64,000 bases of DNA from Tetradesmus obliquus (taxonomy: Eukaryota; Chlorophyta; Chlorophyceae; Sphaeropleales; Scenedesmaceae). The translations under genes were made by a program, and so were the position numbers. This document shows positions 1-64,000 of this stretch, one piece after another; within the stretch, counting starts at the first letter, position 1, and the number at the start of each line of letters is the position of its first letter. Location: NCBI GenBank assembly GCA_030272155.1, contig CP126204.1, positions 1,541,501 through 1,605,500 on the forward strand, written 5' to 3'. Below the pieces are notes generated by a model. That model saw only the letters and a list, made by a program, of their open reading frames with translations. It made no database searches and was not told where the DNA came from.

Positions 1-2312
1 TCTGCCATGATGTCCTGCTTCATGAAGAAGGGCGTGTGCACGGGCTTGTAGCCGCGCCGGAACGCAAAGTGCAGCGCGGCGTTGATGAGCGCCTGGTTGA
101 GCAGCGGGCCCTCATTGGTCAGGTAGAAGCCGCGCCCGCCTGGGGGGATGAGGCAGCAGCAGCAGCAGCAGCGCAGGCGCACACATCACTGCTGTCAGAC
201 ACTGTCAGAGGGCCGTAGTGGTGAGTAAGTGACTCTGGTGCTGCTGTCCCGCCTCAATACACGGCTCAGCCCTGCGCTCCCACCTCCACCTACTGCATCA
301 CATGACAGCTGCCCCGCAGCGCTCCAAGTTCTATCAGTGACCCTGCCATGTCCAGCTGCCAAAGGCGGCTGCGCCAAAGTGTGTGCCAACTGCCTTGTAA
401 CAACACACCCCCACTAGCCAGCCCCACAATCGCACCTGCCACTGCCGCGACCGCCTCCAGGTTGACAATGTCCAGCAGCGTGACAAGGTCCACGTGGTTG
501 TACAGCTTCTCACCCTCTCACCTCACAGCAACTGCTGCACACAACTCCAAAATTGGCACCGTAGATACCGCCGCCTGCTGTTCCTGCTGCAGGAGATCTG
601 ATCTGCAAGGGCTGGTTGCTAGGCTACCCGCCCCACAACAACAAGCCCATAACAGACCCCACCAGCCAGCCCCACAATCGCACCTGCCACTGCCGCGCCC
701 GCCTCCAGGTTGACGATGTCCAGCAGTGTGACCAGGTCCACGTGGTTGTACAGCTTCTCACCCTCAGCAGCGCTGCGGGGACTGCCAAACTCGCGCACAA
801 TGGCGTTGTTGTCCTGCGCAAAGAGACAGGTCACATCACACAGGATGTGGCAGGCATGAGTAGCTGACAGAGCAACACCCAGGCTAGTCTGCTGCGGCTG
901 TTTGCGCTTCGTAGTGACCAGAGCCAGCTCTTGCAGCATGAGCACTAGCATCTTGCAGCGCTAGATGGCCCAGCTTCTGCACGCGCAAGGCATCAGCGGG
1001 CCATGCTTATCTGCCTCTGCAGCAGGCTGCGCTGAGAGCTGCTGCTGTGACAGCTTGCACTGCAGTGGCAGAAGCGCTGCTGCCTGTACGCTACTGCCTG
1101 CTGACGCAGCTTGGTGGTGCCTGCTGGTTTGGCCAGCTCCAGCTACGCTGCTGCAGCAACCCTCGCCCCTGGCCCCTGAGCAGCGAGGCAAAGCTGCACA
1201 TTGCATGGTCTGCAAGGCTGAGCACACATGCATCCTACCAGCCATGAACATAAGAACCGACAAGCTGGATCAAACCAAAACAGCAGCAGTCTCACATGCA
1301 CGCAGCATATATGATATATATCACGGCGTTCTCATCATGCCAAAACACAACACCTGCAACTGTGCTCAGCCAAGCAATACCTTGAGAAGAAGAGGCAGCA
1401 GCGTGCAATCACAACTGCATATTACTGCCGCCGCACACCTCATTGTCGTCAACGGGCACGCTGTCATGCACGAGGTTGCCAATGGGCACCAGCGCTGCAT
1501 CGCGCTCGCTGATGATCTGCTTCTCCTTCTCCTCCAGCTCAGCAATGCTGGCCTTCATGGCCTTGGTCTTGTCCTGCAGCTCGGTGGCATCCTGCTTGGC
1601 CTGCAGGAGCGGTCGTGAGACAGTTTGACTGACAGCAGCCTTGACACAGCATGAAAATGGTGTCATCGCTGCATGCAGGGCAGGACACACAGCTGCGGGC
1701 CAGCCACTGCCCTGATGATGATCACGCTGCAACAGCTTGCATGGCACTGCCCCTCCTGCAAGCGCTTTAGATGCTACATCATGCAGTTGTTTCCCATGGA
1801 GCAGTTGCAGCTGCTTCGCTGCAGCACTGCGATTCTGCTGGCTGCATGCGCTGGCTGCGGGAATCGACTGCTGGCTTCAGGCTGCTGCCTGCTGCAACAC
1901 ACCTTGCGCAGCTCAGCAATCTGCTTGTTCAGGGCATTGAACTCCTTCTTGACCTGGTCCAGCTCGAAACGAGCTGCAGCAGCCAAATGATGTACAGGAG
2001 CAGCAGGCAGTTCAGCAGTAGAGAGGTGGTTGCCGAGCCTGCTGGCCTGATTGCAGCTCTGCACACCCAGCCAGCGTCATAAACCCCTCACCTGCACGCC
2101 AGTCGGCATCCAGCTGAACCACCTTGTCCACCAGCGTCACATCAGCATATCGCCGCTTTTGGGACTCCCTGACAATGTCAGGGTTCCCGCCCTTCTCTGC
2201 AATTCAATCCAAACAGTCAATAAGTGGACAAATTGACTCTTTCAAGAAAACCAATGAGCAGCTGTTCAACTGACTGCAGCATACCTGTGCGGAACAAGTT
2301 GATGTCGAGCAT
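1..2312 (-). CDS. Seryl-tRNA synthetase, cytosolic type (partial: N-terminal part)
   Basis: Charges tRNA-Ser with serine using ATP. Six exons can be chained in phase: 2285-2312, 2092-2196, 1903-1973, 1439-1600, 684-813 and 1-139 (open at the window edge), giving about 211 residues of a protein that is normally about 450. The start MLDINLFR, followed by GGNPDIVRESQKRRYADV, is the classic eukaryotic SerRS opening. Exons 3-4 encode the long antiparallel coiled-coil tRNA-binding arm (RFELDQVKKEFNALNKQIAEL and AELEEKEKQIISERD). Exons 5-6 enter the catalytic core with LYNHVDLVTLLDIVNLEAGA, GGRGFYLTNEGPLLNQALIN and HTPFFMKQDIM. No transit peptide precedes the Met, so a cytosolic enzyme is inferred. 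The C-terminal class II motifs lie outside the window. The intron after exon 5 holds a partial copy of that exon (412-516). Identification is firm; exon borders rest on GT-AG sites and phase. Confidence 0.95.
412..516 (-). repeat. Intronic copy of SerRS exon 5 3' end with donor site
   Basis: About 105 bp nearly identical to 660-764, which covers the last 80 or so bases of exon 5, its GT donor and the first intron bases. The copy keeps a GT donor and still reads DLVTLLDIVNLEA. It lies downstream in the transcript, inside the following intron, so it is a possible decoy or alternative 5' splice site. Confidence 0.85.
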
Positions 2313-2596
2313 GATGGCTGACCAGGATCAGCAGGCGGATGCAAACTAGTTGTTCACCTGATCAGACTGCAGTAAAACAATGGGCTGGGCTTCCTGGCCT
2401 TCTGTTGAACTGAACCTCAATGTCATTCAACGAGCTCTTACGAAGTTGGATGCTGCGTAGACGCTCCGCATGATTAAGCATAACGTCGCTTGATGATTGA
2501 CGTTTTCATCGACGAAGAGCACGGTGGCACTTCTCGGGCATTATGCTTGCACCAGCACTGATGCAGTGATGCAGTGACCCCACCCGGATAAGCGCC
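2313..2596. promoter_or_regulatory. Divergent promoter region, SerRS / WD40-like gene
   Basis: Only 284 bp separate the two outward-facing start codons (2312 on minus, 2597 on plus). Whatever drives both genes must be here or inside the genes. I see no TATA box. The assignment is from geometry alone. Confidence 0.5.
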
Positions 2597-5500
2597 ATGG
2601 AGGACGTTCATGACTCTTTGCTCGTCGATGAAATTCATCTGGCTCAGGGCAACAGGCCATGCGCCCAGATTATCAGCAGCACGGCTAGCCGCGAGCATCA
2701 TGTAGCAGCGATCAAGCTCAATCAAACGGTAGTATTTGCTGAACTCGGAGGTTTCAGGGCACAGCCGTCCTTCAACACGCCCCATGGCACACAGCGGACC
2801 GGCGTATCAGGTGAGCGAAGCAGCAGCATCGCATGCACGAGCTGCCCCAGGAAGGTGACGCAGCATGTCTCTGCAACCACGTCGATTGAGACGTCTTAGG
2901 CATCATGTAGCAGTGTACGCTATGCAAGCGTAGCTAGTGCCGATATCTGCTGTGCACTACACTCTGCACTGCGCCAGGCTGACACCAGGCTGACACCATC
3001 AGGTCATCATTGACGTTGCTGTGCATCCTGCAGCCACAATCACAACACATACAATCCGACCATAAAAACATTCCGAGCTCAACAATCGTTGCTGTGCTGC
3101 TGGTGCAACAGGCGTGTCTTTCAGCCCTGATGGCAGCTACATTGCAGCATTCAGCTCTGACGAGCTGTATGTAGCACGCGTGTACCCCCAGCAGCGCGTG
3201 GGCCAGCTGAGGCACATCGCGCAGCTGGCAAGCATCAAGGCCGTGCACTGGTGCCCGCAGTCCACAGCACTCGCAGTGTGCTGCAAGCAGCAGGTTGATA
3301 TTTACCTTGTGGTTCTACCCCCACCAGGCAGACCCAGCTTCAATGGCAGCAGCAGCAGCAGCACACCCGCAGCAGCAGCAGCACCACCACAGGCCGCCCA
3401 GCAGCACTCAGCCATCAACCTAGCTCCCCTGCAGCGCCTGCCGGGGCCTAGGAGTGCAAGCGCAGGGCCGCGCTGCGCCTGCTGGCTGCCGCGGGGCGCT
3501 GCCGGCAGCCCTGCAGCGCTGCTGGCGGCGTGGTCTGCTGACCTGCTCATGTTCACCTGGCAGCCTAGCAGCCAAGGTAGGCAAGGCAGGCTTTAGGTGG
3601 CTGATAGTACTCATTTGTGCTGCACTGGTCGATGCTGCTGGCTGCCTGGTCTGCTGACCTGCGCATGTTCATCTGGCAGCCCAGCAGCCAAGGTACGGCT
3701 GACTTTCTGAGCTGAGTTACTGGCAGAATGGCTTATTATTCTCTTGGCTATGCATTGCACATGCTTCCATTGCTGCTGCACCCACAGCTCCAGCATTTTG
3801 ATGCAATAGTGCTATTGCATGGCTGAACTCTTAGCCACACAGACACGCACGCACCCACTCACCGTCTTTGCTGACCTGTCTGCACCTGGTTGGTTGCGTG
3901 TTTGCCGCAGGTGTGGACTGGTCCCGCCACACAGTGCAACGCTTCCTGGCTGGCTGGCCTGGCCCTATCAGGGCCATCACAGCAGCATCAAACACCATCA
4001 CCAGCAGTGATAGCTGCTTGGTGTTGGGCACAGTGGATGCTCAGCTAGCACTGGAGCGCAGCAGCAGTAGCAGCAGCAGCATTGACGCCGAGCTTGCACA
4101 GCTGCGCGTGGCAGCAGCATCAGGCGGCGGCGGCAGCAGCAACGGCATAAGCAGCAGCATGCATGGGCTGCAGCTGCAGCGGCAAGGGCCCGGCTTATCA
4201 GGCAGGGTGCTGATAACTGACCTGCAGCCTGATGCTGCACCCGGACTGGGCCAGTTCGTGTCAGGCTCACCACTCCCTCCAGCAGCAGCAGCAGCAGCAG
4301 CAGATGCAGATGCAGATGCAGCACTTGATACTTTAGCAGCTGCAAGCCCTTACCCAGACGTGGTAGTGACTAAGACGCCACGAGCACCCTCTGCTCAGCA
4401 TGCAGCAGCAGGGCTGAGCCGTAGCGGCAGCAGCAACAGCAGCGGCGTGCTGAGTAGGCTGCTGAACATCCAAGGCGGCGCTGCTGCTGCTGCTGGCAGC
4501 AGCAGCGGCGAGCCAGCATGTGTCTGCATGCTGGAGCTCAACCTCTCAGACTTCATGCAGAGTTCTGGCCAGAACAACAACAGCAACAGCAGCAGCAACA
4601 AAAATGATGGCAGCAGCTCGCCCTGCCAGCAGAGCATTAGTCAAGTGAAGGGTCTGCTGAGCCGGCTATCAGCCAGCCTCAATGGAAGCTTCTCAAGCCT
4701 ACCTAACCACCCAGCTACGCCAGATGCAGCAGCACCAGCAGCAGCCAAGCCAACACCCCCTTCATCAGCAGGCAGTGTTAGTAACACAGGCATGCCATTC
4801 AGCAGCATACTGCAGCTGCCACATCTGCCGCTGCCTGACCTGCTAGCAGTGCAGGATGGCATAGCAGCCATTGGCAGCAGCAGGGGCCCGCCGCTGGTGG
4901 CTCTGTGCAGCTTTTCAAGCCAGCAAGGCAATGGACTGCAGCTGCTGCAGCTGGTGGCACTGCCGCTGCCAAGCCCTGTGGCTAGCTGCGGCCCAATCAG
5001 GGTGAGGCTAGATGGCCTGCTGCTGACACCAGCAAGGCAGGGCACAGCAGCAGCAGCACTAGATGGCGCACAGCAGCACACTGCTGCTGCAGCAGCAGCA
5101 GCATTTGCGCGCACGCATTACCCAGTGATTTCTGAGGGTGGCTGGCCTGGTGTGGTTGACGCAACAGAAGGCGAATGGTGCAGCACAAACGGCAGCAGCA
5201 GCAGCAGCGGTGAGGCTGCAGCGCGCCTGCCGGATATTGTTGCGCTGCTCAACTGCTCCCAGGCAGCAGCGCAGCAGCCGCCAGGGTTTGCCAGCTTCAG
5301 CAGCAGCACAGCAGTGGACAAGAATGCAGACACATACCTGGTGAAGTGCAGGGCACCCCCGGCAGCAGTAATGCAGCCAGCAGCACAGCCTGAGCAGCAT
5401 TGCGTGCAGCATGCAGTGGCACCCAACTCCAGCGGTGCTGATGCTGCAGCAGATGTGGCTCCTGCTGTAGCTGCTGCTGTAGCTGTGAGGGCTGCTACCA

Positions 5501-5821
5501 AGGATGCTGATGCTAATGGTGTTGATGCTGGGGTTGATGATGAGGGCAGCATCTGGTGGCGCAGCCTGCAGCAGCAGCAGCAGCAGCAGCAGCAGCTGCA
5601 GCTCAGGGTGAAGCAGCAGGACTCAGCAGATGATAGTTTATCACATAGCAGCAGCAGCAAGCAGCAGCAGCAGCAGCAGCAGCAGAAGCCAGCAGAGCAG
5701 CAGCAGCGCAGGGCAGAGCTGCGGTACCCTGACCTCAGGCCTAGGGACCAGCGGCAGCAGCAGGAGGTGCCGGGGCGCTATGTGCGGCTTGAGCGCAGGC
5801 CCTCACAGCAGCGGCTGCTGG

Positions 5822-5869
<48 letters not shown>

Positions 5870-6198
5870 TGAAGGAGCTGGAGCACAAGCAGCGCGAGCT
5901 GAGCAGCAAGCACCAGTCAGTGGTCGGGCTATCAGCACGAGCAGCCTCGTCTGCTGCTGAAACACCCGGCAGTGCAGTCAGCTACAGCAGCGGCACAACC
6001 TGGACCAGCTTGGCTGAAGAATACCACCACCACCAGCAGCAGCAGCAGCAGCAGCAGCAGGGCCAGGCCAGCCTGGCTGAAGATTACCAGCAGCAGCAGG
6101 GTCAGGCCAGCCTGGTTGAAGAGTATCACCACCACCACCAGCAGCAGCAGCAGCAGCGGGGCCAGGCCAGCTGCTGCGCATTGCTGTCTCTCCCCTCA

Positions 6199-6229
<31 letters not shown>

Positions 6230-7011
6230 TGCAGCAGCAGCAGCAGCAGCAGCAGCAGGGCCAGGCCAGCTGCGCGGTGCTGTCGCACCCATCGCCCCAG
6301 CAGCATGCGCACCAGCGGCACCTGGACAAGGAAGATGCTGAGTTCCAGGCTGCAGTCAGCCGCGTGAACAAGGTGGTGGCAGTGCTGAGCGGGGTGCAGT
6401 GCAGGCTGGAAACAAGGCTTGAGAACTCCCTGGAGTGCAGCACAGTACCGGGCCAGCGCCTGGCAGCAGCAGAACTGCCTGCAGCAGCAGCAGCAGCGGG
6501 AACAGGTGGAGGAGGGTCCTCTGGACCCCCCACGCCTGATGCAGCAGGGTCAGATGCAGCAGGCGCGGAGCTGGCTGCTGCTGCTGCATCTAGCAGTAGC
6601 GCTGGCAGTGGGATTGAACCCCTGCCCAGTACTGCGGGTGGAGTGATGTTTGCTGCCGCTGCCGGCAGCGCAGAGCAGCAGCGGCTGCAGCAGGCTGCGC
6701 TGCTGGCGCAGGTGCGTCAGGAGGCTCAGCATGTATCTGCTGCCGCTGCTGCTGCCACGCATGAGGCCCTAACAGAGCTTCAGGTGAGCCTTGAGCTGCG
6801 GCTGGATGCGCTGCTGCGCCTGCAGCAGCAGCAGCAGAGCCTGCTGGAGCAGCTGCTGCGGCAGAACCAGCAGCAGCAGCTGCTGGCGGGGGTGCTGGCA
6901 GGCGTGCAGTCCAGCTTTGAGAAGCGATTTGACAGCATGCAGGAGCTGATGCAGCAGATGGTGCGGCAGCTGGACAGGCTGGCGACAGGGCTTGAGGATA
7001 TGGAGAAGTAG
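2597..7011 (+). CDS. Large WD40-like, Gln-rich protein with C-terminal coiled coil
   Basis: Three exons join in phase: 2597-2810, 3112-3576 and 3911-7011, giving 1259 residues. The start sits in a strong context (gccATGG). Exon 1 joins exon 2 to read TGVSGVSFSPDGSYIAAF, a beta-propeller-like SPDG strand at residues 71-90; a second blade-like stretch follows (IKAVHWCPQSTALAVCCKQQ) and a third near residue 215 (LLAAWSADLLMFTWQPSS). The middle is low-complexity Ala/Ser/Gly. Residues about 780-1005 are dominated by polyglutamine, His-Gln runs and a proline run. The end (about 1143-1258) is strongly helical and Leu/Gln-rich, consistent with a coiled coil (SFEKRFDSMQELMQQMVRQL). A propeller plus coiled coil suggests a scaffold, as in EDC4, MED16 or NEDD1, but none of these could be matched convincingly. 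The last intron contains a partial copy of exon 2's end, and the gene's tail is duplicated downstream. Confidence 0.75.
3633..3696 (+). repeat. Intronic copy of exon 2 3' end of the WD40-like gene
   Basis: Near-copy of about 3520-3582: the last bases of exon 2 (encoding WSADLLMFTWQPSSQ) plus its GTA donor, repeated about 115 bp into the following intron. The copy ends in an intact donor after CCAAG. Confidence 0.85.
5568..6258 (+). repeat. Coding (CAG)n / polyglutamine block
   Basis: Successive pure or nearly pure CAG runs lie in frame inside exon 3 of the WD40-like gene (about 5568-5595, 5661-5692, 5821-5870, 6034-6060 and 6232-6258). They encode Gln tracts separated by short His, Glu-Tyr and Gly-Gln-Ala-Ser spacers. 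The motif GQASLAEDY/GQASLVEEY recurs between tracts, so the block also expanded as a longer unit of about 19-25 residues. Confidence 0.9.
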
Positions 7012-7432
7012 GCCGTGACCACACCCAAGCGGTCTCTGGTGGTTGGGCATGGCGTGACCCATCGGCAGTGGGGCGAACGGGGTTTGCACGATGGCTGAGG
7101 CTGTGATCAGCCTGGCATGCTTTCAGCGCTGTATGGTTGTCTGCGCACCAGCAGCGCACTGCATCAACTGCAATGGCGGCGACAGCATGCAGGAGCTGAT
7201 GCAGCAGATGGTGCGGCAGCTGGATAGGCTGGCAACTGGGCTTGAGGTTATGGAGAAGTGATTGTGTATCTTGAGAAGAGTGTCGGTGACGTGTCCCCGC
7301 ATTTGGTGAAACACAGGCGGCAGGCGGACAGGCTGGCAGGGATGGCTTGGGCTGTGATCGGCTTAGTGTGCGTTGAGCGCTTCGTATGGGTTGTCTACGC
7401 ACCAGCAGCGCAGTGCACTGCCTGCAGTGCTG
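6930..7432 (+). repeat. Tandem duplication of the WD40-like gene's tail
   Basis: Bases 6931-7011 (the last 26 codons and stop) recur at 7181-7260 with few changes and a stop at the same place (TGA instead of TAG). The downstream sequence 7088-7175 recurs, more diverged, at 7343-7432. The period is about 250 bp. The second copy is beyond the stop codon and should be 3' UTR or untranscribed. Confidence 0.8.
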
Positions 7433-10400
7433 TTGGCTTGCGAAACCAGAGCTCGGAACAGCATACGTAAATTGGTGGTAGATGGGCGCTGGGCGCTGCT
7501 GAGAGCTGCCCTGTGTCATCCTCTCACAATGCTGTAGCAGGAGGGCCCAGCCTGCTGTGGGGGAGCTGTGTGTAATGGCGTTGACTTGTGGAACAGATGT
7601 CTCAGTGCAACACCCTGACTTGGTGTGGTGTATGCGGAAGGCACTCAGCCGGCTGTGGCGCATATGCATATGCGGTATGCCAACTCATGACTTGAAGTGC
7701 TGTCTATGCAGCAGGATGTGCCAACTCATAGGCGGTATGCCAACTCATGAGTCATGACTTGAAGCGCTGTCTATGCGTGTGTACTGCGAAAGTGTCAGCA
7801 CCATGACGTGTCATGATGTGCAGGTGTGATTCGATGCTGCTGCAGGTTGTTGTGGGTGGCGTTAGTGTACTCTGTAGTTTTGTGTTGGCTATGTGCCGGG
7901 GTTGCTGGCTTGTGCACACGACAGACTTCCACTGCCGGGGTTGCTGGCTTGTGCACACGACAGACTTCCACTTCATGTGTGCCTTCTTTGTGCGTGTTTG
8001 TTGGTTATGTGGTGGAGTCAGAGCGGTTGCACACATGTGCCTGGAGGCTGACTACTGTAGAGCTTGGTAGATGGCTCCTAGGCGCACTCATTTGCGTCCT
8101 CCGCAGTACCAACTTAGAGTGACGTGAACACTGCCAGCAGCAGATCCTTGCTGCAACCTGGAGACATGTGTGTTATTCTACTTGCACTCACACTTGACTA
8201 CCGTGAAGTGTACAGCAGCAGAGTGCAGCCCGGGCCGGCCCTTCTTACTTTTGTGTGCCTTGTTACTTGTTTGTGCCTTGATCGCAACCATTGGCAGCGT
8301 GACAGCTGTGCAGTACAACGCCTGAGGCTTCATGTTTTTCGTGTTGCTATGCTTTGTTGTGTCAGATAGGCACCTGCATGGTGCTGATTGATGCTGTGCT
8401 GTGATTGGCTTGACCACATGTGCATTGTGTGCATGTTGACGCAGTTGCAGGCATGGTGGCAGCACTCAGGCAGTGGCTTTGATCAGACAAACAGCAGTTC
8501 CATTGCTGACACGCAACTGTTTTGTGTGGACATGGCGTTCACCTTGCTTGTTTCCTTGCTCATTGATGGTCGAACTGATGAAACCCTAGTTGCGCCTGTG
8601 GAGGCTGCTGCACTGAAAGCGACCTGCTTGACATATTGCTAAACAATCCTTGGCGTTGGGTGTGCCCTGTTGTGTTTGTGCCGAGCCACTGACAACATGG
8701 CTTGGCATTTTCTGCATCGCTTGGTTTGACGTTATCGCACAGAACTTGCCGCAGCAGCTTTCAGTGCGTAAGCTGCTTGAAGTACAGTGTCAGTCTGCTG
8801 CCGGCTGATTTGAAGACGCTGCGAGCCTGGCAACTGGGATCCAGCTGCATTGTGCCCCGCTGCCTTTCCCTGCAAAACACATTGACACAACAGCGGTTTG
8901 GCGTAGGGACTCTTGTTGTCAAGGGTGTAGGGACTGTAGCTGTTGTGTTGTTGTTTAGTTCACTTTCATGCCATGTCAGCTGCTCAACAGCAGCTGCGGC
9001 ATGTGATGCTTCAGTGAGACATCCGAGTTCACGGGACAGCCGTATGATTTGGTTGGCCTGTCCACCTGTGCAGGCTTTGAATGCATGAAGTGCTTGACAG
9101 TGACTGAGCTGTCTGCTCTGCGGCGCACACGCAGCTCAGCATGCACAGCTGCGCAGCCCACAACATCACTCACACAGTTGGAAAACGGCGTGGTGCAAAA
9201 AAGCTGTTCATAAAGGCCGTCTGGCTGATCACATGGCAGCGTAGCATCTTGTCGCATGCCAAGCTTGTTGTGGACATGACACGGCGCCATTGCGTGGCCA
9301 GTGTGTGCTTTTAGTGCGCGTCTTCCTTCCTGCATTGGAGAGGTGACTTCCAATCACTTTGCTGGGAAACTAGCTGCGCAAAAAAACGCTGTTGTCGTGA
9401 GTTTTGCTGCACTTACTTTGGGCTGTTGATAGTTTCATACTGCTTGTTGGGTTTAACGTTGCATTTGAAGTGGCATGTTTTGATGATGTGATCATCAGCT
9501 GTGGTCCTGTGCAGAGCCACATCTGCACTGTTGTAGGGGACAGATCTATGAAAGCTGCCAGGTTTCATAGGCCAGGACTTGAGTAGCCTGGCAACCTTGA
9601 CCAGTTGCAAGCCGCATGATTGCAGCTGCAGGCTGCTAATGCGGCGCTGGAATATATAAATTGATCCAATGCATGGAGTTTGACGAATGCTCAATAACTC
9701 GGACTGTCGGCAGTATGCAGAAACTGCAGCGCTGAATCTGTGCCAAGGCGTCGCCGGCTCATCAGAGTGTCACCTCATGGCAACACAGCTCAGCTAGTAG
9801 CTGTTCGCCGTTAGTCATGTTGCTGCGCAGCTGTGACACAGCCAAGCAGAAAGGCTCATGGCAAGACATGCGCTGGGTATACCTCCAACAGCTGTGCACA
9901 GGGTGATCTTCCAGGCCGCGTGGGCTGTAACGTCTGACGCACGATACATGGCACCAGGAAATGCATCATTGCTTTTTTACAGGGGCAATGGCAGAGTCAT
10001 GAAATTGCTTTCAGCAGTGACACAGACACAGCGAGCACCAGTCATGCACGACATGGTGGAGAGTGCACACAGCAAGCTGCAGCCTACCACTGTAGACGGC
10101 TGTCACCGGTGCCAGCAACGCACTGAAGGTGCGCAGCTTGCTTTCATGTGATGCTCAGGGCTCGCCACATTTTGTTCTCTGGCATACTAAGCGTGGCGCG
10201 CACATGCGCACATGCGGCTCCAGGGCAAACTCGCCACAATCTTGCAGTGGCTTCATACATCTGCGCACACAACCGCCAGCACACAGCTGCTGCAGCACAC
10301 ACACCACGCGCCCTACATTCCTTCCTGAGACACCAGTCTCGTGGCTGGCAGCAAAACACCAGAGAAAAGAACAGCCCACACTTGACGAGGCCCCCAGAAG

Positions 10401-10465
10401 ATAATCCAGATAGGAGACGCTGATGCCACAAGACCCTGTCTGTGCGGGCTGCCAGCTCCACACAA
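7433..10465. other. Gene-poor interval between convergent genes
   Basis: About 3 kb between the stop of the plus-strand WD40-like gene and the stop of the minus-strand SAICAR synthetase. Short open frames exist on both strands, but none shows a recognisable motif, codon bias or plausible exon chain. It holds two small tandem duplications (a roughly 20-bp core at about 7671 and 7732, and a 39-bp unit at 7896-7973). A TGTAA, the green-algal polyadenylation motif, occurs near 7571, about 560 bp past the WD40-like stop. Confidence 0.6.
7896..7973. repeat. Two tandem copies of a 39-bp unit
   Basis: Copies begin at 7896 and 7935, each starting ccggggttgctggcttgtgc, and are essentially identical. 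Non-coding context. Confidence 0.9.
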
Positions 10466-10520
10466 AACCACGCTACAACTGTGAGTGGCTTACTAAGTGG
10501 CTCACAGTTGTAGCGTGGTT
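10466..10520. repeat. Perfect 20-bp inverted repeat, 15-nt loop
   Basis: Arm 10466-10485 (aaccacgctacaactgtgag) is the exact reverse complement of 10501-10520. It lies 37 bp beyond the stop codon of SAICAR synthetase, so it would form a stable hairpin in that gene's 3' UTR. A role in 3' end formation or RNA stability is possible; a small foldback element is the alternative. Confidence 0.9.
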
Positions 10521-10556
10521 GCAAACATAGCAAATGTAATGTCTTTGTCCATCGCC

Positions 10557-13500
10557 TCACAGGTACTTGGCCATGTTGGCCAGCATGCGCTCCCCCACCG
10601 GCTGCTGCAGCGGCGGTGGCACAAAGTCCTGCCCGGTGATGCGCTCGTACAGGTACACGTAGCGCGCCGACAGCTCCGACACCAGCTCAACGGGAGCCTC
10701 CGGCAGCACCTGCAGCCACATCACATATGGCACAGCTGGATTGAGTGCTGACACACAAGTGCTAACCACGTGTAATTGCACAGTTGTCCAACGCGGGCAC
10801 CTTTGCTGGCGCCTGCAGGAGCGCAGCACAGACAGCGTGGCACCCGCCAAGGCTGAGTCAAGGGCAGATAAAAGGTAATTACAGGCAGTGTTGTGGTCAG
10901 CAGTGATGCGCTCGTACAGGTACACGTAGCGCGCTGACAGCTCCGCCACCAGCTCCTTGGGGGCCTCCGGCAGCACCTGCAACAGCAACGGCAGCACCAA
11001 AGTCATGTGACGCTGAGCTGGGTGAGAGGTCGCAGCGTTGCCTGAGCCACGGCCCAGTCATCATGCACGTCCTGCAAGCGCACCTGCCTTGATGCACACA
11101 ACAGCAGTCACACAGCAAGCAGCAGCCCACACCAGCCGCACCTCGTCCTTGTAGGGGTCGCAGCGGCTCCTGAACCACAGCCTCAGGAACTCCTTGTCAA
11201 TGTTCTGAGGCTCCTGCCCCGCAGCGTGGCGCGCCTCGTAGCTGTCAGCCAGCCAGTAGCGGCTGGAGTCGGGCGTGTGGATCTGGCAGCAGGCAAACAG
11301 CAGTGCACACAAGTGGAACAGAATGCAGCATGCACCAGGCAACAGAACACACGCGGATGGACTTACGCATGTACTCTACAGGCGGCAGCAGGCGGCGAGC
11401 ACTGACGCGTACGGTGGCGTGTAGGTGAGTGACGGCAGCAGGCAGCAACACAGCACCGTTCACCTCACCAATGCAGCCGCCCTGCTGCACCGTCCCCCGC
11501 TCCCCTCACCTCATCCAGCAGCAGGATGTTGCCCTCTGCATCCTTGCCCAGCTCATACTTGGTGTCAACCAGCAAACACTTGCAGAGCAGTACCGCTTGT
11601 TACATGTTGGGTCAAACACGAACAGCTGCCTCACCTCATCCAGCAGCAGGATGTTGCCCTCTGCATCCTTGCCCAGCTCGTACTTGGTGTCAACCAGCAG
11701 CAGCCCCCGCTGCGCAGCCTCAGCCTGGCCGTGTGCAAACAGCGCCAGCGCAGCGCTGCTGGCAGTGTCCCAGTCTGCCTGGCTCATCAGGCCCTGCAGG
11801 GCGGACATGCATGGCACACATGCAATGCTGATTTCAAATGTATAAATATGTCCTTTCACATGAGACACATACATGGGGCATGCATATGGGAGACATACAT
11901 GGGACACAGACGTGGGACAAAGACAGGGAGAACAGACAGAAAACACAGACACATCAGCCTGACTCATCACGTACTGCAGGGGGGACGCACACGATGTGAC
12001 ACAGACAGGGACAGGAGGCAGGTAAGGATACACCAAGTCAGCATGGCTGATCCGCCCTGCAGTAGCATATACAGCGCCGACAAGCACAGCCAGGCATCTG
12101 CTCTTACAACAGCAGCCACCATGCAATCAGCCATCGATCAACATCGAATCTTATGCTGTGTGACACGTGCTGGCCAATTCCTGCAAGACGCTGCGTGTTC
12201 CTGCAAGGCAGCCAGCCCACCTGCGCCACGATCTCAGCCGGTGAGATGGGCACGTCGTGTGTCTCGCTCTTGGTGGTGGGAGTGATCACGTTGGCTGCCA
12301 GGCGCGCATTCTTGGCCATGCCATCAGGAAAAGTGTTGCCGCAGTATTCACGCGCGCCGTTGCTGTAGTGCGTCCACAGTGAGGTGTCAGTGCTGCCTAC
12401 AGAATGTCAATGCATGCAATGGAGGCAAGGCAGGACAGAATCTGGTTATTGACTGTCAGGGAAGGTGTCTGTGCTGTGGTGCGTCCACGGCGAGGTGTCA
12501 GTGCTGCGTGCAGCGTGCGGTTGCACACATTGGGGGCAGTTCGGAACATAAGATGTCATCTGCTGCCTGTTGCGCAGTTATCCCTGATGATGTGCTTTTT
12601 GGTGCTGCCGGTGTTGCTGCTGGTGCACGTTGACAAACACCGTGCAGCAGCGTCCTGCTGCAAGCGCATTGAGCTCCTGCTGTTGCTGCAGCACACCACA
12701 CTGCCTTCCATGACCCCTGCTTCTGTGGCCAGGCTGCACTAACAGCTGCTGCAATTCTGTGATGCTGGCCCTGCTGCACGCAGCCGTCTTTCTCCCTGCT
12801 GCTGCTGCTGCTCCCACCTCACCTGTCATGAAGCCGCGCACCACAAACTCCACCGGGAACACTGTGCACTTCTTCATCACAGTGATGTTGGGGTCGGGCA
12901 CATCCAGCACTGCATTGCCGATGATGTGGCCGGTGTGCTTGAACCACCAGGCAGCAGTCTGGTTCAGCACCTGCAACAACCCCACATGCGGCAGTCTTCT
13001 CAGCGTATACAAGCTCGCCCAGTCAGCAGCATTTGCAGGGTGGACACCCTTGCGTCAGCTGGCAGCCTGCCATTCATGCGATGCTGCATGACAACGAGCT
13101 TGTTCGCAGCAACAGGGGTGAACCCTCCCAGCTGCTGAAAGGACCAAGCATTCCACAGTGAACGACGTCGGCACAGCAGCTGCGCAAAAAATTTTGCGCC
13201 GCAAACCCTCACCTGGCCTTTGAAGGGGATGGATGCCAGCAGCCTGTCAAATGCGCTCTGCCTGTCAGTGGTGACAATCACAATCTTGTCATCAAGCTCG
13301 TACGTGTCACGGACCTTGCCCTGATGCAGGAAAAGCAGCAGAGGGCAGACGTGAAGGCACCCAGCAAGCAAGTCAGCTTGCAGTGGATGCCAGCAGCTGC
13401 TGCAAACCGCCTGCTGCTTGCTAACTGTACACCTGCCTTGTTATTGCACCTGTCATGGTGGCAACATGCCAGCTGCCATGCCCCACGCGGTCCGCACTGC

Positions 13501-14112
13501 AAAGGCATCTTCAGAGGTCCAAGTCAGGCAACTGCTGAGGTTGGATGAACGCGCGCAGCACCAATGTTCTGCCTGCTGCTAGCTGCTGCTGGGCGGCACT
13601 GCAGCATGTGCCCAGCAGGGCTGCTGTTATAGTGTATGCTGGGCTTGGCTGCTGCTGCTGCTGGTGCGTGCTGCGGTGCCCAGCCTGCTGCTGTTGGCTC
13701 ACCACTCGCTTGTTAGGCAGCGGCAGGTTGGTTTCAGTGACGCAGTTGTTGACCGCTGCTGCAATTGCTTCCTTAATCTCAGGCCGGACACCCTGGATGC
13801 TCTCCACCCTGCACCAGCACCAGCAGCAACTTGGCACTTCTTGGCACTTCTGCGCTGCAGCTGTTGCCAGCCTGGCTGGGGTCTAGCAGGAGTCATGCAG
13901 TAGCAGTTGTCCCGTACTCACGAGGCCGATGCTGCTGCCCTGCAAGCGAGGCTTGACCTGATGCGGGGGTGCGGAGCTGCCATGTGACTGGCCTGCAGCC
14001 GCTGCTGCTGCCTCTGCAAGCAACTCTGCATGTTTCCCGACACCTGCATATGCCTGGCACGGTGTTTGCTGCGGTTCTGCAAGCAAGAAAGGCGTCTGAG
14101 GCCAGTTTGCAA
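10557..14112 (-). CDS. PUR7: Phosphoribosylaminoimidazole-succinocarboxamide (SAICAR) synthetase, probably plastid-targeted
   Basis: Joins CAIR and aspartate with ATP to give SAICAR, step 8 of de novo IMP synthesis. Eight exons chain in phase: 13922-14112, 13703-13808, 13213-13320, 12823-12970, 12221-12396, 11635-11793, 11142-11282 and 10557-10709, giving 393 residues, close to plant PUR7. Exon 1 encodes about 64 residues rich in Arg, Ser, Gln and Ala, fitting a plastid transit peptide. Family signatures are [93 protein letters not shown] and the signature [15 protein letters not shown]. The first-exon frame was chosen because only it joins exon 2 ([11 protein letters not shown]) in phase. 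Introns carry partial copies of exons 5, 6 and 8. The exon 2 donor could be 3 bases earlier. Confidence 0.95.
10905..10986 (-). repeat. Intronic copy of SAICAR synthetase terminal exon 5' part
   Basis: Near-copy of the acceptor and first two-thirds of terminal exon 8 (10632-10716), lying upstream of the real exon in the transcript. It keeps a good cag acceptor and reads [20 protein letters not shown]. Phase is compatible with exon 7, so splicing here would give a different C-terminus. Confidence 0.85.
11503..11574 (-). repeat. Intronic copy of SAICAR synthetase exon 6 3' end with donor
   Basis: Matches 11629-11700 almost base for base (one difference noticed over 65 bases). It carries the coding end [20 protein letters not shown] and the gtgagg donor, 126 bp into the following intron. 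Confidence 0.9.
12471..12512 (-). repeat. Intronic copy of SAICAR synthetase exon 5 5' end
   Basis: Near-copy of 12364-12402, the acceptor and first codons of exon 5 (STDTSLWT). It lies in the preceding intron, with a cag acceptor in place of the real gene's tag. Confidence 0.75.
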
Positions 14113-14783
14113 CCAGATCGACCGTCACGAGCGATATGCAGCGCGGGTGGTGCTCTTTGCGTGCGTAGCACGCCTATGTCAGTTATTTCTGCGGGTGACA
14201 AGCCCTACTGGGCCAGCAACAACAGCTTTTTCAAAGAAATCCTGAGTGACGCCTGCTGTATTGCTCTCACGGTCCCCTGCTCGCGCTAGCGTGCCTTCCT
14301 CCCCTTACTCATTGTGTCGCTGCTGCTTCAAGTGCGATCAAGTGACACTACGTAGCCTAGATAGGGCGCATAGACAAAGGAGCATTGCCTTATTTTCATA
14401 CATTGAGGAACACTTGCCACCAGCAGGTGGGTTGTGCTGACACCTCAGCAGCAGCTCTACTTGTCTGCTGCTACTGCACCTGTAAGCAGCTCTGCGCCCT
14501 TACATCTGCTTCAGCTGGTGCTGTGAGCAGCAACACATGGCAATGCATGCAATGCATACAAGTTGTACTTCTCTGCTGCTTTCCGGCTGCGCAGGCAGGC
14601 TTGAACTGCTGCACAGGGCACAACCAATCAGCCTGAACAACAGCAGGCCCATCAGCTTACGCCAGCACACTGCACAGCAGCTGAGGCAGCTGCTGCAGCA
14701 GCCACAGCACTGCCAGTCTGCGCCTGTAGATCTCAGCCAGCTACTCAGCAGCAGAAGCAGCAGAAGCAGCAGCAGCAGCAGCC
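14113..14783. promoter_or_regulatory. Divergent promoter region, SAICAR synthetase / RWDD1-like
   Basis: 671 bp between outward-facing start codons. It includes a CAG-rich stretch just before 14784 that would be 5' UTR. No core motif recognised. Confidence 0.5.
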
Positions 14784-16689
14784 ATGGATTATGAATCCGA
14801 GCAGGCAATGGAGCTTGAGGCGCTGCAAGCCATCTTTCCTGATGACTTAGAAGAGTTTGAGGGCAATACGCCAGCAGACTGGCCACAGCAGCACGGCAAG
14901 ATGTGGGCCGTTAACATCAACCCCTCAGCAGAGGTGAGGGCAGCATGGGAGTTGCGTCTGCTTCATGCATGCAGTGGACATGCATGACTGCAAAAGAGAA
15001 TGGGTCAGTTGGTTGCCTGCAGCAGCACAGCAAGACTGGGCCATCAACATTGGCCCCTCAGTATAGGTGACGGCAGCATGAGGAGCGTAGCGGGTGTGGG
15101 GATGTGCCCGCTTCATGCATGCTTGCCATAGATCACAGAGAGCAGGCACCATTGTATCAGCAAGGATACAGGTAACGGCATGCTGAGTAGGGTCAGTCGC
15201 AATTGCTGGTGGTTCAACCAACTGCTTGCGCTGTGTGGCGCTTGGGTGGCAGCAGCAGCAGCGTCAGCGTCTGTTGCATTTTGCTTGCAGTTGCAGCAAG
15301 CCAAGCAGCAGCGCTGGCCTCGCTCAGCACAACTCCGCAGCTGCATGGGTAATGCTGTGCACGTTTTTTGAGCCTTTGCAAAAGCTGTTTTGCCAGCTTC
15401 CTCCACCACTCACACAGCTCCCGCAGCTGAAGCAGCAGCAGCAGCAGCACACAGTCCCACGCTGTGCAGTTGCGTTGTATGCACATGCACACGGAAGCTT
15501 TGCCTGCACAGATCGGAGCAGACGAAAAGGACGCAGAGCCTGAGCTGCAGATGCAAGTATGTCACTGCACTGGATATGCATCATAAACACGGTAGTTGTG
15601 TGTCTGCCTGTGTGTGTGTAGGTGGGAGCAGACGAAGAGGACGCTGAGCCTGAGCTGCAGATGCAGCTGGTGTTTACACACACGCCAACCTACCCAGTGT
15701 CCTTACACTTGCTTTGTGTTGACTGTGCATGCGCAGGTTGGTGCAGATGATGAGGATGCAGAGCCTGAGCTGCAGATGCAGCTGGTGTTTGCGCACACGC
15801 CCACCTACCCTGACGAGCCTCCCTGCATCAGGCTGCGCAGCGTGCGGGGGCTGGGTGATGCTGAGCTGGCTGAGGCCACAGCAGAGCTGCAGCAGCACAT
15901 TGCTGACAGCATGGGCATGGCCATGATCTACAACCTGGTCACAGCAGCACAGGAGTGGCTGGCAGGTGAGGCTGATCCATGGGGTTGACAATTCCAGCAC
16001 ATGTATCCAAGACTGTGCTGATGTCAGCGCAGGGGTGGTTAACAGTTGGGGCTGGTTGATTCAGCGCAGGGGTGGCTTGCAGGTGGTGCAGCAGCGGGCA
16101 CCAGCACCACGGGTGATGCTTATACACCTGCAGCAGCTGCACAGCAGTGGTTGGCAGGTGAAGCCAGCAGCACATGGTCAGGATTCGTATGTTACAGCAG
16201 TACAGCAGTGGCTGGCAGGTGAGCACATTGCTGACAGCATGGGCATGCCATTGTTGATCTACACCCTGGTCACGGCAGCACAGGAGTGGCTGGCAGGTGA
16301 GAGGTAGCAGCAGCCCATCTTGTTTTGCACTTGTGTCGTGGGTCACAAAAGCGCAGGAGTGGCTGCAAAGTGAGGGGCAGCAGCACACATACGCAGGGAT
16401 GTGCGCTACAGCAAGCAGTGGCTGGCAGGTGCGCGTGGCGCTGGCTAGGCAGACTCGACGGTGCCACAAGGAGGCTTGGCCGCCTGTGCATTTTCATACT
16501 CGGCAAACTTTGAACCACAACATCATCATCACCTGCTTGCTGACACCCTTCACTTGCTGCTGCTGCTGGTGCTGATATGCAGCGCGGCTAGCGGCAGGCC
16601 CAGCAGGCAGCGGGCTGGTCCTAGAAGCCGAGGAGCGCTTGCTGTCACACCAGTTGCATTGTCGTCGCCACCTGTTTTCTCACACCTGC

Positions 16690-16726
<37 letters not shown>

Positions 16727-17754
16727 CCTGCAGCGTGGCTAGCAGCAGGCCCAGCAGGCAGCGGGCTTGAACCCGAAGCCGAGGAGCGCTGATTGTTTGA
16801 CCAGTTGCATTGTCGTTACCACCTGTTTGCTGACACCTGCCTCTTGCTGCTGCTGGTGCTGTCCTGCAGCGCGGCTAGCGGCAGGACCAGCCGGCAGTGG
16901 GCTAGACCCAGAAGCCGAGGAGCGCCGCAAGCGCGACGAGGCGGAGGCAGCACGCGCAGCAGCGCGCGCGCACGGCACGCCCGTCACAGCCGAACTGTTC
17001 GAGGCATGGCGCAAGAAGTTTGAGGCTGAGCAGGCGCTGGCGAAAGTGCAGCTAGGGGAGGGCGGCAAGGCTGCTGCTGATGGTGCTGCTGCTGAGCGCA
17101 TGAGCGGCAAGGCGTGGTTCCTGGCTCAGATGGCTGCTGGCAAGGTGGTGTCTGAGAGCAGCGAGGAGGAGGAGGACGGGGAGGAGGATGCATACGAGGT
17201 GGAGGTGAGCAGTAAGCAGAGGAGCAAAGCCCTCGGTGCTAGAGATCATCAGCTTTACAGCTGGCTAGTGGGTGAATGATAGGCCTGGCTTGCGTTGTGT
17301 GGGTGTTCTTGCGCGGATCGAGTGCTGCTGTATGTTTATAAGGTGCTTGGTGGCAAGGCGTGGTTCCTGGCGCAGATGGCTGCAAGGTGTCTGAGAGCAG
17401 CGAGGAGGAGGAGGACGGGGAGGAGGACGCAAACGAGGTGGAGGTGAGCCATCTCAGCCCTGGCTGCTAGGAAAAATAAAGCTGCACAGCTAGCTAGTGT
17501 TGATTGTGAGGATTTGGCTGGATTTATGTGGGTGCCAGGGGATACAGGGAAGGCAACACGGCTCTGCTGTGTGCGTGCAGCAATGTACGTGTTTTCCATG
17601 TTGTGCATTGGTGTTTGTGCCGCTGTCGGGCATTGTGTGCTGTGTGCGTGATGCTGTGCTACGCCAGCCTGCTGAATGTCATATGCTGGTAGCATAATGC
17701 TGCGCTGAGTGTGCTGCCTGATTATGCACTTCGAACGTCTTCAAATCTTCGATG

Positions 17755-17788
<34 letters not shown>

Positions 17789-18385
17789 GGTGCCGCAGGG
17801 TGATGGCGAGGGGGAGCTGCTGGATGATGACGAGGATGAAGACATCGACTATGAGGTGCGCCGCTGCTGCTGCTGCTGCTGCTGCTTGCTTCCACAATGT
17901 GTACAGTGTGTCAGCACTGCAGATGTATCACATCATCATGCATCACTGGTCATTGTTACATGGTCCTCAAGTCTGCAGCCAAGCTTGATGTGCGGCAGCA
18001 CAGCCCTTCATTGAGGTGTGCTGCTGCGCCTTCCACCTCAGGATTTTGGCGCTGCAGAGCATGCACACCATGCCATGCAGTGTGCAACCATTGCATCATC
18101 TTCAAACAGCGGCTGAGCACTCCATGCAGCAGCACAGCCTGTTGTTCACTTTGCGCAATGCGCAGACGGCCGACGTCAACGAAATGGAGTTGCATGGAGG
18201 CCTGAAGGCACCATCATACTGTGTCGGATGCCCATACCGCTCTGCTCGGTGTCAGATTGACTAAGCCGCCGCAAAGATAATACGTCAGACAACCATGCTT
18301 GCACGGTGGGTGACATCAAACACACTTGGACTCTGCATAAGCCTGTTGAGAACACAGCTGCCCCTGCTGCCGCCGCCGCCGCCGC

Positions 18386-18417
<32 letters not shown>

Positions 18418-18476
18418 GTCAATAGGACGATGATGATGACGGGCTGCTTGATGAGTACCTGGCCAGCAAGGCCTGA
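14784..18476 (+). CDS. RWDD1: RWDD1/DFRP2-like RWD-domain protein
   Basis: Five exons in phase: 14784-14933, 15737-15965, 16870-17204, 17799-17855 and 18426-18476, giving 273 residues. Exons 1-2 encode an RWD domain: MDYESEQAMELEALQAIFPD at the start, then a YPDEPPCIRL turn typical of RWD folds and the closing helix IYNLVTAAQEWL. Exon 3 has the RWDD1 hallmark HGTPVTAELFEAWRKKFEAE within a charged helix, then acidic stretches (SSEEEEDGEEDAYEVEV, LLDDDEDEDIDYE) and the C-terminal DEYLASKA. RWDD1/DFRP2 proteins bind and stabilise the translation-factor GTPase DRG2; that role is inferred from family. Introns are unusually rich in partial copies of exons 2 and 3, including an in-frame 45-nt exon-like copy, and the last two acceptors follow (CTG)n tracts. 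Confidence 0.92.
15506..15694 (+). repeat. Two intronic copies of RWDD1-like exon 2 5' end
   Basis: Copies at 15506-15556 and 15618-15694 repeat the start of exon 2 (15737 on). The first is bracketed by cacag and gtatgt, so 15512-15556 forms a 45-nt in-frame exon encoding IGADEKDAEPELQMQ. The second has a gtgtag acceptor but runs out of frame after TPTYP. Confidence 0.9.
16221..16302 (+). repeat. Intronic copy of RWDD1-like exon 2 3' end with donor
   Basis: Repeats 15894-15971 (helix HIADSMGM..LVTAAQEWLAG plus gtgag donor) with a few changes. Further short pieces ending in tggctggcaggtga occur at about 16150 and 16207. Confidence 0.85.
16566..16795 (+). repeat. Two upstream copies of RWDD1-like exon 3 acceptor and 5' end
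   Basis: Copies at about 16566-16652 and 16726-16795 repeat the acceptor and first 55 or so bases of exon 3 (16858-16925), together with flanking pyrimidine-rich intron. The true acceptor is thus the third of three similar sites. Only the third opens into the full exon; the first two drift into other frames or stops. Confidence 0.88.
17349..17446 (+). repeat. Intronic copy of RWDD1-like exon 3 3' end with donor
   Basis: Repeats about 17105-17210 (GGKAWFLAQMAA... acidic run EEEEDGEED... gtgagc donor) with a small internal deletion, about 240 bp into the following intron. Confidence 0.88.
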
Positions 18477-19583
18477 TGGGGCACGCCTCATATCTGAAGG
18501 AAGGTGTTGGCAGCTGCCCACAGGCATGGAGCTGCTGCAAGCTGCTGCTGCGCGGCATGGGCAAGCGAGTTTTGTCTGATTGGCAGAAACATGGATGCTT
18601 GCAGCTGAAGCACTATGGCGTCAGTGCTTGTGATCAGCTGTCAGCTGTTTGCTGAGCGCTGGACGCCACTGTGAACACATGTGATGTCTACTTGTGGCAG
18701 AAGTGGTGCTGGCCATGTGGATGCCAAAGGGCATGAAGTGTGCCTGACACGTTGCAGGACATTGCTGTACATGTTGTCTTGTGAAAGTGTCTGGCTGCTC
18801 AAGCTCACTGGTCAGGGCGCAGCCTGCATCGCCACTGCATCTTGCACCAAGTTTCCAATGGAGCTGCACTCTACGTTGCGCTGCTGCGCGTGCGTGGCTG
18901 AAACACGCCACGTTCTGCACTGCTGCCTGCACTCACTTCATCAGGCTTGCATGCACGTTGCAACTCTTCTATCCTCACTGCAGCAGAGGTTGTTGACACG
19001 TGCAGGATACACTGTGGTTGTAACCGCTTGCAAGCAATGTCATGTGTGATGTCAACTCAATTGTATTCTGGGCACCTTGTGCTGTCTGGCCAGCCATGAT
19101 GAAACTAACCAAACAATGCGCTCGCCTAGCTGGCCAAATGTGCCACAGAGTCTGGGCACCACGGTGGCAGCATGAAGGGACGCAGATCTAGGGTGTGAAA
19201 ATGGTGACGTGCTCAAATTTACATGGCCTACCCAACGCAGGAGCTGGAACACTAAAGCTAAAACAACTACAGCAGGGGCCAAGGAGAGGCTCAAAGCACC
19301 GCATATGCCCTGCAAGGCCAGTGCCTCAGCCGCCCAGCAACTTTCTATGCACCATTGGTGCAGCAACTATCCCTGCACCAACGCAGCACTATGCCATGAT
19401 GCATCAGCGGTGCAACAACCTGGGTCGAAGACCCAGGCACAGCTTCTGCTCTGCTGGCTGAGAGACGCCGCCTGCTGCAGCTCCATCCTGGTTCACGGTA
19501 GCTGTCAACTCATGCTGACTCCAGCCAAGCACCCTGCACCACCGCCTTTCCAATGCTGCCTCCCCATATCACCTGCTGCCACG
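18477..19583. other. Tail-to-tail intergenic region
   Basis: 1.1 kb between the stops of the RWDD1-like gene (+) and pyruvate decarboxylase (-), so it holds both 3' UTRs. No coding chain recognised. A TGTAA polyadenylation motif occurs on plus near 19017 and on minus near 19219. Confidence 0.6.
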
Positions 19584-20499
19584 CTACTGCGGGTTGGGTG
19601 CCCTGCGGTGGACATAGCCCGGGGGTGAGAGCAGACACAGCAGCAGCAGACACAGGGGTGTTGATGACTTTGCAGCTAGCACAACAAGTCAACACAGAAA
19701 GAGGACATGGAGCTTTGATATACAGCATTCTATTCGCTGGATCTCAACTTAAGCTGCACCCTGCGACTCACCTTCTGTTGGCGTGACCCACGCGTGCCCC
19801 AAGTTCCAGCAGCTCATTGGACACTCAGCTACACTACATTGCTCACAGGTGACCGCCGAGCAGGCACCACAGCCTGGCTTACCGCTCAGAGCTGTGTATG
19901 AGGTTACAAATGCATGTTGTGTGCCAGCAAAGAAGCACAGCATTCAAGGCCATGGGTGTCAGGTGTTCTGGCTGATGATACGCAGATAAAAGGAAGTTTG
20001 ATCAACTGCATTTACGCCCACCTGCTGTTGGCGTGCCCCACTCGTGCACCAAACTCCAGCAGCTCCTTGGACACGTCATCAGTGTCAACACACACCTCAA
20101 CGAAGGCCAGGTGATCTGCCTTATCAGCGCTGAAGGCCTGCTGCAGTGCTGACGCCAGCTGGCCCTCCGTGGCTGCGCGTGCAGTGAAGAGCTTGGCCTT
20201 GCCATCATGGCGCATCGCCTTCACCAGGGCTGCAGACAGCAGGGCAGCACGGTTGCAGCAGGTCAAGTGGAGCAGCATGTTATACAGAGGCCCTCCGTGG
20301 CTGCGCGTGCAGTGAAGAGCTTGGCCTTGACATCATGGCGCATTGCCTTCACCAGGGCGGTGCAGCGCTGAACCAGCAGCAGCAGCGGCAGCGGCAGCTG
20401 CGGCGGCGGCGGCGGCGGCAGCCAATCGTATCTAGCCCCTGCATACTTACTGGCATGCCACAGCAGCCGCTGCGCTATTTAAAGCAGCAGCAGCAGCAG

Positions 20500-20531
<32 letters not shown>

Positions 20532-20704
20532 ATGCGTTCCACCTGTGTAGTCCCAGTTCTGGATCTGGTTGTAGGGCCCGTCGTGGATGAGGATCTCAAT
20601 CACAGCAGCAGCAGCAGCAGCAGCAGCGGCAGCAATGCGTCCCACCTGTGTAGTCCCAGTCCTGGATCTGGTTGCAAGGTCCATTATGGATGAGGATCTC
20701 ACTC

Positions 20705-20743
<39 letters not shown>

Positions 20744-23471
20744 GCAGCATTGCGTCCCACCTGTGTAGTCCCAGTTCTGGATCTGGTTGTAAGGCCCGTC
20801 GTGGATGAGGATCTCAATGGCATAGCCGCGGTTGTTGACCAGGAAGATGACGGGGGCAGCGCCAAAGCGCATCATGGTGCTGCGGTGGCAGCAGCAGTGC
20901 AGCGACAGCAGCGGCACAAACACATCAGCAGACATCAGCTAAGCTGCCACATGCTAGCAGTGATACTATCTAGCTAGTAGCAAATGGCGAAGATATTCAA
21001 GCAGCCGCCACTTCCTGCAAATTTGGCAAAGCCCGACATTGCGAGCGTGGTGTAGCTGCAATTGTTGACCAGGAAGATGACAGGAGCAGCGCAAAACACA
21101 TCGTGGTGCTACAGTTTCGAGAGCGTTGCAGGCATAGATGTTGGGCAGCAACCATGCCGGCTTTGGTAGCAACTTGCCACCAGGATGGTTGCTGAACACG
21201 AGTGACTTGGAAGGAGCTGTCACCAATGAAGGGTCACCCAACACCACACTCCTGGTTACAGAGGCGCATCGCTTGAGCAGTTTGGCTTGCTGTGTACTTA
21301 CCGCAACTTGCAGGCTGCGTCCCTTGATGGCTGTGCAGCTGGCCCACATTCCATTTGCAGCAGCAAATGTTGTAGCTTATAACATGCAGCTCACCTCACG
21401 TCCTGTGCGGTGACCTGGAAGGAGCCATCCCCAATGAAAGACAGCAGCCGCTTGCCCTGAGCCTGCGCAGCCAGGCTGTAGCCCAGCGTGGCACCCACAC
21501 TCCAGCCGATGCTGCAGCAGCAGTTGCAGCAGCAGCAGCGGCGGCGGTAACGCCAATGCAGCACCGGGCAATGGCAGAAGATGCCGGTGTACACCAAGCT
21601 ATGGTATCTCCAGCTGCTAGCCACTGGCTCTGGAAGCAGACAAAACGGGCGCTGCCACACCAACATGGTGAGGTAGCTGCTGCAGCTGTTGCCCCAAGCA
21701 GCGGTTCCCCCAAGCCTGTCAGCACATCATGCCCGTTGCTGTGCCAGCTGCCCGTGACATTAGTTGGCAGCATCAGAAGCACCACTGTCACCACCATCGC
21801 TACGAGCAGCCGCAGGCGCAGCAGCAGCAGCAGCGTTAGCGCCACACCTGCCGTATCTCATCTGGATCAGGTAGTCTGCTCCTGCAGGCAGTGACAGCTT
21901 GACTGTGTTGAACCAGGAGTCACCTGCAGCAGCAGCAGCAGCAGCAGGGGTGGTGTCTCAGAGTCATGAAGCTGAGCTGGGCAGCAACATGCATGATCAC
22001 ATTACACGACCATGCACTACAGACGCGCGCTTCAGTTGTACCAGAAAGGCTTTGTACAGTGTCAGGTGGTTGGGCACCACCCAAGGCAAAATTGGCCTGT
22101 GTAATACGTGGCACTTACAACCTTGGCGCAACCTTTGTGTTGTAAACAACACAGCCACATTGCATTGTTGGCTGCTGGATGCTGTTTTATGTCAGGACGC
22201 TAGCAGCCAGTCCGACACACGGCAGCAAAAGACAGCAGGCAGTTCCAGGACTCCTGCTGCGCTGAGTCAGCCCCACCTGTCTCTGCCAGGATGCATGTGT
22301 CTGGCGTCAGCAGCCCCTGCAGCAGGAGGGCACCAGCAACGGCGGCAGCGGCAGCGGCAGCGGGCAGGCAAGGATATGGGTAAGCAGCAGCAGCAGCAGC
22401 ATGAATGTGAAGCAAGCAGCATCAGCATGCAGCCCGCCTTTGGGGTTTGAAGCCCAGACCCTCACGCACCTCATCTATTCAAACACCTGCCGCACAGCTG
22501 CAGCTCAGAGAGCTCTATGCCCAGCAATGTCATGCCCAGTTCCCCTACCTGCACTTGCGCATACAGTGCGCGGGTGGTGAGCGCCTTGTCTCCTTGCTGG
22601 TCTGAAGCATACATAGCTCGAGCCCTAGTCTTAAAACCCAACACCCAAAACCTCCACCCACCTGCACTTGCGCGTACAGTGCGCGTGTGGTGAGCGCCTT
22701 GTCTCCTGGCTGGTCTGCTGTGGCCAGTGGCCGCTCAGGTGGCGGCCGTGGTGCTGCCATGCGCCTGTAGTTGACCAGCGACGTAGGTTTGGCTGGTGCT
22801 GCCTTGGCCAGGGCACGCAGGAAGGCCTGCAGTGCAAAGGAAGGTCGAGGACATGTTTTAGGAAGGTGAAGGACACGTAACAGGAAGGTCACGGACAGCA
22901 GACAGGAAGGTTACTGACAGGGGACAGGAAGGCCACAAGGAGGTGGCAACAAGGTCACGGGCAGGTGCTGCCATGCGCCGGCAGTCCTTCAGGGAGACAG
23001 GAAAGCCTGCAGCAGCAGGGCAGTAGGTCAGAGTAACATATGACATCCTTCCCCCATGACATCATTCATGCCATCTTTCAGACCCCAGGATTATAATACG
23101 CAACGCACCCATGACCCTGAGCCTCACTTCCATATCAATGCAGCCGTATGTCTCTCCTCCTTTGATGGTCACCCTGTCGGGCCCAACAGCCACAACCTTG
23201 CCCGGCTGCAGCAGCAGGCTGTAGCCCAGCGTGGAGTAGTCAGTCCACACACAGCCCACCGCCAGCACCAGGTCAGATGCCTCAACGCTTTCACAGGTGC
23301 AGCCGCTGCTGATGCTGCCCCAGTAGTGGCCTGCATGGATCAAGACAAACATGACACATTGCAGGAAGAGTTGGCCGCACAGCAGCAGCAGCACCGCCAG
23401 TTTGACATGCATGCAGCCCAGGGATCGAGTCATTTATCCCACGTGTTGTGTTGTGGGAAAGCAGGTGGCAG

Positions 23472-23519
<48 letters not shown>

Positions 23520-26500
23520 GCCCACCGCCAGCACCAGGTCTGAGGCCTCTACACTCTCACAGGTGCAGCCGCTGCTGATGCTGCCCCAGTAGTGGCCTGC
23601 AGGCATGGCCAAAAGACAGAACAGAGCAAGTTGCAGGAACAGTTTGCCGGCAGCAGCAGCAGAAGCACCATCGTCATTTTCCAACGAGTGCAACCCACAG
23701 CTCGCATCATGTGTCTAGGGTTGTTTGACTTGAGTAAGCAGGTGACAGCCAGCAGCAGCGGCCCACCGCCAGCACCAGGTCTGAGGCCTCCACGCTCTCA
23801 CAGGTGCAGCCGCTGCTGATGCTGCCCCAGTAGTGGCCTGCAGGCAGGCAATTGCACGGCAAACAAGCCAGGGAATGTACGAGGTGCATGTATCAATTGA
23901 TGTTACTGAATGACACGTGCTCGGAGCAGGAATTTCACATAAGGATGGGCACCAGCGGCACCGCCATTTTGAATCAGCATGCAGGCCGGCCTTGGGCAAG
24001 AAGTCCTCTGGCGGCATGCCACAGGCCACCTGTGGCACAGCAGCGGCAGCAGCCATCAACACCAAAGAGCACCAGCAGCAGCAGCACCACCGCCTCACCA
24101 ATGAACTGTGGGTGGTCCTCAGGGAACAGCCCTTTCCCATCAGCTGTGGTGGCCACACCTCCCTTGACGGCATCAGCCAGGGCGAGAAAGGCGCCTGCCC
24201 TGCCGCGAGCCCTGAGGCGTGGCCCACCCAGCAGCACCGGCTTGATGGAGCCCTCCAGAGCCTAGCAGCAGCAGCAGCAGCAGCAGCAGGAGAGACAGGC
24301 AGGGCCAAGCAACAGCAGCACTGCAGCTTCATATGTATAGTACCATGCACAGCTCAGAGGACTTGGCTGCCGCCTGCATGCTGCACCCCTGGGTTGCTGG
24401 ACTTGTGATTTTGCAGATGTGTGCTGATGCTGCAGCACGTGCAGCTGCACGGCATGTCATGTCAGCAGCATGCGTGCTAGCATGTCATGTCAGCAGCATG
24501 CGTGCTAGCATGTCATGTCAGCAGCATGCGTGCTAGCATGTCATGTCAGCAGCATGCGTGCTAGCATGTCATGTCAGCTGCACGGCATGTCATGTCAGCA
24601 GCATGCGTGCTAGCATGTCATGTCAGCAGCATGCGTGCTAGCATGTCATGTCAGCAGCATGCGTGCTAGCATGTCATGTCAGCTGCACGGCATGTCATGT
24701 CAGCAGCATGCGTGCTAGCATGTCATGTCAGCAGCATGCGTGCTAGCATGGCCGCGCTCCACGCACCTTGACTGTTGCCGCCACCGCCGCCCGCAGCGAC
24801 TGCTGGTTGGTGTGGCCCGCATCCAGGGCAAAGGGGATGGGCGGGTCAATGAAGCTGTGGTCGCTCAGGCCAGCCAGGTTGCAGCAGATCTCAATGTAGG
24901 CCGGCTTCTGGCGGCGCTGTGGGTGAAAAGAACAGATGTGCAGGGGCAGCAGCAGCAGCAGTGGCGGGTTAGGCCAGCCAGGTCGCAGCAGATCTTGATG
25001 TAGGCCGGCTTCTGGCGGCGCTGCAGTAGGGATTACATAGCATATAGGCAGAGGGCAGCAACAACAGCAGCAGCAGCAGCAGAATAGCAGCACAGCGACA
25101 CAAGTGATAAGTGAGGCAACAGCACCCTGTTGTCAGATTGCCCACTGCTTATGTGCGGCGATATCCGACGCCATGGCACGCCGGGAACCCTATGAGCCCC
25201 AAAGCCACACTGAACTCTACAGCCCTCTCACCAGTGCCTCGCTGATGTCAAAGTCGATCTGGTGGTGCGCCTCCCTCAGGTGCTGCATCACCACGGCAGG
25301 CCTAGACCCACCCAGCCATCCCAAACCCTATGCAGTGGCAGCACTGAACCCTACTCATCAACCCAAACCCTACCCAACAGCCGGGCCAAAACCCTACCCA
25401 CCAGCGCCTCGCTGATGGCAAAGTCAATCTGGTGGTGCGCCTCGCCCAGGTGCTGCACCACCACTGCAGGCCTGAACCCCACCCAGCCATCCTAAACCCC
25501 GTGCCGCAGCAGGACCAAAACCTTACCCACCAGTGCCTGCCTGATGGCAAAGTCGATCTGGTGGTGTGAGCAGCCACATGTTGGTAACCGTGCATGTAAC
25601 CACCTCTTGTGAAAGTAAATCCAATATGCGGCACTGCTCTCACCAGTGCCTCGCTGATGGCAAAGTCGATCTGGTGGTGCGCCTCCCCCAGGTGCTGCAC
25701 CACCACGGCCGGCCTGAAACCCACCCAGCCATCCCAAACCCTATGCAGCTGCAGCACTGCACCCTACCCATCAACCCAAATCCTACCAAACAGCAGGACC
25801 AAAACCCTACATACCAGCGCCTCGCTGATGGCAAAAGTCGAATTGGTGGTGCGCCTCATCAAGGTGCTGCACAACGACGGCAAGCCTGGGCCCCACCCAG
25901 CAATCCTTGAAATTCCAAACCCTACCCAAAAGCAGGACCAAAACCCTGCCCACCAGTGCCTCGCTGATGGCCAAGTCGATCTGGTGGTGCGCTTCCCCCA
26001 GGTGCTGCACCACCACTGCAGCGCAGGTGAACTCCTTAAAGGCGCGCGCCTGCTGGCCCAGGTCAGGCAGGCCAATGGTGTGGTGGATGGTGTGGTTGGC
26101 ACCAAAGTCGTTGCTGTTGGGGCCACCTGCACAAAAGGCAAAGCACTGCTGTGTTATGACACATATGCGGAGCACTACTTGTTGCTGCTGGGAACGGTGG
26201 TGCGTGTGCATCACCTCATGCAGATAGATAGTGGCAGAACACGAAGTGCGGCAGCAGCAGCAGCATGCTGGTTGCAGCAGCTGGCTCAGGTCGGGCAGGC
26301 CTATGGTGTGGTGGATGGTGTGGTTGGCTCCAAAGTCGTTGCTGTTGGGGCCACCTGCACAACAGCACAGGTGATACAGATGTTGAGATGAAGATGACAG
26401 GCAGGTCCTCGCTGTAGCAGCCCACACAGGCATCATTTGATGGTGCCCCGTTTAAGGTAGAACTTGCGACACTGCAACCCTGCAACCGTCCAACTCTACA

Positions 26501-27057
26501 ACCCAGCAACCCTACCAGCAGCCCGCTGCCTCCACACACAACTCAACAGCCCTTCACCATGACCCAATGCACCCTTGACCCCTAACACTCTACAATCCTA
26601 CAACCTACCTGAGATGAAGATGACAGGCAGATCCTCGCTGTAGCAGCCAGCACATGCGTTGATGGCGCTGAGCCCTCCAACTCCATATGTCACCACACAT
26701 GCCCCCACTCCGGCACGCCTGCAGAAGCCGTCGGCTGCGTAGCCAGCATTCAGCTCGTTGCACGTCCTGGCAGGATGTTGACGAGAAACAGACAGGACAC
26801 AGCACGGCAGCAGCGGAGGAGGCAGAAGGCAGCACGCCAAAGGCAGGGGCAGAGGCAGGCTGCAGCAGATGAGACCTGTGCAATTGGTTGCTATACAGGC
26901 AGCTGATGAATATACCAGAGCGGAGGGTTTGCCACACGCCCTGCCCAACCCAGCTGGCCACGCACCACATCTGCACCCGCCCTACACACCAGCCCCCACG
27001 CACCAGATCATGTTGAGCTCTTTCTTTGCCACAAGCTCGTCCAGGCTGCAAGAGTGT

Positions 27058-27122
<65 letters not shown>

Positions 27123-27815
27123 GAATAGCCACACATGCAGCAGCAGCAGCAGTAGCAGCAGCCGGCAGCCACAGCAAAGCATCACTAAACAGGAGAGCAC
27201 TGGAAGGATCGGCAGGCAATGCGCAGCGGATGCTGCTGCCACCATGCCATGCTACATGCTGCTGCATGTGGTGACGCGCAGCAAGCGCATGCATTGAATG
27301 CATTCCATTGCACCTTGCTAGAAAAAAGGTGGCACCGCTGTAGCAGCACACCACACCACACTGCAAAATGCAAGCACTCTGTCTCGCACCAACAGCAACA
27401 AGCTTCAAGCTAGGCCACATCCAAGAACGTCTGCCGTGCACGCTCAGCAAGCTGCTTTTGAGGGCTCTCTCAAAGAGCAGTGCTTGCTAGTTACATCAAA
27501 GCAGAGTCATCGCACTCACAGTGTCAGGTTGAAGTCACCAGGCACAGCAAAGGCGTGAGTGACGCCAATCTCCACCAGCCGGCCAGCTAGGAACTTCCCC
27601 AGGCTCACACAATGTTCACGCTCAACTTCCGCCTCGTCACCAGCAGCATCAGCACCAGCAGCAGTGGTGCTGGCTGATGCTGGAGCATCTGCCTTGGCGT
27701 GCCGCTGCTGTTGCTGCTGCCGCTGCTGCTGCTGCTGCTGCTGCATTGCAGGGGCAGAATCCTCTGTTGTCTGCCCGTCTGTGTCTATGGCGAGCCTGCT
27801 GAGGGTGTTGACCAT
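19584..27815 (-). CDS. PDC: Pyruvate decarboxylase (ThDP-dependent)
   Basis: Decarboxylates pyruvate to acetaldehyde in the cytosol, the first step of ethanol fermentation. Fourteen exons chain in phase: 27520-27815, 27004-27045, 26609-26766, 25954-26126, 24767-24916, 24099-24261, 23128-23330, 22662-22826, 22277-22316, 21848-21923, 21395-21511, 20761-20879, 20022-20229 and 19584-19602, giving 642 residues. Signatures: catalytic Glu in [13 protein letters not shown], the [20 protein letters not shown] segment with the double His, central-domain [11 protein letters not shown], and the ThDP motif starting [12 protein letters not shown] and ending [10 protein letters not shown], then NQIQNWDYT. 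The last exon is 19 nt and encodes only the end of SRAPNPQ. About 85 residues precede the conserved core and include a Gln run; ATG 27836 is an alternative start, but a good acceptor lies just before 27815. Introns are full of exon-edge copies and a minisatellite. Confidence 0.95.
19765..19828 (-). repeat. Copy of PDC exon 13 3' end with donor
   Basis: Repeats 20014-20080 ([13 protein letters not shown] and donor) in the last intron, as [14 protein letters not shown] followed by gtgagt, a better donor than the real one (gtgggc). Confidence 0.85.
20289..20368 (-). repeat. Copy of PDC exon 13 5' end
   Basis: Near-copy of about 20160-20235, the first 70 or so coding bases of exon 13 ([18 protein letters not shown]), placed upstream of the real exon. 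Confidence 0.85.
20533..20705 (-). repeat. Two copies of PDC exon 12 3' end with donor
   Basis: Copies at 20533-20598 and 20637-20705 repeat the exon end at 20755-20822 ([19 protein letters not shown] plus gtgg donor). All three are separated by (CAG)n runs, so the array is a roughly 105-bp unit of exon end plus triplet repeat. Confidence 0.92.
21060..21240 (-). repeat. Diverged copies of PDC exon 12 5' end and exon 11 3' end
   Basis: 21060-21113 resembles 20831-20885 (start of exon 12, [11 protein letters not shown]). 21203-21237 resembles 21408-21443 (end of exon 11, [10 protein letters not shown]). Both lie in the intron between these exons, one derived from each side. Confidence 0.7.
22552..22612 (-). 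repeat. Copy of PDC exon 8 3' end with donor
   Basis: Repeats 22661-22723 ([15 protein letters not shown] and gtag/gtgg donor) about 110 bp into the next intron. Confidence 0.85.
23520..23842 (-). repeat. Two copies of PDC exon 7 acceptor and 5' end
   Basis: Copies at 23520-23602 and 23760-23842 repeat the start of exon 7 (23261-23335), each with a tgcag acceptor and reading [20 protein letters not shown]. The unit is about 240 bp and includes (CAG)n intron; the real exon is the third acceptor in transcript order. Confidence 0.92.
24442..24752. repeat. 28-bp minisatellite with higher-order structure (PDC intron 5)
   Basis: About nine copies of a 28-bp unit beginning gcatgtcatgtcagcagcat. 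It is interrupted three times (about 24442, 24574 and 24681) by a variant beginning cagctgcacggcatgtcatg, so blocks of 4, 3 and 2 units alternate with the variant. It lies in the intron directly after PDC exon 5. Confidence 0.92.
24968..25024 (-). repeat. Copy of PDC exon 5 acceptor and 5' end
   Basis: Near-copy of 24863-24920 ([17 protein letters not shown]) with its own ctgcag acceptor, lying upstream of the real exon. Confidence 0.88.
25229..25890 (-). repeat. Five tandem copies of PDC exon 4 3' end with donor and intron
   Basis: Copies begin at about 25229, 25401, 25529 (short), 25641 and 25813, all resembling the genuine exon end at 25951 on. Each has coding [20 protein letters not shown], a CTG/gt donor, and intron with aaccctaccc-type runs. 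Spacing is 111-172 bp. With the real one there are six equivalent 5' splice sites in a row. Confidence 0.93.
26277..26440 (-). repeat. Copies of PDC exon 4 5' end and exon 3 3' end
   Basis: 26277-26358 repeats the acceptor and start of exon 4 ([20 protein letters not shown]). 26386-26440 repeats the end of exon 3 ([12 protein letters not shown]). They sit next to each other in the intron between these exons. Confidence 0.88.
27058..27120 (-). repeat. (CAG)n / sense-strand (CTG)n tract before PDC exon 2
   Basis: About 21 uninterrupted CAG triplets on plus, which are CTG in the sense strand, ending 11 bp before the acceptor of exon 2 (27046-27047). Confidence 0.95.
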
Positions 27816-29163
27816 TTCTGCAACCAGTGTACACACACTGCTTGCCTGTCACTGTTGTTGTTACTTCAACAGTTGTATAGGAGAAGATGTGGTGGCAGTG
27901 GATATACCAAGGGCCCAGGGCCCGAGCAAAGTGCCAGGATATGAGGCTGCGCAGCACCTCCGACACAGCCAAGCACAAAACTGGCATGCCACACCGCAGT
28001 AGAATGGATGTGCAATAAGACAGCAACACCGAGGTGTGACAGTGCACAAAGCGCAGAAATGCAAAGGCGTCGCTTCTGGTAGGCTGCTGGAGTGCTGTGC
28101 AATGCATAGCAGCAGCAGGTGGCAGGCATCATGTCTGCTGTTCACAGTCGCACCCTCTCTTGCAGCAGCCATGACTTCAGCCTCGTTATAGGCAGCAAGT
28201 AGGTTACTTAGTGTCCCCAATATTTTGATCCTTCTGCAAAGGCGAAGTGTGCAGCTGCTGTTCTGCCTCACTCGTCCCCTGTTTGTCCAACGTGCTGTCT
28301 GTGCTGCTGATGTCGAGCTGAACGTCTACTGCGAGCACGACCTGTCTGTAGAGATTGATCTCTAGATTCAAGGGGCCCGGTGCTGAATTTGCATTTGCAG
28401 GTTCCGTGAACAGGCCTCCCCAGGTGTGTCGTCATGGCAAACTGCATGTGATCTGCTCATCGAGCAAGGGCGCTGTTATCAATACTCAGACCGTTAAACC
28501 TACCAGAAACGTTTTTTTACAAATTTTAAAATATATATTTGCTTAGTGCTTGATTGGCGCTCGGTCGGCGAGGGCAAAAGTCTGCAGTTTTGCGCAAAAC
28601 GGTGGCATGCCACGTGCGCCTCTACGACTTTATTGAGATGCATGCAGTCATCGTGCGTTGATAAGCAAGCGATGTCGTGATGAACATATAGAAGCTGTAT
28701 GCAGACCTTGGCTGTCCCAACATCACAGCAGATGCAGTCGCTGCCCGAAAAGCACTGGATGTTACATTCCACTGCCATGCGGTAAGGATGTACAACTGTA
28801 ATGCTTGAAGAACCTTGCTGGCTGAAATCATCGCTGCGAATTGACAAACGCGAGTGAATCTAGCTGCATCTCCATCAACTGTGCTCTGTGCACCTTGCAC
28901 GCACATGCACGCAGCGCCTTGGCGGCATAAAAGGTGGCAGCCTGCTCCAACTGCCGACAGGCAACCGTTCCCTCTGGAAAGGTTCTGCAGAGTGCTTCAC
29001 TAGGTGTTCAGGCAGCACTATAAATCTGCTGTTACCAATGCATCAGCCTGACCAGTTGCTGTCGCGCCAATCCACATGTGCACAAACACAGCAACCCTGA
29101 AGGCACTCTGACAGTGTGGGCCGCTTACTAACACAGCTCACCAACACAGCTCACCAACACAGC
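27816..29163. other. PDC 5' region and intergenic
   Basis: An acceptor just upstream of 27815 (ttgcag) suggests a 5' UTR intron, so a non-coding first exon probably lies further right. An A/T-rich stretch at 28510-28545 stands out from the GC-rich surroundings. No gene recognised. Confidence 0.5.
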
Positions 29164-29570
29164 TCACTCGCAGCTCACACCAGCAGCAGCCATGCATTGG
29201 CAGGCACGCTTGTGCCGCTTCCAGTCAGCTGTCTGGCAGTCGGCGCTGCAGTAGTGGCACTTGCAGCGCGCACAGCGCTTGCTCGCAGCTGCTGCCTCAC
29301 TCACTCGAGCCAGGCTCTCGCAGCCGGGGTTGTTGCACACCAATGGCAGTGGTGCTGCAGCTGCCAGCCCCCTGCACAGCTTCAGCGCAGCTGCATACTG
29401 CTGCTCCACATGAGCATCAGGGATGGCTGTGTTAAAAAAAACATGATCTCGCCATTTCCCCCCATCTGTTGATGCAGACTGCGAACTGCTATCCGCTGCT
29501 TATCCACTGCTGCTGCCCAGCATGGGTTGATCTGCTGAAGGTTCAGCAGGTAACCCCACTGCGCTGGCTG

Positions 29571-29635
<65 letters not shown>

Positions 29636-29744
29636 CAGCGCATGCTGCTGTGCAGCTGCTGCTTGCCTCATCACTGCTACGAGGATCGGCTGTGCTGCCT
29701 CCACCAGCGGATGCTGCTTCTGCTGCTGCTGCTTCTGCTGCTTC

Positions 29745-29777
<33 letters not shown>

Positions 29778-32641
29778 TGCTTCTGCTTCTGCTGCTGCTG
29801 CTGCGTTTGCCGTGCAGCGTACAGTTGTCATGATGTTCCACACGCTAACCGTCGCACACAGCAGATGCCGCTGCCATATCAGCCACTCTCCTGCTGCATT
29901 GCTGCTGTGCTGATTCTCCAAACTGCGTCCCAGCTTTGCTGCAAACATGCTGTCGGCACCTGTTGCCCACTTGGTACAGAAAGAAGGATCTGCTGCCAGC
30001 GAGTCAAACAGCAGCTGAGGTCCTGCTGCCTCCATGGCATCTGCCAGCTGCACAAGGCTGCGCGCAAGCACCACAGTCAGCAGCGCAAAGCCGGCTCGCA
30101 CTTGCCTGCTGCTGCTGCTGGAAGCTAATGCAAGTGCAGGTGCTGCTGTGTGCTCTCGCGCTGGCTCAATAAGCAGTCCCTGCACAATCCGAGTGACTGC
30201 TGCTGGGAAGTAAGCAGCACACTGAGCAGCTTCACTCTCTGCTGCTGCTGCTGCTGGCTGCTCCTGCTGCATGCTGGCTGCTGCTTTGATGAACTGCGCT
30301 GTGCGCTTGACCAGACTGGTCAGGGCAGACGCAAGGCCTGCCACTGCTGCTGTGTTAGCTAGAGCTTCCTGCGAGCCCAGCACTACAAACACTGCAGGCG
30401 CCAGCAGCTCAGCTGTTGCCAGCATTTCCTGCGGCAGGAGCTGCTCTGAGCGCATGCAGCAGTCGATGAGCGCTGTGTAGGCCTCCGGGTGTGCTACTGC
30501 CAGGGCAGTCAGGGGCGTCTGCTGTACTGCTGCTGCACATCCCTCGCGTGCATCTGTTGTGCCCTCTGCTGCAGCCCTCAGCGCAAACAGCTGCGCATAG
30601 CTGTCACATAGTGGGGTCGACAGTTTCAATCTGAACAGCTTGGCAGCTGCATCGGTGCTGCCAGCGCCTGCAGCAGCTGCAGCCCTGCCTGCTGCAGCAC
30701 CTCAGGTGGCAGGCAGCCACCTCCTGTGCTCCGCATGGCCAGCCGGATCTGTGACGTCAGCAAAAGGTTGCTGGTTGCCAGCATGGCCCCTGCGCGCTCC
30801 AGTCTGTCTTCTGGCTGCTGCTGCTGCTGCTGCTGCTGCTGCAGCAGCAGCAGCTGCTGCAAGGCATCAGCAGCTAGCAGCTGCAGCTCCAGCACCAGCC
30901 GCACAGCAGCTGGCGACAACGCAACAGTGTTGCACGCCTGCTGCTGCAGACTGAAGCTGACACGCAGTGCAGTAGCAGCTATGTGTGCCTGTACCCAAGT
31001 GCTCTCCATGGGGTCATCACTTCGCCTGCTGCGGTCCAGTTGCAGCACAGCTGCTGCTGCATCCAGGTATGCCTGGCCACCTGGCAGCGGCACGTCTCGG
31101 TGGAAGGCAGGGATGGGCAGCACCTGCAGCAGCACTCCAGTCATGTGCTGCTGCTGCCGCTGCTGCTGCTGCTGCTGCTGCTGCGCCTCATGGTGCTGAT
31201 GCAGCAGTGTGACGTAAGCCGCCAGGGGCTGCATCAGCAACCCGTGAACTGCATGGTCACGTAGCAGCTGCGCAATGTGCTGTGCAATTCCGCCGGGAGC
31301 TGCTCCTCCTTCAGCAAGCAGTAAAAGTTGTAGAAGAAAGTTGCAGAACTAGCCTGCACACCAAAGTGCGCCGAGCGCGCGCCACTGCTCATGCTGTTGC
31401 TGCCATTGCTGCTGCAGTGTTGCCTGTGGTTGCAGCCGGCAGCAGTGCCCCGCAGCCCTGCAGCTGCTGCATCATCTGCAGAACTGCCTGCAATGCAGTG
31501 TGCCTGCTGCATCATCTGCCCCGCAGCCCTGCAGCTGCTGCATCATCTGCAGCTGCTGCATCATCTGTAGCTGCTGCATCATCTGCAGCTGCTGCATCAT
31601 CTGCAGAACTGCCTGCAATGCAGTGTGCTGCAGTGCAGCAGGCAGCAGCACACGTGCACGCCGAAAGCCTAGGTCTGTGACGCTCATCAAGGCACGCATG
31701 CTGTCAAACACTGCGTGATAAGGGGTCCAGCTGACTTCTGTGCTGCTCCACCGCTGCTTGATGGTCTGCACCAGCGGTATCAAGCTTGCATGCATGCTGC
31801 TGAGCAGCCCTGCACAGTCAGCAGCAGCAGCAGCAGCAGCAGCAGCACCAGCAGCAGCAGCAACAGCAGCAGTGCACCAGCAGCAGCGCATCAGCATCAG
31901 CACCAGCAGCTGTGCTCCTGCAACTACACACCAAACAGTCCACTTCCTGCATCGCAGTGTTGGTGCAACATGGCAGCAACTTGACTGACGAGCAGCCAAA
32001 CAATCGCAACAGCAGCCACATGCAAAGTGCATTGATTAGCAGCTGATAAACAAAAGCAGTGAGCACACATGCAGCAGTGCCGCCAGGCACGCACCGGACT
32101 GCTCCAGCTGCCGCAGCATTGCTGCTGCTAGGGCACCGCCACTGCCCCCTTGCTGAGGGGGTTACGCCACTGCCACAAGTTCTTCCTTCACGACAGTCAA
32201 GCACTGGCATGCCTCCGACCATACATCTGCTGTAGTGGCAGGCTCTGTATACGCTCCCTCTGTGTCTACTCTCTGCTGCACCACGTCAAACTGCAGCTGC
32301 TCTGGCTGCTGCTGCAGCCACGCCAGCAGGGTGCCAACACTGCGAGCTACCTGCTGACACAGCAGCAGTCCTAGGATGCGACCTGGGGGTGGTGCTGCTG
32401 CTGCACCAGCAGCAGCAGCAGCACGCATTTGCCGAATCAGTGCGATGGCTTCTCAAAGGCGCAGGCTGCTGCCACCTATTACTTCCGTCTGCTCGAATGT
32501 CAGGTCAGCAGCAGGTGGGGGCCGCTGCAGCACTTGGGAGGCCGCAGGGCTCTGCAGCAGCGTGTTCAAGAGGCGCGCTTTGGCCTCAATATCATGCAGC
32601 ATCTGCTCTTTCTGCTGCTGCTCCTGACGCCTCGGGGGCAT
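29164..32641 (-). CDS. MYND zinc-finger protein, several exons, 5' half damaged or mis-spliced
   Basis: The C-terminus (29164-29430) reads IPDAHVEQQYAAALKLCRGL, then a MYND finger: CNNPGC, CARCKCHYC, SADCQTADWKRHKRAC, with all Cys/His ligands present. Upstream helical, Leu/Ala/Gln-rich exons run 29478-30629 and about 30640-31348, and another begins at 31809 (GLLSSMHASLIPLVQTIKQR). The first exon starts at 32641 (MPPRRQEQQQKEQMLHDIEA). MYND fingers bind proline-rich partners; the rest is a family-specific helical region. Oddities: an in-frame TGA (32453-32455), where the paralogue at 34138 has Cys, and an in-frame TAA near 32162. An 81-nt in-frame GT-AG intron could remove the first but nothing plausible removes the second. 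The frame also changes near 30630. Internal exon borders are therefore approximate, and the gene may be a decaying copy. Confidence 0.65.
31531..31602 (-). repeat. 18-bp minisatellite, four units, in MYND-gene exon
   Basis: Four units of gcagctgctgcatcatct (one variant) encode the repeated hexapeptide QMMQQL on the minus strand. A longer duplicate of the surrounding sequence starts at about 31449 and 31519. Confidence 0.9.
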
Positions 32642-33143
32642 GTTGCTGCCCGTGAACCTGTGTCGTCTGTGCGAGTGTTGCTGTTCCCTGCCACACCGGT
32701 GGTCTGGAAAGGACGCTATGCCGATGTCGTCATCCTCTACGTAATGTCATCAAGACGTCAGTGCGCGATCGTTTATGCATCGATGAGGTCGGAGATGCCA
32801 TGTCCGTGCCTGTCACTCTCAACTAGGGCTTACCTGGGCTGGCACCGCCAACAGTCACTTGGAAAGAACATTGCAAGGGCCAGTGTTGCATAGTGCCATT
32901 GCTTTGCACAACCGTGACTCTTGCAGCGGACATGCGCTGCTCGTTACCGCCGTAATTCCTCGAAGGCTCTTGAATTGTCTGCACTACTGCCTGCGCTGAT
33001 TACTACGGAACCTCGTCAGTAAACTTTACAACATTTCAATCTGATTGAGGGTCTTCATTCTGGACATCGGCGTTCGGTACCACACTGTGTAGCACGTTAG
33101 CAGAACATTCGGCACGGGAGGTCTCACCAGCACAGGCAGCAGC
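32642..33143. other. 5' flank between diverging MYND-family starts
   Basis: About 500 bp between the minus-strand MYND start (32641) and the plus-strand fragment start (33144). The bases just before each ATG are alike (…ggcagcarcATG), so the flanks were duplicated with the starts. No other gene seen. Confidence 0.55.
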
Positions 33144-33214
33144 ATGTCTCGCAGGCGTCGGGAGCAGCAGATTGAGCGGGAACTGCAGGATAGTGAGGCC
33201 GTAGCACGACAGTC
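33144..33214 (+). pseudogene. Inverted fragment of MYND-family exon 1
   Basis: Reads MSRRRREQQIERELQDSEAV then ARQ. It is clearly related to MPPRRQEQQQKEQMLHDIEA (32641, minus) and to MPPRSQEQQHEQMLQSMESV with ARQ (34138, minus), but lies on the opposite strand. It stops abruptly at about 33214, where it fuses to antisense exon 2 of the neighbouring copy. Confidence 0.7.
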
Positions 33215-34138
33215 ATATGGCGACCAGTCTCCTGGTGAGCTGCTCCACTGCTGCCCGATGGTCTGCAACAGCAGCACTAAGCTGGCACCCATGCTAACCA
33301 GCAGCCCTGCACAGCAACAGCAGCAGCAGCAGCAGCAGCAGAATGATGACGGTGGTGCGAGCAGTCCAGCAGCTGGCAGGCGTTGCTGGTGTGCTTGCAT
33401 GTAGACAGCTGTCTACCCAAATCACAAGGCATGCATACGTAGTGAAGCACACTGCGCACCAGTGCAGAATGCAAGGTGTGTTGGAAACTGCAGCGTTCTG
33501 GAAACACCAATAGCAACAGCGGCGTGCATCTGTGCGATGGCTGCACTCACAGCTGCTGCATAAAGCAGCCTCCACAAAGGTAGTGGCACACGTGCCAAGC
33601 ACACACCTGACTGCTCCAGCTGCTGCATCATTGCTGCTACCAGGGCTGCTGCATTTAAGCCTGACTGGGGCGCCTGCACAGCTTCACTAAGTGCAGCGCA
33701 CATCGCATATAAGCATGAACAGACACCCCTCCACAACTCCGCTGCGGTGAGAGGCCTTGTGCGTGCCTGGTCTTGCTGGAGCTGCTGCTGCAGCAGATCC
33801 AACCGCAGCTGCTCTGGCTGCTGCTGCAGCCAAGCCAGCAGGGTGCCCAAACTGCGAGCTGCCTGCTGACGCAGCAGCAGACCTACAGCGCGGCCGCGCG
33901 CTGCTACTGGTGTTTCCGAAACCCGCAGTCGCTGTAATACTGTGCCGACACTGACACAGAGTTCATTACTGCATGCTAGCAACTCCTTCTGCGCAGGTGT
34001 GGGATCAGCAGCAGGTGGGGGCTGCTGCAGCACCTGGCAGGCCACAGGGTGCTGCAGCAGTGCATGCATCTGGCGTGCTACGGACTCCATGGACTGCAGC
34101 ATCTGCTCATGCTGCTGCTCCTGACTCCTCGGTGGCAT
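33215..34138 (-). pseudogene. Truncated second copy of the MYND gene's 5' half
   Basis: Exon 1 is 34138-33607, open for 177 codons, starting MPPRSQEQQHEQMLQSMESV and containing VGLLLRQQAARSLGTLLAWL, close to the first copy's LGLLLCQQVARSVGTLLAWL. It ends at a gtgtgt donor. Exon 2 starts at 33306 (GLLVSMGASLVLLLQTIGQQ) and breaks off near 33215 against the inverted fragment; everything further, including the MYND finger, is missing. Exon 1 here is better preserved than in the 'complete' gene at 32641. Unequal exchange could have split one gene's good 5' end from its good 3' end. Confidence 0.7.
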
Positions 34139-35449
34139 GCTGCTGCGTGTGCTCCTGGAACTTCCTGTGCTGCACTTGCTGTTGTCCTGCCGTACCGGTG
34201 GTGCTCTTTGACCGCAGTTGCGATGAAACTACTATAAACATTGCAGTTGTTCCATGTTGCCCCGTGCCGAAGCAAGTATCAAAGATGGCGGCACTGTCAC
34301 AGTTCGTTAGGGTTGCAAAGAGAAACGGCAACACACGGCTGATGCAGGATTCACGGAATTAAAGCAATCAGAGTAGTGGATTTACAATGTGCTGATGTGT
34401 GGCTGTTGGCACGGTATCTGATAGTCGAGAAGGGTTGTAACGTGAGGGTCAAACATGTCATCAACCCTACACCTGTCCCATGAACATGAGATCCGTGATT
34501 ACTTTACCTTGACCAACTAGGTTTTTACCTTCGTCGCTGACCTTACCACCGACGGTGTCTTGTTTTCCGTTGGCTCAATCCATCTACTAGACAGCTATGC
34601 TGTCTGCCGGTACCACACACAGTGGGTTCAATGGTTTACTGGCGATATTCTGCTGGTCTGGTCAGACCAGACTGGTCTGACTGGCTGCTTCTGCATTTGT
34701 CACAGCCCAGCGCCAAAGAAACTTTCCACGGCGGCGGCAGCAGTCATGAGTTCTCATCTGGGCCAGCATTCAGCCATACGCACATGGCCGTGCATCCTCA
34801 GACACGCGGGAACTGTGGTTCACAACTGTTCATCTCGTACAGGTCAGGCCAACACTCCCGCCGGCAAGGTGCTAGCAGCGTGACGCTGCTGCTTGTCAGG
34901 CAGGGCCAGGTGCAGCCCCTGCTGCAGCATCTACTAGATAGTAGTGACATCCCGCTGTTCCACACAAGCCAGGTCTGGCCGGCTGCTTGGCTGCCAGGCT
35001 GCTAAAGTGGCACGTCCACACCTCCACTTGACACCAGCAACTCGCACCCACTGCACAGCCAGAGCTACCATGCACACTGCTAGGTCCTACTGCGCTGCCA
35101 TGTTGCCGACGACAGCATCCAGCGCTTTCCTGCAAGCATAGGAGGCAGGCGCAGTAGGAAAGGCATGGCACGGTCAGGGGAGCGACCAAGTTGGCATTGC
35201 TTGGTGTAAGATAGAGATTGATGCACTACACAGCAAGCACGGTGTATAACTACGCCGGATGCACAGCACACCAACAATGCTGCGGCAGCTTTTACGCTGC
35301 GGCAGCGGCAACAGCAATGCCCCAGGAGAGCCACCTACTTGGGAGTAGTGCATGCATGCATGGCAGTGGCAAGCAGCTCCACCTGAGCCAGAAGACCAGA
35401 TGTATTCATGAAAATCACAGACAGTCATGCAAATGCACCAGCAGGCACC
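34139..35449. other. Intergenic
   Basis: 1.3 kb between the second MYND copy's start and the BCCIP stop. Open frames on plus (about 34560-35005) show no motif and no convincing splice chain. A 21-bp palindrome (two 10-bp arms, 1-nt spacer) lies at 34661-34681. Confidence 0.55.
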
Positions 35450-36417
35450 TCACCTGGCTGCAGGCACTTTGCTGGCGGGCAGCAGCAGCACCAGCCGCAG
35501 CGGCTGCAGCTCGTCCTTGCCCACCGCCCGCCCCTCCACAGGGAATGTGAAGGCTGCTGCAGCCTGCGCGTGGAAGAACTCGTCCTCGGGGCGCACATAC
35601 ACGATGTGTGGTGTGCCCGGCTGCAAACAAAAAAGCAGGCAGCCAGATGTTACACATGAGTGGATGGATCAGCAGTGACAAGGATGGTGAACAGACTCGC
35701 AGCGTATGCTGCACCAGCAAACTCCCAAATAAACGACGCAAGAACCTCAGACCTACGCCTGTGATGGCACCCACAGAGAACCAACCACAGTTGCACCAAC
35801 TGGATCACAGAAGATGCTGCAAAGAACCAGCCAGACCAAACACTAGCTCAACCATACCTGCTGCGCTGGCTGCTCCCCTTTCTGCTTCTTCGCCTGCTGC
35901 TGTGGCTGCTGCTGCTGCTTCTTGCTCTTTGGGACGGCCGGCGGCTTGCCTGCGCTTGGCCCTGCTGCTGCTGCTGCTGCTGGCTGGCCTGCCAGGGGGT
36001 CGCTGTACACGCGCGTCAGCAGCAGGTACTGCTTGAACTTGTAGTAGTCGAGCACGTCCTGCGGATGCAAATGCGGGCACGAGCAAGCAGTATACAAGTT
36101 AACAGTCGCAGCTGTGAGCAGCAGGTGCTGCTTGAACTTGTAGAACTCCTGCACATCCTGCGGATGCAGGCAGTAACAAGGCTGGCAAAGATACTTGCTA
36201 GCGACGAACGGAAAGGCCAAGACAAGTGTGCGAGCTGCGGATGCATGTACTTGTGCCTGCATGGATCTGGCGCCTGTTAAAATGCTTAGCCGCCACGCAT
36301 GCTGTTGCTGTCGCACCTGTGGCACGCCTGCTGCTGCTGCTGCAGCTGATGGTGGTGCTGGTGCTGGTGCTGGTGCTGCTGCTGCTGGTGGTGGTTGTTC
36401 ACCTGCGCCTCAGCCTG

Positions 36418-36456
<39 letters not shown>

Positions 36457-37047
36457 CACACTTGCAGCTCCTACTTTGCTGCTGCTGCTGCTGCTGCTGC
36501 CGTCTCTCACCTGCGGCTCGTCCTCTGTGGCCCACCCCACTTCGTCAAACAGCGCCTGCACCAGCGGCGGCGCCAGCTGCGGCGGGCAGTTGACCAGCCG
36601 CTCGTTGATGATCAGGCCGGTGCCGGGCGCATCCCACGCCTGCAGGGTGATGAGACAAGCACTAGGTGTCTGTTTGTGTGTTTGCAGATATCAGCTGGCA
36701 CAGTGTTAACTGAGTTGACACCTGCACAGGATGACATGTTTATGGCTTGATTGGTAACATGATGATGATGAGAATGACATGTTTACCAAGTTCGGCAGGG
36801 ATGTTGAGTGCATGCTGCCAGGCAAGCGCTGGCCCCGGCGCGTCAGCCGCCGTGGAGTGAGTGCCTTGAAAGACGCCGGTCACAGCCAGATGTGGTAGCT
36901 GCTGCTGCCAGCCCTGTAATTGCGGTGCCTGTACAGCACACTCCAAACTCTTGCTGAGCCCACATTTGCTGGAAGTCTATCACCCCTGCTGCCAGCTCAG
37001 CTCTTGCGGCTGTAGCTGCATGCTCCACACTCATCACAGCGTATGCT

Positions 37048-37085
<38 letters not shown>

Positions 37086-38286
37086 GCACCTTTGCCAGCT
37101 TGTCCTTCAGCGCAGCGTCCTTGCACTTGCCCAGCACGTACTGCCATATACTGCACATTCCGCGCATCATCAGATGCCATCATAGCCAGCCAGCTGTGGC
37201 AGCTACTGCTGCCAGCCCCATGGTTCAAATTATGCCTATGTAGCGCACCACTCCGTCAAGTGGCTGAGCCAGCACTGCAATTGGCCGTCATTGCCCCTGC
37301 TGCCAGCTGCGGCTCTGCTGCAGTGACCCCAGAAAAACGCAAAGCTACACACAACTGCACAGCAATCTGCTGCTGCTGCTGCAGCCGCACCTTTGCCAGC
37401 TTGTCCTTCAGCGCAGCGTCCTTGCACTTGCCCAGCACGTACTGCCGTATCTGCTGCATGAAGCCGGCCTGCTTGTGCTGCTGCGTGTTGAGCACTGTCA
37501 TGACCGCAATGGGGTCCTCATCCTCCCCGGTGCGCACCACTGTGCCCACAGACGCCTGCAGCAGCACATCACAGATGGAAAGACTGAAGCACAGGAGGCG
37601 CGGGGGGCTGCTGAATGGGAGTTTGAACAGCGCCTTTGCGCGCCAAGCACAGTTCATGGCCAAGCGTGCTCAAGTGCAACCCATGCTTGCACTATTGCTT
37701 GGAATATTGCGGATGGGGACTGATATGCTGTTGGCAGCAGCATCTGTCCTGCTGTGAGCAGTCGGAGCCAGGGGGCAAGGCCCATGGCTGCTGTTGCCTG
37801 CAGCAGCATGCATGCTGCCGGCTGCCAGTGTTGCTGCAGATGTCCTGCAATAAAGCACCTTCTGCAGGTACCATGCTCAGGGGCTAAAAAGGTATGTCAG
37901 AACACGTGTTGCACCTTGCTGCACCCTACCTGCGCTATGATCGTGTCAACCAGGGGGCTGCTGTCATACTGCTGCCCATCCAGATATGTGTGCAGCAGCG
38001 CTTTCAGACCATGAAAGTCCGACTCCTTGGGGTCGAAAAACTGAAAGTCAACGTTTATTTGATCGAATGGGTCCTCGTCTGGGCTGTCCTCGTCGTCCTG
38101 CTCGTCCGACACCTCAGGAGCAGAGTCATCGCCTTCGCTGCTGCTGTCCTCACTGCCACCCTCGCTGCTTTCATCTTCAGATGGCTCTTCCTCTTCTTCT
38201 GCCTCCGGTTCGTGCTGTGGTTGCTGCTGCTCCTGCTCTGCCTCAGCAGCCTGCTGCTCCTTGTCCATAGCTTTACGCTTTCCCAT
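35450..38286 (-). CDS. BCCIP: BCCIP / Bcp1 homologue
   Basis: Five exons in phase: 37930-38286, 37391-37555, 36511-36639, 35858-36058 and 35450-35620, giving 340 residues. After a very acidic N-terminus (about residues 20-75, Glu/Asp/Ser) the family core begins: FDQINVDFQFFDPKESDFHG, LKALLHTYLDGQQYDSSPLV, then VGTVVRTGEDEDPIAVMTVL, NERLVNCPPQLAPPLVQALF, DEVGWATEDEPQ and DYYKFKQYLLLTRVYSD. The end reads VYVRPEDEFFHAQAAAAFTF and LVLLLPASKVPAAR. Exon 4 includes an inserted Ala/Gln/Lys-rich linker of about 40 residues not expected from the yeast or animal proteins. Yeast Bcp1 is a nuclear chaperone and export factor for ribosomal protein uL14 (Rpl23); human BCCIP also has genome-stability roles. 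A nuclear role is inferred from family. Introns hold copies of the exon 2 and exon 4 edges. Confidence 0.92.
36115..36173 (-). repeat. Copy of BCCIP exon 4 acceptor and 5' end
   Basis: Near-copy of 36017-36070 reading DVQEFYKFKQHLLLT with a ccgcag acceptor, just upstream of the real exon (DVLDYYKFKQYLLLT). Confidence 0.88.
37080..37153 (-). repeat. Copy of BCCIP exon 2 3' end with donor
   Basis: Repeats 37382-37455 (YVLGKCKDAALKDKLAK and gtgcgg donor) about 300 bp into the next intron. The flanking intron sequence (about 36900-37075 against 37200-37380) is also related, so the duplication is larger than the exon piece. Confidence 0.85.
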
Positions 38287-39761
38287 GACGTCTGAGCAGC
38301 TATCTAAGTCACATTTAAGTCATGAAAAGCTGCCTGGCACACTGCTACTGGATTTACCAGTCTGCAAAGACAGCTAGGGCTTTGTGACCAATGTTATGAC
38401 CAGACTGAACCACTGATGTTGCTGTGATGCATCATCGCAGCTAGCAGTTTTGGCTTGATGAAGCAGCTGTCCAGCAACTGCAGCAGCTGATGGTGGCGTG
38501 CCAGAGGAACATCCAGAGGCAGCAGCAGCGCACTTGGCCGCCGCCGCGGCTGCGGCAACACTGCTGCGGCAGCAGCTTACACCGGCCCGGCGGGTGAACC
38601 TGCGTGCACGTGCTGGCAAGGGCAGTATCCGGGTTGCAGTCTGCAGCGCTGCTCGCACGGTGGTGCTGGCGTCTGGTGCCAGTTTTCTGTTGTCGCTGGT
38701 GCTAGTACAGCATGAGACTGGTGAGTCTTCCGTTGCTAGAGGGGTCATCGCAGTCACGGTGCAACTTGTCCGACTAACACCCCTGCAGGGCCGCCACTAG
38801 TGGGCAGCTGCCCACTCGGTGGTCGTCAACGGTCCCACTTGGGCATTTTGGAAATGCCAAGGCTCTGCAAGTCCTGGTACAGGGATCTTGCCACAAGCAT
38901 GGCAAGTGCTGCGCCGCAAAGTCTGGACACCATACACGGCAACTGTGCACGCGCGTCACGGCAATACAGGCGTAAACATCAGATATCAAAGAACGAAATT
39001 GAATATAGATGTGTTGTACTACAGGTGATGACCAGTCGAGCTCTGCTGCTTGATGCAGCTGCAGCTGCTGCTGCTTAGCAATGCTTTTCAACAGCTATGA
39101 ATGCCAGCAGATGCACCAGGGAGTCTGTATCTGCTGCGATACTCGCCCCTGACATGGAGAGATACTGCAGCAGACGTCAAACTGAGGCACCTCGTCAAAG
39201 TCTGAGCAGTGCAGACACGTCTTGGTGACACGCTTGATCTGTGTGCCAGACGTCATTTCATCCGTGCATTGCTGTACGAACGGAATTTACAATTGTTGAA
39301 GTCACTGTTTCTGAGTTTGTGCTTCTTGGGCTTGCTCTAGTTCCCTGGCGATCTTCTTCTGCTCAGCAGTGCAGTGCACTCTGTTGGCTCCGCGTTACTT
39401 CCATATGACAGCAGATGGGCTGGTAGCAGTCATGGCCGTAGTGCACAAATATACAAATCTGTAGTATACAGCTGCGTCATATCGTCAATGGGGCTGGATC
39501 GCAATAGACTTCCCAACAACCAGTCCTGGCACAGCTAGCACAGCAGCGCCCGCCTACTTCAGCGCTCACAGCTTCACGATAAAAGCACCAGTCAATTCAC
39601 ATCATCAAAGAGAGAGGTAAGGGGTGCGTACGGCGTCATCGCATCGCTGCCAGGTGTCACCTGCGGGAGGGTACGAGCTGAATAATTGTCCTGGCGCTTG
39701 CAGAGTGCAGGCAGCTCAGAATTCAATACAGAACCATCTATTAATCCGATACACTGCAGGG
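38287..39761. other. Region between divergent BCCIP and secreted-protein genes
   Basis: 1.5 kb. A plus-strand stretch at about 38500-38719 (Ala/Leu/Arg-rich, ending at a gtgagt donor) and a possible terminal exon after ctacag at 39025 could belong to a small unrecognised gene, but no ATG or phase-consistent chain was found. I make no gene call. Confidence 0.45.
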
Positions 39762-40459
39762 ATGAGGCGTTGCACGGCACGTTTGGGCTGCCTGGCCTTG
39801 CTGCTGCTCAGCAGCATCGCCAGCTCGGATGCACGATCGGCAGCGTTGCAGCAAGACGCAGCATTCACAAGACAGCTCTTGGTTTCAGACGAACACCTGG
39901 TGTTGGCAGCACAAGTGCCTGCCGCCTGCAGCCCTCCTGCCAACAGCAGCACCCTGACCAAGACAGGCTGCAGTGCTGGCTGCCAGTCCTGCAAGAAGCT
40001 CAAGTCAGCCTCCGGCACAAGGGATTGTGTGTGCTGCAAGGCAGGCTTTGTACCTTCTAAGAGCAGCAACGCAACATGCACTGCCTGTCCTCTGGGCAGC
40101 ACTGCTGGCCTCGCTGGCAGCACCAGATGCACTGACTGCACGCGTGGCCTGACCACCAGCAGCAAGGCTGCCACCACTTGCAACGGTAAGCATAGAGACG
40201 ATGTGCTGGATATGGGATGTCTCAGCATGATTTTCACGAGTTGTAGGCCTTTATTCATAAGAGTGTACTCTTGAAAGTCTAGTGCATGAGCTGCTGACCT
40301 GTAGTCTTGCAGTGCGTGGCATGAGCTGCAGACCTGTACACACCATCAGGCAACCTTGCACTGAAAATACAGTTCATCATGGTACTGCTGCGCCCTGCTG
40401 CTGTTGGGACGCTTGTGCTCGCCACCGCTGCTGCTGATGCTGATGCTGCCGCCGCCGCC

Positions 40460-40490
<31 letters not shown>

Positions 40491-43340
40491 TTGCTGCTGC
40501 CGCTGCTGGTGCTGCCGCCCAGCCTGCCCTGCTGGCAGGGAGCTCACGTCAGGCGCCACCCCACCCGCCTGCAGGGTGTGTGCTGCGGGCTCTGTCTCTG
40601 CAGGAGGCCTGCTGGCAGCCAAGCCAGCCTGCAGCGCATGCAGTGCCAACAAGACAACTCTGGGTGCCAACAGGGTCCGCTGCACCGGTGAGCAGCGTGC
40701 ATACACGTTGTGACAGAAAACAAAAGCTGCTGTGGCAGGTTGCTGATCTGGAGTTCACATCAGTGGTGGCAATGGCTCAGCCACATGATCAGTGCGCCAA
40801 TGCACTGTTAGAGATGCCTGCTGCCTGGACTGTAGGCTGATGCATCCGCTGCTGTAGTTGCTGCTGCTGCCAGCAGATGCAGCTGTATTGGGCTGCCTTG
40901 CCCTCCATCGCCAACACAACACAGCTGCTGCTGCTGCTGCTGCTGACCGCAGGCTGCAAACCTGGGTTTGGCGGCCCCTCTTGCGACATATGCAAGCCCG
41001 GCTTCTGGTCGCCTGGGGGAGCAGCCAACACCGCTACTGCGTGCCGCGCTTGCCCTGATGGCTCAATCACGCTGGGTGAAGGGTCAACAATAAAGGCTGA
41101 TTGTTTGAGCACGGCAATTGGTGAGTTGGTGCGACCTCAGCTGAGGGTGGCCGTACGGCACTTTAGGCCGCCAGTACTGCTGTGCACCAATATGGGTTGT
41201 GCAGCAGTACGGCGGTGCGCCAGTACGGCTGTGCACCAATATGGGTTGTGCAGCAGTACGGCGGTGCGCCAGTACGGCTGTGCACCAATATGGGTTGTGC
41301 AGCAGTACGGCGGTGCGCCAGTACGGCTGTGCACCAATATGGGTTGTGCAGCAGTACGGCGGTGCGCCAGTACGGCTGTGCACCAATATGGGTTGTGCAG
41401 CAGTACGGCGGTGCGCCAGTACTGCTGTGCACCAATATGGGTTGTGCAGCAGTACGGCGGTGCGCCAGTACGGCTGTGCACCAATATGGGTTGTGCAGCA
41501 GTACGGCGGTGCGCCAGTACTGCTGTGCACCAATATGGGTTGTGCAGCAGTACGGCGGTGCGCCAGTACTGCTGTGCACCAATATGGGTTGTGCAGCAGT
41601 ACGGCGGTGCGCCAGTACGGCTGTGCATTTAGTACGGCTGTGCGACGGCATGTTATGTTGTGTCATTTGCGGCATAATGTGCAGTGCCATGGCAGCAAGA
41701 CTCAAACATTTGCATCAGTATTTGCACTCATTCAAGCAATAGCGCTGCGTGTGACTTCGGAGCTGCTCCTGCATGTCAAGAACGCAACACCAAAGTGAGC
41801 AGCGGCAGCAGCAGCAAAAGCAGGGGCACTTGCAACTAACCACAATAAGCGCTTTTACTCAAGCAGCACCGTCAACAAAGCCTTGCGCTGAGGCTACGCT
41901 GCTGTTGCTGCCGCTGCTGCTGTTGCAATTGCAGACACAAACACCACCATACCAGTCAACCTGACAACCATTGCAGAGTTCACCCTTGAGGGAGGCACCT
42001 GCAGCAAAGGCCTGCAGGATGCACTGGTTGCAAAGTACGTTGAAGGAAAGCGGGATGCAGCAGCCACTGACGGGCTTTTAATGAATGCGACATCGGCAGT
42101 TCTCAACTGCACACAGGTGAGGACTGCACAACTTGGTACTGCCTAGCAGACACGAATGACGTTGACAGCTGACGTGCTGATGTTGATGTTGACAGCTGCA
42201 CTGATGTTGATGGCTGCCCATGTGTTGCAGGTGGCAGGCAGCTCGAGCATTCGTATCTTCACACAATCCATCACCATCAGCGCCACTGCCGCACCAGATG
42301 CCGGCAACAACACCGCGTCACCAGCAGCCGATGTTGGTACCGTCGACGCCCGCATTGCAAGCGTGTCTGCAGCTGCAGGCAGTAGCAGTGCGACCGTGTC
42401 GCCTCAGCTGTTCGGCTGGCCCTGGTGGTGGCCACTGGTGTTTGCAAAAAGCAAAACGAGGCCATCTGGAGGCTTGTCAGCAGCAGCTCAAGCTGCCGCA
42501 CGAGCACGCGAGGCTGCTGCAGTGGCGAACCTAGGCCGCGCCAACATCACCTCCAACGGCACCTCGGCAAACGTCTCTGCTGCAGGTGTGCATGGCTGAG
42601 CAGGAGCGGCAGCCGCATAAGCAGCAGCAGCAGCGCACGATGTCCTGATGACAGTTTGAAACGTGCGGGTTGTGTGAACTGCAGCATTGGCTGATGACAT
42701 TACACCCGCGGCATGCATATCATGCACTGCGGCTACAGGAGCAGTGCAATACTGGCTGCTCCTACAACCACCTTTCACTCGCTGTAATGAGCTGAGATCC
42801 GTCAATTCATAGCCACCGAGAGGCACATATGCTGCTGCTGATGATGATGATGATGATCAGGCCAGCAAGCCGCAAGCAACACTCTGTACTGTTCACCAGT
42901 GCCTTGTGTTGCGAGGAGCATACAACTGTCAATGTGTACTGCGACGTACAACAGCCAATGTGTACTGTGACGTACAACTGCCAATGTGTTCTGTGACGCA
43001 CCGCTGTCAATGTGTGTCGTGAGGTGCAACTGCCAATGTGTGCTGCGATGCACAGCTGCCATCGACTACTGCGACGCATCAATGGCACATCCTGCTGCGT
43101 CGCTTGTGATCATGCAGGCGTCGCCCAGTTCCAGATGGGCCAGGCCAACGGTAGCGCTGTCATCGTCAGTAGCAGTGAGTGGACCCTGGCGGTTGCGCTA
43201 CTGCTTGTGACTGCCGGGTTCACGGCAACTTTTTTCAAACCGAACTTGGCATGATGCTGAGCAGTACCTGCACTGCAAGGCTGGTTACATCGCTTGATTA
43301 TAGAACACCTGCTGCGCCCTGCTGCTGTGGTGCTGGCTGA

Positions 43341-43399
<59 letters not shown>

Positions 43400-45532
43400 T
43401 TGTTGCTGCTATGTGCGCTCTCATTGCACAACCCGCAGGCACAAGCTGCCTGGATGCTCCGCCCTCCAGCCTGTGGCAGCTCCCAACTGGTGTCAGTCTT
43501 GCAGGCCCCTCCTGGCAACTTGCATGCGGCTCCACACTGAAAGGAAAGAGCTGCACTGCATCGGCCTGCGACAAAGGAACTGGTGACCTCACAGCAACAT
43601 GCGCGCAGGACGGCAAGTGGGCCAACGGCACAGGCAGCTGCAGCCCACTGACATGCGAGAAGGCAGCAGCTCCTGCATTCGTTGCAGATGGTGCGACGTT
43701 TGATGCAGCAGCATGGGCAACCGCCTGTCGCAGTACGATTCAGTTCAGTGAGTGTGTTTTGAGCACAGCATGCTCCTCTGGATCAAGGCTGTCAGCGACC
43801 TGTGATTATCTGCCTGTTGGCGGGAACCTGGTTGCTACTTGGACAAAGTTGACGGGAAGCTGCACAGCAGCAGCACCGCCTGTTCAATGCAGCTCAGCGC
43901 CAGGGGTTGTTCCTACCCTGGGGGGTTCAGTATTCTTTCCAGAGCCGTGGGTTGGAGCGTGCGGCAAGACAACTGAAAATGCAACATGCAGCGTGGTGGA
44001 CGCTGCGTGCTCGTCTGGGGGAACCATCAGCGCAAAGTGCAGCAAGGGAACGAACGGAGCTGGGGTGTGGACGGATGTTCAGGGAGTTTGCAAGGCAGCA
44101 ACACTGCCTGTTAAGTGCAGCTCTGCACCAGGGACTGTGACCACTCTGGGTGGATCAGTTTTTCTGTCAGCTCTTTGGATAGGACAATGCGGCACAACAA
44201 CGGAAAATGCAACATGCACTGTGGTCGATGCGGCGTGCTCGGCTGGTGGAACCATCAGCGCAACATGTACTAAGGGTGCTGATGGTGCTGGGGTGTGGAC
44301 AGACATCCAGGGCAGTTGCAAGGCAGCAGTTCCGCCTGTTCAGTGCAGCTCTGCACCTGAGAATGTGCCCACTCAAGGAAGCTCTGTATTCTATTCAGAG
44401 AACTGGATTGGCCAATGTGGCAAGACAAAAGAGAATGCAACGTGCACTGTGATTGACATTGCCTGCTCGTCTGGCGGTACCATCAGAGCGGCGTGTGTCA
44501 AGGGCGCAAATGGTGCTGGGGTATGGGCAGACATCCAGGGAGCGTGCCTGGCGCCGCCACCACCAGCACGTGAGTTGATGTGCTGCTTCTACAATGCGCC
44601 TGTTCTCAGCAGCCCCAGCAGCTGCTACTCTGCTGCGCCATACTCCAGATGGAAAGTGATCTTGCTGGTCTGCACAATCAACTATAGCACATGTGCTAGC
44701 TGCACAGAGCAACATTCTCGAGCATTGCGTATTTCTTGACTTGTGGGACTGCAACGAGCACGTTGTTGTGAATTTTGCAGCTGTCGCACATGCTGCCACC
44801 TGCGCTTTCTGCTGATAGCAACAGGGTTGCCGTCACAGATTGTCAACATCATGTGCATGATGCACAACAAGCGGCGTTACTGCTCAGCACGGTGGTTTGG
44901 TCCATGTGCGTGCCTGCATGCCGTAACTTGTCTGATCTCTCTTGCTTGGCTGATAGCTGCACCCAGCCCTGCCGTACTATCTGCCTCTACCTGACGCTGC
45001 AAGCAACGCCACACCCTCTCTCTGCCTATGCGTGATATAGACACAATGCTACACGCTCTGAAGGCGCCGTTTGTGGAGCTACACCCATGCCTGCTGCCCT
45101 CTGCTGGCTGCTGCTGCTCCTGCTGCTGCTGCTGCTCTTTGCCTGCTTACTGCACGCCCTGCAGGTGCCTTCTGTGGAGGCACAGCCATGCCTTCTGCTT
45201 CCGGCGGCTGGGCCACAAACGGGGCACCCCTGGATGGTGCTGCATGGGGTTCTGTGTGTGGACAGGCGTACCAAGGCGATACATGCAGTGCTGCTGCCTG
45301 TGGCGGGAGCTTCACTGGCATGCTGTCAGCTGTCTGCCAGGTGGGGCAGCAGCACTGCTAGCGGTGGAATACATTTTCAACTCATGCAGACCACGCGATG
45401 GCCCCGCGTCATTATCCAACACCTGGCCCTGCATTATTGCAAATGCGATGCATATAGGCATAGCTCGGTGTCTGTGTGTTTACCCACATGCTGATTGTGG
45501 CTAGTTGTATAGCCACACCCCCAGAGTGAACA

Positions 45533-45573
<41 letters not shown>

Positions 45574-46800
45574 GGTCACATATGTTTTTTGCTTGTGTAC
45601 AGGCTGACGGACAGTGGGGTCAGCTGGGCGGCACCTGCAGCGCTGGTGAGTGGGCTGTTTGGGGTGAGGCTGCCGCAGTTGCTGTTGACATGTCAGCATT
45701 CTATGTAGACCTGTTGGAAGCTGCTGCAGTTGCTGCTGACATGTGAGCATGCTATGTGATGACCCTTTGGAAGCAAGCAGATCAGTCCCTAACAGGTTGG
45801 CCTTCATTTGACTTGAACCTGCGTTGAACAGATGTAGGGATGCTGTTGCAGCCCTGCAGCTGTGGGTCTTAGCAGATTGCCCCAAGCATGAGAAAGTCCA
45901 CCTTCAGAAGCAGGCTGTTCAAAACACTGTACATTCAAGCAACGTGTCTTAGCCTCTCAACGCCTCGCCAGATTAAAGTCACTGAGCTTTAGTGCAACCT
46001 TGGGCCGCAGCACAACTTCGCGCATGCTTTCCTAACAACATGGCACTCAAAAATTATAACCTCAGCGACATGTTTGTACAACGCGGATGCGGCTGCTGCT
46101 GCATTCTGCATATGCATGCTGCAGGCACATGCAGCTCGTCAACAATCAGTGTGCCAACCTCGGGTGGTGGCACCTTCAGTGCTGCAGCATGGGCTGCTGC
46201 CTGTGGCTTTACACCCCGCGGCAGCGGCTGTAGCGCGAGCGCCTGCTCTGCTGGCACAGGCAGCATCAGCGCAACTTGTGACGCATCAGGCAGCTGGGTG
46301 AATGTGCAAGGCGCTTGCACTGTCGCAGTGTCGGGTGAGTGATGCAAGTGTCACTGCAAATGTGTTGTGATGCGTCAGTCACACCCAGGACAGAGTGCCA
46401 CGCCAGTCAGGAATCCAAATCATGCGTATGTTGCACTCGTATACGCATCTATGGACTTCTATCCGGGCACGTCTTGGGATGGGGCTGCACCACACCCCAG
46501 TAACACCATCATCTGCAGGTCACACTATGCTTCTGATGTGCACCAAATGGATTGTTTTGGCGAGAATACTGCATGAAATAAGAGCAGCAGGGCAGCATAG
46601 AAGTGCCTCTGCAGCGGCAGCGTCAATTGCAGGCAAGGTAGCGTTGCTTCTCTTCGCCATGTCATGCGGTTTCAAGAAGTGGCACGTGTGCAATGTGTTT
46701 GTTGTCCCTTAGCTGCAGGCACTGCATTTCAGACTGCAGCCACACACTTACCAACCCTGCCCTGGATGATCCTTGCCACCCTGTTGTCACTAGCTGCTTC

Positions 46801-46836
<36 letters not shown>

Positions 46837-47038
46837 TACAGCACCCTGCGCCACCACAACTGATGGCCTGCAGTCAATACCCAACATTGACCTGTCAAAG
46901 TGGCTGAGCCAATGCGGCAACACAGCACTGGGCGTCCAATGCCAGGCCAACGACCCATGCCTTGGAAGCACGCAGGGGTCTGTCTTTGCAACTTGCACTT
47001 TAAACGGCTGGGCCTCTGCGTCAGGGTACTGCTTCTGA
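39762..47038 (+). CDS. Secreted cysteine-rich repeat protein (cell-wall/matrix type)
   Basis: Eleven exons in phase: 39762-40185, 40553-40687, 40953-41120, 41935-42116, 42231-42585, 43118-43174, 43439-44569, 45165-45340, 45603-45645, 46125-46334 and 46842-47038, giving about 1025 residues. The start MRRCTARLGCLALLLLSSIA is a clear signal peptide. Exons 1-3 encode ephrin-receptor-like (GCC2/GCC3) Cys modules such as CTACPLGSTAGLAGSTRCTD and GCKPGFGGPSCDICKPGFWS. Exons 4-6 are Thr/Ser/Asn-rich with several N-glycosylation sequons. From exon 7 on comes a Cys-rich module repeated about eight times; three copies in exon 7 are exactly 76 residues apart (starts 43879, 44107, 44335) with core ENATCTVVDAACSSGGTIS and GVWTDIQGSC. 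Placement in the extracellular matrix is inferred. No enzyme domain seen. Six introns end in a (CTG)n tract. Confidence 0.85.
41172..41635 (+). repeat. 49-bp minisatellite in intron 3 of the secreted-protein gene
   Basis: About 9.5 head-to-tail copies starting at 41172, 41221, 41270 and so on, each beginning cagtac(t/g)gctgtgcaccaa. Copies differ mainly at one position (t or g). The period is not a multiple of 3, so the array reads as the same 49-residue periodic peptide in all three frames, and open frames run through it on both strands. Confidence 0.95.
43340..43395 (+). repeat. (CTG)n tract before exon 7 acceptor of the secreted-protein gene
   Basis: About 17 uninterrupted GCT/CTG triplets about 45 bp before the acceptor at 43438. 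Similar tracts precede other acceptors of this gene (about 40443-40500, 40922-40945, 45108-45136, 45535-45573 and 46803-46834). Confidence 0.93.
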
Positions 47039-47290
47039 CTGAGGGTCCCTGTGGGCAGTCAGCTCAGCTGCCATGCGCACAGCCTCTAACAGCGGCATGC
47101 AATGAATGCCTTCAGTGCAGCATGCACTGTTGCATCTGCCCTGGCAGATAATACGGATGCATCCATGTGGCTGTCAAGGAATGGTATTGGGGCGCCGTGT
47201 GGTATGACACCCACTTCTAAGGGCCTTCCGTGACGGCAGTAAAGCGGCAGTGGCAGCAGCAGCAGCAGCAGTGGCGACGTTCCTGTGGCT

Positions 47291-47322
<32 letters not shown>

Positions 47323-47551
47323 CTTGCTGTGGAGCAGCTGTACATGCATGGGGCACGGCCTACAACAATGCTGCCAGTCAGCCGCCGCCATTTCTATTCC
47401 AACAGCCACGCAAGTGTGTTGCTTGACGCTGGGCCTGGTGCAGGCCAGTTTGGCCTGGCCATTCAACGCAGTCAGCATGCGGCATTCTTTTGTTAGCAGC
47501 GGCTGGCGATGAGTGTCTGCTTCAAAGCACTATGCCGCCGATGATGCATGC
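47039..47551. other. Downstream flank of the secreted-protein gene
   Basis: About 500 bp with two short CAG runs (47256-47271 and 47290-47320) and no recognisable gene. Presumably 3' UTR and spacer. Confidence 0.55.
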
Positions 47552-47698
47552 GACATTACGAGGCTGCAGCACCGATGACATTACGAGGCTGCAGCACCGA
47601 TGACATTACGAGGCTGCAGCACCGATGACATTACGAGGCTGCAGCACCGATGACATTACGAGGCTGCAGCACCGATGACATTACGAGGCTGCCAGCTG
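47552..47698. repeat. 25-bp minisatellite abutting the transposon array
   Basis: Six units (last one partial) of 25 bp starting gacattacgaggctgcagca, at 47552, 47577, 47602, 47627, 47652 and 47677. The sixth breaks after gaggctgc and the first 4310-bp unit follows within 10 bp. Confidence 0.95.
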
Positions 47699-49493
47699 TC
47701 ACTAGGCACTGGTACGAAAGTAGCGCAAAGGCAGCATACTCATTGAATGCAACTTTCAACAACGAATCTAAATCAAATTGAGCCACTATATGGGTTGCTG
47801 TGTAACTTGAGTAAAGTGCTTGCAAACCACCTGCTGCGCCCCGACTCTTTGAATTTTCGCGGGTCTGTTATCTGCTGCTTTCTGCTGCTATAGGGCGCTG
47901 CTGCCTGCACATATGTATTTATGTAACCGTTTCTACTTCTGGGCAGCACCTGCTGGCTGATCGGGCTCTGCAGCTGTGGTGTGCCAAGTGCCCTGCCGCT
48001 GTTGTTGCGGTCTGCTGTCTGGCCCTGTACGTTGTGCGCTGCGCTGCTGCTGCTAATCTTGTTGCGGATCACCGATCGACGTTTCAGCATTACAGGCAGC
48101 TGCTGCGCGTGTGCAGCTAGGGTGGTTGAGCACAGTTGGTTGAGTGCTGCCAGTCCACACACTCTCCTGCAGACATTCATCTTGTGTGATCACGCTGAAT
48201 TCTGGAGCTGAAAAAAACTAGCAGTTTGGAGCGGGCGCTGCAAGCAGGTGAGGTGCCTGCAGGACAGCTGACATGCAAGCAAACCAAGGCAGCAGGTTCA
48301 GCAGCTGTGCCTTGCTGTACCTACCACAAGCAGCAGGTTGCTGTGCCAGCATGGCTTTCTGTTTGTGTGCTATGTGGCTTTGTCTCATATCTGGGATGCT
48401 AGGTTCGTACCCTACCCCACTGAAGGCAAAAATGCACATCTTCCTTTGCTGCAGCAGTTCTCAGCCTGCATTGCAATCCTGCTGCTGCTGTTTCTGGGCA
48501 AAGTTGATGAAATGCCTGCCCACCTTTTTATGTTATAGCAGGCCTGCTGCAACTGCTGCTGGTGGTGCAGCTGTCCCAAATCCTGCATTACTGTTGTTTG
48601 CAATTGCTGGGACCTGCCTGGCCAGCAGCACATTCAGCAGCAGACAGCAGAGTGCAGCTCAGAGGAGGGTGCTGTCACCTGCTGTAGCCTCTGTTTTTCG
48701 AATGCACACTTTGCCAGGCAAGACAGCAGCAGCAGCAGCCTGGTGGTCATGCAGTGCTGCTGCTAAATTTACAAAAGCACATTCAGAGCACAGCCTTGTC
48801 TTGAAAGACGTTTTTAAAGCAATCCGAATTGTCTGCTGTTGCTGCCGCAGCACGATCGAGCTGGCGTAGCCTGCACAGGTGTCTTGGACTCACTGGCTCC
48901 GTGACCAGGCTGGCTGCCCGGCGTCCCACCGGAGAAAATTCTCGGCCCAGTAAGATGTAAGAACCAGCTGTTATGTATGAGGATAAGTTTGCAGCGTGAC
49001 AGCTGTCTGCATCGAGAGTGGCTGATTCGGCAGCACTTCCCCGTCACGGATTACCTGACTCAAACACAGCTTTCTCCTGCCGTGCGTCAGCTCAATTAAA
49101 TAGTTGAATAGATTTTATTACAATGCCAAGAGTGCAGCAACATCAAAGCATCCTGCTTGGTAGGGCAACCGTTGAGACAAGTAACGTGTGGTTCAGTAGC
49201 TGGAGCTGCATGAAGCACATGTTAGCACGTACAATAATTAATTTTAGCCGTAAAAAGTACAATCATTCACGCACATCGGCTCAACTCGCCTGCATGTGAA
49301 CTGCCCATCAACAGCACTGCTGCCCTGGCAGAACTGCCTTGCCACGCGCCCGCGCTTTTCACTCTGGGCCAGTCTATGCACCAATACACCATCTGAAAAT
49401 TATTATCAGATAACAATCTATCAACTTATCATGCCTGTGGCTGTCCATGCTGGCATACAGTTGAAAACAGAGACATAACCACCCAGCTACAGC
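47699..49493. other. Left arm of the 4310-bp unit, no recognised gene
   Basis: Holds a 135-residue open frame on minus (47773-48180, basic, MNVCRRVCGLAALNQLCSTT start) and a 198-residue one on plus (48273-48869, Cys- and Ala-rich). Neither resembles a family I know, and composition alone could explain both. A TTAAATAG-like A/T-rich spot lies at 49097-49115, about 390 bp before the plus-strand nuclease start, and might be promoter. Repeated in every unit. Confidence 0.4.
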
Positions 49494-51007
49494 ATGGCAC
49501 CAGCACATCGCCGGCGCCGTGCGGTGCGCACACACAGGAGCCCAACCAGCAGAGGAGCTGTCAGAAAGGTGAGCTTGCAGGGAGTGTCAATCAACGACCT
49601 GCTGACAGCTGCTAGCTGTCTAGAGTGCAGCCAGCAGCCATATACATTCTAAGCCCTGCAGCAGCAGCAGCAGCAGCGTGCTCAACGCTGATCATCCCTA
49701 GGCCAGTTGCCAGCCGTACCCGTGCGCTGCTTGTTGTCACGGCATACAAACACCCTGTCCAGCCTGCTGCGCACCACATCCCACAAATCTGGCAGCCTCA
49801 GTGCATCAGCCATGACAGAGGCAGGTGTGATGTTCATGAATATGTCACGCAGCGTCCGCTGCAGATCACGCGGTGATACATCTGCACCAGTCAGCTGGTA
49901 GGTGTTGTACAGATGGTTGCGGAAGCTAGCCTTGAGGCTGCCGAATGCATGCTCAATGGGCTGGTTGAAGTCTGGGGAGTAGGGTGCAATTTGCAGCACC
50001 TGCTCTGGGCTGATGCCAACTGCAGCTAGGAGCTCTGCGGCATCCTGCCCGACATGAACACTGGGGTTGTCGAAGATGTACAGCGGCGTAGTGCCGCGCG
50101 CGCGCTGCTGTTGGTTAGCCTTCTCTGCAAGCTCCTTCATGCAGTGGACAAACTCCAGCTGTGTCATGCTCTTGGCCTTCACGTTCTTCTTCTTCTTCTG
50201 CCTCTTCAACTGCAGGTGCAGGTTTTGCCGGGTTGGCAGCGGAAAGCCTTGTTAGCAGCAGCGCAGCTGAATGTGGATGTGCAAGTGGATGATAAGGGAC
50301 GCCCATTCATCAGGCTTGAGGCAGATGGGAAAAGCAGGCCCAGGATCATCAGCTTGGGGATACGCAAGCGGCCACTGCACTGGGCCATGACGGGTTGCCT
50401 GCCAGGTGTGCAGCACTTCAAGTTCTGCGAGCCGCGCGCTGCCGCAACTGAAGCAGCTCTGGAGTGCAAGCAGTGTGCATGTTTGATGCCTAATGTGGGT
50501 GGCACAGGCGCACGCAACATGCCTGCAAGTGAGGAGCAGCTGATGCGCAAGCTGTACAGGTTGGGAATATGTGACAGCATGTGCGCGCAAGTGGCAGTAG
50601 GGTGGTGGCGAGGCCGGGTCGATTTCTTGCATGCGCAGCGCAGCGTGCTGATTCAAGCAGATGGGACATGCCATGACACTGGTATGTATGACAACAGCAC
50701 AGAGAAGCTGTTGCAGCGCAACGTTGCCTTCTGTGCTGCTGCGTATGCCAAGTTCCTGCCAGCAGGCGGCAGTGTGCTGCGGGTGCGCACATGTGAAAGT
50801 GACTGGCAGGATTCCCTGGAGACTGGTTTCCAGCTTGCTGCTGGGGGTGGTGTCATTGTGCTGTCACCAAGCTACTCTGTTGTTATGGTCAGCGCAGGCC
50901 GCGGTGTGCAGCGCGCCTTCCCTGAGGCACTGCGAGATGCACTGCCACGTTGTGTGTACACAGAACGCAACAGCTGGCATGTCCTTCAATGGCGCGCATC
51001 TAACTAA
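49494..51007 (+). CDS. PD-(D/E)XK-like nuclease candidate, transposon copy 1
   Basis: Two exons in phase: 49494-49568 (25 residues, MAPAHRRRRAVRTHRSPTSR, very basic, NLS-like, gtgagc donor) and 50216-51007, giving 288 residues. Exon 2 has two CxxC-like pairs near residues 95-112 (FKFCEP, ECKQCAC) and then GRVDFLHAQRSVLIQADGTC with following H. A D161 strand turn followed by an L-I-Q-A-D-G strand resembles restriction-like (DUF559/Vsr-type) nuclease cores, with Gln in place of the usual Glu. This is family resemblance by eye, not proof. The intron spans the transposase's last exon on the other strand, and exon 2 lies inside the transposase intron. It may assist transposition or be a passenger. 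A longer plus-strand frame from 50054 is only read-through across antisense transposase sequence. Confidence 0.65.
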
Positions 51008-51900
51008 TAGCAGCACACACTCACATAGTATGGTGTGTTGGGGTTGCCAACGTGGTCAATGTTGTCTGTTGTGCCGGTGGTGAACTTGCAGTAGACAGCG
51101 CCGTGCACCGCGTTGACGCACACAAAGTGTAGCTTGACTGGTTTGTTGTCCTGGCCCTTGCGCATCCACTTGCATGGTAGCACAGCATGTACGTTTGCAT
51201 CATGTGCATCGCAATACACCTTGATGGCGCCGCCTGCTAGGTTGGACATCCAGAGTTTGCACTCATCAACAAAATAAATTCTGCTCAGCAAGTCTGGCTC
51301 ATCCTGGAACATCTTGTAGAGCCTCTCTGCTGCAGCCTTTCTCCTGTCTTTCTGCTTGTCTGTCAGGTCCATCTTTACATCTATTCTTCTGCGCACCAGG
51401 TTGGGGTCGACAGCTTTCATGCGCTTCAGCAGTTGCTTGGGCCTGATGTTGTACTTCCTGCATAGGCCACCCAGGTACTCATTTTCCTGACAAGCAAGTT
51501 TGATTGATGTCCACCATACATGCACGTCGACTTTCTTCTTTGCTTCTGCACTTGGGTAGGCCTTGACTACCTTGCCAGCTTTGAATGTTTCACTGGCCTT
51601 TAATGCCACGTCATCTGGGACTTTTGGGGGTCTGCCCTTGTGCTTGGGAGTTGCCACCGTGCCATACTGCTTGAAGTTCTTGTAGTGGGTCATGCAGAAG
51701 GAATTCAGGTCCTGTTTGATTTGAGCAGCATGCTTAGGATAGTGTACTCTGTAATAGCCTGCCGCGCCCTTTGGACTGCCGGCGATGGCTAGCATCGTGA
51801 GCACCGCCACCACCGCCGCCACCCGCGCGCCCGTTGACTTGCGGTTGCTCTCCCATCCCAAAGGGTGCTTGCGCACCATGGACAGCCACCCTGCAGCCAT
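49682..51900 (-). CDS. Tc1/mariner-IS630-type transposase, transposon copy 1
   Basis: Two exons in phase: 51025-51900 (292 residues) and 49682-50209, total 467 residues, with an 815-bp intron. The N-terminal half is basic and should hold the DNA-binding helix-turn-helix (GCAAGYYRVHY-like region, then HKGRPPKVPDDVALKASETF). The catalytic core shows RIYFVDECKLWMSN (D212), PLYIFDNPSVHVG (D339) and PYSPDFNQPIEHAFGSLK (E378). That is 38 residues between the last two, so DD38E by my count. It cuts and pastes DNA if active. The 5' start is the first Met of the open frame; upstream exons cannot be excluded. No internal stop was seen, so the copy looks whole. The intron houses the plus-strand nuclease exon. 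Confidence 0.88.
50210..50215. promoter_or_regulatory. Shared palindromic 3' splice acceptor (CTGCAG)
   Basis: The palindrome ends both introns. On plus, AG at 50214-50215 precedes the nuclease exon (50216). On minus, AG at 50211-50210 precedes the transposase exon (50209). Both exons then begin in the phase their partners need. The same site recurs at 54520-54525, 58830-58835 and 63140-63145. Confidence 0.75.
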
Positions 51901-53803
51901 GGATTCAAAACATATGCAGGCGTCAGCTGTGCTTCTGCTAGCAGTGCAAACAGAAATAACATGTCAGGTCAACCTAATGTTTGCAGCAACCTGGGGTTTG
52001 ACCAGCCTTCACTAGGCACTGGTACGAAAGTAGCGCAAAGGCAGCATACTCATTGAATGCAACTTTCAACAACGAATCTAAATCAAATTGAGCCACTATA
52101 TGGGTTGCTGTGTAACTTGAGTAAAGTGCTTGCAAACCACCTGCTGCGCCCCGACTCTTTGAATTTTCGCGGGTCTGTTATCTGCTGCTTTCTGCTGCTA
52201 TAGGGCGCTGCTGCCTGCACATATGTATTTATGTAACCGTTTCTACTTCTGGGCAGCACCTGCTGGCTGATCGGGCTCTGCAGCTGTGGTGTGCCAAGTG
52301 CCCTGCCGCTGTTGTTGCGGTCTGCTGTCTGGCCCTGTACGTTGTGCGCTGCGCTGCTGCTGCTAATCTTGTTGCGGATCACCGATCGACGTTTCAGCAT
52401 TACAGGCAGCTGCTGCGCGTGTGCAGCTAGGGTGGTTGAGCACAGTTGGTTGAGTGCTGCCAGTCCACACACTCTCCTGCAGACATTCATCTTGTGTGAT
52501 CACGCTGAATTCTGGAGCTGAAAAAAACTAGCAGTTTGGAGCGGGCGCTGCAAGCAGGTGAGGTGCCTGCAGGACAGCTGACATGCAAGCAAACCAAGGC
52601 AGCAGGTTCAGCAGCTGTGCCTTGCTGTACCTACCACAAGCAGCAGGTTGCTGTGCCAGCATGGCTTTCTGTTTGTGTGCTATGTGGCTTTGTCTCATAT
52701 CTGGGATGCTAGGTTCGTACCCTACCCCACTGAAGGCAAAAATGCACATCTTCCTTTGCTGCAGCAGTTCTCAGCCTGCATTGCAATCCTGCTGCTGCTG
52801 TTTCTGGGCAAAGTTGATGAAATGCCTGCCCACCTTTTTATGTTATAGCAGGCCTGCTGCAACTGCTGCTGGTGGTGCAGCTGTCCCAAATCCTGCATTA
52901 CTGTTGTTTGCAATTGCTGGGACCTGCCTGGCCAGCAGCACATTCAGCAGCAGACAGCAGAGTGCAGCTCAGAGGAGGGTGCTGTCACCTGCTGTAGCCT
53001 CTGTTTTTCGAATGCACACTTTGCCAGGCAAGACAGCAGCAGCAGCAGCCTGGTGGTCATGCAGTGCTGCTGCTAAATTTACAAAAGCACATTCAGAGCA
53101 CAGCCTTGTCTTGAAAGACGTTTTTAAAGCAATCCGAATTGTCTGCTGTTGCTGCCGCAGCACGATCGAGCTGGCGTAGCCTGCACAGGTGTCTTGGACT
53201 CACTGGCTCCGTGACCAGGCTGGCTGCCCGGCGTCCCACCGGAGAAAATTCTCGGCCCAGTAAGATGTAAGAACCAGCTGTTATGTATGAGGATAAGTTT
53301 GCAGCGTGACAGCTGTCTGCATCGAGAGTGGCTGATTCGGCAGCACTTCCCCGTCACGGATTACCTGACTCAAACACAGCTTTCTCCTGCCGTGCGTCAG
53401 CTCAATTAAATAGTTGAATAGATTTTATTACAATGCCAAGAGTGCAGCAACATCAAAGCATCCTGCTTGGTAGGGCAACCGTTGAGACAAGTAACGTGTG
53501 GTTCAGTAGCTGGAGCTGCATGAAGCACATGTTAGCACGTACAATAATTAATTTTAGCCGTAAAAAGTACAATCATTCACGCACATCGGCTCAACTCGCC
53601 TGCATGTGAACTGCCCATCAACAGCACTGCTGCCCTGGCAGAACTGCCTTGCCACGCGCCCGCGCTTTTCACTCTGGGCCAGTCTATGCACCAATACACC
53701 ATCTGAAAATTATTATCAGATAACAATCTATCAACTTATCATGCCTGTGGCTGTCCATGCTGGCATACAGTTGAAAACAGAGACATAACCACCCAGCTAC
53801 AGC

Positions 53804-55317
53804 ATGGCACCAGCACATCGCCGGCGCCGTGCGGTGCGCACACACAGGAGCCCAACCAGCAGAGGAGCTGTCAGAAAGGTGAGCTTGCAGGGAGTGTCAA
53901 TCAACGACCTGCTGACAGCTGCTAGCTGTCTAGAGTGCAGCCAGCAGCCATATACATTCTAAGCCCTGCAGCAGCAGCAGCAGCAGCGTGCTCAGCGCTG
54001 ATCATCCCTAGGCCAGTTGCCAGCCGTACCCGTGCGCTGCTTGTTGTCACGGCATACAAACACCCTGTCCAGCCTGCTGCGCACCACATCCCACAAATCT
54101 GGCAGCCTCAGTGCATCAGCCATGACAGAGGCAGGTGTGATGTTCATGAATATGTCACGCAGCGTCCGCTGCAGATCACGCGGTGATACATCTGCACCAG
54201 TCAGCTGGTAGGTGTTGTACAGATGGTTGCGGAAGCTAGCCTTGAGGCTGCCGAATGCATGCTCAATGGGCTGGTTGAAGTCTGGGGAGTAGGGTGCAAT
54301 TTGCAGCACCTGCTCTGGGCTGATGCCAACTGCAGCTAGGAGCTCTGCGGCATCCTGCCCGACATGAACACTGGGGTTGTCGAAGATGTACAGCGGCGTA
54401 GTGCCGCGCGCGCGCTGCTGTTGGTTAGCCTTCTCTGCAAGCTCCTTCATGCAGTGGACAAACTCCAGCTGTGTCATGCTCTTGGCCTTCACGTTCTTCT
54501 TCTTCTTCTGCCTCTTCAACTGCAGGTGCAGGTTTTGCCGGGTTGGCAGCGGAAAGCCTTGTTAGCAGCAGCGCAGCTGAATGTGGATGTGCAAGTGGAT
54601 GATAAGGGACGCCCATTCATCAGGCTTGAGGCAGATGGGAAAAGCAGGCCCAGGATCATCAGCTTGGGGATACGCAAGCGGCCACTGCACTGGGCCATGA
54701 CGGGTTGCCTGCCAGGTGTGCAGCACTTCAAGTTCTGCGAGCCGCGCGCTGCCGCAACTGAAGCAGCTCTGGAGTGCAAGCAGTGTGCATGTTTGATGCC
54801 TAATGTGGGTGGCACAGGCGCACGCAACATGCCTGCAAGTGAGGAGCAGCTGATGCGCAAGCTGTACAGGTTGGGAATATGTGACAGCATGTGCGCGCAA
54901 GTGGCAGTAGGGTGGTGGCGAGGCCGGGTCGATTTCTTGCATGCGCAGCGCAGCGTGCTGATTCAAGCAGATGGGACATGCCATGACACTGGTATGTATG
55001 ACAACAGCACAGAGAAGCTGTTGCAGCGCAACGTTGCCTTCTGTGCTGCTGCGTATGCCAAGTTCCTGCCAGCAGGCGGCAGTGTGCTGCGGGTGCGCAC
55101 ATGTGAAAGTGACTGGCAGGATTCCCTGGAGACTGGTTTCCAGCTTGCTGCTGGGGGTGGTGTCATTGTGCTGTCACCAAGCTACTCTGTTGTTATGGTC
55201 AGCGCAGGCCGCGGTGTGCAGCGCGCCTTCCCTGAGGCACTGCGAGATGCACTGCCACGTTGTGTGTACACAGAACGCAACAGCTGGCATGTCCTTCAAT
55301 GGCGCGCATCTAACTAA
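53804..55317 (+). CDS. PD-(D/E)XK-like nuclease candidate, copy 2
   Basis: Exons 53804-53878 and 54526-55317; protein identical to copy 1 as far as seen. See copy 1 for motifs. Confidence 0.65.
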
Positions 55318-56210
55318 TAGCAGCACACACTCACATAGTATGGTGTGTTGGGGTTGCCAACGTGGTCAATGTTGTCTGTTGTGCCGGTGGTGAACTTGCA
55401 GTAGACAGCGCCGTGCACCGCGTTGACGCACACAAAGTGTAGCTTGACTGGTTTGTTGTCCTGGCCCTTGCGCATCCACTTGCATGGTAGCACAGCATGT
55501 ACGTTTGCATCATGTGCATCGCAATACACCTTGATGGCGCCGCCTGCTAGGTTGGACATCCAGAGTTTGCACTCATCAACAAAATAAATTCTGCTCAGCA
55601 AGTCTGGCTCATCCTGGAACATCTTGTAGAGCCTCTCTGCTGCAGCCTTTCTCCTGTCTTTCTGCTTGTCTGTCAGGTCCATCTTTACATCTATTCTTCT
55701 GCGCACCAGGTTGGGGTCGACAGCTTTCATGCGCTTCAGCAGTTGCTTGGGCCTGATGTTGTACTTCCTGCATAGGCCACCCAGGTACTCATTTTCCTGA
55801 CAAGCAAGTTTGATTGATGTCCACCATACATGCACGTCGACTTTCTTCTTTGCTTCTGCACTTGGGTAGGCCTTGACTACCTTGCCAGCTTTGAATGTTT
55901 CACTGGCCTTTAATGCCACGTCATCTGGGACTTTTGGGGGTCTGCCCTTGTGCTTGGGAGTTGCCACCGTGCCATACTGCTTGAAGTTCTTGTAGTGGGT
56001 CATGCAGAAGGAATTCAGGTCCTGTTTGATTTGAGCAGCATGCTTAGGATAGTGTACTCTGTAATAGCCTGCCGCGCCCTTTGGACTGCCGGCGATGGCT
56101 AGCATCGTGAGCACCGCCACCACCGCCGCCACCCGCGCGCCCGTTGACTTGCGGTTGCTCTCCCATCCCAAAGGGTGCTTGCGCACCATGGACAGCCACC
56201 CTGCAGCCAT
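53992..56210 (-). CDS. Tc1/mariner-IS630-type transposase, copy 2
   Basis: Exons 55335-56210 and 53992-54519; protein identical to copy 1, catalytic triad intact. Confidence 0.88.
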
Positions 56211-58113
56211 GGATTCAAAACATATGCAGGCGTCAGCTGTGCTTCTGCTAGCAGTGCAAACAGAAATAACATGTCAGGTCAACCTAATGTTTGCAGCAAC
56301 CTGGGGTTTGACCAGCCTTCACTAGGCACTGGTACGAAAGTAGCGCAAAGGCAGCATACTCATTGAATGCAACTTTCAACAACGAATCTAAATCAAATTG
56401 AGCCACTATATGGGTTGCTGTGTAACTTGAGTAAAGTGCTTGCAAACCACCTGCTGCGCCCCGACTCTTTGAATTTTCGCGGGTCTGTTATCTGCTGCTT
56501 TCTGCTGCTATAGGGCGCTGCTGCCTGCACATATGTATTTATGTAACCGTTTCTACTTCTGGGCAGCACCTGCTGGCTGATCGGGCTCTGCAGCTGTGGT
56601 GTGCCAAGTGCCCTGCCGCTGTTGTTGCGGTCTGCTGTCTGGCCCTGTACGTTGTGCGCTGCGCTGCTGCTGCTAATCTTGTTGCGGATCACCGATCGAC
56701 GTTTCAGCATTACAGGCAGCTGCTGCGCGTGTGCAGCTAGGGTGGTTGAGCACAGTTGGTTGAGTGCTGCCAGTCCACACACTCTCCTGCAGACATTCAT
56801 CTTGTGTGATCACGCTGAATTCTGGAGCTGAAAAAAACTAGCAGTTTGGAGCGGGCGCTGCAAGCAGGTGAGGTGCCTGCAGGACAGCTGACATGCAAGC
56901 AAACCAAGGCAGCAGGTTCAGCAGCTGTGCCTTGCTGTACCTACCACAAGCAGCAGGTTGCTGTGCCAGCATGGCTTTCTGTTTGTGTGCTATGTGGCTT
57001 TGTCTCATATCTGGGATGCTAGGTTCGTACCCTACCCCACTGAAGGCAAAAATGCACATCTTCCTTTGCTGCAGCAGTTCTCAGCCTGCATTGCAATCCT
57101 GCTGCTGCTGTTTCTGGGCAAAGTTGATGAAATGCCTGCCCACCTTTTTATGTTATAGCAGGCCTGCTGCAACTGCTGCTGGTGGTGCAGCTGTCCCAAA
57201 TCCTGCATTACTGTTGTTTGCAATTGCTGGGACCTGCCTGGCCAGCAGCACATTCAGCAGCAGACAGCAGAGTGCAGCTCAGAGGAGGGTGCTGTCACCT
57301 GCTGTAGCCTCTGTTTTTCGAATGCACACTTTGCCAGGCAAGACAGCAGCAGCAGCAGCCTGGTGGTCATGCAGTGCTGCTGCTAAATTTACAAAAGCAC
57401 ATTCAGAGCACAGCCTTGTCTTGAAAGACGTTTTTAAAGCAATCCGAATTGTCTGCTGTTGCTGCCGCAGCACGATCGAGCTGGCGTAGCCTGCACAGGT
57501 GTCTTGGACTCACTGGCTCCGTGACCAGGCTGGCTGCCCGGCGTCCCACCGGAGAAAATTCTCGGCCCAGTAAGATGTAAGAACCAGCTGTTATGTATGA
57601 GGATAAGTTTGCAGCGTGACAGCTGTCTGCATCGAGAGTGGCTGATTCGGCAGCACTTCCCCGTCACGGATTACCTGACTCAAACACAGCTTTCTCCTGC
57701 CGTGCGTCAGCTCAATTAAATAGTTGAATAGATTTTATTACAATGCCAAGAGTGCAGCAACATCAAAGCATCCTGCTTGGTAGGGCAACCGTTGAGACAA
57801 GTAACGTGTGGTTCAGTAGCTGGAGCTGCATGAAGCACATGTTAGCACGTACAATAATTAATTTTAGCCGTAAAAAGTACAATCATTCACGCACATCGGC
57901 TCAACTCGCCTGCATGTGAACTGCCCATCAACAGCACTGCTGCCCTGGCAGAACTGCCTTGCCACGCGCCCGCGCTTTTCACTCTGGGCCAGTCTATGCA
58001 CCAATACACCATCTGAAAATTATTATCAGATAACAATCTATCAACTTATCATGCCTGTGGCTGTCCATGCTGGCATACAGTTGAAAACAGAGACATAACC
58101 ACCCAGCTACAGC

Positions 58114-59627
58114 ATGGCACCAGCACATCGCCGGCGCCGTGCGGTGCGCACACACAGGAGCCCAACCAGCAGAGGAGCTGTCAGAAAGGTGAGCTTGCAG
58201 GGAGTGTCAATCAACGACCTGCTGACAGCTGCTAGCTGTCTAGAGTGCAGCCAGCAGCCATATACATTCTAAGCCCTGCAGCAGCAGCAGCAGCAGCGTG
58301 CTCAGCGCTGATCATCCCTAGGCCAGTTGCCAGCCGTACCCGTGCGCTGCTTGTTGTCACGGCATACAAACACCCTGTCCAGCCTGCTGCGCACCACATC
58401 CCACAAATCTGGCAGCCTCAGTGCATCAGCCATGACAGAGGCAGGTGTGATGTTCATGAATATGTCACGCAGCGTCCGCTGCAGATCACGCGGTGATACA
58501 TCTGCACCAGTCAGCTGGTAGGTGTTGTACAGATGGTTGCGGAAGCTAGCCTTGAGGCTGCCGAATGCATGCTCAATGGGCTGGTTGAAGTCTGGGGAGT
58601 AGGGTGCAATTTGCAGCACCTGCTCTGGGCTGATGCCAACTGCAGCTAGGAGCTCTGCGGCATCCTGCCCGACATGAACACTGGGGTTGTCGAAGATGTA
58701 CAGCGGCGTAGTGCCGCGCGCGCGCTGCTGTTGGTTAGCCTTCTCTGCAAGCTCCTTCATGCAGTGGACAAACTCCAGCTGTGTCATGCTCTTGGCCTTC
58801 ACGTTCTTCTTCTTCTTCTGCCTCTTCAACTGCAGGTGCAGGTTTTGCCGGGTTGGCAGCGGAAAGCCTTGTTAGCAGCAGCGCAGCTGAATGTGGATGT
58901 GCAAGTGGATGATAAGGGACGCCCATTCATCAGGCTTGAGGCAGATGGGAAAAGCAGGCCCAGGATCATCAGCTTGGGGATACGCAAGCGGCCACTGCAC
59001 TGGGCCATGACGGGTTGCCTGCCAGGTGTGCAGCACTTCAAGTTCTGCGAGCCGCGCGCTGCCGCAACTGAAGCAGCTCTGGAGTGCAAGCAGTGTGCAT
59101 GTTTGATGCCTAATGTGGGTGGCACAGGCGCACGCAACATGCCTGCAAGTGAGGAGCAGCTGATGCGCAAGCTGTACAGGTTGGGAATATGTGACAGCAT
59201 GTGCGCGCAAGTGGCAGTAGGGTGGTGGCGAGGCCGGGTCGATTTCTTGCATGCGCAGCGCAGCGTGCTGATTCAAGCAGATGGGACATGCCATGACACT
59301 GGTATGTATGACAACAGCACAGAGAAGCTGTTGCAGCGCAACGTTGCCTTCTGTGCTGCTGCGTATGCCAAGTTCCTGCCAGCAGGCGGCAGTGTGCTGC
59401 GGGTGCGCACATGTGAAAGTGACTGGCAGGATTCCCTGGAGACTGGTTTCCAGCTTGCTGCTGGGGGTGGTGTCATTGTGCTGTCACCAAGCTACTCTGT
59501 TGTTATGGTCAGCGCAGGCCGCGGTGTGCAGCGCGCCTTCCCTGAGGCACTGCGAGATGCACTGCCACGTTGTGTGTACACAGAACGCAACAGCTGGCAT
59601 GTCCTTCAATGGCGCGCATCTAACTAA
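58114..59627 (+). CDS. PD-(D/E)XK-like nuclease candidate, copy 3
   Basis: Exons 58114-58188 and 58836-59627, identical to copy 2. Confidence 0.65.
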
Positions 59628-60520
59628 TAGCAGCACACACTCACATAGTATGGTGTGTTGGGGTTGCCAACGTGGTCAATGTTGTCTGTTGTGCCGGTGG
59701 TGAACTTGCAGTAGACAGCGCCGTGCACCGCGTTGACGCACACAAAGTGTAGCTTGACTGGTTTGTTGTCCTGGCCCTTGCGCATCCACTTGCATGGTAG
59801 CACAGCATGTACGTTTGCATCATGTGCATCGCAATACACCTTGATGGCGCCGCCTGCTAGGTTGGACATCCAGAGTTTGCACTCATCAACAAAATAAATT
59901 CTGCTCAGCAAGTCTGGCTCATCCTGGAACATCTTGTAGAGCCTCTCTGCTGCAGCCTTTCTCCTGTCTTTCTGCTTGTCTGTCAGGTCCATCTTTACAT
60001 CTATTCTTCTGCGCACCAGGTTGGGGTCGACAGCTTTCATGCGCTTCAGCAGTTGCTTGGGCCTGATGTTGTACTTCCTGCATAGGCCACCCAGGTACTC
60101 ATTTTCCTGACAAGCAAGTTTGATTGATGTCCACCATACATGCACGTCGACTTTCTTCTTTGCTTCTGCACTTGGGTAGGCCTTGACTACCTTGCCAGCT
60201 TTGAATGTTTCACTGGCCTTTAATGCCACGTCATCTGGGACTTTTGGGGGTCTGCCCTTGTGCTTGGGAGTTGCCACCGTGCCATACTGCTTGAAGTTCT
60301 TGTAGTGGGTCATGCAGAAGGAATTCAGGTCCTGTTTGATTTGAGCAGCATGCTTAGGATAGTGTACTCTGTAATAGCCTGCCGCGCCCTTTGGACTGCC
60401 GGCGATGGCTAGCATCGTGAGCACCGCCACCACCGCCGCCACCCGCGCGCCCGTTGACTTGCGGTTGCTCTCCCATCCCAAAGGGTGCTTGCGCACCATG
60501 GACAGCCACCCTGCAGCCAT
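58302..60520 (-). CDS. Tc1/mariner-IS630-type transposase, copy 3
   Basis: Exons 59645-60520 and 58302-58829, identical to copy 2, catalytic triad intact. Confidence 0.88.
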
Positions 60521-62423
60521 GGATTCAAAACATATGCAGGCGTCAGCTGTGCTTCTGCTAGCAGTGCAAACAGAAATAACATGTCAGGTCAACCTAATGT
60601 TTGCAGCAACCTGGGGTTTGACCAGCCTTCACTAGGCACTGGTACGAAAGTAGCGCAAAGGCAGCATACTCATTGAATGCAACTTTCAACAACGAATCTA
60701 AATCAAATTGAGCCACTATATGGGTTGCTGTGTAACTTGAGTAAAGTGCTTGCAAACCACCTGCTGCGCCCCGACTCTTTGAATTTTCGCGGGTCTGTTA
60801 TCTGCTGCTTTCTGCTGCTATAGGGCGCTGCTGCCTGCACATATGTATTTATGTAACCGTTTCTACTTCTGGGCAGCACCTGCTGGCTGATCGGGCTCTG
60901 CAGCTGTGGTGTGCCAAGTGCCCTGCCGCTGTTGTTGCGGTCTGCTGTCTGGCCCTGTACGTTGTGCGCTGCGCTGCTGCTGCTAATCTTGTTGCGGATC
61001 ACCGATCGACGTTTCAGCATTACAGGCAGCTGCTGCGCGTGTGCAGCTAGGGTGGTTGAGCACAGTTGGTTGAGTGCTGCCAGTCCACACACTCTCCTGC
61101 AGACATTCATCTTGTGTGATCACGCTGAATTCTGGAGCTGAAAAAAACTAGCAGTTTGGAGCGGGCGCTGCAAGCAGGTGAGGTGCCTGCAGGACAGCTG
61201 ACATGCAAGCAAACCAAGGCAGCAGGTTCAGCAGCTGTGCCTTGCTGTACCTACCACAAGCAGCAGGTTGCTGTGCCAGCATGGCTTTCTGTTTGTGTGC
61301 TATGTGGCTTTGTCTCATATCTGGGATGCTAGGTTCGTACCCTACCCCACTGAAGGCAAAAATGCACATCTTCCTTTGCTGCAGCAGTTCTCAGCCTGCA
61401 TTGCAATCCTGCTGCTGCTGTTTCTGGGCAAAGTTGATGAAATGCCTGCCCACCTTTTTATGTTATAGCAGGCCTGCTGCAACTGCTGCTGGTGGTGCAG
61501 CTGTCCCAAATCCTGCATTACTGTTGTTTGCAATTGCTGGGACCTGCCTGGCCAGCAGCACATTCAGCAGCAGACAGCAGAGTGCAGCTCAGAGGAGGGT
61601 GCTGTCACCTGCTGTAGCCTCTGTTTTTCGAATGCACACTTTGCCAGGCAAGACAGCAGCAGCAGCAGCCTGGTGGTCATGCAGTGCTGCTGCTAAATTT
61701 ACAAAAGCACATTCAGAGCACAGCCTTGTCTTGAAAGACGTTTTTAAAGCAATCCGAATTGTCTGCTGTTGCTGCCGCAGCACGATCGAGCTGGCGTAGC
61801 CTGCACAGGTGTCTTGGACTCACTGGCTCCGTGACCAGGCTGGCTGCCCGGCGTCCCACCGGAGAAAATTCTCGGCCCAGTAAGATGTAAGAACCAGCTG
61901 TTATGTATGAGGATAAGTTTGCAGCGTGACAGCTGTCTGCATCGAGAGTGGCTGATTCGGCAGCACTTCCCCGTCACGGATTACCTGACTCAAACACAGC
62001 TTTCTCCTGCCGTGCGTCAGCTCAATTAAATAGTTGAATAGATTTTATTACAATGCCAAGAGTGCAGCAACATCAAAGCATCCTGCTTGGTAGGGCAACC
62101 GTTGAGACAAGTAACGTGTGGTTCAGTAGCTGGAGCTGCATGAAGCACATGTTAGCACGTACAATAATTAATTTTAGCCGTAAAAAGTACAATCATTCAC
62201 GCACATCGGCTCAACTCGCCTGCATGTGAACTGCCCATCAACAGCACTGCTGCCCTGGCAGAACTGCCTTGCCACGCGCCCGCGCTTTTCACTCTGGGCC
62301 AGTCTATGCACCAATACACCATCTGAAAATTATTATCAGATAACAATCTATCAACTTATCATGCCTGTGGCTGTCCATGCTGGCATACAGTTGAAAACAG
62401 AGACATAACCACCCAGCTACAGC

Positions 62424-63937
62424 ATGGCACCAGCACATCGCCGGCGCCGTGCGGTGCGCACACACAGGAGCCCAACCAGCAGAGGAGCTGTCAGAAAGGT
62501 GAGCTTGCAGGGAGTGTCAATCAACGACCTGCTGACAGCTGCTAGCTGTCTAGAGTGCAGCCAGCAGCCATATACATTCTAAGCCCTGCAGCAGCAGCAG
62601 CAGCAGCGTGCTCAGCGCTGATCATCCCTAGGCCAGTTGCCAGCCGTACCCGTGCGCTGCTTGTTGTCACGGCATACAAACACCCTGTCCAGCCTGCTGC
62701 GCACCACATCCCACAAATCTGGCAGCCTCAGTGCATCAGCCATGACAGAGGCAGGTGTGATGTTCATGAATATGTCACGCAGCGTCCGCTGCAGATCACG
62801 CGGTGATACATCTGCACCAGTCAGCTGGTAGGTGTTGTACAGATGGTTGCGGAAGCTAGCCTTGAGGCTGCCGAATGCATGCTCAATGGGCTGGTTGAAG
62901 TCTGGGGAGTAGGGTGCAATTTGCAGCACCTGCTCTGGGCTGATGCCAACTGCAGCTAGGAGCTCTGCGGCATCCTGCCCGACATGAACACTGGGGTTGT
63001 CGAAGATGTACAGCGGCGTAGTGCCGCGCGCGCGCTGCTGTTGGTTAGCCTTCTCTGCAAGCTCCTTCATGCAGTGGACAAACTCCAGCTGTGTCATGCT
63101 CTTGGCCTTCACGTTCTTCTTCTTCTTCTGCCTCTTCAACTGCAGGTGCAGGTTTTGCCGGGTTGGCAGCGGAAAGCCTTGTTAGCAGCAGCGCAGCTGA
63201 ATGTGGATGTGCAAGTGGATGATAAGGGACGCCCATTCATCAGGCTTGAGGCAGATGGGAAAAGCAGGCCCAGGATCATCAGCTTGGGGATACGCAAGCG
63301 GCCACTGCACTGGGCCATGACGGGTTGCCTGCCAGGTGTGCAGCACTTCAAGTTCTGCGAGCCGCGCGCTGCCGCAACTGAAGCAGCTCTGGAGTGCAAG
63401 CAGTGTGCATGTTTGATGCCTAATGTGGGTGGCACAGGCGCACGCAACATGCCTGCAAGTGAGGAGCAGCTGATGCGCAAGCTGTACAGGTTGGGAATAT
63501 GTGACAGCATGTGCGCGCAAGTGGCAGTAGGGTGGTGGCGAGGCCGGGTCGATTTCTTGCATGCGCAGCGCAGCGTGCTGATTCAAGCAGATGGGACATG
63601 CCATGACACTGGTATGTATGACAACAGCACAGAGAAGCTGTTGCAGCGCAACGTTGCCTTCTGTGCTGCTGCGTATGCCAAGTTCCTGCCAGCAGGCGGC
63701 AGTGTGCTGCGGGTGCGCACATGTGAAAGTGACTGGCAGGATTCCCTGGAGACTGGTTTCCAGCTTGCTGCTGGGGGTGGTGTCATTGTGCTGTCACCAA
63801 GCTACTCTGTTGTTATGGTCAGCGCAGGCCGCGGTGTGCAGCGCGCCTTCCCTGAGGCACTGCGAGATGCACTGCCACGTTGTGTGTACACAGAACGCAA
63901 CAGCTGGCATGTCCTTCAATGGCGCGCATCTAACTAA
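62424..63937 (+). CDS. PD-(D/E)XK-like nuclease candidate, copy 4
   Basis: Exons 62424-62498 and 63146-63937, identical to copies 2-3 and complete within the window. Confidence 0.65.
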
Positions 63938-64000
63938 TAGCAGCACACACTCACATAGTATGGTGTGTTGGGGTTGCCAACGTGGTCAATGTTGTCTGTT
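62612..64000 (-). CDS. Tc1/mariner-IS630-type transposase, copy 4 (partial)
   Basis: The C-terminal exon 62612-63139 is complete. Exon 1 is present only from its donor end at 63955 to the window edge, so its N-terminal part lies outside. Confidence 0.85.

What the first reader, a model, noticed from the sequence alone, without database searches (positions are those of the whole stretch)
49494..51900. Two opposite-strand transposon genes interlock through one palindromic splice acceptor
Transposase exon 2 (minus, 49682-50209) lies wholly in the nuclease intron (49569-50215). Nuclease exon 2 (plus, 50216-51007) lies wholly in the transposase intron (50210-51024). The six bases CTGCAG at 50210-50215 are the 3' end of both introns at once, so two exons on opposite strands abut a single palindromic acceptor. 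Both joins are in phase. A mutation in this site would hit both genes, and full-length sense and antisense pre-mRNAs would be complementary over about 2 kb. I know of no described DNA transposon with this arrangement, though I cannot search.
Basis: partly seen in the sequence, partly recalled or inferred. Interest (0 to 1): 0.9.

Follow-up and report, generated by a model that had tools for sequence, protein, structure and literature searches.

The report
Interlocked two-gene composite DNA transposon
In an unnamed, probably algal genome, a jumping DNA element packs two genes on opposite strands so tightly that each has an exon inside the other's intron, and it builds long tandem arrays on the same overall plan as a recently described animal element whose transposase is of another kind.

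Summary
The layout is in the sequence as described. The plus gene (49494-49568 + 50216-51007) and the minus transposase (51025-51900 + 49682-50209) each keep an exon in the other's intron; CTGCAG at 50210-50215 ends both introns. Exons fill 94.3% of 2407 bp without coding overlap. A lineage whose plus protein is 57% identical keeps both frames, donors, acceptors and the hexamer. No RNA was available, so splicing is inferred. "One palindromic acceptor" is overstated: CTGCAG is two back-to-back CAG acceptors with separate essential AGs. It forms arrays, the longest I counted having 51 cores. Of 18 insertions with both ends found, 17 have matching 3-bp target duplications. Missing repeats leave C[A/T]G scars like Sleeping Beauty's. 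The plan matches KolobokP of animals (2022), but the transposase is IS630-like and the second protein is only weakly DUF559/Vsr-like. This is probably a second, independent origin of that plan, with an interlock that my ten literature searches did not turn up. It makes the proposal that a nuclease drives array growth testable. Interest 0.74; new variant of a known kind.

The parts
47697..47699 (.). 3-bp target-site duplication TGT, left of the whole array; its partner TGT follows the last unit outside the window (L002 position 4740)
47700..48422 (+). Terminal direct repeat 'module' (LTDR-like), 723 bp, first copy; own 25-bp imperfect inverted ends 47700-47724 and 48398-48422 (17 of 25 identical; 25 of 25 in family C element L043)
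   Evidence: also 723 bp in family C
48423..52009 (.). Core, 3587 bp, ends AAGG...CCTT; carries both genes
52010..52732 (+). Second module; further modules start at 56320 and 60630 (period 4310)
49494..49568 (+). Plus gene exon 1 (25 codons)
   Evidence: same-length open exon and donor in families D and C and recognisable in database protein P0018
49569..50215 (+). Plus gene intron, GTGAGC...CTGCAG, 647 bp, contains minus exon 2
50216..51007 (+). Plus gene exon 2 (263 codons + stop), probable DUF559/Vsr-like nuclease
51025..51900 (-). Transposase exon 1 (292 codons), carries first catalytic Asp (residue 212)
50210..51024 (-). Transposase intron, GTGAGTGTG...CTGCAG, 815 bp, contains plus exon 2
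49682..50209 (-). Transposase exon 2 (175 codons + stop), DDE_3/IS630 domain, second Asp 339 and Glu 378 (DD38E)
50210..50215 (.). CTGCAG: 3' end of both introns; AG of minus = bases 50211-50210, AG of plus = 50214-50215
50185..50207 (+). Pyrimidine tract of the plus acceptor (88% pyrimidine in the 25 nt before the hexamer in family A, 64% in family C); on the minus strand it codes the transposase's Lys-rich stretch in family A
47552..47692 (.). 25-bp tandem repeat into which the array is inserted; it continues beyond the right end of the array

Best explanation
The stretch is the coding core of a composite-like DNA transposon: module - core - module, each 723-bp module a direct repeat with its own inverted ends. 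The core makes an IS630-related DD38E transposase and, from the opposite strand, a probable endonuclease. Each gene has one intron that holds the other's second exon, and the two acceptors lie back to back in CTGCAG. The catalytic triad is split by the intron, so only spliced RNA can give an active transposase. SHOWN from sequence: layout, conservation, 3-bp duplications round single elements and whole arrays, arrays, C[A/T]G scars where modules are missing. INFERRED: splicing itself; that the transposase cuts any pair of module ends (the outer pair moves the element, the two ends of one module excise it, leaving 3 nt); that the nuclease or the excision breaks drive out-of-register repair between modules, which grows the arrays (as proposed for KolobokP). 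The interlock most likely persists because it packs two genes into 2.4 kb and makes them hard to lose or move apart; a regulatory role of the complementary transcripts is possible but untested.
For: Joins and splice sites. Exon 1 of the plus gene is 69% identical A to C, versus 36% just upstream and 60% in the intron-only gap. dN/dS A vs C (L043): minus exons 0.375 and 0.375, plus exon 2 0.586. 144 of 145 scored copies have no stop in plus exon 2 (274 candidates, 145 scored). All 9 database relatives aligned to transposase exon 1 run up to the donor; 8 read VSV there like the window, one VST. IS630 model E 2.9e-8 and DDE_3 E 1.4e-6, DD38E. Target duplications: 10 of 10 elements or arrays with both ends; 7 of 8 with both ends found. 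Module-free junctions: 19 found in the 32 loci scanned, 17 distinct, 10 CAG and 7 CTG, in family A; 2 of 2 CAG in family C. Sleeping Beauty leaves TAC[A/T]GTA (PMC3432063, passages) from 3-nt overhangs (PMC7827188, passages). KolobokP plan and model (PMC9587614).
Against: No transcript evidence; no genomic copy of the spliced plus junction (0 hits), and by the coverage columns no database protein spans either junction. Only two deep lineages could be read as DNA. The target duplications are not TA, unlike Tc1/mariner. Family A modules begin CAC, so simple overhang repair would also predict CAC scars, and 0 of 17 is CAC. One insertion (C8:1.66 Mb) has TAT/TCT. The NCBIfam IS630 score (33.5) is far below that model's cut-off (100). 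Nuclease activity rests on sub-threshold hits; another unrelated model (DUF6239) gives a better E (0.0049) in 2 of 15 members, and the 325-aa open frame hit nothing. Scars are amplified copies, so independent excisions may be few.
Confidence: 0.72

Rival explanations
1. The plus protein is made from an unspliced nested gene inside the transposase intron; its 'exon 1' is spurious, so there is nesting but no interlock.
For: Exon 2 alone carries the whole conserved domain; 8 of the 12 relatives read start with a valine (GTG-type start), most of them at or near the exon 2 start, as gene callers place it without the exon 1 join.
Against: Exon 1 keeps ATG, frame, length and donor in families A, D and C; P0018 shows a recognisable exon 1 read into its donor; exon 1 is more conserved than its flanks. 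Family A exon 2 has no ATG before residue 58.
Confidence: 0.12
2. Only the transposase is real; the plus frame is open by chance or because of antisense constraint.
For: The plus gene evolves faster (dN/dS 0.586) and has no Pfam hit above cut-off.
Against: Its exon 2 lies in the transposase intron, so no antisense coding constraint acts on it; 226 substitutions without a stop, P=0.001; 52 invariant columns in 15 aligned sequences.
Confidence: 0.03
3. The element is a KolobokP relative.
For: Same terminal-repeat plan, multimers in target duplications, second gene on the complementary strand.
Against: Transposase matches IS630/DDE_3; no C/DxxH between second D and E (sequence); ends are CA..TG, not RR..YY; scars keep 3 nt of the repeat instead of deleting 1-5 flanking bp.
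Confidence: 0.05
4. Arrays are plain satellite growth by unequal crossing-over between modules; the plus protein has nothing to do with it. (Compatible with the rest of the best explanation, so the odds overlap.)
For: Direct repeats alone suffice; unit 1 of the window array differs from units 2 and 3 at 1 of 4310 bases; the target duplication encloses the array.
Against: KolobokP, with another transposase and nuclease, also combines this plan, multimers and a nuclease gene, which suggests a functional link (PMC9587614).
Confidence: 0.35

Closest known systems
KolobokP (Kojima & Bao 2022, PMC9587614; abstract, outline, sections 5, 7, 8, 9, 15 and passages read)
   Same: Internal region between two long terminal direct repeats that have their own inverted ends; (repeat-core)n-repeat multimers inside target duplications; missing repeats between cores; transposase plus a second gene on the complementary strand (a nuclease there).
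   Different: Reported from animals only; Kolobok transposase; His-Me finger nuclease; repeats ~450 or ~660 bp; RR..YY ends; TSDs 3-4 or 4-5 bp; excision removes 1-5 flanking bp. No interlocked introns in the parts read. Here: IS630-like transposase, second protein without a His-Me match, 723-bp repeats, 3-bp TSD, C[A/T]G scars, an array of 51 cores.
IS630-Tc1-mariner group, e.g. Sleeping Beauty
   Same: DDE_3/IS630-type DD38E transposase; C[A/T]G three-nucleotide scar.
   Different: Target duplications are 3 bp of varied sequence, not TA (or TAA/TAAA as in some pogo elements, PMC7386202, passages); composite plan; second gene.
Bacterial composite transposons (IS-flanked; as described in PMC9587614)
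   Same: Outer repeats whose own ends can be used alone or together (here inferred).
   Different: Here both genes are in the core; no open frame in the modules is evidently kept between families A and C (inspected by eye).
Opposite-strand gene pair sharing exon and intron boundaries (POU5F1/TCF19, PMC8493703, abstract and outline seen)
   Same: Splice boundaries of two opposite-strand genes coincide.
   Different: [quoted passage not shown] here exons alternate and never overlap, and only the acceptor hexamer is shared.

Membership tests
KolobokP | Core flanked by long direct repeats with own inverted ends | tested here: met
   723-bp modules at both ends of the 4 single elements read in full (L041-L044); modules at both outer ends of 6 arrays
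KolobokP | Multimers (repeat-core)n-repeat within target duplications | tested here: met
   6 of 6 arrays with both ends in hand; a seventh (C12) was fetched but its right end was not reached
KolobokP | Kolobok DDD/E transposase with C/DxxH motif | tested here: not met
   DDE_3 and IS630 profiles only; no such motif between residues 339 and 378 (sequence, by eye)
KolobokP | Termini 5'-RR and YY-3' | tested here: not met
   CA..TG
KolobokP | His-Me finger nuclease | tested here: inconclusive
   no such family among the Pfam matches; weak DUF559 instead
IS630-Tc1-mariner group | DDE transposase of this type | tested here: met
   DDE_3 28.9 bits vs cut-off 28.6 on exon 2; IS630 E 2.9e-8 but 33.5 bits vs cut-off 100; mariner-derived SETMAR E 0.07
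Tc1/mariner superfamily | TA target duplication | tested here: not met
   17 matching 3-bp duplications of varied sequence among 18 insertions with both ends
Tc1/mariner superfamily | 3-nt excision footprint from element ends | tested here: met
   C[A/T]G at 17 of 17 distinct family A and 2 of 2 family C module-free junctions read; never CAC, although family A modules begin CAC
Zator superfamily | Zator/TP36 transposase; 3-bp TSD (TSD length recalled) | not tested
   no Zator sequences compared; PMC7386202 passages place Zator near IS630
DUF559/Vsr-type PD-(D/E)XK nuclease | Profile match | tested here: inconclusive
   9 of 15 members, best E 0.014, window member 0.19, below cut-off; DUF6239 in 2 of 15, best 0.0049; none for the 325-aa frame; no NCBIfam match for P0004, P0006, P0009; 0 genome matches at E 0.01 (controls: 4 of 14 genomes); 7 of 21 hits bear the JGI name very-short-patch-repair endonuclease
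DUF559/Vsr-type PD-(D/E)XK nuclease | Fold | tested here: inconclusive
   models of mean pLDDT 55.5 and 57.4, no match worth trusting

The most novel reading that the evidence does not exclude
A new transposon superfamily derived from the IS630 group has independently evolved the paired-repeat plan of KolobokP together with its own, unrelated nuclease, and has locked the two genes into each other's introns so that neither is easily lost alone and their complementary transcripts regulate each other; the nuclease converts single insertions into arrays of tens of near-identical copies.
Probability: 0.3. Interest if true: 0.88.

Novelty: new variant of a known kind. Interest (0 to 1): 0.74.

Why it matters
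If right, two transposase lineages (Kolobok in animals, an IS630-like one in this probably algal genome) converged on the same plan: paired terminal repeats, an opposite-strand accessory gene and tandem arrays. That turns the KolobokP proposal, that a nuclease drives array growth, into a testable general rule. The interlock is also an extreme case of gene packing: 94% of 2.4 kb is coding over two strands with no coding overlap, and the acceptors are as close as two CAG sites can be.

Tried and rejected

Rows dropped before counts: single modules of truncated L039 and L040 (no matching flanks, none expected) from the target-duplication count; the C12 array (right end not reached); C2:2.09 Mb (no ends found); L007 was not scanned.

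Literature: 10 answered searches of an open-licence PMC library; in what they listed I found no paper on this element or on opposite-strand genes interlocked through abutting acceptors. Subscription papers and Repbase were not searchable.

Full report
WHAT WAS CHECKED. The window lies in a 104.7-Mb, 17-contig genome (G000:C14:1541501-1605500). The three contig starts and one contig end that I read carry TTTAGGG-type telomere repeats, so these look like chromosome ends.

OBSERVATION. Every coordinate in the finding holds. Both joins are phase 0 and give single open frames of 288 and 467 residues. The four exons alternate by strand, plus-minus-plus-minus, and cover 2271 of 2407 bp with no coding overlap. 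The space between minus exon 2 and plus exon 2 is six bases, CTGCAG. Each intron ends in CAG there, so the palindrome is the sum of two abutting acceptors. The AG of the minus gene (50210-50211) and that of the plus gene (50214-50215) do not overlap. The pyrimidine tract for the plus acceptor lies in minus exon 2; in family A it is 88% pyrimidine because the transposase there encodes a run of lysines. In family C that run is gone and the tract is 64% pyrimidine.

CONSERVATION. The same unit occurs in many copies: the 15-mer CTTCAACTGCAGGTG has 272 exact matches genome-wide and 0 for the reversed control. With flanking bases, 278 sites match with any hexamer (control 1) and 269 with CTGCAG (control 0), each at up to 2 mismatches; most are recent duplicates, so this is weak evidence. 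The useful comparison is family A (window) against family C (57% protein identity for plus exon 2). The plus donor, the minus donor and both acceptors are kept, and the hexamer sits in a 17-base run identical in the four compared copies. That run ties for third longest in 1911 columns; 274 of 1906 hexamer positions (14.4%) are identical anyway, so the hexamer alone proves little. dN/dS against L043 is 0.375 and 0.375 for the transposase exons and 0.586 for plus exon 2; against L041 it is 0.401, 0.372 and 0.593. A neutral simulation of plus exon 2 gives P=0.001 for no stop. Plus exon 1 is 69% identical, while the sequence just before it is 36% and the intron-only gap 60% identical. P0018, a database protein, begins with a recognisable exon 1 that reads into its donor. 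The 9 database relatives aligned to transposase exon 1 all run up to the donor, 8 with VSV like the window and one with VST. Of 14 copies checked, 12 keep both genes open (8 of them near-identical family A units); L039 has an open plus gene but a broken, truncated transposase, and L040 is truncated with one stop in the plus gene.

THE LARGER OBJECT. In the window the unit repeats every 4310 bp from 47700: a 723-bp module and a 3587-bp core. Single elements elsewhere read module-core-module, about 5.0 kb. The modules are direct repeats of each other but have 25-bp inverted ends, 17 of 25 identical in the window and 25 of 25 in L043. All ten single elements or arrays with both ends carry an exact 3-bp duplication of the target outside the outermost modules (TGT, CAT, TTT, TAA, AAT, ACA, AGC, TCA, TTG, ATC). 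One search adds 7 of 8 single elements with both ends found (GGT, TCT, GCC, AAT, GGC, AAC, CAC; the miss is TAT/TCT); a ninth site showed no ends. In total 17 of 18. So whole arrays sit between one pair of duplications, which fits growth after insertion. The array of the window holds 5 cores; by my count of the listings, C4 holds 38 cores and C13 51; listings are capped, so longer ones may exist. The window array lies inside a 25-bp tandem repeat that continues on both sides.

SCARS. Some neighbouring cores lack the module between them. Among 30 loci of the C4 array (L009-L038), 17 show such a junction and 13 a module. The junctions read CCTT-CAG-AAGG or CCTT-CTG-AAGG: 19 seen in 32 loci scanned, 17 distinct by position, 10 CAG and 7 CTG. 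Family C shows GTCT-CAG-AGAC at 2 of 2. Sleeping Beauty leaves TAC[A/T]GTA (PMC3432063, passages) because its transposase nicks three nucleotides inside the element (PMC7827188, passages). The fit is close but not perfect: family A modules start CAC, yet no CAC scar was seen. In the C3 array, cores are flipped one by one (strands) while the two modules read there keep the same orientation; L042 shows the same inversion in a single element.

PROTEINS. The joined minus protein matches DDE_3 (E 1.4e-6) and NCBIfam IS630 (E 2.9e-8, below that model's cut-off) with a D212-D339-E378 triad, 38 residues between the last two. The first Asp is in exon 1 and the other two residues in exon 2, so an unspliced product would lack two of three catalytic residues. 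The plus protein found 25 database proteins or fragments with a profile search, all at least 48% identical to the window protein over the aligned part; their organisms are not told. Nine of 15 aligned members show DUF559 below cut-off, best E 0.014, while 2 of 15 show DUF6239 with a better E of 0.0049; 7 of 21 hits carry the name very-short-patch-repair endonuclease. Invariant residues in the 15-sequence alignment include D136, Q147, H153 and D154 of exon 2, which resembles the D...(E/Q)xDG..H pattern I recall for DUF559/Vsr. In the wider 27-sequence alignment with fragments, D136 and Q147 stay at 90% or more, H153 and D154 do not make that list. AlphaFold models were poor (mean pLDDT 55.5 and 57.4) and fold searches uninformative. 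I treat 'nuclease' as probable, about 0.65.

COMPARISON. KolobokP (Kojima & Bao 2022, PMC9587614; abstract, outline, sections 5, 7, 8, 9, 15 and passages read) has the same plan: core between long terminal direct repeats with own inverted ends, multimers inside target duplications, junctions lacking a repeat, a transposase and a His-Me nuclease on the complementary strand. Its authors propose that the nuclease induces unequal crossover. The present element differs in transposase type, termini and scar, and shows no match to that nuclease, so I do not file it as KolobokP; convergence is the simplest reading, though no tree was built. Tc1/mariner membership fails on the TA target (PMC7386202 and PMC7827188 passages). 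Zator was not tested.

MECHANISM. Shown: architecture, conservation, duplications, scars. Inferred: splicing, action of the transposase on module ends, nuclease function and its role in array growth. The interlock most likely persists as packing and linkage; a regulatory role for complementary transcripts is open.

Noticed in passing
G000:C13:1051470-1268256: Array of 51 listed cores, about 217 kb between one TAA/TAA duplication, with four cores in inverted orientation.
   Followed up: partly
G000:C3:7156944-7216160; L077, L078: Cores flipped individually within the array while the two modules read keep the same orientation, as if the core were an invertible segment.
   Followed up: partly
G000:C16:894296-916191: Family C copies spaced 10558 bp, not about 4282: perhaps a higher-order repeat.
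   Followed up: no
window 51025-51900 (minus), all 5 units of the window's array (L001-L005): Transposase exon 1 is one residue shorter than in the C4 copies (292 vs 293 codons); an Ala present in the C4 copy and in all 9 aligned relatives is missing.
   Followed up: no
window 49685: Unit 1 of the array differs from units 2, 3 and the visible part of 4 at this single base, so the array is very young or strongly homogenised.
   Followed up: partly
window 41169-41627 and 43960-44542: A 49-bp tandem repeat (9.4 copies, 98% matches) and a 228-bp tandem repeat (2.6 copies) outside the transposon array.
   Followed up: no
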